A DNA stretch of 64,000 bases from Haloferax marinisediminis (lineage in GTDB: Archaea > Halobacteriota > Halobacteria > Halobacteriales > Haloferacaceae), in NCBI RefSeq assembly GCF_009674585.1, contig NZ_WKJP01000001.1:930001-994000 (forward strand), given 5' to 3'. Below, piece after piece: positions 1 to 64,000 of the stretch. How positions within the stretch are numbered: position 1 is the first letter of the stretch; every line of letters starts with the position of its first letter. Under the pieces are notes generated by a model. The model did no database searches. It was not told the origin of the DNA and was given only the letters and a program-made list of their open reading frames with translations. The translations under genes and the position numbers were made by a program.

Positions 1-528
1 CTCGCGGTACAGCAGTCCGCGCTTTTCGAGTTCACTCACCGTCTGGCTCACTTTACTCTTCGAGAAGTTCGACCGGTCGCGGAGCTCTATCTGCGTGATT
101 CCCGGCGACGTGAACACCGGTTCGAGGACGCGACGTTCGTCTTCGGGGAGGACATCGAGCAGTCGTGGACGATTCGCCCCACCCACGGTGGTCTTCGATT
201 CAGCCGGCTCACTACCCGTTGTATCCTCTGTCTCCTCGGATGACGTGGCTTCGGTGGGTGTGTTCTGGACCGCCTCTCCGGTCGACGTGAGCCCGCTTCG
301 GAAGACGAGATAGAGTCCACCAATCGCGGCCGAAGCGAGGACTCCCCCGACGACGAACCACAGCGGGTTGGTGCCGTGGACTGAAGACATCGAACCGCCC
401 ATCATCGGCCCCATCATCTCACCTACCGCGCGATTTTGCTGGTCCGCCTGCCAGCCAAAGAAGACGCCGAAGACGAGGGTCGTCGTGGCGATGAGGCCAA
501 CGACGACATCAGCACGCTGCCGATTCAT
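1..528 (-). CDS. Membrane-anchored winged-helix regulator, C-terminus cut by window edge
   Basis: The reading frame opens with ATG at 528 and runs in frame off the left edge (176 codons visible). Two hydrophobic segments lie near residues 8-26 and 56-76, with a Met-rich stretch (two Met-Met pairs) between them. An acidic Ser/Thr/Glu linker follows, then a winged-helix domain from about residue 120 (LPEDERRVLEPVF, then ITQIELRDRSNFSKSKVSQT, the recognition-helix region). This is the haloarchaeal design in which a membrane protein carries a cytoplasmic DNA-binding domain. The protein at 14227-15444 ends in a similar domain. The ligand, target genes and the Met-rich loop's role (a metal site is possible) are unknown. 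The architecture call is firm and the function is open. Confidence 0.75.
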   Translation of the reverse strand, partial: MNRQRADVVVGLIATTTLVFGVFFGWQADQQNRAVGEMMGPMMGGSMSSVHGTNPLWFVVGGVLASAAIGGLYLVFRSGLTSTGEAVQNTPTEATSSEETEDTTGSEPAESKTTVGGANRPRLLDVLPEDERRVLEPVFTSPGITQIELRDRSNFSKSKVSQTVSELEKRGLLYRE

Positions 529-646
529 TTCACCCACCACCGAGAAACGTCCCAGCCAATCATACTGCTACCTTGGTCAGCCATCGTGGTACCTGTTTTG
601 CTCAGTTTGCCTCGATTTCGTCCGAAATCTACGCGTCGCGTCGGGT

Positions 647-1888
647 TCACGAACCCCCCTCAGCGTCGTCCCACGCTGCGAGTGCGGCGTGTTCGGCCGC
701 AACCGTCGCCACGTCGGTGGCATCGAGGACACCGCCTTCGGTGACGACACCGGCGACGAGGTCAGGAGAGATAACTTCGAAGACAGGGTTCTCTGTCGCC
801 ACCGGTTCCTCGCCGTCGTACAGTGGGCCACCGTCTTCGCCGACGAACTCGTCGTCGCCGCGTATCTTGTCGCGAGCGCAGACCGCAAACACGGGCACGT
901 CAGCGCGGGCCGCGGCGAGTGCGACGGGAAAACTGCCGACTTTGTTGACGACTGCGCCAGACGCGAGGACAGAATCGGCACCGACGAGGACGGCGTCGAT
1001 GTCGCCGGCAGCGACGAGGCCAGGAAGTGCTGCATCGGTCGTCAGCGTCACGTCGAGGCCGTCGCTCGCGAGTTCCTCGGCGACAGAGAGTCCTTCTGCA
1101 CCCGGACGCGACTCAGCGACGACGACAGCCGGGCGCGCGTCTTCGAGGGCCGCCACGACAGTGCCAGAGCGAGAAACAGTTGCGACACGGTCGTACTCAC
1201 GGGTTCGGAGGAGCTGTGCTGACTCTGCGGCGGCCCTCCCGTCTGCGGCGACTGCGGCGTCGATTGTCGCTTCGGCACGTCGGCGCACCGTTTCCGGAGC
1301 CTCGTCCGTGTCCGCCATCACCCGGTTCACCCGGTTGGCGACGGCGCTCATGCTTGGTCGTGCGTCGCGGAGTCGACGCCCGAACGAGACGAGCACGTCC
1401 CACGAATCCGCATCTGTAGCGGCATCGCGCAGCACTTCGAGCGCCCGGAGCGATATCCACGCCGACCCGTGTGTCTCGTCTTCGCGGACGGTTTTGACCG
1501 TCGGTGCGACACGGTGATACGTCGCCCACAACTCGGGTACCGTCTCGCGTTCGTTGATGACGGCCGGGTGAACCCACTCCACCTCGGCGAGTTCTTCGTT
1601 CGGGACTACCGCTGGGTCGCTCACGTCGAACATGAACGGGTGGACCGTCCACTCGCGGTCGTCGTCAGTGATGGTCATCGGATGGCCAACACAGGCGAGT
1701 GTCGCGTCCTCGACGCCGACTTCTTCGTGGAGTTCCCGACGGGCGTCCGCTTCGGCATCCTGCGGGTCTCCTTCGATGTATCCGGACACCCCGGCCCACC
1801 GCCCGGCGTACGTCCCGGCATCCTCGCTCCGGCGCGTGAGGAGGACTCGCCCGCCGTGGCGGAGAAACGCGGTAACGACATGAGTCAT
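647..1888 (-). CDS. Nudix hydrolase / eIF-2B-like domain fusion protein
   Basis: A 413-residue protein in two parts. Residues about 1-150 are a Nudix domain (AGRWAGVSGYIEG, then the core RELHEEVG). Residues about 170-413 resemble the eIF-2B alpha/beta/delta family, with the Rossmann-like block VVVAESRPGAEG, DIDAVLVGADSVLASGAVVN and VFAVCARDK. Archaeal members of the second family include ribose-1,5-bisphosphate isomerase and methylthioribose-1-phosphate isomerase as well as translation-factor homologues. The fusion therefore suggests hydrolysis of a nucleoside or sugar diphosphate followed by sugar-phosphate isomerisation, but this is inference. The frame stays open upstream to 2476; the ATG at 1888 is chosen because the Nudix fold begins directly there. 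A phosphoesterase gene diverges 60 nt away. Confidence 0.85.
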   Translation of the reverse strand: MTHVVTAFLRHGGRVLLTRRSEDAGTYAGRWAGVSGYIEGDPQDAEADARRELHEEVGVEDATLACVGHPMTITDDDREWTVHPFMFDVSDPAVVPNEELAEVEWVHPAVINERETVPELWATYHRVAPTVKTVREDETHGSAWISLRALEVLRDAATDADSWDVLVSFGRRLRDARPSMSAVANRVNRVMADTDEAPETVRRRAEATIDAAVAADGRAAAESAQLLRTREYDRVATVSRSGTVVAALEDARPAVVVAESRPGAEGLSVAEELASDGLDVTLTTDAALPGLVAAGDIDAVLVGADSVLASGAVVNKVGSFPVALAAARADVPVFAVCARDKIRGDDEFVGEDGGPLYDGEEPVATENPVFEVISPDLVAGVVTEGGVLDATDVATVAAEHAALAAWDDAEGGS

Positions 1889-1948
1889 ATCGTGAACTAC
1901 AGGCGCAACTGACAAAACGACTATCCAGATTGGTGGCGATAGTGACCT

Positions 1949-2446
1949 ATGCGACTCGCTATACTGAGCGATACGCACGTTCCAGGCCGTGCTGAGGCCA
2001 TCCCGACGTGGATCGAAGACCAGGTTCGTGAGGCAGACATCGTGATTCACGCAGGTGACTTCGACACGCTGGAGACGCTCGAACACCTCCGTGACATCTC
2101 CAACGAGTTCGTCGGGGTCTGTGGAAACATCGACCCGCCGGAAATCAACCTCCCGTTCGTCGATATCATCGAAGTAGACGGACTCACGTTCGTCGTCACC
2201 CACGGCACGGGGACGAGAACTGGGTACTGTTCGCGCGTCGCTGACCTCGTCAGAGACGCCGCCGGAACCGACGCAGTCGGCGTCGCCGGACACATCCACG
2301 AAGTCATCGACGAGGAAACCGACGACGGCATCCGCGTGTTGAATCCCGGAACGGCGACGGCCGCCAACCCCGAAGACGAGGCGACGATGATGGTCGCAAC
2401 CGTCGAAAACGGCGACTTGTCGGTCGAAGTCCTCCGGGGCAACTGA
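1949..2446 (+). CDS. YfcE/MJ0936-type metallophosphoesterase
   Basis: A 165-residue calcineurin-like phosphoesterase. The metal-binding motifs appear in the expected order: SDTHVPG (Asp8, His10), HAGDFD, GNID, THG and GHIHE. Length matches the compact YfcE/MJ0936 family, whose members hydrolyse phosphodiesters with Mn or Ni in vitro and rarely have a known physiological substrate. No signal peptide or membrane segment is present, so it should be cytoplasmic. It diverges from the Nudix/eIF-2B fusion, so the two may share a control region of about 60 nt. Confidence 0.9.
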   Translation: MRLAILSDTHVPGRAEAIPTWIEDQVREADIVIHAGDFDTLETLEHLRDISNEFVGVCGNIDPPEINLPFVDIIEVDGLTFVVTHGTGTRTGYCSRVADLVRDAAGTDAVGVAGHIHEVIDEETDDGIRVLNPGTATAANPEDEATMMVATVENGDLSVEVLRGN

Positions 2447-2641
2447 GTTCGGTTCCCCCACCTCAGCATCGGTCACCCACTGGCTCGCTCACTCGCATAG
2501 CCGCCCTCCCGCAGCACTCACCGGCCCTCCACCCGGTTTCACTGGCCCACCCGTCGGGCCCACTGCCACACTGAGCCTGCGATACCGGCCCGGTTCGCCA
2601 ACACCCCGTCGTTTTTCACTGCCGTCCCCTTCCCGTCTCGT

Positions 2642-3397
2642 ATGGAGCTGTTTCCCGTCCCCGACGTCCCCGAGATTCGCGAGGGCGACGACCTCGCAGC
2701 ACTCGTCTCGGAGCGCGTCGACCTTCGCCCAGACGACGTCGTCTGTGTCGCGTCCACGGTCGTCTCGAAGGCCGAAGGGCGGTTCGCCGACCTCGACGAC
2801 TTCCCCGCCGGGCCGCGGGCCCGCGAAATCGCCGCCCGCCTCTCGGAGCTGACTGGCGAGGAGAAAGACCCGCGGTTCGCACAGGCGGTCCTCGAAGAGA
2901 GCGTGGACCTCGTGATGGACGAACCGTTTCTCCTCACGGAGACGCGGTTCGGCCACGTCGGCGTCAACGCCGGTATCGACCGGTCGAACGTCCCCGACCA
3001 CGACTTACTGTTGCTCCCGAAGCGCCCCAGTGAGTCGGCCGAACGCATCCGCGCCGGCATCGACGCCGACCGCGTCGTCGTCACTGACACCTGCGGGCGA
3101 CCGTTCAGACACGGCCAGCGCGGCGTCGCGATTGGCTGGGCTGGGATGGCCCCGTCACGCGACTGGCGCGGTGAGGCTGACCGCGACGGCCGCGAACTCG
3201 GCGTCACCGTCGAGAGCGTCGTCGACGAACTCGCCGCCGCGGCCAACCTCGTGCAGGGAGAAGGGGCGGACGGGACGCCAGTCGTCGTCGTCCGTGACTT
3301 CGAGTGGGGCGACCACGGCGAGAGTGACGCTCACTTCCGCGACATCGACAGCGACTTCGTTCGGCAGGCGCTCCGCAAGTGGACGTACGACCCCTGA
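2642..3397 (+). CDS. cofE: Coenzyme F420-0:L-glutamate ligase CofE
   Basis: CofE adds glutamates to F420-0 with GTP, the last step of F420 cofactor synthesis. The 251-residue length is normal for archaeal CofE. Family signatures are visible: VCVASTVVSKAEGR, GVNAGIDRSNVP, TDTCGRPFRHGQRGVAIG and ELAAAANLVQGEG. The ATG at 2642 is preceded by a T-rich stretch (2612-2616) that could be the TATA element of a near-leaderless transcript. The next gene, mer, starts 30 nt after the stop and encodes an F420-linked enzyme, so the two probably form an operon. Confidence 0.95.
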   Translation: MELFPVPDVPEIREGDDLAALVSERVDLRPDDVVCVASTVVSKAEGRFADLDDFPAGPRAREIAARLSELTGEEKDPRFAQAVLEESVDLVMDEPFLLTETRFGHVGVNAGIDRSNVPDHDLLLLPKRPSESAERIRAGIDADRVVVTDTCGRPFRHGQRGVAIGWAGMAPSRDWRGEADRDGRELGVTVESVVDELAAAANLVQGEGADGTPVVVVRDFEWGDHGESDAHFRDIDSDFVRQALRKWTYDP

Positions 3398-3427
3398 GAC
3401 ACCCTGAAAACCACAGACAGACCATAC

Positions 3428-4408
3428 ATGCTCGGACTCGAACTCACCCCGGAACATCCGGTCGATAGACTCGTCGAACTGGGCACGCAGGCCGAACGCG
3501 AGGGCTACGACTCGCTGTTCGTCTCGTGTCACTACAACAACCGCGACCCCTTCGCGGTCCTCGCGCGACTCGCCGCCGAGACGGAGGATATCCGCCTCGG
3601 CCCCGGTGTCGCCAACCCCTACGAGATGCACCCGGTCACGCTCGCCGGAAAGGTCGCCACCGTCGCAGAGGCCTCCGGTGGTCGCGGCCTGCTCGGCATC
3701 GGCCCCGGCGACCCGTCGACTCTGCGCAACCTCGGTCTCGACGACCAGCGTGGCCTTCGCTCGGTCTTGGAGGCGTTCAAAGTCGCACAGGACCTCTGGG
3801 ACGGTGAGCGCGTCACCCACGACGGCACCTTCGAAGCGAACGATGCCGGCCTCAACTTCGACGTCCCCGGTGACGTCCCGGTGTACGTCGGTGGCGAAGG
3901 CCCCCACATGTGCCGGATGGCGGGCAAACACGCAGACGGCTTGCTGTTCAACGGGTCCCACCCCGACGACCTCGCGTGGGCGCGTGAACAGGTCGATATG
4001 GGCCGCGAGGACCGCCCCGACGAACGCGGTGACTTCACGCTCGCTGCCTACGCGAGTGTCTCCATCTCGGAAGACGCCGAGGCAGCCCGCGAGGCTGCTC
4101 GGCCGCCCGTCGCGTTCATCACGGCAGGTGCGGCCCCGCCGGTCCTTCAGCGACACGGTATCGACACCGACCTCGCGAGCGACATCGGCGAGAAAATCTC
4201 GGCGGGCGCGTTCTCCGAAGCGTTCGACCTCGTCACGCCCGAAATGATAGACGCTTTCTCGATGGCCGGAACGCCTGACGACGTGACCGAGCGGATGGCC
4301 GCGGTGCTCGAACACGCAGACGGCATCGTGGTCGGGTCACCAATCGGCCCCGACCTCGAAGAAGCGATTACTCTCGCTGCGACGGCTCACCGCGAGAGCC
4401 AGGCGTAA
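3428..4408 (+). CDS. mer: F420-dependent methylene-tetrahydropterin reductase family protein (Mer)
   Basis: A 326-residue bacterial-luciferase-like TIM-barrel flavoenzyme. In methanogens Mer reduces methylene-tetrahydromethanopterin with F420H2; in haloarchaea, which use folates, the homologue is thought to act on methylene-tetrahydrofolate. Visible features: LGPGVANPYEMHPVTLAGKV, LGIGPGDPSTL and VPVYVGGEGPHMCRMAGKHA, all typical of the Mer branch. It follows cofE by 30 nt, which fits an F420-dependent role. Its last 41 nt overlap the 3' end of the convergent small membrane-protein gene at 4368-4604. Confidence 0.88.
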   Translation: MLGLELTPEHPVDRLVELGTQAEREGYDSLFVSCHYNNRDPFAVLARLAAETEDIRLGPGVANPYEMHPVTLAGKVATVAEASGGRGLLGIGPGDPSTLRNLGLDDQRGLRSVLEAFKVAQDLWDGERVTHDGTFEANDAGLNFDVPGDVPVYVGGEGPHMCRMAGKHADGLLFNGSHPDDLAWAREQVDMGREDRPDERGDFTLAAYASVSISEDAEAAREAARPPVAFITAGAAPPVLQRHGIDTDLASDIGEKISAGAFSEAFDLVTPEMIDAFSMAGTPDDVTERMAAVLEHADGIVVGSPIGPDLEEAITLAATAHRESQA

Positions 4409-4604
4409 CGCCGATACCGAGTTCCGCGGCGAGCGCGCCGAGGACGACGTAGGCGAACGCCCCGACTGCCGCGAGGATAAACAGGTTTCCGACGAGGATG
4501 ATGATGGGTGAGAGTGGGTCGCTCAGCGCCACGTCGGCGAAGTTCACGACCAGTTCGACGACGCTCTGGAGGAGCGCGATGACGAAATCCGTGAGTGTTG
4601 GCAT
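4368..4604 (-). CDS. Small two-helix membrane protein
   Basis: A 78-residue protein from the ATG at 4604 (MPTLTDFVIALLQSVVELV). Two hydrophobic segments are visible, roughly residues 8-24 and 35-62, with a short charged tail. The frame is open further upstream to 4685, but the segment before MPTLTD looks like untranslated sequence (ETHTINTPESRRSR). The gene converges on mer and overlaps it by 41 nt. I do not recognise the family; similar small proteins are common in haloarchaeal genomes. Confidence 0.65.
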   Translation of the reverse strand: MPTLTDFVIALLQSVVELVVNFADVALSDPLSPIIILVGNLFILAAVGAFAYVVLGALAAELGIGVTPGSRGEPSQRE

Positions 4605-4697
4605 ACGCGAACGTCGGGATTCAGGGGTATTGATTGTGTGGGTTTCGCACGCTTCAGTGTCGGCACCGATAAGGGCCGGCCCCACGGATGGAGAGCC

Positions 4698-4958
4698 ATG
4701 CCGAACCGTTCGCTCGACGATTTCGCCAGCGGTCCTGCCGACGACGAGGAGTTCGAAGACGAAGGAGTGGACGCCGAGACGGCGGGCGAGACGACAGCGG
4801 AGGGGGCGAAAGAGAAGGGGCCGGAACCGGACGTGGACACGCTCGCGACCTACCGCTGGACGCCGACCGGAACGACCTGCCCGCAGTGCGGCGACACGGT
4901 CGAAAAGACGTGGCTCGATGGGGACGAGTACGTCTGTTCTGCGTGCAAAGACTGGTGA
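4698..4958 (+). CDS. Acidic protein with C-terminal zinc ribbon
   Basis: An 86-residue protein. Residues 1-50 are highly acidic and low complexity; the C-terminus holds a CPQCGD ... VCSACKDW pair of CxxC motifs, a rubredoxin-like zinc ribbon. The start at 4698 (MPNRSLDDF) is preferred to upstream in-frame codons because homologous haloarchaeal proteins of this kind open with a short basic stretch. Tiny CxxC zinc-ribbon proteins are frequent in haloarchaea and mostly of unknown function. Confidence 0.75.
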   Translation: MPNRSLDDFASGPADDEEFEDEGVDAETAGETTAEGAKEKGPEPDVDTLATYRWTPTGTTCPQCGDTVEKTWLDGDEYVCSACKDW

Positions 4959-5004
4959 CTACTCGGCCATCGCAAATTTGTGACCTCGAGCGCAATCTGT
5001 CGCT

Positions 5005-5247
5005 ATGTCTCCGGTGAGTGTTCTCCAAGCAATCCAGACGAACTCTCTTCTCCTCGTCGTCGTCGCGGTTCCGATACTGGCGTTGCTGTGGTACACCTAC
5101 CAGTTCACGTTCTATCGTAGCCTCGCGACTGATGGCGAATCCGGGCTTCACGAGTCGAAGACGAACTGTCCGAACTGTGGTGCTCGGGTCTCACAGTCTG
5201 CCGACAGGTGCGAGTACTGCGGTCATGCCGTCGTCGAACGCCCCTAG
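5005..5247 (+). CDS. Membrane-anchored zinc-ribbon protein
   Basis: An 80-residue protein with one hydrophobic segment at about residues 12-32 (LLLVVVAVPILALLWYTYQF) followed by a cytoplasmic zinc ribbon (CPNCGARV ... CEYCGHAV). It lies 46 nt downstream of another CxxC protein and converges on mutL, 17 nt away. The function is not known; the ribbon could bind nucleic acid or a protein partner near the membrane. Confidence 0.75.
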   Translation: MSPVSVLQAIQTNSLLLVVVAVPILALLWYTYQFTFYRSLATDGESGLHESKTNCPNCGARVSQSADRCEYCGHAVVERP

Positions 5248-5264
5248 TGAGACTCTCGGTTTCG

Positions 5265-6917
5265 TCACCCACGCCTTCCACTCCGCCGCCCAAACCCGCG
5301 CACGAACGTCGATTCGTCGATAGCCAGCACTGTCGGCCGACCGTGTGGGCAGGTGTAGGGCGTCTCGCACGACCCGAGTCGTTCGACTAACCGAATTGCA
5401 TCCTCGTCCGAAAGGTCGTCACCGGCTTTTATCGACGGGTGACACGCCAACTCTTTGAGCAACTCGTCTCTCGGGTCGCTCGCGTGGCCGGCGGCGACGT
5501 CTGCAACCACGTCGGCCAGCGCGTCAGGGGCGAACGGTCGGCCGAGTGGCGCGGGAACGGCTTCGACGCGATAGGTGTCGCCGCCGAACTCGGCGACACG
5601 GAATCCCAGCGACTCGATAACCTCGCGGTTCGCCTCCAGCAACGCCGCGTCGGTCGCAGTGAGCGACACGCTCTCCGGTGGGTCGATGGCGACGGAGTCG
5701 ATGCCCGCCGATTCGACTGCCGCGCTGAGTCGCTCGTAGTTCACGCGTTCGTGGGCAGCGTGCTGGTCTACGACGAGTAACTCGTCGCCGGCCTCACAGA
5801 GCAGGTACAGACCACGGAACCGGCCGATAACGCGCACGTCGTCGAAGACCGAACTCGCTTCGACGGGTTCGAGCGACGTGTCGAGGTCCATCGCCAACTC
5901 GCCACTCCGCCGGAGGTCGGCCGTCGAGAGCGCGTCACGGACACTCGATTCGACTGCGTCGGCTACCGCGTCGGCGTCTCTGAACTCGACGGCGTCTTTC
6001 GCGGGGTGGACGTTGTGGTCGACCCATTCGGGTGGGACCGAGACACGGACGACCGCCACGGGTTCGCGGCCGTCGGGAAGAAGCGTCCCGTAGCCATCGA
6101 CCACGGCCCGTCTGATTCGTGCGTCTGTCAGTGCCCGGCCATTCACCGAGACGTGAATATGGTCCCGCCGAGACCGGGTCACGTCTGGGTGACAGAGCAC
6201 GCCGTCGATATCGGCGGCGGCCGTCTCGTCTGTGAGTGCGACCGTTCGCGTGCTCTCGAACGTCGAGGCGTGACTCGCGGCGTCGCGGCCGTACACCGCG
6301 AGCATCGCATCGCTGAACCTGTCGGTTCCGGGTGTCGTGAGCGTCTGATGGCCGTCGTGGCGGAGGACGAACCGCACGTCTGGCCGGGTGAGTGCGTAGC
6401 GAGTCACGACCGACGAGATGCGCGCGAACTCGGCTTTCGGGGAGGCGAGGGACTTCTTTCGAGCGGGGCGGTCGGCGAACAGGCCAGTAACCTCGACGGT
6501 CGTCCCCTGCCCACGACCCGCGGGGTGGACGGTCTTCTCGCCGTCGTCGACGACGACGCGCGTCCCTCGTGGTGTCCCGTCGTTGGTCGTCAGTTCGAGG
6601 CGGGCGACGGTGGCGATGCTCGGCAGCGCCTCACCGCGGAAGCCGAGCGTCTCGACGGTTTCGAGGTCGGTTGCGTCCCGTAGTTTGCTCGTCGTGTGCC
6701 GTTCTACGGCGAGGACAGCGTTCGATTCGGACATCCCGTGGCCGTCGTCCACGACACGAATTCGGTCGGTTCCGTCGCCGTCGACGTCGATTTCGACCGT
6801 CTGCGCACCGGCGTCGATCGCGTTCTCGACGAGTTCGACGACGACGCTCGCTGGCCGGGTGACGACCTCTCCGGCAGCGATTTTCGAGCGCGTCTCCCGG
6901 TCGAGATGGTGAATCAT
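5265..6917 (-). CDS. mutL: DNA mismatch repair protein MutL
   Basis: A 550-residue MutL. The GHKL ATPase motifs are present: catalytic Glu28 with ENAIDAGA (about 31-38), DDGHGM and GFRGEALPS. The C-terminal half carries the metal-dependent endonuclease motif DQHAAHERVNYE (about residue 384) plus ACHPSIKAGD and CPHGRPT, so this is a nicking-type MutL as found where MutH is absent. The ATG overlaps the mutS stop by 4 nt (6914-6917), meaning mutS is translated first and mutL is coupled to it. MutL relays mismatch recognition by MutS to strand incision. Confidence 0.96.
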   Translation of the reverse strand: MIHHLDRETRSKIAAGEVVTRPASVVVELVENAIDAGAQTVEIDVDGDGTDRIRVVDDGHGMSESNAVLAVERHTTSKLRDATDLETVETLGFRGEALPSIATVARLELTTNDGTPRGTRVVVDDGEKTVHPAGRGQGTTVEVTGLFADRPARKKSLASPKAEFARISSVVTRYALTRPDVRFVLRHDGHQTLTTPGTDRFSDAMLAVYGRDAASHASTFESTRTVALTDETAAADIDGVLCHPDVTRSRRDHIHVSVNGRALTDARIRRAVVDGYGTLLPDGREPVAVVRVSVPPEWVDHNVHPAKDAVEFRDADAVADAVESSVRDALSTADLRRSGELAMDLDTSLEPVEASSVFDDVRVIGRFRGLYLLCEAGDELLVVDQHAAHERVNYERLSAAVESAGIDSVAIDPPESVSLTATDAALLEANREVIESLGFRVAEFGGDTYRVEAVPAPLGRPFAPDALADVVADVAAGHASDPRDELLKELACHPSIKAGDDLSDEDAIRLVERLGSCETPYTCPHGRPTVLAIDESTFVRGFGRRSGRRG

Positions 6918-9658
6918 TCGAGTCTCCGCTTGAGGTCCGACAGGAGGTTCAGCGCCTCCAGTGGGGTCGTGTCCACGAGGTCTGCTTCACGGAGTTCGTC
7001 GGCAACGTCACGGGCGACGCGGTCTGCATCCGACTCAGGGGATACTGCGTCACCGTCCGTGTGGTGTCCGTTTTCGAGTCCGTCGACGTAGGCAGCGAGC
7101 GTCTCGTCTTGCGGGGACTGGGCGTGGTTTGTGGGTTGAGTCTGTTCTGTGGGTTTGGTGTGGTCCCTGTGTTGCCCCGGTTTCGTACTTGAACCTTCGT
7201 CTGCGACGGCGTCTGCTGCGTCGGCCTCGACGAGACGCCGGGCGCGTTCGACCACGGTCGCCGGGACGCCTGCAAGGTGTGCGACTTCGACGCCGTACGA
7301 CGACGACGACGGTCCTTCGGCGACGCTGTGGAGGAACGTCACGTCGCCGTCAGTCTGCGTGGCGGTGAAGTGCAAGTTGAACACACCCTCGCGTTCGTCG
7401 GCCGTGTCGGTCAGGTCGTGGTAGTGAGTTGCGAAGAGCGTCATCGCGCCGACTTCGTCGTGGACGAATTCGGTGGCCGCGCGGGCGATAGCGAGGCCGT
7501 CGGTGGTGGAGGTTCCGCGCCCCACCTCGTCGAGGAGGACGAGCGAATCTTCGGTGGCGTTGTGGAGGATTTCGGTCAACTCGCTCATCTCGCGCATGAA
7601 CGTCGATTGCCCACCGGCGATGTCGTCAGAGGCACCGACGCGGGTGAACACTCGGTCGACGACTGGCAGTCTGGCGGTGTCTGCGGGGACGAAACTCCCC
7701 ATCTGCGCGAGGATACAGACGAGCGCGACCTGTCGCATGTACGTCGATTTCCCGGACATGTTCGGGCCGGTGATGAGCGCCACGCCACCCTGTGGAAGTG
7801 AGGTCGGATTCGGGACGAACTCGTCTTGTGCGCGTTCGACCACGGGGTGTCGGCCGGCGTCGATTTCGATGCCAGCATCGCCCGATGCGCCCGACACGGT
7901 GCCGTCGTGGAACTGCGGTCGGGCGTAGTCGTTGGCGACAGCGACGTCTGCGAGCGTCCGAAGCACGTCGAGGTCAGAGAGCGCGTCCGCGACTGCCTGA
8001 ATGCGCTCCGATTCGGTCGCAACGTCGGCGCGAACCTCGCAAAACAGGTCGTATTCGAGGCTGTCCGCCCGGTCGGCCGCACGGAGAATCTCGTCTTCGC
8101 GTTCTTTCAACTCGGGCGTGTAGAAGCGTTCTGAGTTCTTCAGCGTCTGCCGGCGGACGTAGTCGTCGGGCACCCGGTCGAGGTTCGGGTTCGTCACTTC
8201 GATGTAGTAGCCGTGGACCTGATTGTAGCCGACTTCGAGTGAGTCGATGCCGGTTCGCTCCTGTTCGCGTGCTTCGAGATTCGACACCCACTCGCGGCCG
8301 TCTTCGGCGGTGCCGCGAACGTCGTCGAGTTCGTCGTCGTACCCCGGTGCGATGACGCCGCCTTCGGTAATCTCCTGTGGCGGGTCGTCGACGATGGCAC
8401 GGTCGATGTGGTCGCGGACGTCTTCGAGTTCGTCCAGCGAATCACGGAGGTCGGAAAGGAGACCGGATTCGACACCGTCGAGTGTCGCACGAATCTCGGG
8501 CACGCGGTCGAGCGTCGTTTTCAACGAGCGCAGGTCGCGGGCGCTGGCGCGTTCACGAGCGATGCGAGCGACGAGTCGTTCGAGGTCGTAGACGGACGAG
8601 AGGTGGTCACGGAGGTCTGCCCGCGAGAGCGCGTCGTCGGCGAGCGTCTCGACCGCATCCAGTCGCGCTTCGATGGCGTTCTGGTCCACGAGTGGCCGTC
8701 GAAGCCACGATTCGAGTCGTCGTCGACCCAGCGCACACGCCGTCTCGTCGAGGACCGAAAAGAGCGTGCTCCCGGCGCGGGCGCTCCGCGAGTCGAACAG
8801 TTCGAGGCTTCGAATCGCCGTCGCGTCGAGTTGGAGGAACTCACGGGGGTCGAATCGGGTGACTCGAGTGACGTACTCCAGTTTCGAGTCGCCCTGTGCG
8901 TACTCGGCGTACGCGAGGAGCGCACCGACTGCCCGGAGTTCGACGGTGGATTCGACGACTGCCGCTGGACGAGGTGCGTAAGTCGACAGCGTCTCACGGG
9001 CCGTCTCAGTGTCGAATGCGTCTGGGTCGAACGGTGTCTCCATCGGGTCGAACGAGAGCGACGGGAGGTCACAGTCGGGGCCGACGACGAGTTCGGCCGG
9101 GGCGAGACGTTCGAGTTCTTCGAGTGCGAGCGCACGGTCTGCGCCGGTGACGAGACACTCGCCGGTGGAGACGTCGACGACGGCGAGTCCGTAGTCGTCG
9201 CCGTCGCGGGCGACGGCACCGAGGTAGGTCGCCCGCCCCGCTTCGAGGAGTTCTTCGTCGACGACGGTTCCGGGAGTAATGAGTTGCGTGACGGCACGGT
9301 CCACGAGTCCCGAGGCTTCGGAGGCATCTTCGACCTGGTCGGCGAGCGCGACGCGATAGCCGGCGTCGAGCAAGCGTTCGAGGTACCCCGCGGCGTTGTC
9401 GATGGGAATCCCTGCCATCGGCCACGTGCCGGTCGAATCTTCGCGTTTCGTGAGCGTCACCTCGCAGGTCCGCGCGACAGCTTCTGCGGCACCACAGAAC
9501 GCCTCGTAGAAGTCGCCGACCTGAAACAACACGAGGGCGTCGTCGTGCGTCTCACAGAGGTCGGCGTACTGCGAGAGCATCGGCGTCAAGTCGTCTCGTA
9601 CCGCCAGCATCTCTGGCGGTGCACCGTAGACCGCCTCACGCTGGGCGTCCGCGTTCAT
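6914..9658 (-). CDS. mutS: DNA mismatch repair ATPase MutS
   Basis: MutS binds mismatches and recruits MutL. The 914-residue product has the mismatch-reading motif GDFYEAF near the N-terminus, Walker A GPNMSGKST (about residue 630), Walker B LVLLDEVGRGTS and the dimerisation tail. The ATG at 9658 is chosen: it sits about 28 nt downstream of a T-run (9683-9689) that could be the TATA element, and sequence upstream of it does not look like MutS. A low-complexity Gln/Thr/His-rich insert (about residues 815-865) separates the ATPase from the C-terminal helices. It overlaps mutL by 4 nt and diverges from the moxR cluster. Confidence 0.96.
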   Translation of the reverse strand: MNADAQREAVYGAPPEMLAVRDDLTPMLSQYADLCETHDDALVLFQVGDFYEAFCGAAEAVARTCEVTLTKREDSTGTWPMAGIPIDNAAGYLERLLDAGYRVALADQVEDASEASGLVDRAVTQLITPGTVVDEELLEAGRATYLGAVARDGDDYGLAVVDVSTGECLVTGADRALALEELERLAPAELVVGPDCDLPSLSFDPMETPFDPDAFDTETARETLSTYAPRPAAVVESTVELRAVGALLAYAEYAQGDSKLEYVTRVTRFDPREFLQLDATAIRSLELFDSRSARAGSTLFSVLDETACALGRRRLESWLRRPLVDQNAIEARLDAVETLADDALSRADLRDHLSSVYDLERLVARIARERASARDLRSLKTTLDRVPEIRATLDGVESGLLSDLRDSLDELEDVRDHIDRAIVDDPPQEITEGGVIAPGYDDELDDVRGTAEDGREWVSNLEAREQERTGIDSLEVGYNQVHGYYIEVTNPNLDRVPDDYVRRQTLKNSERFYTPELKEREDEILRAADRADSLEYDLFCEVRADVATESERIQAVADALSDLDVLRTLADVAVANDYARPQFHDGTVSGASGDAGIEIDAGRHPVVERAQDEFVPNPTSLPQGGVALITGPNMSGKSTYMRQVALVCILAQMGSFVPADTARLPVVDRVFTRVGASDDIAGGQSTFMREMSELTEILHNATEDSLVLLDEVGRGTSTTDGLAIARAATEFVHDEVGAMTLFATHYHDLTDTADEREGVFNLHFTATQTDGDVTFLHSVAEGPSSSSYGVEVAHLAGVPATVVERARRLVEADAADAVADEGSSTKPGQHRDHTKPTEQTQPTNHAQSPQDETLAAYVDGLENGHHTDGDAVSPESDADRVARDVADELREADLVDTTPLEALNLLSDLKRRLE

Positions 9659-9871
9659 ATCCGGTACGGGGTCGCCGAGCGACAAAAACGCCCGGGAACG
9701 TTCGTGCTGACGTGTCGATACTGTGGACGTCTGGTGGCACCAGTCGGTACCGTCGTCGCTGTGATTGTGGTGTGCACACACCCAGCAACGTTAGGTAGAT
9801 TGAGACTATATTACAGGACAGAGACCCGTTCGGCCGCCGCGAGACGGTCGGCGGGAAATCCCGGGAAATCA

Positions 9872-10828
9872 ATGACTGATGTACATGCAGACACCGACAT
9901 CGACCGCGCGCACTCGGTCGAAGCGGTATCGGACCTCGCTACACGAATCTCTGAAAACGTCGAACAGGTCATCGTCGGCCACCACGACGCGATAGAGGAC
10001 ATCATCGTGACGCTGTTCGCCCGTGGCCACCTCCTCTTAGAAGACGTTCCTGGCGTCGGGAAGACGATGCTCGCACGGGCAATCGCCACCTCGATAGAGG
10101 GGTCGTTCGAGCGGATTCAGTTCACGCCCGACCTCCTCCCGTCGGACGTGACGGGGGTGAACGTGTTCAATCAACAGACCTCCGAGTTCGAGTTTCGGAA
10201 GGGGCCGGTGTTCGGGAACGTCGTCTTGGGTGACGAAATCAACCGCGCACCGCCGAAGACGCAGGCCGCCCTCCTCGAAGTCATGGAAGAACTGCAGGTG
10301 ACCTCCGACGGGATTACACGACCGGTTCCCGACCCCTTCACTGTCATCGCGACGCAGAACGACGTGGAACCGGACCGAACCTACGACCTCCCACTGGCCG
10401 AACTCGACCGCTTCATGAAGAAGATTCATCTGGGCTATCCGAACGAATCCGAAGAGACGGAACTCCTCGGCCGAGTCTCCGGACACCACCCAATCGAGTC
10501 ACTCGAACCGGTCGCCACGTCTGCCGACGTTCGTGACGCTCGTGAGACGATTCTCAGTGTGACGGTGAGCGAACCGGTTCGACGGTACGTCTCACGACTC
10601 GCTGCCGACACCAGAGAACGGGCACACCTCGGCGTGAGTCCCCGTGGGTCGATTGCCCTCATCCGTGCTGCACAGGCCCGCGCCGCACTCGATTCCCGCG
10701 ACTACGTCGTTCCCGACGACGTGCAACGCGAGATTCGGAGCGTCTGGGCACACCGTATCCGTACGACGAGCGGCGAAAGCGGACTCGACGTGGTCGAACG
10801 GGCCCTCGAGTACGTTCCGGTCGAATGA
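9872..10828 (+). CDS. MoxR-family AAA+ ATPase
   Basis: A 318-residue AAA+ ATPase with Walker A GVGKT, Walker B LGDEINRAPPKTQAA, sensor 1 ATQND and LPLAELDRF, all diagnostic of MoxR. MoxR proteins act as chaperone-like ATPases that mature or remodel partner proteins, usually encoded beside DUF58 proteins. Here the next gene is DUF58 and overlaps by 4 nt (ATGA). The start at 9872 lies about 60 nt after an AT-rich patch (ACTATATTAC near 9806) that may hold the promoter. First gene of a probable operon running to 15444. Confidence 0.94.
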   Translation: MTDVHADTDIDRAHSVEAVSDLATRISENVEQVIVGHHDAIEDIIVTLFARGHLLLEDVPGVGKTMLARAIATSIEGSFERIQFTPDLLPSDVTGVNVFNQQTSEFEFRKGPVFGNVVLGDEINRAPPKTQAALLEVMEELQVTSDGITRPVPDPFTVIATQNDVEPDRTYDLPLAELDRFMKKIHLGYPNESEETELLGRVSGHHPIESLEPVATSADVRDARETILSVTVSEPVRRYVSRLAADTRERAHLGVSPRGSIALIRAAQARAALDSRDYVVPDDVQREIRSVWAHRIRTTSGESGLDVVERALEYVPVE

Positions 10829-11934
10829 AACTCACTGTTCGGGGATGGGTTGCGGTCGCTGCTGTCGTCGTCGGTGTCGCCAACGCAGTCGCATTCGGGC
10901 CACGGGCGCTCAACGCCGTCGTCGTCCCCATCGCGGTGGCCCTCGTCGTCGGTGCCGTCCAAGTCTGGCGCGTCTCACCTCCACGAGTCGTTCGCGACCC
11001 GCCAGAGGACGGATTCCCGGGTGAGACAGCTACTGTCTCGCTCACCATCGACAGCGAGCGAACCTTCCCTGCAACCACGACAGACACACTCTCAGATGGG
11101 CTCGGCGGCGACTCGTCGGTCGAGTCCGTCGTCGGCGACGGTACCATCTCCTACGACGTGAGGTATCGTGCTCGCGGTCCGGCGAGAGTTGGCCCGGCGA
11201 CCATCGTCGCACACGACTTACTCGGGCTCTTTTCGCGGACGTTCACTGCTGGAGGGGTCTCCGAGGTGCTCGTCTTCCCGCGAACCGGGTCGCTCACCAC
11301 GTCGGCACGGCGTGACCTGTCGGCCCTCTCGGACCGCCAGACGATGACCCACCGTGGAGAGTTCGACCGGTTGCGCGAGTACGAATCGGGTGACCCACTT
11401 CGAGATATCCACTGGAAGTCGAGTGCGAAGTCAGGTGACCTCGTGGTGAAGACGTACATCAACCGCACCAACCCTGACGCAGTATCCGTCTCGGCCGGGG
11501 GCGTCGAGGGGCGCGAAGACGACGTGGCCGAGGCCGCAGCGACGATTGCGTGTTCCCTCCTCGACGCCGGTGTTCCGGTCCATCTCACGTCACCACTCGG
11601 TGTCACCGATGCAGTTCCGGGAGAACGACGCCACATCCTCGCGCACCTCTCGCGACTCGAATCCGGGTCGGTCCCCGACTCGGACGCCGAAGTGGTCGTT
11701 CGCGGTGACGCTGGCCAGACGTACGTAACCTTCGGCGGACGCGAGACGACGTTCGACCAACTTCGTGCGCGCTCGGGTGGAGAAACAGACGGCCTCTTGG
11801 ACGGGAACCAAGCGGTCGACGGACAGGACACCGCTGGCAGGTTCGCCACCGGAACTATCCTCGGCAGACAGCGAACTGATGGTCAGCGCTCTGATGGCCA
11901 GCGCACTGATGGCCAGCGCGGGGTGGGTCGATGA
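10825..11934 (+). CDS. DUF58 domain membrane protein
   Basis: A 369-residue protein with two N-terminal membrane helices (about residues 8-26 and 30-47), a beta-rich domain, then the DUF58 signature FDRLREYESGDPLRDIHWK with the von Willebrand A-like fold after it. DUF58 proteins are the usual partners of MoxR ATPases. The C-terminus is a short tandem repeat (TDGQR/SDGQR units) without a family counterpart that I know. Both ends overlap neighbours by 4 nt, so translation of moxR, this gene and the transglutaminase gene is coupled. Confidence 0.92.
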   Translation: MKLTVRGWVAVAAVVVGVANAVAFGPRALNAVVVPIAVALVVGAVQVWRVSPPRVVRDPPEDGFPGETATVSLTIDSERTFPATTTDTLSDGLGGDSSVESVVGDGTISYDVRYRARGPARVGPATIVAHDLLGLFSRTFTAGGVSEVLVFPRTGSLTTSARRDLSALSDRQTMTHRGEFDRLREYESGDPLRDIHWKSSAKSGDLVVKTYINRTNPDAVSVSAGGVEGREDDVAEAAATIACSLLDAGVPVHLTSPLGVTDAVPGERRHILAHLSRLESGSVPDSDAEVVVRGDAGQTYVTFGGRETTFDQLRARSGGETDGLLDGNQAVDGQDTAGRFATGTILGRQRTDGQRSDGQRTDGQRGVGR

Positions 11935-14186
11935 GTACCGAATCCACGAAGCGCCGGTCAACCGCGACGACGGCCGAGACGACCGAATACACTGTCGCCG
12001 GCGTTCCAGCGAACCTGCTCGCGATGGTCGCGACGCTCGTGGTCGTGGGGTCGTTCCTCCTCGTCATCTACGACGTGACCAACGTGGTTGGTCGACGCGA
12101 CCAGTTCTTGCTCGTCGCTGGCAGCGCACTCGCACTCGCGACGGTCGTTGGGGTGACGCTCCGACCACGCGTCGCACTCGTACTCACCATCGTCCTCCTC
12201 GGCGGCGGATTCGCGGCCTACTTCCTCTCGCTCCCGACGAGTCAACTCGCGTTACTCTCGCCCGAGCGGCTCCTCGCCGACTCGATTGCACTGCTCAGCG
12301 GGCTTTCCGCCCTTCGACTGCTCTCGGCAGACGTGTGGGCGCTCGCCGTGACGCCCGCACCGACGTTCCTCGCGTGGTATCTCGCGGTTCGAGGCCGAAT
12401 CGCGCCCGCCGTCGCAATCGCCGGTGCCGGCCTCGGCCTGTTCGTCCTGACGGGTGACGCCGACGGACCACTCACACTCGTCGCTGTCGGCGCGGGGATG
12501 GCCGCAGTTGGCTTCGACAGCATCGACCGGTTCGGCCGTGATGGCGGCCAACTGGACGTACTCACCGTCATCCTCGCTGCGATGATCGTTCTCTCGGCGA
12601 CTGTCACGGTGCTCCCCGGAGCGGGTGGGTCACCCGTCATCCCGAGCAGTGGTGTGGCCGAGCAACCGACCGTCGAGGCCAGTCTCGTGAGCGCGACCGA
12701 CAGCATCTCCGTCGTCGGGAGTATCAGTCTCTCACCCGAGGTCCGCTTCGAAATCGAGAGTACGTCACCGTCGTACTGGCAGACTGCGTCGTTCGACAGA
12801 TACACTGGGTCCGGATGGGTTCGAACCGGCGACTCCAGACTGTACGCTGGTGGTCGATTAGCCGACCCAGAAGGACCGTCACGTCTCGTCCGCCAGACGG
12901 TGACCCCAGCGACGCCACTCGACGCCATGCCCAGTGCGTGGCGTCCTGTCGCCATCAGCGGTAACATCTCGTCCGAGACGTTCGTCACCCAACAGGGGAA
13001 CATCCGTCCCGCGCGAACCATCGGCACCGACGAGAACTTCACCGTGACGAGTGCCGTCCCGCAGTACACGCCAGCATCGCTCCGGCGGACAGGCACCGAC
13101 TACCCCGACGACGTGCGGGAACGCTACCTCGCGCTCCCCGACAGCACCTCCGACCGCGTTCGTGAGCGGGCGGCCGAGATTACGGCCGGTGCAGAGACGC
13201 CGTACGACAAGGCCGTCGCCATCGAGGAGTGGCTGGAAGCCAACAAGGAGTACTCGTTGCAGGTGTCGCGTCCGGAGGGTGACATCGCCGAATCGTTCCT
13301 GTTCGACATGGAAGCAGGCTACTGTACCTACTACGCGTCGACGATGGTCGTCCTCCTCCGGTCCGAAGGCGTCCCGGCACGCTTCGTCACTGGCTACACG
13401 ACGGGTGAGCGCGTCGGCGACGACCGATACGTCGTTCGCGGCCTCGACTCCCACGCGTGGGTCGAAGTGTACTTCGAGGACACTGGCTGGATTCGGTTCG
13501 ACCCGACGCCTACGGGTCCCCGGCAGGAAGCAGAGTCCGCCTCCCTGAACGATGCTCGCGAAGGTGGTCTCGAAGGTGTCGACACCAACGAGACGGCGGC
13601 CGCAGTGAACGGCTCCGAAGAAGTGACGCCCACCCCGACCGAGACGGCGAATCAGACGGAGACGGCGACGAACACGACGCCAGACAGTGGCACCGCGCCG
13701 AGCATCGAAGAGCGAATCGGCGGCACGCCGGCTGCAGGAAACGAGTCTGTCGCTGTTGACGATGGCGACGGAGTGATACCGACGTTACCGCCGCGTGAGA
13801 CACTCTTCGTCGGTCTCGCGGCACTCGTCGGCATCGTCGCGGGGGTCCGCCGGACACAGATACCGACACAAATCCGGTGGGCGACAGTCGCGCTCTACCA
13901 GCGCCGGACCGACTCTCCGACGGCCGACGTGTTCCGCGCGTACGACCGCCTCGAACTCGTCCTCGAACGCGAGTATCGGCCACGCAGGCCGGGAGAGACG
14001 GTGCGCCACTACCTCGACGCGCTGTCTCGCGTTGGCGTCGACGAACGAACCCGAGCGGTCGCCGACATCTACGAGCGCGCCCGGTACGGTCACGGTGTCA
14101 CTCGGGCCGACGCCGACGAGGCGATTGCGGTGGCCGACCGTGCGGTCAGGTCGCGTCTGCCGGTCGTCAGACGCTGGGCAGACTGA
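11931..14186 (+). CDS. TgpA-like membrane transglutaminase with DUF4129 tail
   Basis: A 751-residue protein. About six membrane helices fill residues 25-230; an external domain follows, containing a transglutaminase-like core with the complete triad Cys465 (GYCTYYAS), His508 (DSHAWVEVYF) and Asp524 (IRFDPTP). After a Thr/Glu-rich spacer comes another helix (about 622-642) and a cytoplasmic DUF4129-type segment (RAYDRLELVLEREYRPRRPGE shortened here to its ends). This layout matches TgpA/DUF3488 proteins, which in bacteria accompany MoxR and DUF58. It could cross-link or cleave cell-surface proteins; the archaeal substrate is unknown. It overlaps DUF58 by 4 nt. Confidence 0.92.
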   Translation: MSTESTKRRSTATTAETTEYTVAGVPANLLAMVATLVVVGSFLLVIYDVTNVVGRRDQFLLVAGSALALATVVGVTLRPRVALVLTIVLLGGGFAAYFLSLPTSQLALLSPERLLADSIALLSGLSALRLLSADVWALAVTPAPTFLAWYLAVRGRIAPAVAIAGAGLGLFVLTGDADGPLTLVAVGAGMAAVGFDSIDRFGRDGGQLDVLTVILAAMIVLSATVTVLPGAGGSPVIPSSGVAEQPTVEASLVSATDSISVVGSISLSPEVRFEIESTSPSYWQTASFDRYTGSGWVRTGDSRLYAGGRLADPEGPSRLVRQTVTPATPLDAMPSAWRPVAISGNISSETFVTQQGNIRPARTIGTDENFTVTSAVPQYTPASLRRTGTDYPDDVRERYLALPDSTSDRVRERAAEITAGAETPYDKAVAIEEWLEANKEYSLQVSRPEGDIAESFLFDMEAGYCTYYASTMVVLLRSEGVPARFVTGYTTGERVGDDRYVVRGLDSHAWVEVYFEDTGWIRFDPTPTGPRQEAESASLNDAREGGLEGVDTNETAAAVNGSEEVTPTPTETANQTETATNTTPDSGTAPSIEERIGGTPAAGNESVAVDDGDGVIPTLPPRETLFVGLAALVGIVAGVRRTQIPTQIRWATVALYQRRTDSPTADVFRAYDRLELVLEREYRPRRPGETVRHYLDALSRVGVDERTRAVADIYERARYGHGVTRADADEAIAVADRAVRSRLPVVRRWAD

Positions 14187-14226
14187 ATCGCGTTACTTTT
14201 TCACTGTGCGCTCACAGGGGTGAGCA

Positions 14227-15444
14227 ATGGCGACGAGAGACGCCGTCCCCGCACTACTGTGCACCCTGCTGTGTGTGCTCGCCGTGGTGACACCTGTCAC
14301 GGCGGCACCCGATGGGTCTGCCGCCGGTCCCGGCATCGACCCACTCGTTCAGCAAGGTGTCGAACCGGATAGCACGCGTATTGTCGTCGACGTCGAGTCC
14401 GACGGGTCTGCCCAGTGGGAGATTCAGTACTGGACTCGCTTAGACGACCAGAACACCACCGAGGCCTTCCAATCACTCCAAGACGACGTCGAGGCCAACC
14501 CGGACGACTACACGTCTTCGTTCGGAAACAGAATCGACGACACCGTCTCTGCGGCCGAAAACTCGACCGGCCGCGAGATGACGGCGACGAACGTCTCGGT
14601 CTCCGCCGAGACGCGGTCACTCCCCGACAGTTTCGGCGTCGTCACCTACTCGTTTGAGTGGTCGAACTTTGCCGCTGTCGACGGTGACCAACTCGTCATC
14701 GGCGACGCCATCGAGGGATTCTTCCTCGACTCGAACTCGCGACTCATCCTGTCGTGGCCGGCCGAGTACGGGCCGGTGACGGTCGCACCCAACGCAGACG
14801 AGACGCGCGAGAACACCGTCATCTGGCGCGGGTCGGAGACGGAGTTCGTCTCGGGCGAACCTCGAGTGGTCGTCGAACCGGGTGCCGGGTCCGCTGGAAC
14901 AGGCACCAACACTCCGACTGACGAAGCAGCGGGTCCCGCAGTCGACGACCCGTTCCCCACGACGACTGCCCTCGGGGCACTCGCTGTCGTTGGAGTGCTC
15001 GTGGTCGGTGGTGCGTTCTTCCTCCGGTCGCGCGGTGTGCTCGGTGCGGAAGACGACAGTTCGAACAGCTCCGTCGACTCGGCCGTCGCCGCCAGCGACG
15101 AGACGGGACAGGCCGACACTGCAACCGAAGCGGCGACCGCTGCCGAGGCTAGCACGGACGAGACTCCAGAACCTGCCGACACGGACGAAGACGCTGCTGA
15201 CGATACGGCCGAAGACGTGCCACCCGAACTCCTCAGTAACGAAGAACGCGTCCTCCGCCTCATCGAGTCGCGCGGTGGTCGAATCAAGCAACAAGAGGTC
15301 GCTGGCGCACTCGACTGGACCGACGCGAAGACGAGTAAGGTCGTTCGTGGCATGCGCGACGAGGGGACGATAGAAGGCTTCCGTCTCGGTCGTGAAAACG
15401 TCCTTCGTCTCCCAGAAGACGACGAGGAGCCAGAAGGGGTATAA
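14227..15444 (+). CDS. Surface-exposed membrane protein with cytoplasmic winged-helix domain
   Basis: A 405-residue single-pass protein. Residues 1-28 form a signal peptide (ALLCTLLCVLAVVTPVTAAP); an external domain of about 200 residues follows; a membrane helix lies at about 245-267; an acidic Ala/Thr/Glu linker leads to a winged helix from residue 331 (NEERVLRLIESRGGRIKQQE, then DWTDAKTSKVVRGM). The topology suggests direct signalling from the cell surface to DNA. It starts 40 nt after the transglutaminase gene, so it may sense or regulate that cluster. Related in its last domain to the cut gene at 1-528. The name and target are unknown. Confidence 0.85.
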   Translation: MATRDAVPALLCTLLCVLAVVTPVTAAPDGSAAGPGIDPLVQQGVEPDSTRIVVDVESDGSAQWEIQYWTRLDDQNTTEAFQSLQDDVEANPDDYTSSFGNRIDDTVSAAENSTGREMTATNVSVSAETRSLPDSFGVVTYSFEWSNFAAVDGDQLVIGDAIEGFFLDSNSRLILSWPAEYGPVTVAPNADETRENTVIWRGSETEFVSGEPRVVVEPGAGSAGTGTNTPTDEAAGPAVDDPFPTTTALGALAVVGVLVVGGAFFLRSRGVLGAEDDSSNSSVDSAVAASDETGQADTATEAATAAEASTDETPEPADTDEDAADDTAEDVPPELLSNEERVLRLIESRGGRIKQQEVAGALDWTDAKTSKVVRGMRDEGTIEGFRLGRENVLRLPEDDEEPEGV

Positions 15445-15464
15445 ATACCTTACGACCGTTTATC

Positions 15465-15532
15465 CGGTTCAATGACTCATAATCGACAGACTGCGGCGCC
15501 TTCTTCTGAAGTTGCGAACTCCGGTTGAACCG
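15465..15532. repeat. 8-nt inverted repeat in intergenic region
   Basis: CGGTTCAA at 15465-15472 is matched by TTGAACCG at 15525-15532, a perfect 8-nt inverted repeat 52 nt apart. The right arm is itself part of a near-palindrome (CGGTTGAACCG). It lies between the winged-helix membrane protein gene and the secreted-protein gene at 15592, just upstream of that gene's TATA box, and could be a regulator site. Confidence 0.45.
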
Positions 15533-15558
15533 AGTTAATTGACGCGGACGACCGCCCG

Positions 15559-15565
15559 TTTATAT
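15559..15565 (+). promoter_or_regulatory. TATA box of the gene at 15592
   Basis: TTTATAT is centred about 30 nt before the ATG at 15592, the spacing expected of a haloarchaeal leaderless or near-leaderless transcript. Confidence 0.6.
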
Positions 15566-15591
15566 CCGGAACAAGGTCCTACAGAGACGTA

Positions 15592-16467
15592 ATGAGCCGA
15601 CGAATCGCCGTGCTCGCCGTCGCCGCCACCGTCCTCCTGGCGACGCTTGGTGCACCGCTCGCTCTCGCCTCTCCAGCTAGTCCGGTCGCACCGGCGTTCG
15701 CCAGCGACAGTGGGGCGGAGTCAGCAGACGGGAGCAACGCTGCGAACCAGAGTACAGCAGCCAACGAAACACCGCCCGGCCAGAAACTCGCTGGCGTCAT
15801 CGGTGTTCAGGCCTCCGAGACTGATGGTGAACTCGAACGCCGAACGTTCGAGACGCGACTCGCCAAGGCCAACTCGAACGCCTCGAAGGCGGCAGTCGTC
15901 GCCGGACAGGTCGAGACCATCAGTGAGCGCCTGACCGACCTCGAACAGCGCAAGGACCGACTCGACGCCGCCTACGAAAACGGCACGCTCTCTGAGAACC
16001 AGTACCGCGTCCAGATGACGCGCGTGGTCGCCGACATCGAGCGGACGAAATCCATGCTGAACCGGACGGCAGACGCCGCGACCACCCTCCCCGCTCCAGC
16101 CCTCGAAGCGCGCGGTGTCGACACCGCCCAACTCGATTCGCTCCGCCAGTCTGCGGCCGACCTCACGGGTCCGGAAGTGGCTGCACTCGCTCGTGACGTC
16201 GCAGGCGAGAACCCCGGGAAAGGGCTCGAAAAGGCCAAAGAAGAACGAAACAAGGACGACGACAAGTCTGACGACAACCGGAAGGGCGGCGACTCCGACA
16301 CGTCCGCAGGGACCGCCTCGGGAAACAGTAGTGAGAAGCGTTCTGATAACGCCGGGTCATCCAGTGACCGGGGCAACCCTGACACGCCCACTGCTGACGA
16401 GCGAGGGAACGGCGGGACCGACGAGACGTCCCAAGTGATGATAGGCCGCTGGTCGATCGTCGGCTAA
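15592..16467 (+). CDS. Secreted coiled-coil protein (DUF7096-like)
   Basis: A 291-residue protein with an N-terminal signal peptide (IAVLAVAATVLLATLGAPLAL), a charged helical middle (LERRTFETRLAKANSNASKA and ISERLTDLEQRKDRLDAAYE, coiled-coil-like) and a long Asp/Gly/Ser-rich low-complexity tail. It resembles a haloarchaeal family of unknown function that I recall as DUF7096; the family number is from memory. There is no C-terminal membrane anchor, so the product is probably released or loosely attached. Preceded by its own TATA box. Confidence 0.75.
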   Translation: MSRRIAVLAVAATVLLATLGAPLALASPASPVAPAFASDSGAESADGSNAANQSTAANETPPGQKLAGVIGVQASETDGELERRTFETRLAKANSNASKAAVVAGQVETISERLTDLEQRKDRLDAAYENGTLSENQYRVQMTRVVADIERTKSMLNRTADAATTLPAPALEARGVDTAQLDSLRQSAADLTGPEVAALARDVAGENPGKGLEKAKEERNKDDDKSDDNRKGGDSDTSAGTASGNSSEKRSDNAGSSSDRGNPDTPTADERGNGGTDETSQVMIGRWSIVG

Positions 16468-16535
16468 TTCGCCCGACTCGTGACGTGACGACGACCGACG
16501 AGACATTTTCTGATACCGCACAGTCGCTCGATTAG

Positions 16536-16892
<357 letters not shown>

Positions 16893-16964
16893 CCGCCCTC
16901 TGACGTAGCCCGGCGTCGAGTACTTTTGGAGAACGTCGTTCTGTGAGCCGCGGCACTCGGTGTC

Positions 16965-17291
16965 TTACTCGTCGGGACCGTGTTCGAGCGTCCCCGTCCA
17001 CGCTTCGAGGCCACCGGCCATGCTCTCGATTCGTGCATCTTTCGTTCCTTCGTACGCCGAGAGCAGTCGCACCGCCTGAATACTCGCTTCGCCGTGTGGG
17101 CAGACGGTGACGATGTGTGTCGCACCAGTGATGCGCCCGAGGTGTGAGACGAGGTCGTCTAACGGGACGTTGATGCTGCCGGGGATGTGCCCGTCGGTGA
17201 AGTCTGCCGGCGTGCTCACGTCTACGACGAGCGGTGGGTCGTCGTCTTCGAGGAGTGATTCGACCTCGCTGGGTTCGATTTCACTGACCAT
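16965..17291 (-). CDS. Rhodanese-like domain protein
   Basis: A single rhodanese domain of 108 residues. The presumed active-site loop is CPHGEAS, with the sulfur-accepting Cys about residue 65, and the family phrases VVDVSTPADFTDGHIPGSIN and MAGGLEAWTG flank it. Single-domain rhodaneses transfer sulfane sulfur or serve as sulfur carriers; the partner here is not evident. It lies 3 nt after the Nudix gene stop, so it is probably the last gene of a three-gene operon with 17295-17858 and 17858-18406. Confidence 0.9.
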   Translation of the reverse strand: MVSEIEPSEVESLLEDDDPPLVVDVSTPADFTDGHIPGSINVPLDDLVSHLGRITGATHIVTVCPHGEASIQAVRLLSAYEGTKDARIESMAGGLEAWTGTLEHGPDE

Positions 17292-17294
17292 CGA

Positions 17295-17858
17295 CTACAA
17301 CACTCCTTCCTTGCGAGCGAGGAGGAGCCCCTCGACCGTGGCGTCGTTCGTCGGCGGTTCGACGGCCCGGTCGATGGCTTCCTCGACCGGAACTGCGTGC
17401 ACCGAGAGGAACTCGTTGTCGTCCAAGTCGCGTTCGACCGGGGTGAGGTCCTCGGCGAAGACGAACCCACGGCGGTGTCGAAGTACGCCCGTCGAACACC
17501 AGACGTCGCCGATGAGTGACGCAGACCCCGCGGCGAAGCCAGTCTCTTCTCGGAGTTCCCGCACGGCGGCGTCGGTGAGCGACTCACCTTTCTCGACGAC
17601 ACCAGCGGGGAGTTCGAGTTGCGTCTGGCGGATGTTCGGGCGGTACTGTTCGACGAACACGACGTGGTCGTCTGCGACGGCGACGATGACGACTGCCGTC
17701 GCCAGTTCGGCCCAGTAGTAGCGCTTCGTGGTGCCGTTGGGTTGCTCGACGAGGTCGTACCCGCCGGTGAACCATCCGGTGTCGTACTCGGTCTTCGATT
17801 CGAGGACTGGCCACTCGGGGTCCGGAAGTCGCTCGTGTCGGCGCCCGTCGTCAGTCAT
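17295..17858 (-). CDS. Nudix hydrolase, ADP-ribose pyrophosphatase type
   Basis: A 187-residue Nudix protein. The Nudix box is intact (GVVEKGESLTDAAVRELREE, continuing TGF), preceded by VVFVEQYRPNIRQTQLELPA, which is the ADP-ribose pyrophosphatase type of context. It would split ADP-ribose or a related nucleotide sugar to AMP and a sugar phosphate. Its start overlaps the stop of the upstream gene by 1 nt, and rhodanese follows after 3 nt. Confidence 0.9.
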   Translation of the reverse strand: MTDDGRRHERLPDPEWPVLESKTEYDTGWFTGGYDLVEQPNGTTKRYYWAELATAVVIVAVADDHVVFVEQYRPNIRQTQLELPAGVVEKGESLTDAAVRELREETGFAAGSASLIGDVWCSTGVLRHRRGFVFAEDLTPVERDLDDNEFLSVHAVPVEEAIDRAVEPPTNDATVEGLLLARKEGVL

Positions 17859-18406
17859 CAGTTCGTCTCCTCGGATTCGCTGTCCGTGTCGGCGCCATCT
17901 GCTTCACTGTCTGTGTCGGCGCCGTCTGCTTCACTGTCGGTGTCGGCGCCATCTGTGTCGCTTCCGCGCGTGACGTCTCCATCGTCGTTCAGAATCGTGT
18001 CGCGGTAGACGCGGCCGAAGGCGTTGCGACGGAGTGTGCTGATTGCGGCGTCCCGTTCGTTCTGGAAGGTCGTGGCGATGACCGTCTCGGCGAACGGAAT
18101 CGGGTGCCACGCGACGCGCTCGACGTCGGGGTTGCCCAGTTCGACGACCTCGAACTCGTCGTGGTCGGCACACCACTCGTCGAACTCGGCGCGAGAGCCG
18201 ACGGTCACTGTCAACGATTCGGCGAACAGCGCGTTTCGGACCGTCTCGACGACGTCACCCGTCACGCGTTCGCGGTACTCTTCGCGGTCGAACTCCATCG
18301 CCTTGGCTGTCTCCCTGACGACGACTTGCGCCGTCGGCCCGACCCGGTCGAAGGCGTCTGCGGCCGCCTCGCGCGTCTCAGGAGAAATCGTCCCGTGGGT
18401 TTCCAT
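17858..18406 (-). CDS. Uncharacterised haloarchaeal protein (DUF5809-like) with repeat tail
   Basis: A 182-residue protein. Residues 1-135 form a compact domain (GPTAQVVVRETAKAMEF, ERVAWHPIPFAETVIATTFQ, AISTLRRNAFGRVYRD) that I associate from memory with DUF5809, found almost only in haloarchaea. The last 45 residues are a tandem repeat of a 9-residue acidic unit (DTDSEADGA) coded by 27-nt DNA repeats. First gene of the operon leading to Nudix and rhodanese. No function is known. Confidence 0.8.
   Translation of the reverse strand: METHGTISPETREAAADAFDRVGPTAQVVVRETAKAMEFDREEYRERVTGDVVETVRNALFAESLTVTVGSRAEFDEWCADHDEFEVVELGNPDVERVAWHPIPFAETVIATTFQNERDAAISTLRRNAFGRVYRDTILNDDGDVTRGSDTDGADTDSEADGADTDSEADGADTDSESEETN
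17886..17956. repeat. 27-nt tandem repeat inside coding sequence
   Basis: Units begin at 17886, 17913 and 17940 (the third partial). They are nearly identical and in frame with the gene at 17858-18406, giving the acidic 9-residue repeat at its C-terminus. Copy number is likely to differ between strains. Confidence 0.85.
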
Positions 18407-18430
18407 CGCCCATCGATTTGGCCCCCGGAC

Positions 18431-18868
18431 TTACGACTCTTTCTCGTCGGTGTCGTCGTCGGCCGACTGTTCGCCCTCGTCGTCCCGGGTGTCGTCCTCG
18501 TCGTCGGCCTGTTCGTCGGCTGTTTCGTACATCTCGCGCGTCAGGTCTTTGGCCTCTTCGAGAATACGTGCCGCGTCACCCGACAGCGACTGGCCCGCCC
18601 CGTGACCGCCGAACTGCTGTTGGTCGTGGTCGTGGTGGTGGGTGCGGTCGACCGTGTCTTCGAACACCTCGTCGAACTCGTGTTCGTCAGCGAGGTCGGC
18701 GACGACTGGCCCGAGTCTCTCGGCGTTCATCGACGCCCACTCGGGTGCGTGTTCGTCCAGCCACGTCTCGTGGTCGTCACTGTGGACGATTGCTTGGAGT
18801 GCCAGATGGTTCGCGAGATGTGTCTCGTCTCGTTGTGGCGCGTCGCAGACCGGACAGGCGTATCCCAT
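18431..18868 (-). CDS. Zinc-finger protein (DUF5810-like)
   Basis: A 145-residue protein starting at the ATG at 18868 (MGYACPVCDAPQRDETHLA). The N-terminus has a C2H2-like finger: CPVC, then HLANH spaced as in nucleic-acid-binding fingers. The middle is His-rich (THHHDHDQQQ) and the C-terminus strongly acidic. The open frame extends upstream to 18985, but that part is His/Pro-rich noise over a GGT microsatellite. Matches a haloarchaeal family I recall as DUF5810; no function known. Confidence 0.78.
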   Translation of the reverse strand: MGYACPVCDAPQRDETHLANHLALQAIVHSDDHETWLDEHAPEWASMNAERLGPVVADLADEHEFDEVFEDTVDRTHHHDHDQQQFGGHGAGQSLSGDAARILEEAKDLTREMYETADEQADDEDDTRDDEGEQSADDDTDEKES

Positions 18869-18995
18869 ACCCTCCGGTAGCGTGTGAGTGTACCAAAATG
18901 CGTCGCAGTTCGACGAAGGGGAATGAAGTGGCCGAGGGTTCGCGTGATGGTGGTGGGGGGAGGCGAACTGCCGACAGACGGCCACTATCCACTTC

Positions 18996-19043
18996 TGGTG
19001 GTGGTGGTGGTGGTTGTGGTGATGGTGTTGTGGTGATACCGAT
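18996..19043. repeat. GGT-rich microsatellite
   Basis: A run of TGG triplets that decays into GTTGTGGTGA words fills about 48 nt between the zinc-finger gene and the HalOD1 gene. It lies outside any convincing gene. Confidence 0.8.
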
Positions 19044-19054
19044 CGTCGATGCTG

Positions 19055-19405
19055 TTAGGCAGACTTGACGATGACCGTTCCGTCGGCCCAAACGGTCACG
19101 TCGCAGGCAGCGTAACGGAACCTGACGTGCGCGCGTGCTGGGCTCATCGTCCCACGCTCGACAGCCCCGCTCGTCGCCGGTGCCCGAACCGGCTGAGCGA
19201 ATACTCTATCGAGCGCATCTGGGTTGATGATGTCCGACAGTGGTGGAAGTTCGACAGCGTCCACGTCTTTCAACTGAGCGGCAGCGGTGACTATTGTCAC
19301 GGCGAGAGTGTCTCGTCCGTCCCAGTCGTGTCGAGCGACGACCTCTTCGGTCGTGCCAGTGTTCCATCCAACATCGTTGCCCTGTAACACGCGAGTTTCG
19401 TCCAT
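19055..19405 (-). CDS. HalOD1 output-domain protein
   Basis: A 116-residue protein with the HalOD1 pattern: LAVTIVTAAAQLKDVDAVEL, PPLSDIINPDALDRVF and a C-terminal strand pair ending VTVWADGTVIVKS. HalOD1 domains are small haloarchaeal output modules, free-standing or attached to receivers, with no proven biochemical activity. It lies directly downstream of the large Bat-like regulator, on the same strand but with its own TATA box, so the pair may act in one pathway. Confidence 0.85.
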   Translation of the reverse strand: MDETRVLQGNDVGWNTGTTEEVVARHDWDGRDTLAVTIVTAAAQLKDVDAVELPPLSDIINPDALDRVFAQPVRAPATSGAVERGTMSPARAHVRFRYAACDVTVWADGTVIVKSA

Positions 19406-19457
19406 GGTTCTGTTCGCGTCGGCGTCTTGCCGACAGTGGGTCCAAAGACGGTAGATG

Positions 19458-19463
19458 ATATAT
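19458..19463 (-). promoter_or_regulatory. TATA box of the HalOD1 gene
   Basis: ATATAT on the minus strand lies about 55 nt before the start codon at 19405, which allows a short leader. It is the best TATA candidate in the 147-nt gap. Confidence 0.45.
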
Positions 19464-19501
19464 CCCTCGTTGCTATCTGACTAGTAGTATCACCTGTGAC
19501 C

Positions 19502-19519
19502 ACTCTAGGTGACTAGAGT
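19502..19519. promoter_or_regulatory. 18-nt palindrome upstream of HalOD1 gene
   Basis: ACTCTAG and CTAGAGT form a perfect 7-nt inverted repeat around GTGA. It lies 39 nt upstream (minus-strand sense) of the TATA box at 19458-19463 and 34 nt after the stop of the Bat-like gene, so it could be an operator for the HalOD1 gene or a hairpin at the end of the regulator mRNA. Confidence 0.5.
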
Positions 19520-19552
19520 ACTGACTGAGAATCAGCTGGTATGGCGGGTCTC

Positions 19553-22500
19553 TCACTCGAAGACGTTCTGGACGAGCTTCCGTTCCGCCGCCCGAAGGTG
19601 GTACTGGAACGTCGGCGCGCTGATATCGAACGTCTCGGCGAGCGTCTCTGCGGTACTGCGGCGAGGCCACTCGTAGAATCCAGCGAGGTGGGCCGCTCGA
19701 ACCGACTCGTACTGTCGGTCGGTCCACTCGTCGCGGATCTTCCACTGGAACGTCTCCGGCGACTCCTCGCTTTCTGTAACCGTCCGCCGTGACAGGAGGC
19801 TCGTCCCCGGGTAGTCCGCGTCGAGCATGTCGATGAACGACCGTACCCGAATCCGCTCGGGGACTTCGACAGTGAGCGTGGTCTGTCGACCGGTCGAATG
19901 GAGTTCTCGAAGCGTCGCCTCGGAGGCGTACAGGGTCTCGAAGAGCGACTCGCGCGGGAGTCGTATCTCGAAGAGGTTCCCCGAGTCGTCTTCCGAGAGC
20001 AGTCGCACGCGCGTCGCAACGTCGCTTCCGGCGTCGATAACCTCCTCCGGGTCGGCGTCTGTGACGATGAACGCGATGACCGACCCATCCGATTGCGGGA
20101 GAACGCCCGTGAGCGCGACGCTGTGGTCGACGTGTCGTGCGAGACGCGCAATCGACAGCCGGTCGCCACCGAGTTGCGCCTGCACGTGGGTTCGGCGTTC
20201 TGTCAGCATCGCGCCGGCGCGTTTCGTCGTCGCGAGCGCGTAGCCGATGGTCTCTCCCAACTCGGAGAGCAGCCCGTCTTCGTTCGACAGGACGTGTGGT
20301 TCGGTCGCATGGAGGACGAACAGCGCTTCGACTCGGTCGTCTGCAACCGCGGGGATGACTGCGAGTGACCGGAACCCGTAGGTGAGCGCGTCACCACGGT
20401 GGTCGGCCCACGTCGGGTCGTTGAGCACGTCGCCGACCGTCTGCATCGTGTGGGTCTGGATAGCGGTGTCGAGCAGTGCCGACAGTGGCCCGGACGCCGC
20501 CACTTCACCGAGTCGGTCGGCGTAGGCAGCGTCTGCGCCGTGAATCTCCTCGGGCTCAGGGTGGATTGTGTCGTCGATTCCGTCGGAGTCGACGTGCCAC
20601 ACGACGGCGTAGGGTTCGGTCCCGACGAGGTGCTGGCCGACGGCCGAGAGGGCGTCACTGCGCGTCGGCGCGCGGATGAGCGACTGGTTGATGTTTCTGA
20701 TGGTCGTGTTGACCTGGTCGAGTCGTCTGAGTGCCTCGTTTTGCTCTGCGAGGCGGCGGTCTCGCTCGTGTAACTCGGACTCGGCGTCGAGGCGTTCCAG
20801 CAACTCTTCGACGGTGGCGACGAGCAAGTTCACGAGTTCGACGTCGACGTCACTGGGCGCGACAGTGCCCGGATGACCGGTCACGAGGACACCGTGGCGA
20901 CCAACCGGCGCAGCGATGACTCGCTCGACGCCTTCGACGATACCGCCATCCGGGGCGATTTCGACGACTGAGACCTCGCCAGTGACGAAGGCGTCCCAGA
21001 CGCCTCCTTCGGTCAGTCCAGCACCAATCGGCTTGTCGCCGAGTCCCGTTCCCGCCTCGCCAACACGTGCGAGTGCCGTGGTTGCTTCGTCGAAGACGAA
21101 CAGTTCTGTCCGCGCATCGCCGAGGACCTCGTCACAGGCGTCGACGGCATCGTTGAGAATCGTCTCGCGGTCCGTCGCCCGCATCATCTCGCGCGTTCGC
21201 TCGTGGAGCGTCGCCAGCAACTGCTCGTAGCGGTGTCGCTCTGTCACGTCGCGGAGGACGCCAACCGACCCGAGTTCTTTCCCGTCGATGACGAGTGGAG
21301 TCCGTCGGTTTTCCACCTGTACGGTGTCCCCGTTTTCTTGCTCTAGTTCGAACTCCACGATTCGGTTCGAGGCCGTGAAGAACACCTCGTCGCTGTCGTC
21401 GATCGTCTCGTCGAAGAGGTAACTCGCGGAGACGCCCAACACTTCGACGCGCGTCAGGCCGGTCAGGCGCTCGAACGCCGGGTTGACGGACGTGAACCTG
21501 CCGTTTCGGTCCAGCGCGTACACCGCGTCGGCGACGGCGTCGAGCATCCGGCCGTACTGCTGGACTTCTGTCTCGCGTTCGTGTTGCTCGGTGATGTCGG
21601 TGAAGTAGACAGAGAGCCCGGTCTCAGAAGGGTAGGCCTTGATGTTGTACCACGTATCCGAGTTTTCGGAGTACGCCTCGAACCCTCTGGTCTGTTGGGT
21701 TCGCATCGCCGCTTTGAACTCGTGACGGAATCTGCCAGATTCCGGTGTGAGGTCCTCCATATGTCGATCGAAGAGGTCTGCGGCCGGTTCCCGAAAGAGC
21801 ACCTCAGCAGTTTCGTTGACGTAGGTGAGCCGCCAGTCGGTGTCGAAAGCGACGACTGCTTCGTCGATTCGGCCCAGAACCTCCGAGAGCGCGTTTCTGA
21901 GTTCGTGACGCTCGGCAGCGGCCCCGATGACGGCCGCGATATTTTCGAGGAACAGCACGTCTTTGTCGGTGAAGTGCCCTGGTTCGAACGCTTGGGCGCC
22001 GATGACTCCCCACCGGTGGGCATCGCTCCCAATCGAGGCACAGATTCCGCTTCGGAACCCAGACGACGTGAACTCGTCTGAGTGGGTGAACCGGTCGTCC
22101 TCCTCGAAGTCGTCGACGACGGTCGAGTGGCCGTGTTGATACGTCGACATCGCCTGTGTTTCTTCGTTGGCACTGACGGGTTGTTGGATGAACTTCTCTG
22201 CCCATCCGGTCCCGGCAGCAACGCGGAACATCTCCGGTTCGTCGAGTCGTTCGAGGACCGAGACGGAGTCCGCGCCGAGTACGTCGCCCACACGATGGAC
22301 GGCGAGTTGGAGGACTTCGTCGAGGCCGACCGTCGTCAGCGCACGTGTTCCCACCTCTGAGACGACCCGTTGTTGCTCGAGACGTGCGCGGTTCGAGCAC
22401 TGGACGCGGTGGTCTTCGATGACCTTCTGGACGCGGAACGCCAGCCACGAGAGCGGGTCAGCATCGCTTTCCTGGATGAAATAGTCCGTTGCACCCGCCT

Positions 22501-22792
22501 CCACGGCATCCTGAACGAACGCTTGTTCGTTGGCCGTGACGATGATTGGGAGCGTCGGGTCGCTTTCGCGTACGTCGCGGATGAACGCGAGACCGTCGCT
22601 GTCGGTGAGGGGAGCAGTGAGAACGACACACTGGATGTCGCCTGCTGCAGCGAGAAGCTCTGCACGGGCCGAACCTGCGTCTCGAACGCGGCGGATTGCG
22701 AGTTCCGCTGAGGCGGCCCCGAGTGACGCTTGCAGACCATCCGCGAATGGTACGTCGTCACTCACGCAGAGAACCGTAGTGGACGGTGACAC
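19553..22792 (-). CDS. Bat-like multi-sensor transcriptional regulator
   Basis: A 1,079-residue protein of the bacterio-opsin activator type. Domains in order: receiver-like (1-115), GAF (about 120-300), PAS (305-410), PAS (415-535), GAF (550-680), the Bat-type GAF/sensor region (720-1000) and a C-terminal HTH_10 DNA-binding domain (about 1020-1075, YEWPRRSTAETLAETFDIS). The usual phosphoacceptor Asp of the receiver is Thr59 (VVLTAPLTDSDG), so phosphorylation there is unlikely. Sensors of this kind respond to oxygen, light or redox in haloarchaea. The start at 22792 gives a canonical receiver beginning. The cue and targets are unknown. Confidence 0.9.
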   Translation of the reverse strand: MSPSTTVLCVSDDVPFADGLQASLGAASAELAIRRVRDAGSARAELLAAAGDIQCVVLTAPLTDSDGLAFIRDVRESDPTLPIIVTANEQAFVQDAVEAGATDYFIQESDADPLSWLAFRVQKVIEDHRVQCSNRARLEQQRVVSEVGTRALTTVGLDEVLQLAVHRVGDVLGADSVSVLERLDEPEMFRVAAGTGWAEKFIQQPVSANEETQAMSTYQHGHSTVVDDFEEDDRFTHSDEFTSSGFRSGICASIGSDAHRWGVIGAQAFEPGHFTDKDVLFLENIAAVIGAAAERHELRNALSEVLGRIDEAVVAFDTDWRLTYVNETAEVLFREPAADLFDRHMEDLTPESGRFRHEFKAAMRTQQTRGFEAYSENSDTWYNIKAYPSETGLSVYFTDITEQHERETEVQQYGRMLDAVADAVYALDRNGRFTSVNPAFERLTGLTRVEVLGVSASYLFDETIDDSDEVFFTASNRIVEFELEQENGDTVQVENRRTPLVIDGKELGSVGVLRDVTERHRYEQLLATLHERTREMMRATDRETILNDAVDACDEVLGDARTELFVFDEATTALARVGEAGTGLGDKPIGAGLTEGGVWDAFVTGEVSVVEIAPDGGIVEGVERVIAAPVGRHGVLVTGHPGTVAPSDVDVELVNLLVATVEELLERLDAESELHERDRRLAEQNEALRRLDQVNTTIRNINQSLIRAPTRSDALSAVGQHLVGTEPYAVVWHVDSDGIDDTIHPEPEEIHGADAAYADRLGEVAASGPLSALLDTAIQTHTMQTVGDVLNDPTWADHRGDALTYGFRSLAVIPAVADDRVEALFVLHATEPHVLSNEDGLLSELGETIGYALATTKRAGAMLTERRTHVQAQLGGDRLSIARLARHVDHSVALTGVLPQSDGSVIAFIVTDADPEEVIDAGSDVATRVRLLSEDDSGNLFEIRLPRESLFETLYASEATLRELHSTGRQTTLTVEVPERIRVRSFIDMLDADYPGTSLLSRRTVTESEESPETFQWKIRDEWTDRQYESVRAAHLAGFYEWPRRSTAETLAETFDISAPTFQYHLRAAERKLVQNVFE

Positions 22793-22871
22793 AGACGCAC
22801 TACGATAGCTATTGTGATAAGTACTCCCACGGCTTACACGCCGCTCGTGTCACTCAGTTTTGACATGGATT

Positions 22872-23393
22872 TTATGTTTTCTGAGAATGCCAGTTGTGGA
22901 GGTCGAGAACCATGATGACGGCATCTTCGCCATCTCCGTAGTAGCGAGGAACCCGACGAGCAGGATTGAATCCGACGCTCTCGTAGAGCTGTCGCGCCGG
23001 TTCGTTCGAGACACGGACTTCGAGTTTGACGACCGCAGCACCGGCAATCGTCATCGCAGTCAGCGCGTGGAGCAGCAGTCGTCTCCCGAGTCCGTTTCCG
23101 CGTGCTTCCGGGCGGACTGCGAGGTCTTTGACGTGACCAATGTCGTTTCCGTGGTTCGGCATGACGTCGGCGACGACGTAGCCGAGGACGTCTGTGCCGC
23201 GGGCAGCGACGAGGAACGCCGGTTCGTCGACGAAGAGTTCGAACGCAGAGTAAGGCCACGGCTCTGTAAAGCACGTCCGCTCGATTCTGAGGACGTCGAG
23301 TAAGTCGGCACGCTCGGCCCGCCGGACGACTACGTCGTCGGCGAGGGCGTCGTCGAACTCCGTCACGCTCGCCGCTAAGCGATGGGGATGCAA
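22872..23393 (-). CDS. rimI: Ribosomal-protein-alanine N-acetyltransferase family (RimI)
   Basis: A 173-residue GNAT acetyltransferase. The acetyl-CoA loop is RPEARGNGLGRRLLL, preceded by GHVKDLAV and followed by LEVRVSNEPARQLYESVGF, the RimI/Naa10-like signature. Archaeal members acetylate protein N-termini. The N-terminal 20 residues precede the GNAT fold and may be partly untranslated if a later start is used. It sits between the Bat-like gene and aconitase on the same strand with gaps of about 80-90 nt. Confidence 0.88.
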   Translation of the reverse strand: MHPHRLAASVTEFDDALADDVVVRRAERADLLDVLRIERTCFTEPWPYSAFELFVDEPAFLVAARGTDVLGYVVADVMPNHGNDIGHVKDLAVRPEARGNGLGRRLLLHALTAMTIAGAAVVKLEVRVSNEPARQLYESVGFNPARRVPRYYGDGEDAVIMVLDLHNWHSQKT

Positions 23394-23485
23394 AAACGCG
23401 ACGGGCGACGAGCGCAGGCTGTCACAGTGACGCTCACGGTGCCGCCGCTCGCCGACCGAAAAATGTGAGAATGGGGTGTGTGCGC

Positions 23486-25453
23486 TTAGTCGTCCGCGGG
23501 AGCAGCGCCGCCCTCTGCCTGCTGCTTCGTGAGGGGGAGCTTGCCACCGGCGGTGAGAATACGGCGTTCACGCTCGGAGGCGTTGAGGGTTGCCGTCGCG
23601 TCCCACTCGTCGTTCACGCGGATGGTGAACTCTTGCTGACCGGATTCGACGCCTGCGGCCACGTCGTCGACGATTTCGATGTCGTCGCCCTGCTCGAGCT
23701 TCTCGTACGTCTCCTCGTCGATGGCGAGGGGGACGATACCGAAGTTGAACAGGTTCGCCTTGTGGATGCGAGCGAACGACTGTGCGAACACAGCTTCGAT
23801 GCCGAGGTACATCGGGCACATCGCGGCGTGTTCACGGGAGGAACCCTGCCCGTAGTTCTCGCCAGCGACGAGGACGCCGTTACCGGCATCTTTGGCGCGC
23901 TGGGCGAACGTCTCGTCGACACGCGAGAGCGTGAAGTCAGAGAGGCGCTCGATGTTCGAGCGGAACTTGAGGATGTCGGACGTCGCCGGGATGATGTGGT
24001 CCGTCGTGATGTTGTCCTCCATCTTCAGGAGTGCTTCGCCGCCGACTTCGGCGCCGAGGGGGTCCTGCAGAGGAACTTCGCCGATGTTCGGGCCCTTGAT
24101 GAGCTCGTCGTCGATGGCATCTTCCGCGTAGATGAGGTCCGTCTTGGCTCCGTCGTACTTCTCGGGGAGTTCGACGCCGGGTGCCTCGAGGTCACCGAGT
24201 TCGTCGGCGAGGTCACGTGGGTCGATAATTTCGCCTTTGAGTGCCGCAGCGGCCGCGACTTCGGGCGAGCAGAGGTAGACGTTGTCGTCCTCGATACCGG
24301 AGCGCCCCTCGAAGTTGCGGTTGAAGGTACGCAGGGAGATGGAGTCGGAGGCGGGCACGTGGCCGATACCGATACACGGTCCACAGGTTGCCTCGGAGAC
24401 GTTGACACCAGCGGCCATCATCTCTGCCGTCCAGCCCTGACGGGCGAGAATCTCGCCGGCCTGCTTCGAACCGGGTGCGACGATCATCTCGAGGTGCTTT
24501 GCGACTTCGCGGCCCTTGAACATCTTCGCGGCCGGGAGGATGTCCTCGTAGCCACCGTTCGTACAGGAACCGATGAGGACCTGTTCGACCTTGTTGCCGG
24601 CGACTTCACGGACAGGAACGACCTTGTCCGGCATCGACGGGCAGGCGATGAGCGGTTCGAGGTCGTCGAGGTCGATGACGATTTCGTCGGCGTATTCGGC
24701 GTCTTCGTCGGCCTTCAGTTCGGTGTAGACCTCGCCGCGACCCTGGCGTTCGAGGTAGTCTTTCGTCTTCTCGTCCGTCTCGAAGATGGACGAGGTCGCG
24801 CCGAGTTCCGTACCCATGTTGGTGATGGTCGTGCGCTCGGGGACGGAGAGCGACTCTGCACCGGGGCCGGTGTACTCGAACACCTTGCCGACGCCACCCT
24901 TGACGGTCTCGCGGCGGAGCATCTCGAGGATGATGTCCTTCGCGGAGGACCATTCGGGGAGTTCGCCTTCGAGGCGGACGTTGACGACTTCGGGCATCTC
25001 GACGTAGTAGGCGCCACCGCCCATGGCGACGGCGATGTCGAGGCCACCGGCACCGATGGCGAGCTGGCCGAGGCCACCGGGGGTCGGCGTGTGCGAGTCA
25101 GAGCCGAGGAGGGTCTTGCCGGGTGCGGCGAAGTTCTCCTTGTGGACGTTGTGGCAAATACCGTTGCCCGGTCGGGAGAAGTGAGCGCCATATGTGCCCG
25201 CTGCAGAGCGGAGGAAGCGGTGGTCGTCCGTGTTCTTGAAGTCGAACTGGTAGGTCTGGTGGTCACAGTACTGGGCGGCGAGTTCCGTCTGTGCCTCGTC
25301 GAGGTCGAGCGCCTCGAACTGGAGCCACACCATCGTGCCCGTCGTGTCCTGCATCAGGACCTGGTCGATTTCGATTCCGATTTCCTCACCGGGGGTGAGT
25401 TCACCCTCGACGAGATGATCCGAGAGAATCTTTTCCGTGAGCGTCTGTCCCAT
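23486..25453 (-). CDS. acn: Aconitate hydratase
   Basis: A 655-residue aconitase interconverting citrate and isocitrate. The iron-sulfur cluster ligands are seen in GSCTNGG and CGPCIG, and the substrate phrases DTTGTMVWLQFEA, SDSHTPTPGG, NRNFEGRSG and SREHAAM are intact. Length matches the short archaeal/mitochondrial-like form. Its TATA box (25480-25488) lies about 30 nt before the ATG. With aceA and aceB in this window it supplies the glyoxylate bypass as well as the citric acid cycle. Confidence 0.96.
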   Translation of the reverse strand: MGQTLTEKILSDHLVEGELTPGEEIGIEIDQVLMQDTTGTMVWLQFEALDLDEAQTELAAQYCDHQTYQFDFKNTDDHRFLRSAAGTYGAHFSRPGNGICHNVHKENFAAPGKTLLGSDSHTPTPGGLGQLAIGAGGLDIAVAMGGGAYYVEMPEVVNVRLEGELPEWSSAKDIILEMLRRETVKGGVGKVFEYTGPGAESLSVPERTTITNMGTELGATSSIFETDEKTKDYLERQGRGEVYTELKADEDAEYADEIVIDLDDLEPLIACPSMPDKVVPVREVAGNKVEQVLIGSCTNGGYEDILPAAKMFKGREVAKHLEMIVAPGSKQAGEILARQGWTAEMMAAGVNVSEATCGPCIGIGHVPASDSISLRTFNRNFEGRSGIEDDNVYLCSPEVAAAAALKGEIIDPRDLADELGDLEAPGVELPEKYDGAKTDLIYAEDAIDDELIKGPNIGEVPLQDPLGAEVGGEALLKMEDNITTDHIIPATSDILKFRSNIERLSDFTLSRVDETFAQRAKDAGNGVLVAGENYGQGSSREHAAMCPMYLGIEAVFAQSFARIHKANLFNFGIVPLAIDEETYEKLEQGDDIEIVDDVAAGVESGQQEFTIRVNDEWDATATLNASERERRILTAGGKLPLTKQQAEGGAAPADD

Positions 25454-25479
25454 AACACCCGAACGTCGATGGTCCTCGG

Positions 25480-25488
25480 ATATAAATC
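25480..25488 (-). promoter_or_regulatory. TATA box of acn
   Basis: Minus-strand GATTTATAT-type sequence centred about 31 nt upstream of the aconitase ATG at 25453; predicts a leaderless or very short-leader transcript. Confidence 0.65.
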
Positions 25489-25655
25489 CCGCGTACTTCC
25501 CTATCTTCGAACGTGAAGAATAGCGCCGTCTCTGGGTTTCTATCGTCTAAGGACCATTAAACTCCTTGTTGGTTCTTCCATGGGACACTCCCACAAATGC
25601 CACCGTCGCGCCCCAACTCCGGCACCATTTTGCACTCGCTCGACTCTGTGCAGAT

Positions 25656-26129
25656 ATGTACCGGTCCGGTTCCTTCGTTGCACAGCACATCTCGCCAGTC
25701 ACCGACGAGCAGATTCAGCCAAACGGCGTCGACCTGACGCTCGAATCCGTCCTCGAACAGGTCGAACCCGGGCGCCTCGGACGTGAGGGAAAGACCATCG
25801 GTGAACGGCGTGCGCTCGATTTCGCCGACCCAGACACCGAGACGTACCGCCTCGAACCCGGCGGCTACGTTCTCCAGTACGCCGAGACGGTCCACATCCC
25901 CGAAGAGCACGTCGGCTTCATCTACCCACGGTCGTCGCTGATGCGGAACTCCTGTATGCTCAACACGGCCGTCTGGGACGCCGGATACGAAGGGAAAGGC
26001 GAAGGGCTGTTACAGGTCCACCACCCAATCGAACTCGAACGCGGCGCTCGCGTCGCCCAAATCGTCCTCACAGAGGCGTCCCACGATGGGACCTACGACG
26101 GGAGCTATCAGGGCGAACGAACCGAGTAG
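25656..26129 (+). CDS. dUTPase / dCTP deaminase family protein
   Basis: A 157-residue trimeric-nucleotidase family protein. Signatures: QPNGVDLTLE, GFIYPRSSLMRNSCMLNTAV, DAGYEGKGEG and VAQIVL. The DAGYEG motif is shared by dUTPase and dCTP deaminase; haloarchaeal orthologues are commonly annotated as deoxyuridine triphosphate nucleotidohydrolase, but deamination of dCTP cannot be excluded from sequence. The ATG at 25656 is preferred because the family fold starts there. It diverges from acn. Its role is to keep dUTP out of DNA and to supply dUMP. Confidence 0.85.
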   Translation: MYRSGSFVAQHISPVTDEQIQPNGVDLTLESVLEQVEPGRLGREGKTIGERRALDFADPDTETYRLEPGGYVLQYAETVHIPEEHVGFIYPRSSLMRNSCMLNTAVWDAGYEGKGEGLLQVHHPIELERGARVAQIVLTEASHDGTYDGSYQGERTE

Positions 26130-26562
26130 TCGGCACCCGAGTCGAACGGGTACTGCACCCTGTTTCTCTCACCGTTTGGACCGACACGAACCGACGACTG
26201 TCGTAGAAGATACCAGATTAATACCTACCTGTCTATTTCGGTGACGTTCTCGGCGACGACGAATTTGTTTCAAGTGTTTGGCCGACCTACTATTCCTCTG
26301 CGGAGGCGAAATAAACGGGACGAACGAGGGGCGAACCCGTGATTACCTACCTCCGCAACTTCCTTCCGACCCAATTTTTTGTGAGTGGAGACGCCGGCCC
26401 GAGTGACCTGTGTGTACTCTCACGTGGGGTGCGTGTACTCTCACGCAGACATATCGTGTGGTGGGGCGTTTCTGTATCGTTTAAAGAGTCTTCGAGTGAG
26501 GCACTCGTGTTCTCTGACCCAAAGGCACATTTACGCACGTACCTAAATGCGTCTAATTACTG
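26130..26562. other. 433-nt AT-richer intergenic region upstream of panB
   Basis: No convincing gene is seen. It holds a 13-nt direct repeat (listed separately), GTTTAAAG near 26478 and CATTTAC near 26528; the last is about 32 nt before the panB ATG and is the likeliest TATA element. The length of this upstream region suggests layered control of the PAN ATPase gene. Confidence 0.6.
26412..26445. repeat. 13-nt direct repeat spaced 21 nt, upstream of panB
   Basis: GTGTACTCTCACG occurs exactly at 26412-26424 and 26433-26445. The start-to-start distance of 21 nt is two turns of the helix, so a dimeric or cooperative regulator could bind both copies on one face. They lie about 120-150 nt upstream of panB. 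Confidence 0.7.
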
Positions 26563-27801
26563 ATGTCACGGAGTCCATCTCTCCCAGAACGCCCTCATCT
26601 CGATCTGGACCCCGACATGTCGGATGCAGAGCGTCTCTCTGCGCTCCGTCAGCACGTCGAGCGTATGATCGAGGTCAACAGGCAACTCGACCAGCGTCTC
26701 CAGTCTGCGGACGACCGGCACGCTGAGTTGGTCGAGGAAGTCGAACAGATGAAAGCACGCAACGAGGCGCTGAAGACGGCCTCGTACTACATCGCCACCG
26801 TCGAAGAACTGACCGACGACGGCGTCATCATCAAACAACACGGCAACAATCAGGAGGTGTTGACTGACTTCGCACCCAACGTCGACCACTCCGAGATTCA
26901 ACCTGGTGACCGTGTCGCCATCAACGACTCCTTTGCCGTCCAGACGCTTCTCGACGACGAGACCGACGCGCGGGCGCAGGCGATGGAAGTCGTGGAGTCG
27001 CCAACCGTCACCTACGACGACATCGGCGGCATCGACGAACAGGTCCGTGAGGTCCGCGAGGCGGTCGAACAACCACTCGAAAACCCCGAGATGTTCGAGA
27101 AGGTCGGCATCGACCCACCGTCTGGCGTGCTCCTCTACGGCCCGCCGGGCACCGGGAAGACGATGCTGGCGAAGGCCGTCGCCAACGAGACGAACGCCTC
27201 GTTCATCAAGATGGCCGGGTCTGAACTCGTCCAGAAGTTCATCGGCGAGGGTGCACGCCTCGTCCGCGACCTGTTCAAACTCGCGGCCGAACGCGAACCC
27301 GTCGTCATCTTCATCGACGAAATCGACGCCGTCGCGTCCAAGCGCACTGACTCGAAGACCTCCGGCGACGCCGAGGTCCAGCGGACGATGATGCAACTGC
27401 TCTCGGAGATGGACGGCTTCGACGACCGCGGCGAGATTCGCATCATCGCGGCGACCAACCGCTTCGACATGCTCGACGAGGCCATCCTCCGTCCCGGCCG
27501 ATTCGACCGCCTCATCGAGGTGCCCAAACCGGCAGTCGAGGGTCGTCGCCGTATCCTCGACATCCACACCCGCGACATGAACGTCGCCGACGACGTGGAC
27601 CTCGACTCACTCGCGGAGGAACTCGACGACTACTCCGGTGCCGACATCGCCTCGCTCACGACGGAAGCGGGGATGTTCGCCATCCGTGACGAACGGACCG
27701 AGGTCACCGGCGCTGACTTCGAAGCGGCCCACGAGAAGCTCTCGAACGTCGAGGAGTCCGGAACCGGCCCCATCTCCGGATTCACCGACTACCAGTACTG
27801 A
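26563..27801 (+). CDS. panB: Proteasome-activating nucleotidase (PAN-B type)
   Basis: A 412-residue AAA ATPase that unfolds substrates for the 20S proteasome. N-terminal coiled coil (about 20-75), OB domain (75-130), then Walker A GPPGTGKT (about 193-200), Walker B VVIFIDEIDAV, second region of homology ATNRFDMLDEAILRPGRFDR. Haloarchaea carry two PAN genes; by remembered gene order beside the arginine decarboxylase this is the second (panB/pan2). The C-terminus ends Asp-Tyr-Gln-Tyr, not a strict HbYX motif. The symbol is inferred; the PAN identity is firm. Confidence 0.93.
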   Translation: MSRSPSLPERPHLDLDPDMSDAERLSALRQHVERMIEVNRQLDQRLQSADDRHAELVEEVEQMKARNEALKTASYYIATVEELTDDGVIIKQHGNNQEVLTDFAPNVDHSEIQPGDRVAINDSFAVQTLLDDETDARAQAMEVVESPTVTYDDIGGIDEQVREVREAVEQPLENPEMFEKVGIDPPSGVLLYGPPGTGKTMLAKAVANETNASFIKMAGSELVQKFIGEGARLVRDLFKLAAEREPVVIFIDEIDAVASKRTDSKTSGDAEVQRTMMQLLSEMDGFDDRGEIRIIAATNRFDMLDEAILRPGRFDRLIEVPKPAVEGRRRILDIHTRDMNVADDVDLDSLAEELDDYSGADIASLTTEAGMFAIRDERTEVTGADFEAAHEKLSNVEESGTGPISGFTDYQY

Positions 27802-27906
27802 CCGACTGCCCGTTACTGACCGGCAGTCTGTGCGGCGAACGGGCTCACGCCCGTTCCATCCGCGGCCTTTCGTAACCCCCTTTGTAGCCCACGCTCTCGT
27901 TCAGTC

Positions 27907-28380
27907 ATGAGCACGATTCGCGTCGTCCGCGGGGTCGGCACCGCCCCGACGGAGATGGCGTCGTACGACGCCGCCCTCGCTGCCGCTAATATTCACAACT
28001 ACAATCTCGTCGCCGTCTCGTCGGTCGTCCCTGCGGACGCGACGGTCGAAACAGTCGACGTGGCTCCTGACCTCGGACCCGCTGGTAACCGGTTGACAGT
28101 CGTGCAAGCCCGTGAGACGACGTCGACGCCGGGTGAACACATCGTCGCCGGTCTCGGATGGAGCACCGGTCCCGGTGCGGGGCTGTTCTACGAGGCGTCC
28201 GGAACCGACGATGACGACGTTCGTCGGGCAATCCTCGCAGGACTCGACGCCGGTCGAGACCTCCGCGACTGGGAGTTCGACGACGAACAGGTCGCACTCA
28301 CCGCAGCGGAACACGAAGGCGAGGGGTACACCACCGTCATCACCGTTGCCGCGTACGGCCAGAGCGAATCTATCTTCTGA
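27907..28380 (+). CDS. pdaD: Pyruvoyl-dependent arginine decarboxylase
   Basis: A 157-residue proenzyme that cleaves itself to create a pyruvoyl cofactor and then converts arginine to agmatine. The cleavage site is the Ser pair in LVAVSSVVP; the family phrases EMASYDAALAAANIHNYNL and EGYTTVITVAAYG are intact. Agmatine is needed in archaea for polyamines and for agmatidine in tRNA-Ile2. It follows panB by 105 nt. Confidence 0.92.
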   Translation: MSTIRVVRGVGTAPTEMASYDAALAAANIHNYNLVAVSSVVPADATVETVDVAPDLGPAGNRLTVVQARETTSTPGEHIVAGLGWSTGPGAGLFYEASGTDDDDVRRAILAGLDAGRDLRDWEFDDEQVALTAAEHEGEGYTTVITVAAYGQSESIF

Positions 28381-28488
28381 GTAGATACCAACGGCGTACT
28401 GACTACGTATCTGTTCCACACCAACTGCGTACCGTCTGCGAACTTTGTTGACCGACGCACTCATCACCCGGTGTGGTAATGTCCCACT

Positions 28489-29373
28489 ATGGGGGTACCA
28501 CTGTTCGACCTGTCTGCACGGCGCATCGCGATTATCTATGCCGTCTTCGGGGTCCTGTGGTTCACCGCAAGTGACCTCGTGGTCGAACGACTCCCGAACC
28601 ATCTTCTCTACCAGACGGCGACGGGATGGGTGTTCGTCTTCGTGTCTGCGGGACTCGTCTACACCCTCGTCGAGCAGAGTCACGTCGAACTCACCCGTGC
28701 GTCGTCACGACTCGAATCGACCAACGCGCACGCGAGCGTCCTCCATCGCATCCTCAGACACGACATCAGGAACGCCTGTACGGCGATATTGGGATATGCC
28801 GAACTCGTCGAACCACGTTCGGGCACGCACTGTGGCACCGACCCAGTCGTGGCGATTCGAAAGCGAGCGAATCGACTGGTCGAAGTGAGTGAGGAAGTGT
28901 CCTTGCTTCGGTCTGTCGAGCAGGCCGAAGGGAGTACCGTCGAAGTCAACCTCTCCTGTGCTGTTTCCGACGCCGTCGACGACATTCGACTGGAGTATCC
29001 GTCGGTGTCCATCTCGGTTTCGGCGCCACCAGAACTCTCTGTAACGGTCCACCCCGCGTTACCACGAAGCATCACAGAACTGCTCGACAATGCAGTCGTC
29101 CACGCAGACTGCGAGTCGCCAACCGTCGGAGTGACGGTGCGCCAAGTCGGGGATGTGGCCAGCGTGGCCGTCACAGACGACGGCCCGGGGATTCCGGAAA
29201 TCGACCGCAAAGCACTGGTCTCGGGCGCAGAAACCCCGCTCAGACATACGACTGGCGTCGGACTCTGGTTGGTTCGTTCCATCGTCGAAGCGTCCGGTGG
29301 GTCGGTCGACATCCAGCGTCTGTCGTCGAAGGGAACGTCAGTCGTCCTGTACGTCCCCGTAACTGGTACGTAG
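28489..29373 (+). CDS. Membrane sensor histidine kinase
   Basis: A 294-residue kinase with two N-terminal membrane helices (about 12-30 and 42-62) and almost no external loop. The phosphoacceptor is His91 in ILRHDIRNACTAILGY. The ATP-binding domain has LLDNAVVHA (N box), DDGPGIP (G1) and TGVGLWLVRSIVEASGG (G2). The short external part suggests sensing within or at the membrane. No response regulator is adjacent, typical of haloarchaeal orphan kinases. Confidence 0.92.
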   Translation: MGVPLFDLSARRIAIIYAVFGVLWFTASDLVVERLPNHLLYQTATGWVFVFVSAGLVYTLVEQSHVELTRASSRLESTNAHASVLHRILRHDIRNACTAILGYAELVEPRSGTHCGTDPVVAIRKRANRLVEVSEEVSLLRSVEQAEGSTVEVNLSCAVSDAVDDIRLEYPSVSISVSAPPELSVTVHPALPRSITELLDNAVVHADCESPTVGVTVRQVGDVASVAVTDDGPGIPEIDRKALVSGAETPLRHTTGVGLWLVRSIVEASGGSVDIQRLSSKGTSVVLYVPVTGT

Positions 29374-29461
29374 CTTCAGTCCCCCTCGAATTTCGACACA
29401 CCGGTGACAATCACGACTGACGACGCCTTTTTACACGTCCTCCCCGTATCTCAGGCGACTG

Positions 29462-29845
29462 ATGAACGGGAACAACCCATATGCGGGCGCTCCCGGCGTA
29501 ACTGGTGCCGGTCAACCATCGCAGGGCCACGAACTGACGGTCGAACAGATGGACTCGCTCCGGCGAGTCGTCGCCGGCATCGTTTCTCAAACAGAATCGT
29601 ACCTTCCCGAGGGCTTCGCCGTCGGGTCGGAACTCTCGACCGGACCGAACGGTCCGCTGGCGACTGTCGCGGTTCACCCGCCTGTCGGCCACCCCGTCAG
29701 CGCTGGCTTTTCGCCAGACGCCGACGAACTCGACGCGGGCCTCACCGACGAGGACCGTGACGAAGTCGCTCGTGGCCTCGCCGCCAGCGCGGCGTTTCAG
29801 GTGATGAGCGCCGTCGGTGACGACATCACACCCGCCGCCCGCTAA
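29462..29845 (+). CDS. Uncharacterised haloarchaeal protein (DUF5811-like)
   Basis: A 127-residue acidic soluble protein: a Gly/Pro/Asn-rich N-terminus (about 1-22), then one compact domain (LTVEQMDSLRRVVAGIVSQT, DEVARGLAASAAFQVMSAVG). It resembles a haloarchaeal family I recall as DUF5811. T-rich sequence at 29431-29435 about 28 nt before the ATG could be the TATA element. Nothing in the sequence shows a function. Confidence 0.78.
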   Translation: MNGNNPYAGAPGVTGAGQPSQGHELTVEQMDSLRRVVAGIVSQTESYLPEGFAVGSELSTGPNGPLATVAVHPPVGHPVSAGFSPDADELDAGLTDEDRDEVARGLAASAAFQVMSAVGDDITPAAR

Positions 29846-29848
29846 CAC

Positions 29849-29880
29849 ACGCGTCGAACGCGTCGTCATATTCCATTTTT
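29849..29880 (+). terminator. Hairpin plus T-run after the gene at 29462-29845
   Basis: ACGCGT-CGA-ACGCGT (29849-29863) can form a 6-bp hairpin; five Ts follow at 29876-29880. It begins 3 nt after the stop codon, a reasonable transcription terminator. Confidence 0.5.
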
Positions 29881-29982
29881 CACGGCTGCACCCCGAGCGA
29901 ACGCCCACGTCGTCCCTGCGTTCGACCCTCGCCGTGTCAAAATCGCAACAATGCACTTCACCGACCAGTGCGTACTGAGGGT

Positions 29983-30153
29983 ATGGTCTCTCTCACCGAC
30001 TATGCAGACGAGGTTGGCCCAACGACGATTATCATCGTCGGCTTCCTGTTGTTCATCTTCCCCGAACCTGCGACGTCAGCCATCGGTGCGGGGTTGATGT
30101 TGTTCGGAGTCGCCTACTGGTTCTGGGAGTGGAACCGGCCGAATACGAACTGA
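29983..30153 (+). CDS. Small membrane protein
   Basis: A 56-residue protein from ATG 29983 with two hydrophobic segments (about 12-27, TTIIIVGFLLFIF, and 33-48, AIGAGLMLFGVAYWF) and a short polar tail. Such hairpin membrane proteins are common in haloarchaea. It converges on the gene at 30170-30514, 16 nt apart. Confidence 0.65.
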   Translation: MVSLTDYADEVGPTTIIIVGFLLFIFPEPATSAIGAGLMLFGVAYWFWEWNRPNTN

Positions 30154-30169
30154 CCGGTCGGCACCGAAA

Positions 30170-30514
30170 TTAGATGCCACGGCGACGGCGACGCTGGTCG
30201 CTGTCGTCACGTGGGGTGTCGAGAGCGCCGAACGAGGCGTCACCTGCGTTGAACGGGGCGTCGACCGCGGCGACAGAAACCTCGGTGGCCGTGGATTCTG
30301 TGTTGGCGGGGCTCGTCGGCGATACGACGAAGAGCCCGTACGCGAGGACCGAGACAGAGACGAGGCCACCGATTGCGACGACGGATGAAACCGGGAGCTC
30401 TGTGAGCGTCCCGACGGCGAGGCCGAGGAACAACGGAAGTGGGAGCGTCGCCAGAATGAAGTCGTATCGAGAGGCGTCCGAGACGATGCTGTCGCTGAAT
30501 GTTCGTGTGCGCAT
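30170..30514 (-). CDS. Two-helix membrane protein with basic tail
   Basis: A 114-residue protein with hydrophobic segments at about residues 18-36 (FILATLPLPLFLGLAVGTL) and 42-64 (SSVVAIGGLVSVSVLAYGLF), an Ala/Ser-rich stretch and a terminal run of five arginines. I do not recognise a characterised family. It is transcribed away from IF-2 and converges on a small membrane-protein gene. Confidence 0.72.
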   Translation of the reverse strand: MRTRTFSDSIVSDASRYDFILATLPLPLFLGLAVGTLTELPVSSVVAIGGLVSVSVLAYGLFVVSPTSPANTESTATEVSVAAVDAPFNAGDASFGALDTPRDDSDQRRRRRGI

Positions 30515-30605
30515 TATACCACCAATTCGTGAATAACTCGGTTAGAATACTAATTCGTTGCGGTAATCACGTCAATTACCCAACGATAAACCAGAAGACG
30601 GGAGC

Positions 30606-32408
30606 TTACTTGCCCCAGAAGGGGTCCCGACGGCGGTGCTTGTCGAGATAGCCGGAGAGCGCTTCGAGTTCGTCGACAGGAATGTCGTCACGGAGTTCCT
30701 GTTCGAGAATCTTCGCGTGCTTCTCGGGAAGTTCTATCCAGAGTTCGTCGCCTTCGTCGATTTGGCGGCCGACGGTGGGCCCGTCGATGGCGATGCTGAC
30801 GCGTGACCCGGCCCGGGCGCTCGACACGTCTTCACCGTTCTCCTGAATCCCCGAGAGTTGGCCGACGCGCTTCGGCTCGTTGCCTTCCCACTTCACGACG
30901 TTCATGTTGTTCTTGATGGTCCCGGACATGATTTCGACGCCGACGACAGCAGGGTTGGACTGCCGGAACGTGTGGTCCTGAAGAATCTGGAAGCGACACG
31001 GGCGGACGATTTTGTCGAGAATCGTCTCCTGCTGGGCGCGCTTCATCTCGTCGACGAACTCCTCGTACTCGTCGATGAGTTGGTAGATGACGTCGTCTTC
31101 GAACAGTTTGACGTCGTTCTTGTCGAGTTCGTCTTCGGCGTTCGAGAGCACGTCCACGTTGAAGCCGAGGATGACCTTGTGTTCGGGTTCGCGGGCCGTC
31201 GAGGCGACGGCGACGTCACGCGGGGCGATATCGCCGACTTCGGCGCGGAGGATAGGGACTTCGGCCTCTTGCAGTGCGTTCGCCATGGCTTCGAGACTGC
31301 CGAGGGTGTCGGCTTTGACGACGACGCCCTCTTCTTCGGTGGTGACTTCGATATCCGCGAGTTCGGCTTCGACTTCGCGGATGACCTCGTCTACGTCGCG
31401 GTCACCGACGACACGAACTGGTGCGCCGGCCATCGCGCCTTCGAGGTCCGGCGCGGCGATTTTGACACCGGCCGCGGCGCGGACTTCGTCGACCTTGTCG
31501 AACCGCTTTTCGGTGCGAATCTCGGCGTTCGGGCGGGGTTGGAGGAGTGCGCGGACCTCGGTCACGATGGGTTCGTTCGCACCGCCGACGACGATGGTGT
31601 CGCCCGCGTGAATCGTCCCGTCGTAGAGGACCACGTCGAGGGTGGCACCGAAGCCACGTTCCTCTTTGACTTCGAGGACGGTCCCGTAGCCGGGGCCGGC
31701 CACGTCGATGGCCATCTCGTCTTTCATGTACCGCTGCGAGAGGCCCATGAGGACGCCGAGCAGGTCCGGAATCCCCTCGCCAGTCAGTGCGGAGACGGGG
31801 ACGACACCGATGTTCTTCTGGAAGTTCTGGACGCGCCAGTAGAAGTCCGACGAGAAGCCCTTGTCGGAGAGTTCACCGATGAGTTGGTAGAGGCTCTCGT
31901 CGAGTTTGGACTTCGCGCGCTTGGACTGCTTCTCCAGCGACTTCTGGATTGGTTCACCCTGTTGTGGGTTCCATCCCGGTGTCGTGTCCACCTTGTTGGC
32001 GGCCACGATGAACGGCGTTCCCGTTCGTTTGAGGATGTCGATGGCTTCCTCGGTCTGTGGCTGGAAGCCGTCGTTTACGTCGACCACGAGGATTGCGATG
32101 TCGGCGAGCGCACCACCGCGAGAGCGGAGGGTACTGAACGAGTGGTGGCCCGGCGTGTCGATGAAGAGCAGTCCCGGCAGGTCGAAGTCGTCTGGGTTGA
32201 CGAGGGCACCGGCCATCTGCGAGACGGTCTCTAAGGGGACCGCGGTTGCGCCGATGTGCTGGGTGATGGCACCTGCCTCACCGTCGCTGACAGCGGACCC
32301 GCGAACCTTGTCGAGAAGACTAGTCTTCCCGTGGTCGACGTGGCCGAGAACGGCCACGATGGGTGTGCGAAGCGTATCGGATTGTGATGTCGAATCAGTG
32401 TCGGACAT
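30606..32408 (-). CDS. infB: Translation initiation factor IF-2 / aIF5B
   Basis: A 600-residue GTPase that joins ribosomal subunits at initiation. G1 GHVDHGKTS, G3 DTPGHHSF, G4 NKVD and the G5 region are present, followed by the two beta-barrel domains and the aIF5B-specific C-terminus (LPEKHAKILEQEL, LDKHRRRDPFWGK). It is full length and carries no intein, which many archaeal infB genes do. A nested palindrome lies about 65-95 nt upstream. Confidence 0.96.
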   Translation of the reverse strand: MSDTDSTSQSDTLRTPIVAVLGHVDHGKTSLLDKVRGSAVSDGEAGAITQHIGATAVPLETVSQMAGALVNPDDFDLPGLLFIDTPGHHSFSTLRSRGGALADIAILVVDVNDGFQPQTEEAIDILKRTGTPFIVAANKVDTTPGWNPQQGEPIQKSLEKQSKRAKSKLDESLYQLIGELSDKGFSSDFYWRVQNFQKNIGVVPVSALTGEGIPDLLGVLMGLSQRYMKDEMAIDVAGPGYGTVLEVKEERGFGATLDVVLYDGTIHAGDTIVVGGANEPIVTEVRALLQPRPNAEIRTEKRFDKVDEVRAAAGVKIAAPDLEGAMAGAPVRVVGDRDVDEVIREVEAELADIEVTTEEEGVVVKADTLGSLEAMANALQEAEVPILRAEVGDIAPRDVAVASTAREPEHKVILGFNVDVLSNAEDELDKNDVKLFEDDVIYQLIDEYEEFVDEMKRAQQETILDKIVRPCRFQILQDHTFRQSNPAVVGVEIMSGTIKNNMNVVKWEGNEPKRVGQLSGIQENGEDVSSARAGSRVSIAIDGPTVGRQIDEGDELWIELPEKHAKILEQELRDDIPVDELEALSGYLDKHRRRDPFWGK

Positions 32409-32471
32409 GGAGAATCGCCCCGGAGAAGGTTACTTACCCGATTCGAGTCGGTGACTCCAGTTAAGTCCATC

Positions 32472-32501
32472 GTCACGTGTGCATGCACTGGATTACGTGA
32501 C
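32472..32501. promoter_or_regulatory. Nested palindrome upstream of infB
   Basis: GTCACGT (32472-32478) and ACGTGAC (32495-32501) are a perfect 7-nt inverted repeat, and the interval contains the perfect 10-nt palindrome GTGCATGCAC (32479-32488). A TATA-like ACTTAACT (minus strand, about 32459-32466) lies just downstream toward the gene. The position next to the likely promoter element suggests an operator. Confidence 0.55.
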
Positions 32502-32599
32502 CGTCGCTTCGTGTCGACCGCAGAGACGACACCTCCAGCAAAAATGGAGTCTTTGGGTGTGTGGCGATGCAGAACTCGTCGAGGGAGTGAGCGGGCGAC

Positions 32600-34516
32600 C
32601 TACTCGACGACTTCGAACGGCAGCATCATCTCTTGGTCCTCGTGTTCGAGGATGTGACAGTGCCAGGCGAACCTGCCCGCGAATCCGGTGAAGTCGACCT
32701 TGACGCGTAACATCTCGTTCGGGTTGACGAGAACGGTGTCTTTTTTCACCGTATTGTTCGGCGTGGGTGGAGTCACAGCATCCGGCGTGATGTAGCTTTT
32801 CACGTCGGGCTTTTCGGGCTTCATGCCACCGTTTTCGAGATACTCGGCGTACGCGTTGATGTAGTCCTGTGCGTGTTGAGCGTAGGTATCTCCGGTTCCA
32901 TCGTTCCACGTGAACGACTCTCGCTCCAGCACCTCCATATCCACGAGGTGGAGGTGAATCGGGTGGGAGTCACCGGTCGTGTTGACGAACTCCCACGTCT
33001 CGGACGTGTTGAGTTCTGGGTCGACCACGGCGTCTTCGTCACTCCACAGCGACAGGTCGAGGAAGTGTGAGTCGTATTCGACTCCCTCTTCGACCTCTAG
33101 CGTCGCGCTGTCGAGCGAGAACGTCCGGGTTATGTCGGTGTCGGTGACCTCCGGCGTGAAGTCGTAGCGGTCGATTTTCTTTCCGATGACTTTCAGGAAC
33201 TGGTCGGAGGGGATGCTGTTGTCGGGCTCCGAGAGCGGCTTCGTGACCTTGATTTTCAGCATCTCACGCATGTCGACGTCGATACTGTCGTCGCCGCGTG
33301 GGACGAAGTCTTCGCCGGCGTACGGGATTCCCGTGCCGTTGTCGAGGATGAACTCCTCGCCTTCGAAGTCGCTGAAGTCGACGACGACGTCGGCCCGCTC
33401 TGCCCCCGAGAGGAGTAGCGACGGAACCATCCCGCCGGGGCCAACGGTGACCACGTCGTCGAGGAAGCCAAGGTCCACGCCGATCTGTTCCATCACTGGG
33501 GCGTCGTCGTAGGACTCGCTGTCTTCGTTGTAGAACTTCAGGTTGAACGTCCGGCCGTTCGACCCGTTGAGGAACCGGAAGCGGTACTTCCGGGGCTCGA
33601 CCTCGAGGCACGGGTAGGCCTTGCCGTTGACGACGGGCACGTCGCCCCAGAACTCTGCTTCGAACGAGTCGTCGGTTCCGTCTGGGTACTGCAGTTCTCC
33701 CCCGCTCGTGAAGGAGCGGTCCTGCAGGAGGATTGGTATCTCGTACTCGTCGCTCGGGAGGCTGTTTTCGACCGGGTCGCGGAGAAGGTAGAATCCGGCC
33801 AGTCCGGCATAGACGTTCAGGCGGGTGATGCCGAGGGCGTGGTCGTGGTACCACAGCGTCCCCGGTTCTTGTCTGTTCGGGTACTCTTTGGTCTGTTTGT
33901 AGGCGACGGGGCTGTCGGGAATCGCGGCGAAGTCGTCGGTGGTCTTTCCCTCGGGAGTCACCCACGCTTCGGAGTAGCCGTCGTCCTGTTCGGCCGCGAC
34001 GCCACCGTGCAGGTGAACGACGGTTCGAATCTCTGGCGCACCGTGGTCGGCCCCGTGCACTCGCTTGTCGACGCTCAGCAGGTGCTCCCCGCCGCGGGAG
34101 TTTCCTTGCCAGTCAGTTCCGAGTTCGTTCATCCACTTGACCGAGACAGGCCGGTCGGGACGCGCTTCGATCGTCGCAGCCGGGTAGGTCCCACCGTAGC
34201 CCCAGAGCGTGGTCGGCTTGTCTCCCATCGTGCTGGGGAGCACCTGCTGCTGGAACTCGGTCATCGATATCTCGTAGTGGTCGACACCACCCTTCCTGCT
34301 GTCGGGCGTCATCACGCCGGGCCGCGGGAGTGGGTCCTGCCACTTGTGACCGGTGAAGTCCAGCGGTGTTTGGGTCGCCTGAGCACGAGCACGTCTGACA
34401 CTCCACGGTAGGGTACTGAATAGACCCACCGCGGCTGCACCCTTCAGTACAGTCCGTCGGGAAAGGCCGGTCTTCCCGGCCGAGTCTTTCTGTTTCTGTG
34501 TAGTTTTGTTGTCCAT
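32600..34516 (-). CDS. Tat-exported multicopper oxidase (laccase-like)
   Basis: A 638-residue oxidase with a twin-arginine signal (SRRTVLKG, Arg20-Arg21) and hydrophobic segment ending near ARAQA. All four copper-binding motifs are visible: HLHGG, WYHDHALG, HPIHLHLV and HCHILEHEDQEM, giving the type 1 and the trinuclear centres. It should be a secreted, four-electron oxygen-reducing oxidase acting on phenolics, metal ions or similar; the close haloarchaeal comparator is the H. volcanii laccase LccA. The gene lies between infB and the PRC-barrel gene and is bordered by an AT-rich, repeat-bearing upstream region, which suggests a later insertion. Confidence 0.95.
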   Translation of the reverse strand: MDNKTTQKQKDSAGKTGLSRRTVLKGAAAVGLFSTLPWSVRRARAQATQTPLDFTGHKWQDPLPRPGVMTPDSRKGGVDHYEISMTEFQQQVLPSTMGDKPTTLWGYGGTYPAATIEARPDRPVSVKWMNELGTDWQGNSRGGEHLLSVDKRVHGADHGAPEIRTVVHLHGGVAAEQDDGYSEAWVTPEGKTTDDFAAIPDSPVAYKQTKEYPNRQEPGTLWYHDHALGITRLNVYAGLAGFYLLRDPVENSLPSDEYEIPILLQDRSFTSGGELQYPDGTDDSFEAEFWGDVPVVNGKAYPCLEVEPRKYRFRFLNGSNGRTFNLKFYNEDSESYDDAPVMEQIGVDLGFLDDVVTVGPGGMVPSLLLSGAERADVVVDFSDFEGEEFILDNGTGIPYAGEDFVPRGDDSIDVDMREMLKIKVTKPLSEPDNSIPSDQFLKVIGKKIDRYDFTPEVTDTDITRTFSLDSATLEVEEGVEYDSHFLDLSLWSDEDAVVDPELNTSETWEFVNTTGDSHPIHLHLVDMEVLERESFTWNDGTGDTYAQHAQDYINAYAEYLENGGMKPEKPDVKSYITPDAVTPPTPNNTVKKDTVLVNPNEMLRVKVDFTGFAGRFAWHCHILEHEDQEMMLPFEVVE

Positions 34517-35005
34517 GAGTTCATCCGGGCGTAGTCATGTTGCCACCAACTCGTCGTCGCGTATCAGCAGAATCTACCAACACTACGTCCAGATTGAATA
34601 GACGTGATTCATGATTTTCAGTATACATTTCCTATAGACAGGTAATGTCAACGTTCCCCGTCTGTTTGCCAGTTCAGCAAGTCTAGTGTTCTGATGAAAA
34701 CAAACTGGCATTTACTATACACACAGATTGAATTTATAATCTGATTATCTGGGCGTATAACTGGCCTTCTAGGTCCTGTCTAACGAAGCTCCAAGGACAC
34801 CTTGTGGGTGCGACCACAGCACTTCGACACTGGTGGTGCCCAGTGGGGACAAGGTGACCATTCTATGTAGCGCTGGACTTTCAGGACCCGCTGAAGACTG
34901 ACTTCGTTGGTTACGTACCGTCCAACTGTGGCGACGATGAGGGCCGTCGGCCACCCGTCAGACGTGCCCGTGGCGTTTATGTGAACCCACGAGGAACGGT
35001 TGAGC
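34517..35005. other. 489-nt AT-rich intergenic region with inverted repeats and a possible broken gene
   Basis: The stretch 34590-34770 is markedly richer in A and T than its surroundings. It contains TGCCAGTT (34667-34674) with AACTGGCA (34703-34710), CAGATT (34724-34729) with AATCTG (34738-34743), and CAGATTGAAT twice (near 34592 and 34724). Between 34774 and 34950 the minus strand reads in two frames like a damaged coding sequence (YIEWSPCPH, then TTSVEVLWSHPQG after a frameshift), possibly a transposase fragment. No intact gene is seen. Confidence 0.5.
34977..34982 (+). promoter_or_regulatory. TATA box of the PRC-barrel / nob1 unit
   Basis: TTTATG centred 27 nt before the ATG at 35006, the spacing of a leaderless haloarchaeal transcript. 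Confidence 0.6.
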
Positions 35006-35251
35006 ATGGCCGACATACTCGCCGAGAACCTCTCCGGAAAGGCCGTCATGGGGTCGGATGGGACGGAACTCGGAATGCTGTACAACATCACGATGAGCCT
35101 GAAGTCGGGTGAACTCCACGACTTGCTCGTCCAACCCAACGAGGAACTCGCACCCGGGCGTATCTCGTTCGACCGTGACGAACGTGGTCGCTTCCGAATT
35201 CCGGTCAACCGCGTCCAGGCCGTCAAAGACTACATCGTCGTCCAACGATAG
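35006..35251 (+). CDS. PRC-barrel domain protein
   Basis: An 81-residue single PRC-barrel domain (NLSGKAVMGSDGTELGMLY, GRFRIPVNRVQAVKDYIVV). PRC barrels are small beta domains in RNA-processing and photosynthetic proteins. In archaea this stand-alone form often precedes ribosome-related genes; here nob1 starts 7 nt after the stop, so a role in 16S rRNA maturation or in RNA binding is a fair inference. A TTG start 6 nt upstream is possible but ATG fits the TATA spacing. Confidence 0.88.
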   Translation: MADILAENLSGKAVMGSDGTELGMLYNITMSLKSGELHDLLVQPNEELAPGRISFDRDERGRFRIPVNRVQAVKDYIVVQR

Positions 35252-35258
35252 AGTTCTA

Positions 35259-35717
35259 ATGCGGATTCTCGACTCTTCTGCGTTCATCCACGAGTACCAC
35301 ACTGACGACGAGACGGCGTCGATTCCGCTCGTCAAAGAAGAACTCACTGGCGAGCACGCGTTCCGATTCGACGCGCAGGAAGGTGCCGGCATGTACGTCC
35401 ACATCCCCGGACAGGGCACCGTGGACAAAGTGCTTCGGGCCGCCAAAGAGACGGGCGACGCGGACGTCCTCTCGGAGACTGACGCCCGCCTCATCGCCGC
35501 CGCGTTCGAACTCGATGCGGTTCTCGTCACCGACGACTACGCGATGCAGAACGTCGCCGAACGACTCAACGTCACCGTCGAAGTCATCGCACAGGACGGC
35601 ATCGCAGAGCAGCGGAACTGGAAGTTCCAGTGTCAAGGCTGTGGCCGTGAGTTCGACGAGAACAAAGAGCGGTGTCCCATCTGCGGGATGGGTCTCTCGC
35701 GAAAGAACCCGGCGTAA
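35259..35717 (+). CDS. nob1: rRNA-processing endonuclease Nob1
   Basis: A 152-residue PIN-domain nuclease plus zinc ribbon. PIN acidic residues start with Asp5 (MRILDSSAFIHEY), then SETDARLIAAAFEL and VLVTDDYAMQN; the ribbon is CQGCGREF ... CPICGMG. Nob1 makes the final 3'-end cut of small-subunit rRNA. It is cotranscribed with the PRC-barrel gene and ends at a T-run (35732-35736) shared with the convergent CPBP gene. Confidence 0.95.
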   Translation: MRILDSSAFIHEYHTDDETASIPLVKEELTGEHAFRFDAQEGAGMYVHIPGQGTVDKVLRAAKETGDADVLSETDARLIAAAFELDAVLVTDDYAMQNVAERLNVTVEVIAQDGIAEQRNWKFQCQGCGREFDENKERCPICGMGLSRKNPA

Positions 35718-35734
35718 TCCAAGACGCTCGATTT

Positions 35735-36472
35735 TTAGAGCAATCCGGTCGACTGCGCGTAACTCGCGAGGAACTGGACCGCGTTGAACAAGCCGTGAGC
35801 GACGGCAGCGACGGCGAGGTTCCCGCTCTGTTCGTAGATAATCGCGAGGACGCTCCCGAGGACGAACACCATCCCGAGCGAGATGAACATCCCCTCACCC
35901 GAAAACGACCAGAGGTGAATCGAGGCGAACACCGCACTCGACAGGACGACGGCCGGCGCAGGCCCCCAGAGACGGCGGAGTTCACCGTAGGCGATACCGC
36001 GGAAGATGAGTTCTTCGGTCGGTCCGACGAGGAAGATGGTGACGACGGTGAGATACAGGAAGTACACCGGATTCTCGCGGCCCTGTTGTGCCAAGACGCT
36101 CTCACCGCTCTGGATGTCGAGGAGATTCATCAGTGCCGTCGCGCCGAGATAGACGACGAGAAGGGCGACGAGACCACCGCCAATCCACAGCATATCGCGT
36201 TTCGTGGGGGCCTCGAGACGGATGATGTCCCAGTCGTCTCGTGCCGCGAGGTACGCAAGCCCGACGACGCCGAACCCGATGAACTGGCCAGCGCTGGCGA
36301 TGGCGTCGACGAGTGGGTCCGATGGAGCGAGGAATCCTCTCCCGATTCCACTCGCAACGGCGCCGAACGTTGCACCGACGATGAGCGCGAGGGCGACGAC
36401 GATGATGATGCCCCCGTACGCCTGGAGATGGTCGGCGGGACTCGCCGACGAGCGGACGGAGTCGTGTGCCAT
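35735..36472 (-). CDS. CPBP-family intramembrane metalloprotease
   Basis: A 245-residue polytopic membrane protein with about seven helices and the three CPBP/Abi motifs: TEELIFRG (motif 1, EExxxR), FASIHL (motif 2) and HGLFNAVQF (motif 3). This family cleaves substrates within membranes (eukaryotic CAAX protease Rce1 is a member). Whether the haloarchaeal form processes prenylated proteins or other substrates is unknown. Its stop touches the nob1 terminator; it diverges from the DHH gene. Confidence 0.92.
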   Translation of the reverse strand: MAHDSVRSSASPADHLQAYGGIIIVVALALIVGATFGAVASGIGRGFLAPSDPLVDAIASAGQFIGFGVVGLAYLAARDDWDIIRLEAPTKRDMLWIGGGLVALLVVYLGATALMNLLDIQSGESVLAQQGRENPVYFLYLTVVTIFLVGPTEELIFRGIAYGELRRLWGPAPAVVLSSAVFASIHLWSFSGEGMFISLGMVFVLGSVLAIIYEQSGNLAVAAVAHGLFNAVQFLASYAQSTGLL

Positions 36473-36616
36473 TGCCCTCCACTTCGGAATCAGGCCGCAT
36501 AACGGATTCGGGTCGGTGTCGTCCTCTCCGACCCTGTCTGTTCACGTCCGAGAGACATTCTGCTCATTGTTATCGTACCACACACTGCTAACCTGTTAGA
36601 GGCCCTATACTATGCG

Positions 36617-37636
36617 ATGAGTACACCTCAGCAACTCCACGAGTTGCTTTCTGGGGGGAGCGAACTCAACATCGTCTGCCACAACAACCCCGACCCAGAC
36701 TGTCTCGCGAGTGCCCTCGCGTTGGGCCGTATCGCAGAGGCCGCCGGCGTCGAGGAGTCGCACATCCTCTACGATGGTGACATCTCGCACCAGCAGAACC
36801 GTGCGTTCGTGAATCTCCTCGGTATCGAACTCGAGCAGTTCGACCCGGCCACGGTTACGGACCGGCCGCCGGGGTCGTTGCTCGCATTCGTCGACCACTC
36901 GGTTCCCGGGGCGAACAACAAGGTTCCGAAGGGGACGCCGATAGACATCGTCATCGACCACCACCCTTCGAACGGCGTCGATGCCCGGTTCGTCGACCAC
37001 CGCGACCACGTCGGCGCTGCTGCGACCATCCTCACCGAGTACATCCAAGACCTCGATATCGAACTCGACGAAGCGCTTGCGACGGCACTCTTGTTTGCGA
37101 TTCGTCGTGAGACACTCAACTTCCTCCGGGGTGTGACCAGCGACGAGTACGAAGCGGCAGCGTACCTCCAGAAGTCGGTCGACAACGAGTTACTCCACCA
37201 ACTGTCAGCACCATCGTTCACAGGGGAGACACTCGACGCGATTGCGACCGCGATTGGCAATCGGCGAGTGAAACAGTCTGTACTCATCTCTCACGTCGGC
37301 CGGACGACCGAACGGGACTCACTTCCACAGGCCGCGGACTACCTCGCGACCTTAGAGGGTGTCGAGACGGCCATCATCTTCGGAATCATCCACGACGCCA
37401 TCCACCTCAGTGCCCGGTCACCAGACCCTCGCATTCACGCGGGGAACGTCCTCAGAAAGGCGTTCGGAGATGTCGGGAGCGCCGGAGGGCATCACGACGT
37501 TGCAGGTGGTGAAATCCCACTTGGTATCTTCGCCGACTACAAGAGTGACGACGAGCAGTTGCTCAGAATCCTCGAAGAAGTCATCACTACCCGTCTCTAC
37601 GCCGAACTCAACATAAACAACGACTCGAAGAAGTGA
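36617..37636 (+). CDS. DHH-family phosphoesterase (NrnA-like)
   Basis: A 339-residue DHH/DHHA1 protein. Metal motifs: NPDPDCLASALA, VDHSVPG, IDHHPSNG; the DHHA1 substrate-binding motif GSAGGHHDVAGGEIPL is near the C-terminus. NrnA-type enzymes degrade short oligoribonucleotides and 3'-phosphoadenosine 5'-phosphate; the archaeal substrate may include cyclic dinucleotide products. A small palindrome (CTAAC-CT-GTTAG, 36588-36599) lies 18 nt before the start. Confidence 0.9.
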   Translation: MSTPQQLHELLSGGSELNIVCHNNPDPDCLASALALGRIAEAAGVEESHILYDGDISHQQNRAFVNLLGIELEQFDPATVTDRPPGSLLAFVDHSVPGANNKVPKGTPIDIVIDHHPSNGVDARFVDHRDHVGAAATILTEYIQDLDIELDEALATALLFAIRRETLNFLRGVTSDEYEAAAYLQKSVDNELLHQLSAPSFTGETLDAIATAIGNRRVKQSVLISHVGRTTERDSLPQAADYLATLEGVETAIIFGIIHDAIHLSARSPDPRIHAGNVLRKAFGDVGSAGGHHDVAGGEIPLGIFADYKSDDEQLLRILEEVITTRLYAELNINNDSKK

Positions 37637-37759
37637 AAACACCCGTCCGAACTCCCGACAGTACCACACGCGAAACAGTCTCGTGAGAGTGAATTTCGAC
37701 TAAAAACGAATGTTCGTGCCCCTAATTTATTCTCTTACATCTTGTATATTTGTCGTTAT

Positions 37760-39100
37760 ATGCGCCTCGTTCACGTTCTCATCCCGATTGGAAGACTGGA
37801 AGACGTTCTCGACGAGTTGGACGACGAAGGAATCGACTACGCGGTGAGCGAAGAGATTGGCAGAGGCGAGTACGAAGCACAGGTTTCGTTTCCGCTTCCG
37901 ACCAGCGCAGTCGAACCGGTGTTGAACCGACTGCGAAGCGTCGGACTCGAAGAAGACGGCTACACCATCGTCGTCTCCGCCGAAACAGTCGTCTCGAAGC
38001 GATTCAATGAGACCAAATCCAAGTACACTGACCTGACGCTCTCGCGTGCAGAACTCGTCTCGCGGGCTGAAGATATGGCACCGCCGCTCTCGACGTTCGT
38101 CATCATGACCATCGTCAGTGCGGTCGTCGCGACGACGGGCTTGCTCTCGAACTCGGCGGCGGTCATCATTGGGGCGATGATTATCGCACCGGTGATGGGG
38201 CCCGCAATCTCGGCCTCCGTCGGGAGCGTGCTGTACGAACCGAAACTGTTCCGCCGAGGGGTTGGGTTGCAGGTGTTCGGCGTGTTACTCGCCATCGCGA
38301 GTGGCCTCGTCTTCTCACTTCTCGTCAAAGAGACCCTGTTGGTTCCCCCCGGATTCAACCCGATAGAGGTCCCGCAGGTCCAAGAACGTCTGACACCGAA
38401 CATCCTCTCGTTGGTCCTCGCGGTGGGCGCCGGCGTCGCCGCCGTGTTCAGTCTCACTCGCGGGGTCTCGTCTGTGCTCGTCGGCGCGATGATTGCCGTC
38501 GCGCTGGTTCCGCCCGCTGCCACCGTCGGCATCGGCATCGCGTGGAACGCGCCGCTCGCGATTTTGGAGGCGGGCACGCTCTTGCTCGTGAACATCCTCG
38601 CGGTGAACCTCGTCGCGCTCAGTCTCCTGTGGTTGAGTGGGTACCGCCCCGTCTCCGAAGACCGAGAGGGATACGCTCGTAAACGGACGATTCAACTGCT
38701 CGGAATCATCACGTTCGCACTCCTCGTCTTAGGAATCGTCCTCGTAGGTGTCACGCTCCTCTCGGTGGCCGATGCCCAGTTCAAGGAGAATCTAAACGAC
38801 GAAATCGCCGGCGTTCTCACCCAAAACGAGTACCGGAACGTCCGACTCGTCGAGGTGCACATCGACGTCTCACCCGTTCAGGGAATCCTGTTCAGTGAAG
38901 AACCCGAAGTGACGATTCTGGTCGACTCGCCCGGTGGCATCCCACCCAGTGGGTTGGCCGAAGAGATTCGGACCACGATCAAAGAAGAACAGGGGTACGA
39001 CGTCATCGTCGTCATCGAGGCAGTCGATGTGTCACTCCCTGCTGACGACGAGGCGACGATGACAGAGCGGGTTGCCGCACCGCTCCTGCCGGCAGCCTAA
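37760..39100 (+). CDS. DUF389 / TIGR00341 membrane protein
   Basis: A 446-residue protein. Residues 1-80 are a soluble ACT-like domain (MRLVHVLIPIGRLEDVLDEL); then about seven membrane helices carry the DUF389 signatures NSAAVIIGAMIIAPVMGPA and GAMIAVALVPPAATVGIG; the C-terminal 90 residues are soluble. The biochemical role is unproven; inner-membrane transport has been proposed for the family. ATG at 37760 is chosen over a TTG 18 nt upstream because the family starts MRLV. The stop abuts the pgi stop (39100/39101). Confidence 0.88.
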   Translation: MRLVHVLIPIGRLEDVLDELDDEGIDYAVSEEIGRGEYEAQVSFPLPTSAVEPVLNRLRSVGLEEDGYTIVVSAETVVSKRFNETKSKYTDLTLSRAELVSRAEDMAPPLSTFVIMTIVSAVVATTGLLSNSAAVIIGAMIIAPVMGPAISASVGSVLYEPKLFRRGVGLQVFGVLLAIASGLVFSLLVKETLLVPPGFNPIEVPQVQERLTPNILSLVLAVGAGVAAVFSLTRGVSSVLVGAMIAVALVPPAATVGIGIAWNAPLAILEAGTLLLVNILAVNLVALSLLWLSGYRPVSEDREGYARKRTIQLLGIITFALLVLGIVLVGVTLLSVADAQFKENLNDEIAGVLTQNEYRNVRLVEVHIDVSPVQGILFSEEPEVTILVDSPGGIPPSGLAEEIRTTIKEEQGYDVIVVIEAVDVSLPADDEATMTERVAAPLLPAA

Positions 39101-40393
39101 CTACTCGACGACGAGTCGCTCTTTCTCCGCAACTGCGTCTGCTTCCTCGAAGTCGCCGCCACCAAGGAGGCCGCGCGCAGCGCGTTTGCCCCACTCGACG
39201 GCCGGTTGGACGAAGGTGTCGACGCTGGCGAGTTCGCCGTAGAGGACACACGCTGCTTCCATCGCGTAGAGGAGTTCGCCGAGCCCGTACTCGTCGACGC
39301 GTTCGATTTCGATGCGGACGTTCGGGCGTCCGGCGGCGACGAGACTCGCTTCTGTGGCCTCGAACTCGGCGTCGAGGAGTTCGCCGAGCGACGACCCGCC
39401 GAGGTAGGCGAGGCCGTCGAGGTCGGTTTCGGGGATGTCAACGTCGTCGCGTTCGGTGGCGCGGACGAGTGTGACGAGTTTGTCGCGCGGGCCAGCGCGG
39501 TACAGTTGGAGTTGGGAGTGCTGGTCGGTGGCGCCGAGGGCGCGCAGTGGCGTCTGGCCGAGACCGTCTTTGCCGAGTGATTCGGCCCACAACTGCGCGA
39601 ACCACTCGGAGAACGTTTCGAGCGACTCGGCGTAGGGCATCATCGCGTTCTGGAGCATGCCGCGCTCGGCGAGGGCGAACGAGACGGCACCGTAGGCGTA
39701 CGCGGGCGAGTCGAACAGCGAGTCAGAGAGACGCGCTTCCTGTGCGGCCGCACCCTCCAGAATCGCGTCGATGTCGTGGCCACAGAGTGCCGCGGCGGCG
39801 AGACCGACCGTCGAGAGCACCGAGAACCGACCGGGAACGCCGTCCGGAACGGGGAGGAGCGGCAGGTCGTGTTTGTCAGCGAGGTCACGCAGATTGCCTT
39901 CCTCGCCGGTCGTGACGAAGGTCTGTTCCGCCCAGTCGACGCCGGCGTCGTCCATCGCCTCGCGGACGACGAGGAAGTTCGCCAGCGTCTCGGCAGTCGT
40001 TCCGGAGCGAGAGACGACGTTGACGACGGTCTGCGAGAGGTCCAGCGAGTCGAGGAGGCGTTCGACCGCTTCGGGGTCGACGTTGTCGAGGTAGTACGCG
40101 TCCACGTCGCTTTCGAGGGCGTCGGTCAGCGTGGCCGCGCCGAGGGCACTGCCGCCGATGCCGACGGTGATGACCGCGTCGGGGTCGTCGAACCGACTCA
40201 CCGCATCGCGAATCTCGTCGGGGTCGGTACTGCTCGGAAGGTTCAGCGCTTCGTAGCCGTGTTCGTTGGCCTCGCGTCCCTGTTCGATGCGTTCGTGGGC
40301 GGCTGCAACCCGCCCGTCCAGTCGTTCGAGTGTCTCGCGTGAGACACCGTGGGCCGGTGCCGTATCGAGGACGTTTCCGAGGTCTACCTGCAT
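39101..40393 (-). CDS. pgi: Glucose-6-phosphate isomerase
   Basis: A 430-residue PGI of the bacterial-like superfamily, interconverting glucose 6-phosphate and fructose 6-phosphate. Motifs: VGIGGSALGA, VVSRSGTTAETLANF, GVPGRFSVLSTVG and, near the C-terminus, QPAVEWGKRAA. The ATG at 40393 (MQVDLGNVL) is chosen; the frame is open upstream to 40450 but without similarity. It shares a short divergent promoter region with the gene at 40467. Confidence 0.95.
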   Translation of the reverse strand: MQVDLGNVLDTAPAHGVSRETLERLDGRVAAAHERIEQGREANEHGYEALNLPSSTDPDEIRDAVSRFDDPDAVITVGIGGSALGAATLTDALESDVDAYYLDNVDPEAVERLLDSLDLSQTVVNVVSRSGTTAETLANFLVVREAMDDAGVDWAEQTFVTTGEEGNLRDLADKHDLPLLPVPDGVPGRFSVLSTVGLAAAALCGHDIDAILEGAAAQEARLSDSLFDSPAYAYGAVSFALAERGMLQNAMMPYAESLETFSEWFAQLWAESLGKDGLGQTPLRALGATDQHSQLQLYRAGPRDKLVTLVRATERDDVDIPETDLDGLAYLGGSSLGELLDAEFEATEASLVAAGRPNVRIEIERVDEYGLGELLYAMEAACVLYGELASVDTFVQPAVEWGKRAARGLLGGGDFEEADAVAEKERLVVE

Positions 40394-40435
40394 GGTAACT
40401 CGCGCGTCCGCCGGCGTGAAAACGACACCGGTCGG

Positions 40436-40441
40436 TTTAAT
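40436..40441 (+). promoter_or_regulatory. TATA box of the gene at 40467
   Basis: TTTAAT centred 29 nt before the ATG at 40467. The complementary strand (GATTAAACC) may serve pgi with a leader of about 20 nt, making this a compact bidirectional promoter. Confidence 0.5.
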
Positions 40442-40466
40442 CGCGGCCACTCCTAATCGACGGCTA

Positions 40467-41000
40467 ATGGCAGACGACTACGGCGGCGTCTTCGGGGCGT
40501 TCCCGTACGCGTTCCGGCACAGCGAGTCGTGGCTGTTCAAACTCTACGTCCTCGTCGGTGCCCTCGCGTCCGGTATCGTCTCGTTGTTCGTCATCTTCGG
40601 ACTCGTGGTCCTCATCGGCGCGACCGCGGCCGTTCCCGGCGGGTCGCTCACCCTCTCGCGGTCGTTCTACGTCCTCGTGGGGCTGTTCATCGTCGCACCG
40701 CTCGTCGCACCCATCCTGTTCGTCGCACGACGACATCGGCGAACCGGGTCGGACCGCCGATACGACCTGAGTCTCGCGCTGATGGGATTCTTGTTCATGC
40801 TCTCGGTGTACGTCGGCCTCGTCATCTCGGTGCCGGCGAACCTGCAGACGCCGGCCGAACCGTTCACGCTCGGTCCCGTCACCGTCTCGGCGCTCGTCCC
40901 CGTCGTGCAACTCCTCTACGACCTCCCGCCGCTGTACGGTCTCGTCCCGCCGGTGGTGTGTGCGGCGGCGATTTACGGCGTGCACCGACTCCTTCGGTAA
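40467..41000 (+). CDS. Four- to five-helix membrane protein of unknown function
   Basis: A 177-residue protein beginning MADDYGGVFGAFPYAFRHSE. Hydrophobic segments lie at about residues 25-52, 64-86, 100-120, 128-148 and 158-174. No catalytic or transport motif is recognisable. The opening FGAFPYAFRHSESWLFKLY is reminiscent of haloarchaeal membrane families without assigned role. It diverges from pgi and is followed after 161 nt by the DUF5812-like gene. Confidence 0.75.
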   Translation: MADDYGGVFGAFPYAFRHSESWLFKLYVLVGALASGIVSLFVIFGLVVLIGATAAVPGGSLTLSRSFYVLVGLFIVAPLVAPILFVARRHRRTGSDRRYDLSLALMGFLFMLSVYVGLVISVPANLQTPAEPFTLGPVTVSALVPVVQLLYDLPPLYGLVPPVVCAAAIYGVHRLLR

Positions 41001-41161
41001 TCTCGAACGGCCGCACCGACACGAAGTGTTGTGGCCCCGTCACCGTATTTGAACCCTCGCGTTGGTCTCCACGAAGGCAGCGACGGAGCTATGCGAACCA
41101 TCGCCACCCGACGTCGAACGCGCCCGAAACGGGGAAAAGGCGCGACGGCATACACCGGGTG

Positions 41162-41635
41162 ATGACCGAGTCCGAACGAACGGGAACGTTCCTCGTGACG
41201 GCCGCCGACGAACAGTCGGCAGTCCTTCGAGACGTCGAATCCGGGCAGGTACACACGCTCTCTTCGAACCCCGGCGTCTCCGAAGAAGAGGCCGTCCGTG
41301 GCACTGTCGCTCCCGACCCGCCGATGAACGTCTCGTGGCAACTCGTCGAAGTCGAGTCACGCTGGACCGTCTCGATAGAACGCTCGTCTGAGTCGCCGAC
41401 GACGAACTCCCGAACCATCGCCAGCGAGAATCCCGAGGGACAACTCGTCACACAAGAGCGAGCAGGAATCGGCGAGATTCACATCCTGTCGGTGCCCGAA
41501 GACCTGACGGAACAGGCTGTCGAAGACATCCTCGACGACCGCGAAGGACTACTCTCGCGGGCGGCACGACTCGAAGTCAACCGCGTCGAGATTCGGTCCG
41601 GACCGGGCGTCGTCGCGGTTCGATACATGCCCTAA
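41162..41635 (+). CDS. Uncharacterised haloarchaeal protein (DUF5812-like)
   Basis: A 157-residue soluble acidic protein (GTFLVTAADEQSAVLRDVES, HTLSSNPGVSEEEAV, GEIHILSVPEDLTEQAVEDI). I recall this pattern as the haloarchaeal family DUF5812; unchecked. ATG 41162 is chosen because the open frame upstream to 40529 only shadows the membrane-protein gene. Two beta-rich halves are suggested by alternating hydrophobic residues. No active-site pattern is evident. It converges on 41654-42022. Confidence 0.78.
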   Translation: MTESERTGTFLVTAADEQSAVLRDVESGQVHTLSSNPGVSEEEAVRGTVAPDPPMNVSWQLVEVESRWTVSIERSSESPTTNSRTIASENPEGQLVTQERAGIGEIHILSVPEDLTEQAVEDILDDREGLLSRAARLEVNRVEIRSGPGVVAVRYMP

Positions 41636-41653
41636 TACAGGGTTCGTACCCGA

Positions 41654-42022
41654 CTACGACTGTTTTCCCGTCGTCGAGGCGGGGCCATCCGCACTCTGAA
41701 CACACCAGCCGCCGTGGACGCTCCCTTCTCGCTCCACGAACTCGATGTCCGTCTCGGCCGAGAGAGTCGTCGCATCCGCCGGTTCGACTGTTTCGACGCG
41801 GAGCGTCAGCGTGAGTGAGTCACCGCAACAGCCGACGTCGAGGAACTCGTCCCACTCGTCGTCGAGGGCGACCTCGTCGTGGACTCGCCGGATGTAGTTC
41901 ACGAACCGGTCGGCCATCAACTGGTCGCGGCCCCACGCGCTCAGTTCGTCCGGGAAGGAGACGACGACGTTCGTTGCCACCGAGTCGGTCGCTGGTTCGG
42001 CTGGTGTCGATTCACTCGTCAT
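41654..42022 (-). CDS. Uncharacterised protein with vicinal cysteines
   Basis: A 122-residue soluble protein. The middle contains DEFLDVGCCGDSLTL with two adjacent cysteines, and a third Cys lies in GGWCVQ near the C-terminus. Cys is rare in haloarchaeal proteins, so the trio may bind a metal or be redox-active. The family is not recognised with certainty. It diverges from secF with a gap of 131 nt. Confidence 0.72.
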   Translation of the reverse strand: MTSESTPAEPATDSVATNVVVSFPDELSAWGRDQLMADRFVNYIRRVHDEVALDDEWDEFLDVGCCGDSLTLTLRVETVEPADATTLSAETDIEFVEREGSVHGGWCVQSADGPASTTGKQS

Positions 42023-42153
42023 ACGTCACGATTGTCGGTCGACGCGTATGGGTTTATCGCGGGTTCGTCGCCACCGCGTCAAACCGTGCCCCTCGATACC
42101 GTAACCTACCACACATAAGAAGCCTTATTCCGAATCGCTCGGGACCGAAACCC

Positions 42154-43017
42154 ATGGTCGAGTTTACGGTACCGGAGGTAGACTACACCCGGTACACGAA
42201 TCGCCAACTCGCGGCCGTCCCCCTCGCGGTTCTCGCGGTGGCCTTGTTGGTCATCGGAGGGTGGTACGTCGCGACTGGTGCACCGGTAGACCCGGGCGTC
42301 GATTTCACCGGTGGCACCGAACTCCGTATCGCAACGGATGCCCCGCAAAGCGAAGTCAGCGCGGCCTTCGATACCTCTCCTGAGTCGATTCGCGCCGTCG
42401 CCGCAGACGGGACGTACGTGTTGACGTTCCAGTCCGGTAGCGCGACGACGACGGAACTCGAACAACAAGCCGAGGCCGCGGGCTACGAAGTCCGCTCTAT
42501 CGACGCCGTGTCCGCGAACTTCGGCGCCGACACGCAACTGCTCGCCCTCGGTGGCGTCGCCGTCGCATTCGTCGGCATGAGTGTCCTCGTGTTCGCGATG
42601 TTCCGGACGTTCGTCCCCTCCATCGCCGTCGTCATCTCGGCGTTCTCCGACATCGTCATCCCGGTGGCGCTGATGAACATCCTCGGCATCGAACTGTCGC
42701 TCGGAACCGTCGCAGCACTGCTGATGCTCATCGGGTACTCCGTCGACTCGGACATCCTCCTGAACAACCACGTCCTCCGGCGCTCCGGTGACTTCTACGA
42801 GTCGACCTACCGCGCCATGCGCACTGGTGTGACCATGACGCTCACGTCCATCGCGGCGATGATCGTCATGACCATCACGGCGACGCTGTTCGGCATTCAA
42901 CTGCTCGCAGCGATTGGGACCGTCCTCGTGTTCGGTCTCACCGCCGACCTGATGAACACCTACCTGCTCAACGTGTCGCTCCTTCGCTGGTGGAAGTACG
43001 AGGGGGTGGCCCGATGA
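42154..43017 (+). CDS. secF: Protein-export membrane protein SecF
   Basis: A 287-residue SecF with six membrane helices, a short external domain and the signatures VDFTGGTELRI, FRTFVPSIAVVISAFSDIV and LLMLIGYSVDSDILLNNHVL. With SecD it aids Sec-dependent export using the ion gradient. Archaeal SecFD lack SecA. ATG 42154 lies about 27 nt after a TTATT element (42125-42129), so the operon is probably leaderless. It overlaps secD by 4 nt (ATGA at 43014). Confidence 0.95.
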   Translation: MVEFTVPEVDYTRYTNRQLAAVPLAVLAVALLVIGGWYVATGAPVDPGVDFTGGTELRIATDAPQSEVSAAFDTSPESIRAVAADGTYVLTFQSGSATTTELEQQAEAAGYEVRSIDAVSANFGADTQLLALGGVAVAFVGMSVLVFAMFRTFVPSIAVVISAFSDIVIPVALMNILGIELSLGTVAALLMLIGYSVDSDILLNNHVLRRSGDFYESTYRAMRTGVTMTLTSIAAMIVMTITATLFGIQLLAAIGTVLVFGLTADLMNTYLLNVSLLRWWKYEGVAR

Positions 43018-44579
43018 GCACGCTCCGTGACAACTGGCGAGTTATCCTGCTCGTCATCGCCATCCTCGTCTCGACGTTCGCCCTGTTCTCACCGACTGTG
43101 GGGTCCCAACCCGCCATCGGTGAAGACGACAGTATGACCAACCTCAAGTTCGGCCTCCAACTCGACGGCGGGACGCGCATCCGCGCACCACTCGTCGGTG
43201 TCACGGCCGAAGACGTCGAGTTCAACGGTGACTCCGAGCGCGTGGTCGAACAACAGGTCGCCGCGCAGTTGCCCACCGCAGACGCCGCGGACATCATTGC
43301 CCGGCAGGGTGCCGAGGGCAACACGGTCGAAGCGACCATCGAAAACGTCACGACCGACGACTTGAGCACCGCGCTCGACGCCGCTGGGTACGCCCACGGA
43401 GAGGTGAGAGACGGCGTCACCGAGACGACCCGGACCGAGACGGTTCGCGTCCTCGAGTCGAAGATTAACGAGGCCGGTCTCTCCGGCGGGACGGTCCAGC
43501 AAGTGACGACGGCGACGGGTGAACACTTCATCCTCGTCGAGGTGCCGAACCGCGACCGACAGGACGTCATCGACCTCGTCGGGGAACGCGGAACCGTCCA
43601 AATCGACATCTACTACCCGACGACGCAGAACGGAACGCGAGTGTACGAGACGCAGGAAGCAGTCCTCTCGCAGGCCGACTTCACGTCTATCGGGACGGCA
43701 CAGGAACCACAGACGGGCGGCGGTGCGTTCGTCCCCGTCTCGGTTCGTGACCAGCCCGCACAAGACTTCCAGGAAGCGGTCGTCGACACCGGCCTCGCCC
43801 AGCAGGGTGGGACGCGGTGTACCTACATGGACGACCCCAACACGACCGATGGCTGTCTACTCCTCGTCGTCAACGGTGAAGTCGTCAACTCCTTCGGAAT
43901 GAGCCCTGGCCTCGCCGACGGCATGCGCTCCGGTGAGTGGGCCAACGCACCGAGCTTCCAACTGCAGACGCGCAACACGTCCGAAGCACAGGAGATTGCC
44001 ATCAACCTCCGTGCCGGTGCGCTCCCTGCGAAACTCGACCTCTCGGGACAGGACGGCGGCACCTCGTCGTACATCTCCCCAAGTCAGGGTGAGAGCTTCA
44101 AGACGGACTCCCTCTTTACGGGTATCATCGCCGTCCTCGCCGTCGCTGGCGTCGTCTTCCTCCGCTACGGCAAACCGGAAGTCGCGCTGCCGATGATCGT
44201 GACGGGGCTCTCCGAGGTGTACGTCCTCCTCGGCTTCGCCGCGGCAATCGGCTACCCGCTCGACCTCTCGGTCATCGCCGGGTTCATCGCCGTCATCGGG
44301 ACCGGTGTGGACGACCTCATCATCATCGCCGACGAGGTGATGGCCGAAGGCTCGGTCAAGTCGCGAAAGGTCTTCCAGTCGCGCTTCCGCCGTGCCTTCT
44401 GGATTATCGGCGCTGCCGCCGCGACGACCATCATCGCGATGAGCCCGCTCGCCATCCTCTCGCTCGGCGACCTGCAGGGCTTCGCCATCTTCACCATCCT
44501 CGGTGTCATCGTCGGTGTCCTCGTCACCCGCCCGGCCTACGGTGACATCCTCCGACTCCTCCTGACTGAGGACCGCTGA
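43014..44579 (+). CDS. secD: Protein-export membrane protein SecD
   Basis: A 521-residue SecD. An N-terminal helix (about 10-27), the large external P1 domain with GLQLDGGTRIRAPL, and five C-terminal helices with LRYGKPEVALPMIVTGLSEV, GFIAVIGTGVDDLIIIADEV. The start overlaps the secF stop, so SecF and SecD are translationally coupled in the archaeal order F-D. The frame opens slightly upstream (42990) but within secF. Confidence 0.95.
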   Translation: MSTLRDNWRVILLVIAILVSTFALFSPTVGSQPAIGEDDSMTNLKFGLQLDGGTRIRAPLVGVTAEDVEFNGDSERVVEQQVAAQLPTADAADIIARQGAEGNTVEATIENVTTDDLSTALDAAGYAHGEVRDGVTETTRTETVRVLESKINEAGLSGGTVQQVTTATGEHFILVEVPNRDRQDVIDLVGERGTVQIDIYYPTTQNGTRVYETQEAVLSQADFTSIGTAQEPQTGGGAFVPVSVRDQPAQDFQEAVVDTGLAQQGGTRCTYMDDPNTTDGCLLLVVNGEVVNSFGMSPGLADGMRSGEWANAPSFQLQTRNTSEAQEIAINLRAGALPAKLDLSGQDGGTSSYISPSQGESFKTDSLFTGIIAVLAVAGVVFLRYGKPEVALPMIVTGLSEVYVLLGFAAAIGYPLDLSVIAGFIAVIGTGVDDLIIIADEVMAEGSVKSRKVFQSRFRRAFWIIGAAAATTIIAMSPLAILSLGDLQGFAIFTILGVIVGVLVTRPAYGDILRLLLTEDR

Positions 44580-44738
44580 CGCCGCGGTCACACCACCTAC
44601 GTTTCGACTCGTTTCCACCGTCGTTCGCCCAGCGAGCGACGCACGCGGTCCCGTTCGAATCGGTTTGTCCCGGTTCTGGATGGGTAGCTGCTTCCGGTTA
44701 TTTCCAACTCAGTATAACTTCCAGTAGAATAATATAGT

Positions 44739-44752
44739 TAGTTTCTAAACTA
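44739..44752. promoter_or_regulatory. 14-nt palindrome in an AT-rich spot
   Basis: TAGTTT-CT-AAACTA forms a perfect 6-nt inverted repeat within an AT-rich island (44715-44760) between secD and the small gene at 44817. It could be a terminator hairpin for secFD or part of the next promoter. Confidence 0.4.
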
Positions 44753-44816
44753 TTGATTGAAGCGTTTTCTGAGAAGCCGTCGCCCGTCGGCAATTACGGT
44801 GCAACACACTCCACTC

Positions 44817-45056
44817 ATGGAAGATACTCCACTTCGACACGACGACACGGACGCTGTACCGACGACGACGACGGAGGTCGAGGGACGACGGACATCCCAG
44901 ACGACCGACCTGGAGTATATGGCAATCGTCGCGCCGTACGACGACGCACCGGACGAGTGCACCATCTTCCCCGCTGGCCTCTCCGAAGACGAACTGCTGA
45001 CGACGTGGATTTCCGCACAAGAAGGCTCGTACGTCTCGCTCGACGAGATGGCGTAG
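44817..45056 (+). CDS. Small acidic protein (DUF7511-like)
   Basis: A 79-residue protein from ATG 44817 (MEDTPLRHDDTDAVP). After a disordered Thr/Asp-rich start the conserved part is YMAIVAPYDDAPDECTIFPA, EDELLTTWISAQEGSYVSLD. It resembles a haloarchaeal family I recall as DUF7511 whose members often sit near regulatory genes; no function is known. It converges on rnhB, 59 nt away. Confidence 0.75.
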   Translation: MEDTPLRHDDTDAVPTTTTEVEGRRTSQTTDLEYMAIVAPYDDAPDECTIFPAGLSEDELLTTWISAQEGSYVSLDEMA

Positions 45057-45115
45057 ACGACCACAGCCGCTCACTCCCACGCGGACGACGACTCCACGAA
45101 CTGATTTTTCGCGTC

Positions 45116-45763
45116 TCAGAAGTCCCCGAGCGACGCCTGTTCGTGCGCGGCCAAGAGGTCGGCGCACGTCGACCACGACTTTCGGGCACAGTCCGGGAGA
45201 ATCCCGTGTTCGCGGACGAACTCGCGTAAGAAGTCGCGGGTCGTCTGGTCGCTCGGATAGCCACTGCCGACTTCGCCGTACTCCTCGGCAATGTCGTCGA
45301 CGCGCCGGTCACGTTCGACTTTTGCGACGATACTCGCCGCCCCGACGATTGCGTGTTCGTCGTCGGCACGGTGCTGCGCGTGAACCTCGACCGATACTCC
45401 GGCATCGGCGACTCCGTCGCGGACGCGTCGCCCGAATCGAGACTCGCTCACGTCGCCCGCGTCACAGACGAGTTCGTCGCCGTCGGTGGCGACTTCGGCG
45501 GCGGCTTCGACCTGCGCCCGGACCGTGAGCAGATTCATGTCTGTCTCGGGGTCGTCGATGGTCGAGGGTTCGATAAACGCGACGCCGACCGAGATGTCGT
45601 CTCGGTCTCGCAGTTCCGCAGCGAGTTCCTCACGGCGAGTGGGGGAGAGTCGTTTCGAGTCGGCGATTCCATCGGGCAGCGTCTCCGGGTCTGCCCGGAC
45701 CGCTGCGGCGACCATCGGACCCAAGACGGGTCCCTTTCCGGCCTCGTCGACGCCGATTCGCAT
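45116..45763 (-). CDS. rnhB: Ribonuclease HII
   Basis: A 215-residue RNase HII that removes ribonucleotides and RNA-DNA hybrids. Catalytic residues begin with Asp6-Glu7 (RIGVDEAGKGPVLGPMV), followed by DSKRLSPTRREELA, the later catalytic Asp in VCDAGD and the AIVGAASIVAKVERDR block. Length is typical of archaeal RnhB. It lies 71 nt before the hydrolase gene's stop on the same strand. Confidence 0.95.
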   Translation of the reverse strand: MRIGVDEAGKGPVLGPMVAAAVRADPETLPDGIADSKRLSPTRREELAAELRDRDDISVGVAFIEPSTIDDPETDMNLLTVRAQVEAAAEVATDGDELVCDAGDVSESRFGRRVRDGVADAGVSVEVHAQHRADDEHAIVGAASIVAKVERDRRVDDIAEEYGEVGSGYPSDQTTRDFLREFVREHGILPDCARKSWSTCADLLAAHEQASLGDF

Positions 45764-45834
45764 ACGTGGTCGGGTCTTCGAGAGACGGATTCAAGATTGC
45801 GGTCTGCGATGGCCGCACAGCGAAGACTCCCTTC

Positions 45835-46854
45835 TTAGGATGTCATCGGTTCGCCCGACGCAGTGACCAATTCGGTGAACGCCTGAACCGCCTCACGGGC
45901 CCGCTCGTGACCGGAGCCAATCCAGACGAGGTGGTCGGCATCCAGACCGACGAGTTCGACGTTTGGCAACGCATCCACGACGAACTCCGCGTGGTCGAAC
46001 GGGACAGACTCGTCGAACTTACCGTGGAGAACGAGAGTCGGGCACTCGATGGTCCCGTATGCGACGTTCGGTAACGCACGGAACAACCGTTCGTCGTTGA
46101 GTGTTCCGTCGATGCGTGCACTCACCGGGAGCATGGTCGGGACGAAGTCGAGGGACTGCTCCAGATACCGTGGGTTCGTTACGATGGATTCGACGTACGC
46201 GGCGAGTGCTGCTCCCTCCAGTGCCGAAACTTCGTCGTGGAGCATCGCGACGAGAGTATCGGGTGCAAACCGACCGAGTGCGACGAACAGACCGGAGCGA
46301 ACGTCGAGTACCGGCGTGGAGGTGAGAAGTGGGTCGACGAATGGATTGTCGATGTCGAACAGTCGCTCGTCGAGGTCGTTGGTGACGGCCGACACGAGAA
46401 CGACTCCTGACACTCGGTCGGGATAGTCGGCTGCGAGTTGGAGTGCGGTCGGCCCCCCACCCGAGAGACCCACGACGAGTGCCTGCTCTACGTCGAGTTC
46501 GTCGAGCAACGCCACGAGCAGTGCCGCCTGGTCCTCGAACGACTCATTACCGTCGAGTGGTGTCCGCAGATACCCCGGGCGCGAGGGTGCGATGAGTTCG
46601 ACGTCGCTCCCGAAGAGTTCGGACCCGAGGTGTAGGCCTTGGTCGTACCCGCCCGGGTCGCCGTGGAGGACGAGCACCGGATAGCCCGACCCCCGTCGCG
46701 CGACTTCGACGACACCTCGGTCGGTCGTGAGGAGGTCGCTGCCCGCCGCGAGGTCCGCGAGTCGCTTCCGCTTCCAGCGCGCGAGTGCGATGCCCGCTGC
46801 ACCGAGGAGGAGGCCCACACCCGCAGCGGCCATTCGCGTCACGGTTCGATTCAT
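45835..46854 (-). CDS. Membrane-anchored alpha/beta hydrolase
   Basis: A 339-residue alpha/beta-hydrolase. A hydrophobic segment at about residues 9-26 (MAAAGVGLLLGAAGIALA) precedes the fold and probably anchors it. Oxyanion region HGDPGGYDQG, nucleophile Ser in LVVGLSGGG (about residue 129), acidic residue in LHGKFDESVPF and His in LDADHLVWIG form a complete triad. The substrate could be an ester, lactone or lipid; the sequence does not decide. It follows rnhB upstream on the same strand. Confidence 0.88.
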   Translation of the reverse strand: MNRTVTRMAAAGVGLLLGAAGIALARWKRKRLADLAAGSDLLTTDRGVVEVARRGSGYPVLVLHGDPGGYDQGLHLGSELFGSDVELIAPSRPGYLRTPLDGNESFEDQAALLVALLDELDVEQALVVGLSGGGPTALQLAADYPDRVSGVVLVSAVTNDLDERLFDIDNPFVDPLLTSTPVLDVRSGLFVALGRFAPDTLVAMLHDEVSALEGAALAAYVESIVTNPRYLEQSLDFVPTMLPVSARIDGTLNDERLFRALPNVAYGTIECPTLVLHGKFDESVPFDHAEFVVDALPNVELVGLDADHLVWIGSGHERAREAVQAFTELVTASGEPMTS

Positions 46855-46958
46855 GGCAATCTAGAGAGACGTTGCGTCCCGACCTAACCCTACTTCTCGG
46901 TGACAAGATAGTCCGAGAAGTCGACTCGAAACGCCGCGGTCGGAGCCGTGGGTGGCGC

Positions 46959-48242
46959 TCAGTCTTTGAAGAATTCGTCGTCCTCGAACGGTTCGTCTTC
47001 GCCTTCGACCGCAATCACGTCGAGCGCAGTGACGACTGCGCCGGTGTCGAGGAGTCCAGCGAGACTCGGGTTCGTCCGGCCTTCGTCACCGGAGACGAGT
47101 TCTTTGATGTAGAGTCCGCCTTCGCCGTGAATCTCGACAGTCCCATGGCGGGCGTCTTCGAGTTCGCCGGTGGCGTCGTAGACGTGTCGCGTCCGCGTGA
47201 GACTCGCCCGGCGGTGGTCGACGCGGTGCGGCGTGTACTGCTCGATGGTCGCACCGGTGAGTTCTTCCAGTGCGGCCTGCAAGTCCTCGCCCGCCACGTC
47301 GTCGTCGAACTCGACGGCCGCGCGGTACTGCTTGCTCGCGTCGAGTTTCTTCACGCGCTCGACCATGTCGTAGGTAGCGAGACGAAGTCCCTCGACTTCG
47401 ATTGCGCCCTCGGCCATCGCGTTCACGTCGCCTTCGAGTTGTTCCACGTCGACGTTTCGGCGACGGGGTTCCATGATTTCGACCACGAACGGCCGGCCCG
47501 TCCCGAGCATCAGGGCGTCGACGTCTTCGCGGCCTGCACCGTGGAACTTCGCCTCGACGCCGTCCATCACGTCCATCACGATGGGTGCGACGAAGCCTTC
47601 GACGCTGTGTTCGTAGAGATAGCCAGACCCACCACAGTAGTCACAGGGCTCTTTGCCTTTGTATCCGGAGCCGTCGCAGTCGCGGCAGGGCCACTCGGTC
47701 TGCGGGATGTCGCGTTCGAGTTTGCGGTAGCGACCGTAGACGAACGCCGAGTTGAGTTGTGTCTCGACGATGTCTCGCTCGATGTCGAGGAGGAACTGCA
47801 CGTCCGGGCGCGTGAAGTCGACCTCGGTGCCGGTGAGGCGGCCGACGCGCTTGCCGACTTCGCGGTTGAACTCGGATTTGAACAGTTCGCCGGCGTCTTC
47901 GGGCAGGCCAGCGCCTTCGCGGAGCAGTATCTCGTTCTCTTCGACGAGTGGTGGCGCGCGAGTTCCGACCTGATACGTCTCGACTTCGACGTCGTCGATG
48001 GATGCGGCACAGCGCTCGGCCCACTCGTCGAAGCGTGCACACTCCCCTTCGCAAACCCAGCAGGCCTCGGTCTCGACGGGTTCGTACGGTTCGTCTTCGT
48101 CGAGTGCGGCGGCGATTCGGAGCGACTTGCCTCGTTCGGCGTTCGTCAACCCGAAACTCCGTTCGGCGAAGGCCCGGCCGAGACAGGCGTCGCAGACAGG
48201 CCCGCTCTCGGCGAGTGCGCGGGCGTCTTCGAGGATACTCAT
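46959..48242 (-). CDS. pus10: tRNA pseudouridine synthase Pus10
   Basis: A 427-residue archaeal Pus10, which makes pseudouridine at tRNA positions 54 and 55. The N-terminal part has zinc-binding cysteines (CDACLGRAF, CWVCEGEC), the THUMP-containing region follows, and an additional CxxC cluster with CRDCDGSGY and CDYCGGSGY is inserted. The catalytic half includes GAGREDVDALMLGTGRPFVV with the catalytic Asp, and TPHRVDHRRASLTR. The double CxxCxGxGY insert resembles DnaJ-type zinc modules. Confidence 0.93.
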   Translation of the reverse strand: MSILEDARALAESGPVCDACLGRAFAERSFGLTNAERGKSLRIAAALDEDEPYEPVETEACWVCEGECARFDEWAERCAASIDDVEVETYQVGTRAPPLVEENEILLREGAGLPEDAGELFKSEFNREVGKRVGRLTGTEVDFTRPDVQFLLDIERDIVETQLNSAFVYGRYRKLERDIPQTEWPCRDCDGSGYKGKEPCDYCGGSGYLYEHSVEGFVAPIVMDVMDGVEAKFHGAGREDVDALMLGTGRPFVVEIMEPRRRNVDVEQLEGDVNAMAEGAIEVEGLRLATYDMVERVKKLDASKQYRAAVEFDDDVAGEDLQAALEELTGATIEQYTPHRVDHRRASLTRTRHVYDATGELEDARHGTVEIHGEGGLYIKELVSGDEGRTNPSLAGLLDTGAVVTALDVIAVEGEDEPFEDDEFFKD

Positions 48243-48422
48243 ACTCGGGTTCTCTCGGGGCGCGCGTAACTACCTTACTTTGTTCGAACGCCCACGACGA
48301 TACATCCGCTTGTTGAGGTGTTCGTCAACACATGTCGAGGGACGTGCTACCCTGCATCCGAGAAATTTGATGTACGGGGGCGTGGTAGCCGGTTCAACAC
48401 CTGGGCCCAAGGTCGATATCAC

Positions 48423-49418
48423 GTGTCTATCGGAACGCAAACACATCGAAACCTCGCACTGTTCGCTACCCTCGCAGTTCTCTGGGGAACCTCGTTCATG
48501 GCTATCGAAGTCGGACTGGAGGTGCTTCCGCCGGCACTCTTCGCTGCACTTCGGTACGACGTGGCCGGCGCTGTCCTCTTCATCTACGGTCTGCTCGCCG
48601 CCGAAGACTGGCGTCCACGCGGCCGCGACGAATGGGTCGTCGTCGGCATCGGCGGCACGCTCCTCATCGGGGCACACTTCGCGCTGCTCTTTTCGGGCCA
48701 GCGGTACGTCACGAGCGGCGTCGCGGCCATCGTTCTCAGCACCTCTCCGATTCTCACGCCCCTGTTCGCGTGGTCGATGCTTCCCGACGAGCGACTCGAT
48801 GCCGGCGGATTCGTCGGCGTCTTCTTAGGTCTCGTCGGGACCGTCGTCATCGCCCTCTCGTCGGGGTCGGTCGGCGGTCAGCTCGCCGGTGTCGTCTTAC
48901 TCTTTCTCGCGGCCGTGAGTTGGGCCTTCGGTACCGTTCTCGTCAAACGGCTCCCCGGAAACCCACCTGTTGTCCCGATGCAGTCGTGGATGATGCTCCT
49001 CGGGGCGGGACTGCTCCACGTCGTCAGTCCCGTCCTCGGCGAACCGGGACTGACGACCGTCGCGTGGTCGCCACTCGTCGTCGCCGCGTTGCTCTTCCTC
49101 GCCGTCCTCTGCAGCGCCGCCGGGTTCATCATCTACTTCGTCCTCCTGGACCGCATCGGTGCCATCGAAATCAACCTCGTGAGCTACGCCGTGCCCATCG
49201 TCGCCGCGCTCAGTGGATGGGCGTTCCTCGGTGAGCAGATTGGGTCTGCGACGGTCGCTGGCTTCGTCTTCATCCTCTCCGGCTTCGCGCTGATGAAGCG
49301 GCGGGCGCTCGCACCGTTCGTGTACGGGCTCTGTGTCCGTACCGGCGTCGTCGCGCTCCGACTGGTCGGTGACCACGACCCCGCTTCGACTCACGACTCC
49401 GCGCCTGCGGACGACTGA
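48423..49418 (+). CDS. EamA-family (DMT) transporter
   Basis: A 331-residue transporter with ten membrane helices in two EamA repeats (LAVLWGTSFMAIEVGLEVLP; LFLAAVSWAFGTVLVKRLPG). DMT-family members move amino acids, nucleotide sugars or other metabolites; the substrate is not predictable. No ATG fits; GTG at 48423 (VSIGTQTHRN) is chosen as start. Upstream at 48311-48330 a hairpin TGTTGA/TCAACA with an 8-nt loop lies in the gap to pus10 and might be regulatory. The last 30 residues are polar and cytoplasmic. Confidence 0.88.
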   Translation: MSIGTQTHRNLALFATLAVLWGTSFMAIEVGLEVLPPALFAALRYDVAGAVLFIYGLLAAEDWRPRGRDEWVVVGIGGTLLIGAHFALLFSGQRYVTSGVAAIVLSTSPILTPLFAWSMLPDERLDAGGFVGVFLGLVGTVVIALSSGSVGGQLAGVVLLFLAAVSWAFGTVLVKRLPGNPPVVPMQSWMMLLGAGLLHVVSPVLGEPGLTTVAWSPLVVAALLFLAVLCSAAGFIIYFVLLDRIGAIEINLVSYAVPIVAALSGWAFLGEQIGSATVAGFVFILSGFALMKRRALAPFVYGLCVRTGVVALRLVGDHDPASTHDSAPADD

Positions 49419-49494
49419 ACGCTCTCTTTCGTTCGTCGCCGGCCGCGGACTGCACCGAACTGGCCGCGGCTTCGTATAAAATAGTTCGCCGACG

Positions 49495-49668
49495 ATGCTG
49501 TTCGGTTACTCGGTGGTCGTCGTAGCTGTCTCGTTAGCGGGCGTCGTCGTCGTCTCCTCCGCAGGAACCTCGTTGGTGGCGAGAACCGATTCGGTACCAG
49601 CGCGCCCGACGCAGATACGTTTGATAGCTCCTGAAAACACAGTCTCGAACGTGGTCGTTGCCCCTTAG
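49495..49668 (+). CDS. Possible 57-residue single-helix membrane or secreted protein
   Basis: An ORF too short for usual cut-offs: a hydrophobic N-terminus (MLFGYSVVVVAVSLAGVVVV) then a polar tail ending NVVVAP. A TATAAAAT lies at 49475-49482, closer to the ATG than usual, so transcription may start inside and a GTG at 49513 may be used. Its stop overlaps the stop of the convergent DUF4112 gene by 4 nt. Coding status is uncertain. Confidence 0.35.
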   Translation: MLFGYSVVVVAVSLAGVVVVSSAGTSLVARTDSVPARPTQIRLIAPENTVSNVVVAP

Positions 49669-50207
49669 AAGAGGCCAAACTGACTGAGTAGCCACAGCGC
49701 ACCGAGCGTGACGGCGATACCGAGTCCGACCAAGAGGACCGTGATGATGGCGACAGCGGCGAGGACGAGACGCCGGTCTGCCTCGACACCTTCGTTCGAC
49801 AACTCGCCGAAGCGGTCTTCGAGGAGCCGGACGTTCCGTGCGTTCGCCTTCCACGCGACGTCGAACACGTCGCCGACGACGGGGAGCGACCCGAAGACGG
49901 TGTCGACGATGACGTTGCCAAACATTCTCGCGAGTGTCGCACGGGGGGCGCCGAGCATCGCCGCTTCGACGAGGATGTACGCCGACAGTGCCGACGCAGT
50001 CGTATCTCCGACGCCCGGGATGAGACCGAGAATCGGGTCGAGGCCGATGCGGTAGTTCGTCCCCGGAATCTCGATGGCGTTGTCGAGGTAGTGACTCACG
50101 GTGCGGAGTCGCTCCAGCGTCTCTTCGGGGATACGGTCGTCGAAGTCGACCACTGCATCGGGCTCGTACGAGCGCTTCCCCGAGTACTGTAGCGTCGAAT
50201 CGTTCAC
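49665..50207 (-). CDS. DUF4112 membrane protein
   Basis: A 180-residue protein with the DUF4112 core: IPGTNYRIGLDPILGLIPGV, GDTTASALSAYILVEAAMLG, NVIVDTVFGSLPVVGDVFDV, WKANARNVRLLEDR, and a C-terminal membrane helix (about 150-175). Function unknown; found in bacteria and archaea. No ATG is available: GTG at 50207 is chosen, GTG at 50258 would add 17 residues. Two 14-nt direct repeats lie just upstream. Confidence 0.85.
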   Translation of the reverse strand: MNDSTLQYSGKRSYEPDAVVDFDDRIPEETLERLRTVSHYLDNAIEIPGTNYRIGLDPILGLIPGVGDTTASALSAYILVEAAMLGAPRATLARMFGNVIVDTVFGSLPVVGDVFDVAWKANARNVRLLEDRFGELSNEGVEADRRLVLAAVAIITVLLVGLGIAVTLGALWLLSQFGLF

Positions 50208-50266
50208 ACCCGACGTATCGCGTCGCGCAGACTTGAGCGTGGCGTCGAAGCACGCCACACGTCGGG

Positions 50267-50301
50267 AATACGGAGTATCGGGTCGACAATACGCCGTATC
50301 G
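50267..50301. repeat. Two 14-nt direct repeats 21 nt apart
   Basis: AATACGGAGTATCG (50267-50280) and AATACGCCGTATCG (50288-50301) match at 12 of 14 positions, with starts 21 nt apart (two helix turns). The second contains the perfect palindrome ATACG-C-CGTAT less its centre. They sit just upstream of either possible start of the DUF4112 gene and look like a tandem operator. Confidence 0.6.
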
Positions 50302-50316
50302 TAGTCGAAAGTACGG

Positions 50317-50322
50317 AAAAAA
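50317..50322 (-). terminator. Possible T-run terminator of the ace operon
   Basis: Six consecutive Ts on the minus strand, 120 nt past the aceB stop and before the DUF4112 gene on the same strand. Haloarchaeal transcripts often end at T-runs. Confidence 0.4.
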
Positions 50323-50441
50323 CGAACGGCACATCGCCCCCACGGTATCAGGCGAGTGTGCCGAATAGAACGACAATCAGGACTGTGCCGCCGTCAGTGA
50401 TAGTCGACCAACTGCGGCGGCCTCGGGTGCCGACCCCGTGC

Positions 50442-51743
50442 TTAGAGACCGACCTCCATCGCGCGTTCGACGACGCCTGCGCCGTAGCGTTCGTTCAGTT
50501 CGTCGTGCTGGTCCGGACGGTTCTCGTAGACGTCTTGGAACAGGCTGATGGGCGTCATCGCGGCCTGATAGGTCGCTTCGTCCCACATCCGGTCGGTGGA
50601 GATGTCGAATTCGGTTCCGCCGATGCGGAGTGTCGCAGACCGCTCCATAGCGATGGCTCCACGTCCGGCCTCCTTGGCAGCCTCGAACTCCTCCATGGAG
50701 TCGACGATGTCGTCCATGCTCGGGACGTACGAAGTCAGTTTGAGGAGTTCTTCGTGCAGTTCGTCCTCGTCGAGCGTTCGGGTGTCGTTACCGACGCGGA
50801 GTTCGTATCCACCATCGGTTTCTTCGAGCGACACACGGTCACCGTCGTACACTTCCACGCCGTCTTCGGAGTCGAGCTCGACCTGTTCACCGTCGACGTC
50901 GAGGAGCCAACTGCCGGTCTTCGGCGGGAGCGGCGACTGGTTCGCTTCGACGACCTGTCCGGGCGTCAGCGACCAGATGCCGAGCATCCCCTTCGCCTGA
51001 TTTTCCGTCATCCGCTCGTGGTAGCCTTCCACGTCGCGGATGTCGTCGTACGGACCGTCGATTGCGATACACCCGTTCGCGCTGGCACCGCGGGAGGTGT
51101 TGTGGCGCAGTTCGGGCCACGAGGGAAGCTCACCGGTCGGCGTCATCGCGCGCATGTCCTTCGTGTAGTCCACTTCTCCGTCGACGAAGAGGAACAACCG
51201 TTCGAGGTTGTTCGTGGCTTTGCCCATCTCGTCGCGGAGTTTCCCCATCGCGAGTTCGGACTCCCCGCTCTCGATGATGACGGACATGGCGAGACTCCCC
51301 TCTTCGAGACCGCACTCGTTCTCGATAATCGTGAAGAACTCGTCGGCCTTCTTCCAGTCGTCGATGTCGCCGACTTCGGGGATGACGAACCCGTCGATGT
51401 GTTCGATTGCGCCGGTGTCCGAACTCGCAATCTCTAGCATGTGCTGGAAGCCCTGATACCGCGTCGCGGGGCTGTCACGGTGCCAGACCATCCGCGGGTG
51501 AATCTCGCCGGGGAACTCCGCACCGTGTTCGGAGACGACTTCGATGATGTTCTCGACACCTTCGTCGCGCATCGAGGGGGCCGTCGCGTCTTCGTTGTCC
51601 GGGACCCACACGTCAGGGGCCTGCATCCCCCGAAGTTGGGCCGCTCGTCGAATCATCTTCGCGGAGTCTTCTTCGCCTTCGATGGCCGTCGGCGAGGTGA
51701 AGAACGTTCGGACGAACTCTCTTTCGTGTCTTCGTTCAGTCAT
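50442..51743 (-). CDS. aceB: Malate synthase, haloarchaeal type
   Basis: A 433-residue malate synthase of the short haloarchaeal isoform, which condenses glyoxylate with acetyl-CoA to malate. It resembles CitE-like lyases: FFTSPTAIEGEEDSAKMIRRA, VWVPDNEDATAPSMRDEG, GFVIPEVGDIDDWKKA, VIIESGESELAMG and FLFVDGEVDYTKDM. Length equals that recalled for the H. volcanii enzyme. It lies 62 nt downstream of aceA on the same strand. Confidence 0.96.
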   Translation of the reverse strand: MTERRHEREFVRTFFTSPTAIEGEEDSAKMIRRAAQLRGMQAPDVWVPDNEDATAPSMRDEGVENIIEVVSEHGAEFPGEIHPRMVWHRDSPATRYQGFQHMLEIASSDTGAIEHIDGFVIPEVGDIDDWKKADEFFTIIENECGLEEGSLAMSVIIESGESELAMGKLRDEMGKATNNLERLFLFVDGEVDYTKDMRAMTPTGELPSWPELRHNTSRGASANGCIAIDGPYDDIRDVEGYHERMTENQAKGMLGIWSLTPGQVVEANQSPLPPKTGSWLLDVDGEQVELDSEDGVEVYDGDRVSLEETDGGYELRVGNDTRTLDEDELHEELLKLTSYVPSMDDIVDSMEEFEAAKEAGRGAIAMERSATLRIGGTEFDISTDRMWDEATYQAAMTPISLFQDVYENRPDQHDELNERYGAGVVERAMEVGL

Positions 51744-51805
51744 ATATGGGTATTACAATGATTATGTGTTAACAATTGCTCTGGCAGAAATACTGAGGGG
51801 AACCT

Positions 51806-52840
51806 CTAGTCGTCGTTCGAGGTGATGGGGTCAGCCTGGTCTTCGCTGAACCCAGCGGACTCCTCGATGCGACGGCGGGCCTCGGGGTCGAACTGCGTCT
51901 CGATATCTTGGAAGCGCGAGACGAACGAGAGCTCGTGGTGGCTCTCGGTCGGGTGGCCGAGGTAGCGCTGTTCGAGGTCGAACTGTCCCTCTTCGTCCTG
52001 TTCGGCGAGTTTCTTGAAGTCCTCGTAGACGGCGTGTGCGCCCGAGTGGAGGCCGAACAGCGTGATGAAGATGTACTTGTAGCCGAGGTCACCCAGCTCC
52101 TGGAACGTGAGTGGGTCTTCTTCTTGGGACCACGCGAACGACGACGAGTAGTTGAAGGCGAGCTTCAGGTCGGGATGGGTCTCGTGAATCGTCTCGGCGT
52201 AGTTGACAGCGTCCTCTCGGCTCGGGTTGGGCATCTCCGGCCAGACGAGGTCGACACCTGCGTCGGCGTAGATGCGGCCGCGTTCGAGGTGTTCGTCCCA
52301 GTCGCCGTTGGACGAGCCGTAGGCGTCGGTACGGGCGATGATGACCGTATCCTCCGACTGCTTTGCGTCGACGGCAGCCTCGAAGCGTGACCGGGCTTTC
52401 TCGCGGGAGACGATTTGCTTGCCGGCGATGTGGCCACACCGCTTCGGCGAGGTCTGGTCTTCGATGTGAACCGCGGCGACACCGGCCTTCTCGTACTCGC
52501 GGACGGCACGGCGCACGTTGTGGATACCACCGTATCCCGTGTCACAGTCGGCGATGATTGGGAGGTTCGTCGCCTCGACCATTCGCTTGGCGTTTTCGAC
52601 CATTTCGGTCATCGTCACCATCTCGAGATCCGGGAAGCCGAACTGGCCGAGAACCGTCGAGTAGCCGGACATGTACGCGGCGTCGTGGCCGGTCATCTCG
52701 GCGAGACGGGCGTCCAGTGCGTGGTACATGCCGGGGGCGAACACGAAGTCTTGCGTGTTCAGCATCTCCCGGAGTTCGCGGGCTTTCGGGTTGTCGATAT
52801 CGCGGGTAAAGACGTCGCTGTCGAGTTCGGTCGGGTTCAT
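51806..52840 (-). CDS. aceA: Isocitrate lyase
   Basis: A 344-residue isocitrate lyase that splits isocitrate to glyoxylate and succinate. Signatures: [20 protein letters not shown], the catalytic-cysteine motif [11 protein letters not shown] (Cys near residue 132) and NYSSSFAW. Short haloarchaeal form. Its ATG overlaps the stop of a small upstream ORF by 4 nt; malate synthase follows, giving the complete glyoxylate bypass. Confidence 0.96.
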
Positions 52841-53085
52841 TGGGTGTCGGTAGGAGTCGTGGTCTGCATCGTTCGCTCGATGCGGTTCAGTTGGCTGCGG
52901 AGCGCGGCGAGTTCACGCCGGATGTTCGTCATGTCGTCTTCCTCGCCGGGCTGCTGGATGAAGGGGACGAGCGGCGCGTCCATGTTCTCCTCGTTGTTTG
53001 GGTAGCGCCGCGTTGGCCGGGGAGGGCGAGTAGTCGTCGAGCGGGTCGTCGTGGTAGTGCGAGTCGTGTTGGTTCGGTTTGTCAT
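52837..53085 (-). CDS. Small Thr-rich protein translationally coupled to aceA
   Basis: An 82-residue ORF. Residues 1-27 are mostly Thr and Arg (low complexity), 28-50 contain [20 protein letters not shown], and 52-73 form an amphipathic helix ([20 protein letters not shown]) likely to coil. A later start at Met35 is possible. The stop overlaps the aceA ATG (ATGA, 52837-52840), strongly suggesting real translation and coupling. It would be the first gene of the ace operon. The function is unknown; a regulator or scaffold of the glyoxylate enzymes is speculation. Confidence 0.6.
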
Positions 53086-53402
53086 TGGTTACGTTGGGGG
53101 TGTGGGTGGTCGATAGCGGTCGAAGCGGGCGATGGTCGATTTGTGATGTACTGCGACGGATACTGCGGATACTGCCATTGTGCGTTACCTCACTCGGTTC
53201 GACTCGAGAGCGATATTAAAAGTTAATCATTTATAATGATAATATTCGTTAATGACTTATTTCGGTACACACAGATACTAGGTCCTTATTTGCCATGCCA
53301 AACCATACCAAACACACAGCAGGTCAGCCGTGTCACGTGGTTTCACGGCCTTCCGCGTACGGCACGCTTAATCGCGTCCACGCCCGACGACGCACCAAGT
53401 GA
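53086..53402. promoter_or_regulatory. Divergent promoter region of the ace operon and ABC exporter
   Basis: It contains an AT-rich island (53210-53265) with the minus-strand TATA-like TTTTAATAT (53213-53221) and, 4 nt upstream of it, the palindrome ATCATT-TAT-AATGAT (53226-53240). GTTAAT occurs at 53222 and again near 53249. GGATACTGC is repeated in tandem at 53158-53175. On the plus strand a tiny Cys-rich ORF (53146-53226) is open. The palindrome is well placed to bind a regulator of the ace operon. Confidence 0.6.
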
Positions 53403-54356
53403 ATGGCATCTGCGATTGAGATACGAGACTTGACGAAGTCGTACGGTGACGTGAAGGCACTCGACGGTGTCGACCTCGACGTACCGGAAGGCTCGTTTTT
53501 CGGACTATTGGGCCCCAACGGTGCTGGAAAAACGACGTTTATCAACATCCTCGTCGGCCTCGTCCGCAAATCCGGCGGGACGGCGAACGTCTTCGGCTAC
53601 GACGTCGAAGACGACTACCGCGAGGCCCGCGACCTGATTGGGTTGGCCCCGCAGGAGTTCAACGTCGACAAATTCTTTCCTATCATCGAAATTTTACAGA
53701 CGAAAGCCGGCTATCACGGCGTTCCACGGGACGAAGCGCGAGAACGTGCCGAAGAGGTGCTCAAGCGCGTCGGCATCTACGACAAACGCGACACTCGCTT
53801 CGATTGGCTCTCAGGCGGGATGAAGCGCCGATTCATGCTCGCACGGGCGCTCATCACCGACCCCGACCTCCTCATCCTCGACGAACCGACCGCCGGTGTC
53901 GACGTGCAACTCCGTCACGAACTGTGGGAGACCATCATCGACCTCAACGACAAGGGAACGACGATTCTCCTCACTACCCACTACATCGAGGAAGCAGAAC
54001 GTCTCTGTGACGAGGTGGCGATTCTCGACTCCGGTCGCATCATCGAAGTCGCCAGTCCCGAGGAACTGATGGACCGCGGCACCGACGACATCGTCGTCCA
54101 ACTGCGCGACGCGCCGGCTGCTGTCCCCGACTTCGCGGCGACAGACGACCGAGTCGAATCCGTCGAACTCGACGGCACTCGTCTCGTCATCACTGCCCAA
54201 CAGGGCGGCCTCGTCGCCCCCGACGTGGTGCAAGCCCTCGACGAGGCGGGTCACGAACTCGTCGACCTCGAAATCTCGCGCACGTCGCTCGAAGAGGTGT
54301 TCGTCGAGATGACCAGACAGGGCGAAGGCCGTGCGACGATGGAGGTCGACCAATGA
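53403..54356 (+). CDS. ABC transporter ATP-binding protein (DrrA-like)
   Basis: A 317-residue ATPase with Walker A GPNGAGKTT, Q-loop LAPQEFN, signature LSGGMKRRFMLARAL, Walker B LLILDEPTAGVD and the switch His in TTHYIEEAERLCDEV. The C-terminal about 85 residues are the extra domain of DrrA-type exporters. It overlaps the permease gene by 4 nt. Such pairs export drugs, lipids or polysaccharides; the substrate is unknown. Confidence 0.93.
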   Translation: MASAIEIRDLTKSYGDVKALDGVDLDVPEGSFFGLLGPNGAGKTTFINILVGLVRKSGGTANVFGYDVEDDYREARDLIGLAPQEFNVDKFFPIIEILQTKAGYHGVPRDEARERAEEVLKRVGIYDKRDTRFDWLSGGMKRRFMLARALITDPDLLILDEPTAGVDVQLRHELWETIIDLNDKGTTILLTTHYIEEAERLCDEVAILDSGRIIEVASPEELMDRGTDDIVVQLRDAPAAVPDFAATDDRVESVELDGTRLVITAQQGGLVAPDVVQALDEAGHELVDLEISRTSLEEVFVEMTRQGEGRATMEVDQ

Positions 54357-55120
54357 ACTACAATCTGACGGGGTTTTACGCCCTGCTGCGGCGTGAAGTC
54401 CTCCGCTTCGTCCGTCGTCCTCGGAACACGTTCGCACCGCCGTTCATCACGAACGTGCTGTACTTCTCGGTGTTCGGTGTCATCCTCGGCGAGCGTATCG
54501 ACCAGATTGCGGGCGTCCCCTACATCCTCTTCATCCTCCCGGGACTCATCGTTCTCGGCGCCGTCTCGAACGCCTTCGAGAACGCTTCCTTTACTATCTT
54601 CCACGGGCGCTGGAACCGCTACATCGAAGAGGCGCTCACGTCGCCGCTGTCGTACTCGTCGATGGTCGGCGCGTACATCTTCGCCAGCGCGACGCGTGGG
54701 CTCGTCGTCGGTGTCCTCATCGCTCTCATCGGGTTGTTCTTTACTGCCGTCGGCGTCGCCAGACCGTTCTACCTCGTCGCGTTCATGCTCGTCATCACGC
54801 TGTTGTTCGCTGCCATCGGCGTGGTCGGCGGCCTCTGGGCAGAAGACTGGGACGACCTGACGATGATGAACCAGTTCATCCTCCGACCGCTCGTCTTCTT
54901 CGGCGGTGTCTTCTACTCACTGAACGAGATTCCCGAACTGTTCCGGCAGGCCTCGCTCCTCAACCCGATGATATACATGGTCAACGGCGTCCGCTACGGG
55001 TTCCTCGGCGTCACGGAAGTCGACCCGAACCTCTCGCTCGGTATCCTCTCGGCGCTCACGCTCGTCATCGTCGGCGTCGACGTCGCACTCTTCCGGCGTG
55101 GGTACGGTCTGACCCACTGA
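54353..55120 (+). CDS. ABC-2 type permease
   Basis: A 255-residue six-helix permease of the ABC-2 family (YALLRREVLRFVRRPRNTF, PGLIVLGAVSNAFENASF, GGVFYSLNEIPELFRQASLL, NPMIYMVNGVRYGFLG). Together with the overlapping ATPase gene it forms a complete exporter. Three tandem 8-nt repeats that place stop codons in all frames follow the gene. Confidence 0.93.
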   Translation: MNYNLTGFYALLRREVLRFVRRPRNTFAPPFITNVLYFSVFGVILGERIDQIAGVPYILFILPGLIVLGAVSNAFENASFTIFHGRWNRYIEEALTSPLSYSSMVGAYIFASATRGLVVGVLIALIGLFFTAVGVARPFYLVAFMLVITLLFAAIGVVGGLWAEDWDDLTMMNQFILRPLVFFGGVFYSLNEIPELFRQASLLNPMIYMVNGVRYGFLGVTEVDPNLSLGILSALTLVIVGVDVALFRRGYGLTH

Positions 55121-55122
55121 CA

Positions 55123-55146
55123 GACTGACCGACTGACCGACTGACC
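55123..55146. repeat. Three tandem copies of GACTGACC
   Basis: Units start at 55123, 55131 and 55139. Because the unit is 8 nt, its TGA appears in all three plus-strand frames directly after the permease stop. Confidence 0.9.
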
Positions 55147-55227
55147 GGCTGATTTCGGCGCGTTTCGGCCCTCTCTGTCTTCATCTATTCTGTTGGCTCT
55201 GTTGGACCGCTCGGTGCCTGATACGAG

Positions 55228-55260
55228 CGGCGTGCAAGATACAGAGGGTGTAGACAGCAC
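55228..55260 (+). repeat. Left copy of 33-nt flanking element
   Basis: Begins CGGCGTGCAA and shares ACAGAGG, TAG and CAGCA blocks with 58481-58513 (27/33 identical). Possibly an insertion-sequence end or shared leader sequence. Confidence 0.6.
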
Positions 55261-55446
55261 CCCAACTGAGTTCGTTTCAGTGATGAGAGACCGGGATGTA
55301 CGGGGACAGCCCCTCGACGATGACCTAGGTCTACCGTTCGACGATTCGGACCGTCACTCGCCGGAACGTGGTTGACTCCGGTGTTCGGAGACACCTGCAA
55401 ACCCCGCGAAGGATTGAAACGGCCCGGGAGGAATGGTTGAGACATC

Positions 55447-56154
55447 ATGACACACATCGGCGAGTTGAGGATTCTCGTCCCGGTCGATGTCTCGGGGATG
55501 GAGTCGCCACCCCTCGACGTCCTCGACCATCTCGGCGCTGTCGAGGTGGTTTTACTTGGGTACTTCCCAGTGCCAGACCAGGCCGAACCGGCACTGCTCA
55601 GGGACCAGTACGGTCCCAAGGCCACCGACCGCCTGGACGCAGTCGCCGACGAGCACGGTGACCCCGACGAGGTGCTCGTCTTCACGCACGACCGCGAGGC
55701 CACCATCGACCGCATCGCAGACGAGTACGACTGCGACGCGGTGCTGACGGCTGGTCGTTCGACGGTCGTCGACCGCGTCCTCGTCCCTCTCCGCGGAGAC
55801 GTGAACCTCGACCGGATTCTCGCGGTCGTCGCCGACCTGCTGCTCGCGGGCAACGAGACCGCCACCCTGTTCCACTCGGTCGCAGAGGACGCCGACCCAA
55901 CCCAGGGAGAATTACTCCTCATGGGTGCCGTCGACCGCCTCGTCGAGTACGGGGTCGACCGCGACAGGGTCGACTGGCGGCTTTCGGAGGGCGGTGACCC
56001 ACAGACTGACATCGTCGAACTTGGAGCGGAGTACGACCTCGTCGTCCTTGGCGAGACCGAGCCATCGCTCCGCGAGCGCATCATCGGGGACGTCCTCTCA
56101 GCAATCGTCGACGCACTCGAGGTCCCGGCGCTCATCGTGAGGGATGTCGAGTGA
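55447..56154 (+). CDS. Universal-stress-protein-like protein
   Basis: A 235-residue protein with two UspA-like halves (LRILVPVDVSGMESPPLDV; VDRVLVPLRGDVNLDRILAV) ending with the typical PALIVRD. The nucleotide-binding GxxG-x9-G(S/T) pattern is weak, so ATP binding is uncertain. It overlaps the following amino-acid permease gene, which carries its own USP domains, by 11 nt, suggesting control of the transporter. Confidence 0.82.
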   Translation: MTHIGELRILVPVDVSGMESPPLDVLDHLGAVEVVLLGYFPVPDQAEPALLRDQYGPKATDRLDAVADEHGDPDEVLVFTHDREATIDRIADEYDCDAVLTAGRSTVVDRVLVPLRGDVNLDRILAVVADLLLAGNETATLFHSVAEDADPTQGELLLMGAVDRLVEYGVDRDRVDWRLSEGGDPQTDIVELGAEYDLVVLGETEPSLRERIIGDVLSAIVDALEVPALIVRDVE

Positions 56155-58369
56155 ACCGACACGCCACGAGACGGAGAAGGGACAGATGAGCGCCGAAGGG
56201 AGCGAACTCGAGCGGACGCTCGGATTCGTCGAGGCGATGACGCTCGGTGGGGGGACGATGATCGGTGCGGGAATATTCATCCTTCCGGGCATCGCTGCTG
56301 AAACCGCTGGCCCCGCGAGTTCGGTCTCCTACGCTATCGCTGGCTTCGTCGCGCTACTCGCGGCGCTTTCACTTTCCGAGCTGGCGACTGGAATGCCCAT
56401 CGCAGGCGGGAGCTATCACTACGTCAACCGAGCGCTCGGCGGACTCTTCGGAGCCATCGTCGGGTGGGGGATGTGGACGGGGCTGATGTTCGCGAGCGCG
56501 TTCTACATGATCGGCTTTGGCCAGTACCTCGTCGAACCGATTCCGTTCCTCGACGGACGGGTCTTCATCGTCGGCCTCGGGCTCGTCGGGCTCGTCCTCC
56601 TTCTCGGGGTCAACTACTACGGAACCGAGGAATCGAGCGCCTTCCAGAACGTCACCATCGGGGTCGAAACGGCCATCATCCTCGTCTTCGTCGCGGTCGG
56701 CGTGTTCTTCATCGACCCCGGGAACCTGGAGCCCTTCGCCCCGTTCGGTCCAGGTGGTGTCGTCGCCACGACCGGTATCGTCTTCATCTCGTTCCTCGGC
56801 TTCGAAATCATCGCCACCGTCGCGGGTGAGATCAAGAATCCCGGTCGAATCATCCCGCTGTCGATGATTCTCTCGGTGGTGCTGGTGACCATCCTCTACG
56901 TCCTCGTCATGCTCGTCAGCACTGGCGTGATTCCCTTCGAGTCGCTCGGAGACTCGCCTATCCCGGTTTCGGACGTGGCCGTCACCTACCTCGGTCCGGC
57001 GGGTGTCGTCGCAATCGTCTTCGCCGCCATCATCGCGGCGATATCGAGTTCGAACTCTTCGATACTCGCAGCCTCACGGGTCATCTACGCCATGGGCAGA
57101 GACGGGGTCGTGACCGACTGGTTCAACGTGAGCCACCCTCGGTTCTACACGCCCCATCGAGCCATCGCGGCCACTGGCGGCCTGACGGCGGTGTTGATTC
57201 TCGTCGGCCTCGAAGTGGAGACGATCATCGCGCTGCTCGCAGAGGCAGCGAGTTTCAGCTTCCTCGTCGCGTACTCGCTCGTCCACGTCTCGCTCGTCGT
57301 CTTCCGGCGAGCCGACCCGGACGGCTACGACCCCTCCTTTGCGCTCCCGCGACCCCTCTACCCGGCCGTCCCGATACTGGGGGTGGTGCTGTCGCTCCTC
57401 GTCGTCTCGCAGATGGCGACTGTCGTCGTCGTCATCGGGTCGGGCATCGTCGCCTTCGGGGTCGTCTGGTACGCGACTTACACACGGGGGCGCGTTGTGA
57501 GCGAAGGGCTCCTCAGCGAAGCGATTCGGGGGAGGCCAGCCGAACCGTTCCGCGTGGTCGTGCCGGTGTCGAACCCGGCGACACAGCGTGGGCTCCTCCG
57601 TCTGGCAGCGGCCAGCGCGCATGCCAACGAAGACCGGGGGACGCCCGAACTCGTCGCGGTCAACGTCACGCCGGTCGCACACCCCTCACCGCTTCAGAAC
57701 GTCGAGGCCGACCGCTTCGAGCATCAGCGCGACCTTCTCAACAACGCTCACGACATCGCAGCCGAGATGGACGTCACCCTCCGGACCAGGACAGTTGTCG
57801 CCGCTGACGTTGGAGAGGCGATACTCGACGTGCTCGAAGAGGAGGCCGCCGACGAGGTCATCCTCGGCTGGGACGGGACGCTCGGCCGTGACGGCCATGT
57901 CTTCGGTGCAACGGTCGACCCGGTGGTTCGGAGCGCTCGCTGTGATGTCTCACTCGTCAACCTCAGAAACGAGACCGTCGGAACGCCGGTGGCGCTCGTC
58001 GCCCCTGGACACAACGCGCCGGTCGTTGCACACCAAGCAGCCGAATTTGCGACCGTCGACGGGACCGTCCCGACCCTGCTGAACGTTCAGTCTCCCCGAG
58101 GGAGGAACGACTCGAACGCCAAGGAACGGGGGCGGTCCGTCGTCGTCGACGCCGCCGAGGCAGCGGGACTCGCCCCTGACGAGTACGACATCGAGGTCGT
58201 CGTCGCCGACGATATCGGTCGGGCCATCGTCGAAGCGACCAGTCAGTACGACACCGTCTGCGTGGGTCTCTCGGGGCGGACCGAGGGGTCCCGAATACCC
58301 TTCGGAACAGTCACCGAACGAGTCGTGCACGACGTCCCGAGTAACGTCGCCCTGATACGCGGCTCGTGA
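56144..58369 (+). CDS. APC-family amino-acid permease with C-terminal USP domains
   Basis: A 741-residue protein. Residues about 20-450 form a twelve-helix APC transporter (MTLGGGTMIGAGIFILPGIA is the substrate/sodium-site region of helix 1); residues about 465-741 are two tandem USP-like domains (RVVVPVSNPATQRGLLRLAA; VALVAPGHNAPVVAHQAAEF). Fusions of this kind are known in haloarchaea, and the USP part is thought to regulate the transporter by nucleotide binding. It overlaps the separate USP gene by 11 nt. Confidence 0.92.
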   Translation: MSSEPTRHETEKGQMSAEGSELERTLGFVEAMTLGGGTMIGAGIFILPGIAAETAGPASSVSYAIAGFVALLAALSLSELATGMPIAGGSYHYVNRALGGLFGAIVGWGMWTGLMFASAFYMIGFGQYLVEPIPFLDGRVFIVGLGLVGLVLLLGVNYYGTEESSAFQNVTIGVETAIILVFVAVGVFFIDPGNLEPFAPFGPGGVVATTGIVFISFLGFEIIATVAGEIKNPGRIIPLSMILSVVLVTILYVLVMLVSTGVIPFESLGDSPIPVSDVAVTYLGPAGVVAIVFAAIIAAISSSNSSILAASRVIYAMGRDGVVTDWFNVSHPRFYTPHRAIAATGGLTAVLILVGLEVETIIALLAEAASFSFLVAYSLVHVSLVVFRRADPDGYDPSFALPRPLYPAVPILGVVLSLLVVSQMATVVVVIGSGIVAFGVVWYATYTRGRVVSEGLLSEAIRGRPAEPFRVVVPVSNPATQRGLLRLAAASAHANEDRGTPELVAVNVTPVAHPSPLQNVEADRFEHQRDLLNNAHDIAAEMDVTLRTRTVVAADVGEAILDVLEEEAADEVILGWDGTLGRDGHVFGATVDPVVRSARCDVSLVNLRNETVGTPVALVAPGHNAPVVAHQAAEFATVDGTVPTLLNVQSPRGRNDSNAKERGRSVVVDAAEAAGLAPDEYDIEVVVADDIGRAIVEATSQYDTVCVGLSGRTEGSRIPFGTVTERVVHDVPSNVALIRGS

Positions 58370-58480
58370 GCGGCCCCGACGGTCCTCTACCCGCTCTCAC
58401 CGGTCGCTCGTTGAAGAAGGGTGTGGCCGCGCTCCCAATCGGGTGAAGACTCTGCCGAACGTCTCAATAGATGACAAGGT

Positions 58481-58513
58481 CGGCGTGCAATAGACAGAGG
58501 ATTTAGTCAGCAT
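58481..58513 (+). repeat. Right copy of 33-nt flanking element
   Basis: Same orientation and 27/33 identical to 55228-55260, 3.25 kb apart, on the other side of the USP/permease pair. Confidence 0.6.
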
Positions 58514-58930
58514 GGCCTCGAAGAACTGGTTATCAATTGGGGTCAATTGAGTTGCCACCCCAGATTTCTCACGGTTCCATCTCCTACAGGGTACGGTGAA
58601 CTCGAAAGTCCGACTGTCCTAATACAACTGTCCACCATTTGGGTACTTGTCTAAAAGGTGTGGAAATTCCCCACCACCATGGAGAATTTCCTACCTCACG
58701 TCCAAAACCGAGCGGGCATCTCGGTTAGACAAGACGCCGGTGTTTATTGTCAGAGGCACCCCGGCGTCTACAAACCAACGACGTACTGGGGTATAAGCAG
58801 GTGTGTTCACTACGGGCGTGACAACAGGACGTGTTTGCCCCTCACCGAAATAGGTCCTGAGAGTATCGGGATTCGCTTCTTCGCGTGAGCGAGGACCCTC
58901 TGAGGATGTTCACTCACACCGAGAGCGAGA

Positions 58931-58936
58931 TTTATA
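58931..58936 (+). promoter_or_regulatory. TATA box of the small gene at 58959
   Basis: TTTATA centred 25-26 nt before the GTG at 58959, the leaderless spacing. Confidence 0.55.
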
Positions 58937-58958
58937 CCCAATATTCCACATTCGGGAC

Positions 58959-59135
58959 GTGGACGTTATTGTTGAAACCGTCCACGGTCGCCAGCGTGAA
59001 ATCGAAGACGCGGTGTCTGTCGAAGAATCAGGCATCCGTGATGATGTGACCGAAGAACAGGTAATTCGAGTTACTCTTGAAGACGGGTTAATTCGCGATT
59101 TTGAGCAAGGGGGAATTGTAAGTGCAAAGCTCTGA
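58959..59135 (+). CDS. 58-residue leaderless acidic protein
   Basis: An ORF below usual length cut-offs, starting at GTG 58959 (VDVIVETVHGRQREIEDAV) and ending IVSAKL. It is a compact, charge-balanced sequence with alternating hydrophobic residues typical of a small beta-alpha domain (EEQVIRVTLEDGLIRDF), unlike shadow ORFs. The frame is open upstream to 58854 without a start codon. The TATA box fits exactly. The family is not recognised. Confidence 0.55.
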   Translation: MDVIVETVHGRQREIEDAVSVEESGIRDDVTEEQVIRVTLEDGLIRDFEQGGIVSAKL

Positions 59136-59281
59136 GTACGCGCCCTGCATTTAGCACGACCCCAATAAACTATCAGTGTACTAAGAATCCAACAGCGCTG
59201 TTTTCTCTGTATCCTCCTGTCGCCACCGTCACCAGTTCCGAGAGGCGAAAGGCTATGCGATGTGTTTGCGAAGCACACTCC

Positions 59282-60910
59282 ATGCCCGAACCCGCTCCCG
59301 ACCTCGATCGATTTACCTCCCGACGGTCGACCGTCTACGCCCCGAACGGCGTCGTCGCAACGAGTCAACCACTGGCCGCACAGGCGGGCGTGGAGATTCT
59401 CTCCACTGGCGGCAACGCCTTCGATGCGGCCGTCGCAGCGGCGGCCGCGCTGAACGTCGTCGAACCGACGTCGACAGGCCTCGGTGGCGACGTCTTCGCC
59501 TGCTACAGGACGGCCGACGGCGAGGTGGGTGCAATGCGCAGTTGTGGCGGCGCTCCCGCCGAGGCGACGCGAGACACGGTTCGCAAAGCAGTTGCTGCGG
59601 AGGAGAACGTCGCGGCAGACGACGTGACGATGCCGGAGACGGGTGCCCACACCGTCACCGTTCCCGGAACAGCCCGTGGGTGGGAAGCGACGCTCGACCG
59701 CTTTGGCGCGAAATCGCTGGCTGACGTGCTCCAACCGGCGATTCACTACGCGACGGCGGGCTATCCCGTCACGGAAGTCGTCGCGGCGCAGTGGCAACAC
59801 GGCGAAGACCTATTCGAATCTGACCACGCCCGCGACGCCTACTTGTTCGACGGTGCTGCACCGACCGTCGGCCAGACGGTCACGCTCCCGAAACTCGGTC
59901 GAACCCTCGAACGAGTTGCCGACGAGGGTGCGGACGTCATCTACGAGGGAGACATCGCTGCGGCCATCGCCGACGAAGTTCAGGCGAACGGTGGGTTTCT
60001 CACGACCGACGACCTCGCGGCCTTCGAACCCGAGTTCGTGGACCCAGTCTCGACCACCTACAAGGGCGTCGAAGTGTACGAACTCCCGCCGAACAATCAA
60101 GGACTCATCGCACTCGAAGCGCTGAACGTCGCGGACGAAGTCGATGCGGGCGACCACCCGTTTGGGTCGGCTGAGTCTGTCCACCGCTTCGCCGAGGCGA
60201 TGAAAGTCGCGTTCCACGACGGACACCGCTACATCACCGACCCCGACTACGAGGAGATTCCGCCGCTCGCCTCCCGTGAGTGGGCGGCGAAACGAGCCGC
60301 CGAAATCGGGACCGAAGCGAACCACGACGTGACGTTCGGCGTTCCCGACGCCCACGCGGAAGACGCCGACACCGTCCTCTGCTGTGTCGCCGACGCCGCC
60401 GGCAACGTCGTCTCGTTCATCAACTCTCGGTTCGCCGGATTCGGGTCAGGGCTGGTCGCAGGCGACACGGGAATTGCCCTACAGAATCGCGGTGCATCCT
60501 TCTCGCTGGACGCTGACCACCCGAACCGATTGGAACCCGGAAAACGCCCGTTCCACACGCTCATCCCGGGACTCCTCGAATTCGGTTCGGACGACTGGGC
60601 GGCCTTCGGAGTGATGGGCGGCTACATGCAACCGCAGGGCCACGTGCAGGTTGTCTCGAACATCGTCGACTACGACCTCCCAGCACAGGCCGCGCTCGAT
60701 GCCCCTCGGTGGCGCTACCGCGAAGATGGGACGCTCGCGGTCGAAGACCGACTCGCCGGGTCGATTGGCGCGAAACTGGCCCAGAAAGGCCACGACGTTC
60801 GAGTGCTCCCGGCGGCGATGTTCGGTGGCGCCCAATTCGCCCGCTGGGACGACGGAACACTCTCGGGGGCGACCGAACCGCGAAAAGACGGGCAGGTGGC
60901 AGGCTATTGA
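59282..60910 (+). CDS. ggt: Gamma-glutamyltranspeptidase family protein
   Basis: A 542-residue Ntn hydrolase of the GGT family. N-terminal block GVVATSQPLAAQAGVEILST, GGNAFDAAVAAAAALNVVEP; the processing/nucleophile residue is Thr364 in DADTVLCCVAD, splitting large and small subunits; PFHTLIPGL and GGYMQPQGHVQVV follow. No signal peptide is visible, so it may act in the cytoplasm, where gamma-glutamylcysteine (the haloarchaeal thiol) is the natural candidate substrate. ATG 59282 is chosen over 59255. Confidence 0.9.
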   Translation: MPEPAPDLDRFTSRRSTVYAPNGVVATSQPLAAQAGVEILSTGGNAFDAAVAAAAALNVVEPTSTGLGGDVFACYRTADGEVGAMRSCGGAPAEATRDTVRKAVAAEENVAADDVTMPETGAHTVTVPGTARGWEATLDRFGAKSLADVLQPAIHYATAGYPVTEVVAAQWQHGEDLFESDHARDAYLFDGAAPTVGQTVTLPKLGRTLERVADEGADVIYEGDIAAAIADEVQANGGFLTTDDLAAFEPEFVDPVSTTYKGVEVYELPPNNQGLIALEALNVADEVDAGDHPFGSAESVHRFAEAMKVAFHDGHRYITDPDYEEIPPLASREWAAKRAAEIGTEANHDVTFGVPDAHAEDADTVLCCVADAAGNVVSFINSRFAGFGSGLVAGDTGIALQNRGASFSLDADHPNRLEPGKRPFHTLIPGLLEFGSDDWAAFGVMGGYMQPQGHVQVVSNIVDYDLPAQAALDAPRWRYREDGTLAVEDRLAGSIGAKLAQKGHDVRVLPAAMFGGAQFARWDDGTLSGATEPRKDGQVAGY

Positions 60911-60986
60911 GGTCCACCCACTGAAGTTTGCACTGTGGCAACACGTGTCGTAACAGTAAAGCAGGCCCACTCGCCACTCAGAGGCG

Positions 60987-62336
60987 ATGGCTCCACTCGG
61001 GCGACGAAGATTTCTCAAATACGCAGGTGTCGGTGCCACAGGCATCTACGGCCTCTCACGCACGACTCGTGCGGCCGACGACGACGCCGCGTTCGACCCG
61101 ACGAGACACGGGTTTGGGTTCGCAAACTGGTCTTCGTCAGATACGTTCTACCCGGAGCACGAACACGTCGAGGTCGACCCCACGTCGGTCGAACGGCGAA
61201 TTCAGCGCGAGTGGAAAGGCGTCTTTGCTGACCTGTTCGGTCTGTCCCTGTCGAATACTCCCGATGCCCTGCTGAACGTCCTCGCCCGCCAACTCTCGGT
61301 TTCAGTCAACCAACTCGCGGCATCGAACGGTCACTGTTACGGGATGACGTTCGCAGCACAGCGGTATTTCGAAGTGTCGAGTGACCTTCCGGCGGGCGTG
61401 GCTGTCGCTGCCGACGTCTCAGACCCCGAGATTCCACTCGGGTCTGACGAGGGGCCGATTGGTGACCTCATCGACCGCTATCAGGCGACCCAGCTCCTCA
61501 GTTTGTACGCATGGCTTGGCCGCCGCCGTATGCTTCGCCCGCAAACTATCGACTACGAGACCGAAGTCGCTGCGTTGGTCGCCGTCCTCGACGAGTTCGG
61601 AACGGCCGGAATCACACTCGTCAACTCCGAAACGCGGTCTTCTCACCAGGTTCTCGTCACCGGATACCGAGAGACGCCCACTGGTGTCGAGTTGACGCTC
61701 TACGACCCAAACTTCCCCGCACAGAAGTATGCGACTACGACGCGACGCCTCTCTATCGACCTGCAGAAGGACACTCCAGTTACGGGGTCGGCGGAGTACG
61801 ACGCATTCGTGTTCAACCGGTGGGACCGTGCCATCCGCGCGGGTGTCGAAGTAGCGAAACCGACTCGAAGCGACGCCCGAGCGACGTTCGACCATCTTCT
61901 GTCACGGGTGTTCCGCGTCGCCACCGACACCGATGCCGTCTCGCTCGCAGTCGTCGACCCCGCGGGAACCCCAGTCGGGCGCAATACCGGGGCGTTCATG
62001 GACCGCGAAGGGTCTGACGTGTGGGCGACGCGCTATTGCTACGACGCCCCGACAGGAACGTATCGGCTCGCCCTCGTCGGCGCGGTGGATACCGAGTACG
62101 ACCTCTCTGTGCAGGTCGCTGGACTCGAAACTGAGACGCTAGACACTGTCGTTTCGAAGTCGTTGTCGTCTGGTGAGGTCCACGAGTACGTGGTCGACGT
62201 TCCAGAGAACGAGACGCCGTCGATAGCCCGAGTCGACGAGTCGTCGTCTTCGGTCGTCTCTCGGTTGGACCCGACGAGCGTCGCCATCGGTCTGGCAGGT
62301 GGCGCAGCGCTCACGTACCTCGCCCACTCGCGGTGA
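60987..62336 (+). CDS. Tat-exported putative cysteine hydrolase with C-terminal anchor
   Basis: A 449-residue protein with a twin-arginine signal (GRRRFLKYAGVGATGIYGLS), a catalytic-looking domain, a beta-rich region (about 310-400) and a C-terminal membrane helix (about 425-446). A C39/papain-like triad is suggested by Cys117 (NGHCYGMTFAAQRYF), His220 (SSHQVLVTGY) and Asp240 (LYDPNFP), in the correct order and with fitting spacing. It should be a cell-surface peptidase or transferase. The family is not named to me. It begins 76 nt after the GGT gene. Confidence 0.8.
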   Translation: MAPLGRRRFLKYAGVGATGIYGLSRTTRAADDDAAFDPTRHGFGFANWSSSDTFYPEHEHVEVDPTSVERRIQREWKGVFADLFGLSLSNTPDALLNVLARQLSVSVNQLAASNGHCYGMTFAAQRYFEVSSDLPAGVAVAADVSDPEIPLGSDEGPIGDLIDRYQATQLLSLYAWLGRRRMLRPQTIDYETEVAALVAVLDEFGTAGITLVNSETRSSHQVLVTGYRETPTGVELTLYDPNFPAQKYATTTRRLSIDLQKDTPVTGSAEYDAFVFNRWDRAIRAGVEVAKPTRSDARATFDHLLSRVFRVATDTDAVSLAVVDPAGTPVGRNTGAFMDREGSDVWATRYCYDAPTGTYRLALVGAVDTEYDLSVQVAGLETETLDTVVSKSLSSGEVHEYVVDVPENETPSIARVDESSSSVVSRLDPTSVAIGLAGGAALTYLAHSR

Positions 62337-62357
62337 GTCGCCCGCAGTGCCGACGGG

Positions 62358-64000
62358 TCAGTCTTCACCGCCGTCGGTCGTCGCTCCCTGTTCGATAACG
62401 TCTCCTTCCCTAATGCGGTCGACCAGCCGGTCGAGCGCGTCGGCCGAGACGCCCCCAACGTCGCCCGTCTGGACACCCCAGAGTGTCGCGTACAATCCAC
62501 CCTGTGCGACGAGTTCGTCGTGCGTACCGGATTCGACGACGCGTCCCTCGTCGAGGACGACGATGGTGTCTGCGTGTCGAATCGTCGAGAGTCGGTGTGC
62601 GATGACGAGCGTGGTTCGGCCCGTCGTCAGGCGACTGAGGGCACGCTGGATGAGCAGTTCCGTCTCGGTATCGACGGCACTCGTCGCCTCGTCTAAGACG
62701 AGTATCTGTGGGTCTTGGAGCATCGCACGCGCGATGGAGAGTCGCTGGCGCTGCCCTCCCGAGAGCTTCACGCCGCGCTCACCGATTCGGGTGTCGTAGC
62801 CGTTGGGTAAGTGCGAGACGAACTCGTGTGCTTCGGCGGCCTGTGCGGCCGCGACCATCTCCGCTTCTGTGGCATCGAATGCACCGTACAACAGGTTCTC
62901 GCGGACGGTTCCGTCGAAGAGGTACACGTCCTGACTCACGTATCCCATGGCCTCTCTGAGGCTCTTGAGAGACACGTCGCGCACGTCGTGGCCGTCGACG
63001 CGGACTGCACCGTCGCTGGTGTCGTAGAGGCGCAAGAGGAGTTTCGCCGCGGTCGATTTTCCGGCACCTGTCGGGCCGACGAGTGCCACCGTCTCACCGG
63101 GGGCGGCAGCGAACGACACGTCGTGGAGGACCGGCCTGCCATTCCCGTAGGCGAACGAGACGTCGTCGAACTCGATGCGACCAGCGACCGGTCCGAGGTC
63201 GACTGTCTCTGAACTGTCTTGGACCGTCACGTCGCGGTCGGTCAGGCCGAAGATGCGCTCGCCTGAGGCACGGGCGTTCTCGTAGGCGTTGACGATACGT
63301 CCCGCGCCCGACAAGGGGTCGATAAAGCGCTGCGTCATGAACAGGAACGTGACGAACTCACCGACGAGGAGTTCTCCCGTGAAGGGCCACGGCGGGCCGA
63401 AGATGAGCCAGATACCACCGATAGCGAAGGTAGCGGCGAAGGCGACGCCGGCGAGGAGTTCCATCGTCGGTTGGTAGAGGTAGTCGAGACGGACGACGGC
63501 GAGTGCACGCTGGTAGTAGTCCATCGAGGCGTCGGCGACACGGGTGGTCTCGTAGTCTTCGGTCGTCGAGGCTTTGATGACCTCCATCCCGGCGACGTTG
63601 TTCTCGATGCGGGTGTTGAGCGCCCCGACACTCTCGCGGAGGGCGCGATACATGGGTCGGATGGTTCGCATGAACCAGACGGTGAAGACGGCGAGCAGCG
63701 GAACTGCGACGAGCGTGACGGCGGCGAGTTGCGCGTTCAGGTAGAACAGGACGCCGGCGATGCCGACGACGGAGACGACGAGTTGCAGGCCGCCCGAGAG
63801 CGTGCTGTCGAGGAAGGTCCGGAGGTTTCGCACGTCGCTGTCGAGAATCGAGAGCACCTGTCCAGTCTGTTTGTCGTCGAAGAAGGTCATATCGAGGCGC
63901 TGGAGCACGTCGTAGGTGTCGACGCGGACGGTGTGCTGGACGCGATTCGAGTAGACGGCGAGCCCGAGTCCCTGTATCCACGAGAGGCCGACACCGGCGA
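62358..64000 (-). CDS. ABC exporter, fused permease-ATPase, N-terminus beyond right edge
   Basis: The minus-strand frame runs from the stop at 62358 off the right end of the window. The visible 546 residues hold the end of the membrane domain (FFDDKQTGQVLSILDSDVRN) and a complete ATPase: Walker A GPTGAGKST, Q-loop YVSQDVYLF, signature KLSGGQRQRLSIARAM, Walker B ILVLDEATSAVD and H-loop IAHRLSTI. It resembles MsbA/MDR-type half-exporters, which work as dimers. A GTG at 63908 is inside the membrane domain and is not the start. Confidence 0.93.
   Translation of the reverse strand, partial: AGVGLSWIQGLGLAVYSNRVQHTVRVDTYDVLQRLDMTFFDDKQTGQVLSILDSDVRNLRTFLDSTLSGGLQLVVSVVGIAGVLFYLNAQLAAVTLVAVPLLAVFTVWFMRTIRPMYRALRESVGALNTRIENNVAGMEVIKASTTEDYETTRVADASMDYYQRALAVVRLDYLYQPTMELLAGVAFAATFAIGGIWLIFGPPWPFTGELLVGEFVTFLFMTQRFIDPLSGAGRIVNAYENARASGERIFGLTDRDVTVQDSSETVDLGPVAGRIEFDDVSFAYGNGRPVLHDVSFAAAPGETVALVGPTGAGKSTAAKLLLRLYDTSDGAVRVDGHDVRDVSLKSLREAMGYVSQDVYLFDGTVRENLLYGAFDATEAEMVAAAQAAEAHEFVSHLPNGYDTRIGERGVKLSGGQRQRLSIARAMLQDPQILVLDEATSAVDTETELLIQRALSRLTTGRTTLVIAHRLSTIRHADTIVVLDEGRVVESGTHDELVAQGGLYATLWGVQTGDVGGVSADALDRLVDRIREGDVIEQGATTDGGED

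Follow-up and report, generated by a model that had tools for sequence, protein, structure and literature searches.

The window analysed here is a stretch of 64,000 nucleotides from Haloferax marinisediminis, which carries on its minus strand the genes for malate synthase and isocitrate lyase, preceded by a small ORF. The features of the locus are as follows:

50442..51743, minus strand: aceB, malate synthase (851.8 bits with NF041315, the haloarchaeal malate synthase model; cut-off 780)
51806..52840, minus strand: aceA, isocitrate lyase, its start overlapping the stop of the small ORF by 4 nt (PEP mutase/ICL families in Pfam)
52837..53085, minus strand: small ORF of 82 aa, the first gene of the ace operon with good support (15/15 genomes of the genus, dN/dS 0.283)
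52858..52944, minus strand: C-terminal heptad helix, residues 48-76 of the ORF product (AlphaFold2; alignment A2)
52957..53004, minus strand: short linear motif region, residues 28-43, 16 residues (translation; motif upstream of aceA in 136/195 loci; dN/dS 0.203 around the motif)
53005..53085, minus strand: Thr/Arg-rich N-terminus, residues 1-27, the least constrained part (dN/dS 0.452 N-terminal of RRYPNN; pLDDT ~50)
53089..53178, minus strand: upstream frame of 29 codons in the leader, with its end 3 nt 5' of the ATG of the ORF, coding doubtful (start element in 84/113 loci; dN/dS 0.651 in Haloferax)
53215..53247, minus strand: conserved AT-rich ace promoter element of 33 bases (25/33 matches)

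The small ORF was read directly from the window as 82 codons encoding 82 aa, and its TGA stop codon and the ATG start codon of aceA share four nucleotides as ATGA, the overlap that the initial annotation had described. Divergently from the ace operon, the plus strand at 53403-55120 encodes the ATPase and the permease of an ABC transporter, as judged by reading the proteins. When compared with NCBIfam, the AceA protein of the window is closer to methylisocitrate lyase (192 bits, cut-off 354.4) than to the bacterial isocitrate lyase, with no cut-off passed. According to a study on H. volcanii, the isocitrate lyase gene of this organism is required for growth on acetate (PMC7746861). The gene deleted in that work was aceA and not the small ORF, and complementation was with aceA alone.

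The small ORF is a conserved gene in Haloferax

An open frame by itself is little evidence for a gene here, as 17.6% of 20,000 base shuffles of the window ORF remain open frames. The window ORF is nevertheless a real gene and more than a chance frame: it is present in all 15 Haloferax genomes searched, with each copy directly 5' of aceA, and the 15 sequences are under purifying selection, with a dN/dS of 0.283 for the ORF and 0.072 for aceA. This constraint is unevenly distributed along the protein, with dN/dS values of 0.203 for the surroundings of the motif, 0.217 for the helix and tail and 0.452 for the Thr/Arg-rich N-terminus.

The AlphaFold2 model of the 82-aa protein, built from five alignment rows, has a mean pLDDT of 66.4 and contains a single confident helix at residues 48-76 (pLDDT 90 and 93 for residues 51-60 and 61-70, respectively), along which I55, L59, L62, L66, I69 and M73 form a heptad run; the N-terminal half is weakly defined. 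With one helix in 82 aa, and with the stand-alone forms described below reaching only 37-50 aa, the protein is small and of largely disordered or simple fold. The initial annotation had presented it as a coiled-coil protein. One confident heptad helix in the C-terminal third agrees with this, but a coiled coil is not the defining feature, since the common part of the family is a short motif and the tails vary by genus. We propose that the ORF product is small and for the most part disordered, and that its key part would be the short linear motif APLVPx[L/I] preceded by acidic residues.

A short motif precedes aceA in several haloarchaeal families

We read 195 aceA loci, of which 106 belong to the family of the window itself (f1; 107 before exclusion of L138, in which aceA is cut at the contig end) and 89 to other families. 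The latter come from 88 of the 99 aceA genomes outside f1, with two loci contributed by G451; the other 11 genomes lie outside the loci read (G203, G206, G213, G249, G255, G258, G260, G276, G304, G437 and G453). The motif was defined as an acidic residue, then at most four residues on [AGLVC]P[LVIATM][VICT]P, in a same-strand ORF near the aceA start. A motif ORF of this kind precedes aceA in 136 of the 195 loci; at the other 59, the upstream pattern found none. Broken down by family, it is present in 101/106 loci of f1, 1/1 of f3, 1/37 of f4, 3/16 of f5, 3/3 of f7, 0/2 of f9, 0/1 of f10, 15/16 of f12, 7/7 of f14 and 5/6 of f17. The pattern missed at least one copy, as locus L290 (genome G220, f12) has a profile match adjoining aceA. 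Patterns in Thr/Arg/Pro-rich leaders invite over-reading, and strand and shuffle controls are therefore important: a narrower form of the motif pattern was found in 134/195 loci on the forward strand and in 1/195 on the reverse strand, and 20 codon shuffles gave a mean of 3.65 and a maximum of 8.

The motif takes the form DAPLVPFI in Haloferax and YTDxENTGxPxVP elsewhere. The f12 and f14 proteins have only 41-53 aa in the aligned rows and read M..YTDxENTGxPxVPxL...E..VWSHR (alignment A1), whereas in the Haloferax form the motif is followed by the heptad helix (alignment A2). The frame is thus conserved upstream of aceA both within the genus (15/15) and beyond it (136/195 loci), and the leading position in the glyoxylate operon that the initial annotation had assigned to it stands, in the sense that a genuine gene precedes aceA and has counterparts at this place in several families of haloarchaea.

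The ORF follows a conserved promoter element

A 33-base AT-rich element was found with at least 20 matches before 167 of 195 haloarchaeal aceA genes, across families, and in none of 195 shuffled regions. In the window, its centre lies 149 nt 5' of the ATG of the ORF, and the best match inside the ORF reaches only 12/33. Among the 113 testable loci, that is ORF-bearing loci with a promoter element scoring at least 19, the element is located 5' of the motif in every case, and for this reason we infer that the ORF lies between the ace promoter and aceA. The initial annotation had conceded that a transcription start of aceA inside the ORF would undo its reading; at the level of sequence, the element before the motif in 113/113 loci and the poor best match within the ORF speak against such a start. 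In loci without the ORF, aceA comes directly after its promoter element. The element may also contain a regulator site next to the TATA box.

The leader contains a further conserved feature, an ATGxxxGTA(TC/CA/CG)-like element. Its distance to the centre of the promoter element is nearly constant, at 46 to 56 nt among the loci listed, and a frame of 26-37 codons begins with it. This start element is present in 84 of the 113 ORF-bearing loci with promoter element. The corresponding 29-codon frame of Haloferax reads M(A/V)VS...RYRPPTPPT with a dN/dS of 0.651 and might be a leader peptide or a DNA or RNA site. A second peptide made from this frame was considered and is doubtful at this dN/dS, even though the start element is conserved.

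Overlap with aceA and probable coupling of translation

The motif ORF ends exactly at an ATGA overlap in 55 of the 136 loci and no more than 30 nt from the aceA start in 97 of them. The remaining 39 motif ORFs, which end far from aceA, belong to 38 loci of Halorubrum (g21) and one locus of g19, and in 33 of these 39 loci another small ORF, which contains VPMAGTGxGPRPD or a close variant, lies between the two-motif ORF and aceA and ends beside aceA, for example in the Halorubrum loci L152 and L161. With both genes on the same strand and an ATGA overlap, the ORF and aceA have the geometry of a termination-reinitiation pair, and on account of this geometry their translation is likely to be coupled. 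Of 14 overlapping gene pairs tested from H. volcanii and E. coli, 13 were strictly coupled (PMC6728339), and subunits of complexes are overrepresented among the short-distance gene pairs of H. volcanii, with 45.2% versus 5.6% (PMC10666635). The coupled overlapping pairs of H. volcanii share the ATGA overlap and the genus with the ace pair (PMC6728339, PMC10666635). The ace pair itself is not discussed there, insofar as the word isocitrate does not occur in the main text of PMC6728339, nor do isocitrate lyase or aceA in that of PMC10666635. If the ORF is expressed, the small protein would hence be made in step with isocitrate lyase by means of the stop/start overlap.

Homologues away from aceA accompany aceA genomes

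A search with profile A1, built from the VWSH form, covered 392 genomes of the order, both those that have aceA and those that lack it, and gave matches to genes distant from aceA in f4 and f5. We inspected 20 of these unlinked places and found genes of 37-50 aa with varied neighbours, among which no shared neighbour was found. The YTD..NTG.P pattern or its F/A variants is present in 19 of the 20 stand-alone genes, for example MERYTDTENTGAPTVPLLYDDESAETLEEVVWSHRLANE, and one (L372) is degenerate; the stand-alone homologues retain the motif together with a VWSH-like tail. A by-eye comparison of the promoters of aceA and the stand-alone genes for a common operator was not convincing, and none of 17 pattern matches was confirmed as a viral relative of the family profile A3.

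Profile A3, which comprises A1 plus the stand-alone sequences over 42 positions, gave no match between 5.1e-10 and 1e-3. It matches 53 of the 392 genomes, and all 53 are among the 160 genomes with aceA (aceA match at 1e-80). The presence of aceA in 160 of 392 genomes fits the division of haloarchaea between the glyoxylate and the methylaspartate cycle (PMC5592240). With regard to linkage, which was compared in 49 of the 53 genomes (all but G206, G249, G255 and G304), 24 genomes have a copy beside aceA, 22 have unlinked copies only (18 from f4 and 4 from f5) and three (G189, G210 and G272) combine unlinked copies with a linked ORF of the heptad type. Chance values of 5.5e-24 (all 53 genomes) and 1.1e-9 (the 22 with unlinked copies only) ignore ancestry and therefore make the association look stronger than it is, as the genomes compared share ancestry and are not independent. 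In a sample of 35 genomes of f4, nine of them new, aceA is present in 9 of 10 A3 genomes (one-sided Fisher P 0.0086), and the exception, G476, which has A3 without aceA, is 57% complete. The reverse does not hold, as A3 is absent from 10 of the 19 aceA genomes of this sample and from 20 of the 38 f4 aceA genomes of the order set. In genus g80, G326 and G385 have both aceA and A3, and G356 (98% complete) has neither. A3 matches no Haloferax genome of the order set, so that its counts describe a single branch of the family. Across the family, matches to the Haloferax form below E 1e-3 adjoin aceA in the genomes in which the places were compared. With the motif ORF at 136 of 195 aceA loci and aceA in 53 of 53 A3 genomes, the family is genetically linked to the enzyme.

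One might argue that we have joined too much, that the Haloferax form and the VWSH and stand-alone forms are unrelated ORFs of low complexity, and that the co-occurrence with aceA reflects ancestry only. The leaders are indeed low-complexity sequences rich in Thr, Arg and Pro, their tails differ, A3 finds no Haloferax genome in the order set, and 18 of the 22 genomes with only unlinked copies stem from the single family f4. We nevertheless regard this as very improbable, in view of the strand and shuffle controls, the identical place of the forms before aceA, the parallel between the Haloferax motif residues and YTDxENTGAPxVP, the fit of aceA-linked and stand-alone VWSH forms to one 42-position profile with the match gap from 5.1e-10 to 1e-3, and the joint presence of aceA and the profile in two g80 genomes next to the absence of both in a 98% complete one.

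The stand-alone homologues also bear on a second alternative, according to which the ORF is a leader that, on being translated, supplies aceA with ribosomes through termination-reinitiation or acts as a sensor of some kind, while the peptide has no role of its own. The ATGA overlap in 55 of 136 loci is what would be expected in this case, as is the strict coupling of 13 of the 14 overlapping pairs mentioned above (PMC6728339), but the sequence is constrained at the amino-acid level, the motif is common to several families, genomes without the ORF have aceA straight after the promoter element, and homologues that stand alone cannot lead aceA. We consider this alternative quite unlikely. A leader peptide as the complete account was thus set back by the homologues away from aceA, which are also at odds with a leader or attenuator that acts in cis only, an argument that applies to the family rather than to the Haloferax copy in particular. 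Two roles had been offered in the initial annotation, regulation of aceA translation and binding of the enzyme. Given the unlinked homologues that keep the motif and the 22 genomes without a linked copy, binding to the enzyme or to another protein fits better as the main job than the regulation of translation.

The likely target of the small protein

As the motif is kept away from the operon, yet the genomes that keep it retain aceA, we propose that the small protein affects the glyoxylate cycle in trans, where it would most likely dock its motif onto isocitrate lyase. The enzyme is suggested as the target by the overlap of the ORF with aceA and by the variable linkage to aceB. A tie to malate synthase was pursued and set back, because linkage of aceB is independent of the ORF: aceB lies downstream in 15/15 Haloferax loci, an aceB match in the 1000-1500 nt read downstream was found in 0/10 loci of the genus Halobaculum and 0/11 loci of g17, and in the Natronomonas loci L158, L159 and L179 aceB is present and the ORF absent. 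Isocitrate lyase is thus the nearer suspect. In some ORF-bearing loci (L150, L152, L160, L161 and L171), a gene resembling malate synthase or malyl-CoA lyase is located directly downstream of aceA and is only 26-28% identical to aceB.

A natural read-through in Halorubrum was modelled with AlphaFold2 as the small ORF, its stop read as Gly, the intervening stretch and AceA. In this monomer model AceA was modelled, but both motifs stayed at a pLDDT of ~30 and were not docked, with only 2 of 26 alignment rows covering the motif part, so that the model does not support docking. Four misaligned small-ORF rows had been omitted from the folded alignment. No AceA residues clearly track the presence of the partner, in a comparison that is confounded by ancestry. 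A fusion of the motif to the N-terminus of AceA where the ORF is missing was sought and not seen; many of these AceA proteins begin with short unrelated extensions. Many AceA proteins of f4 (L162, L158, L179 and others) carry such a short N-terminal extension, for example MAHDNDG..., in place of the M-NP-ELD start of the ORF-linked loci.

The undocked motif in the read-through model and the lack of partner-specific AceA residues are consistent with a third alternative, in which the protein acts in trans at the branch point of the glyoxylate and TCA cycles on a target other than isocitrate lyase, such as isocitrate dehydrogenase, malate synthase, a transcription regulator or a protease adaptor. 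The unlinked copies, which still accompany aceA genomes, likewise associate the small protein with the pathway as a whole and not with a single enzyme or other protein. We consider this alternative somewhat unlikely, as the linked form always stands before aceA among the loci read, often overlapping it or close to it (97/136 within 30 nt), and as aceB linkage varies independently.

C-terminal modules and a second motif

When each genus is represented by its commonest form, a C-terminal module is carried by 18 of 19 genera with one motif, whereas six of the seven genera with two motifs lack it, and g15 has both the motif pair and a tail (Fisher P 2.0e-4, with tail patterns set after inspection and genera that are not independent). 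The module is a heptad helix in, for example, Haloferax (g1), Halogeometricum (g9) and Haloprofundus (g18), a DPFExALMEDSE-like tail in Halobaculum (g6), g20 and g23, and a VWSH-like tail in f12, f14 and g8. The combination of the motif with a helix, a tail or a second motif copy suggests a two-handed binder, and we infer that two-handedness is retained by one means or another. Through its C-terminal helix, the alternative tail or the second motif, the protein could connect enzyme molecules with one another or bind a further partner.

Comparison with known systems

Taken together, we propose that the ORF product is a partner, as yet undescribed and characterised by its short motif, of isocitrate lyase or of the glyoxylate cycle, which would act in trans and be two-handed, and we assign a probability of about 0.5 to this chain as a whole. 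Isocitrate lyase sets whether the carbon of acetate is kept or burnt. A companion protein that stands beside the enzyme in several families, and at other loci in some genomes in which this link was lost, could offer a handle on the control of isocitrate lyase in a genetically tractable model. One might go further and speculate that such a two-handed disordered protein is a widespread haloarchaeal switch between the TCA and glyoxylate cycles, which, made in step with isocitrate lyase, gathers this enzyme into an assembly or sequesters isocitrate dehydrogenase and in this way sets the flow of acetate carbon, but we regard this extension as distinctly doubtful.

The protein family is recognisable by its short motif and absent from the curated libraries scanned. 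The window ORF had no Pfam match above cut-off (best matches DUF6779 with 17.1 bits, cut-off 28.1, and End3 with 16.4 bits, cut-off 25.2, both over the helix), no NCBIfam match at E 1 and a best PHROGs match of only 0.077, and A3 had no match among PDB sequences at E 1. No description of such a protein with isocitrate lyase was found in the open-licence literature searched, and we know of no protein-level control of isocitrate lyase in archaea.

Small proteins that control an enzyme of central metabolism by binding to it are described in cyanobacteria, where CP12, the glutamine synthetase inactivating factors IF7 and IF17 and PirC/CfrA have 65-149 aa and are thus of a similarly small size as the ORF product (PMC7760959). 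CP12 is intrinsically disordered according to a title cited there and bridges two enzymes (PMC7760959). CP12, IF7, IF17 and PirC act on other enzymes in other organisms, and binding has been demonstrated for them (PMC7760959), whereas here it is proposed; sequence relation was compared via Pfam and NCBIfam only, where the small ORF has no match above cut-off. In archaea, the 23-aa micro-protein sP26 of Methanosarcina mazei is reported to interact with the glutamine synthetase GlnA1, with small effects and without bound sP26 being visible to the authors by cryo-EM (PMC11957540). By analogy, the ORF product resembles in kind the small enzyme-binding regulators CP12, IF7, PirC and sP26, which does not imply membership in those families. 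To our knowledge, sP26 has no APLVP motif.

The genetic arrangement has a parallel in the aceBAK operon of E. coli, which in addition to the glyoxylate enzymes encodes AceK, a protein in control of the branch point. In contrast to the ORF product, which has 82 aa and no kinase domain, AceK is large and acts on isocitrate dehydrogenase as a kinase/phosphatase. If the haloarchaeal protein were indeed a switch of the kind outlined above, it would fill the place that AceK holds in bacteria by other means.
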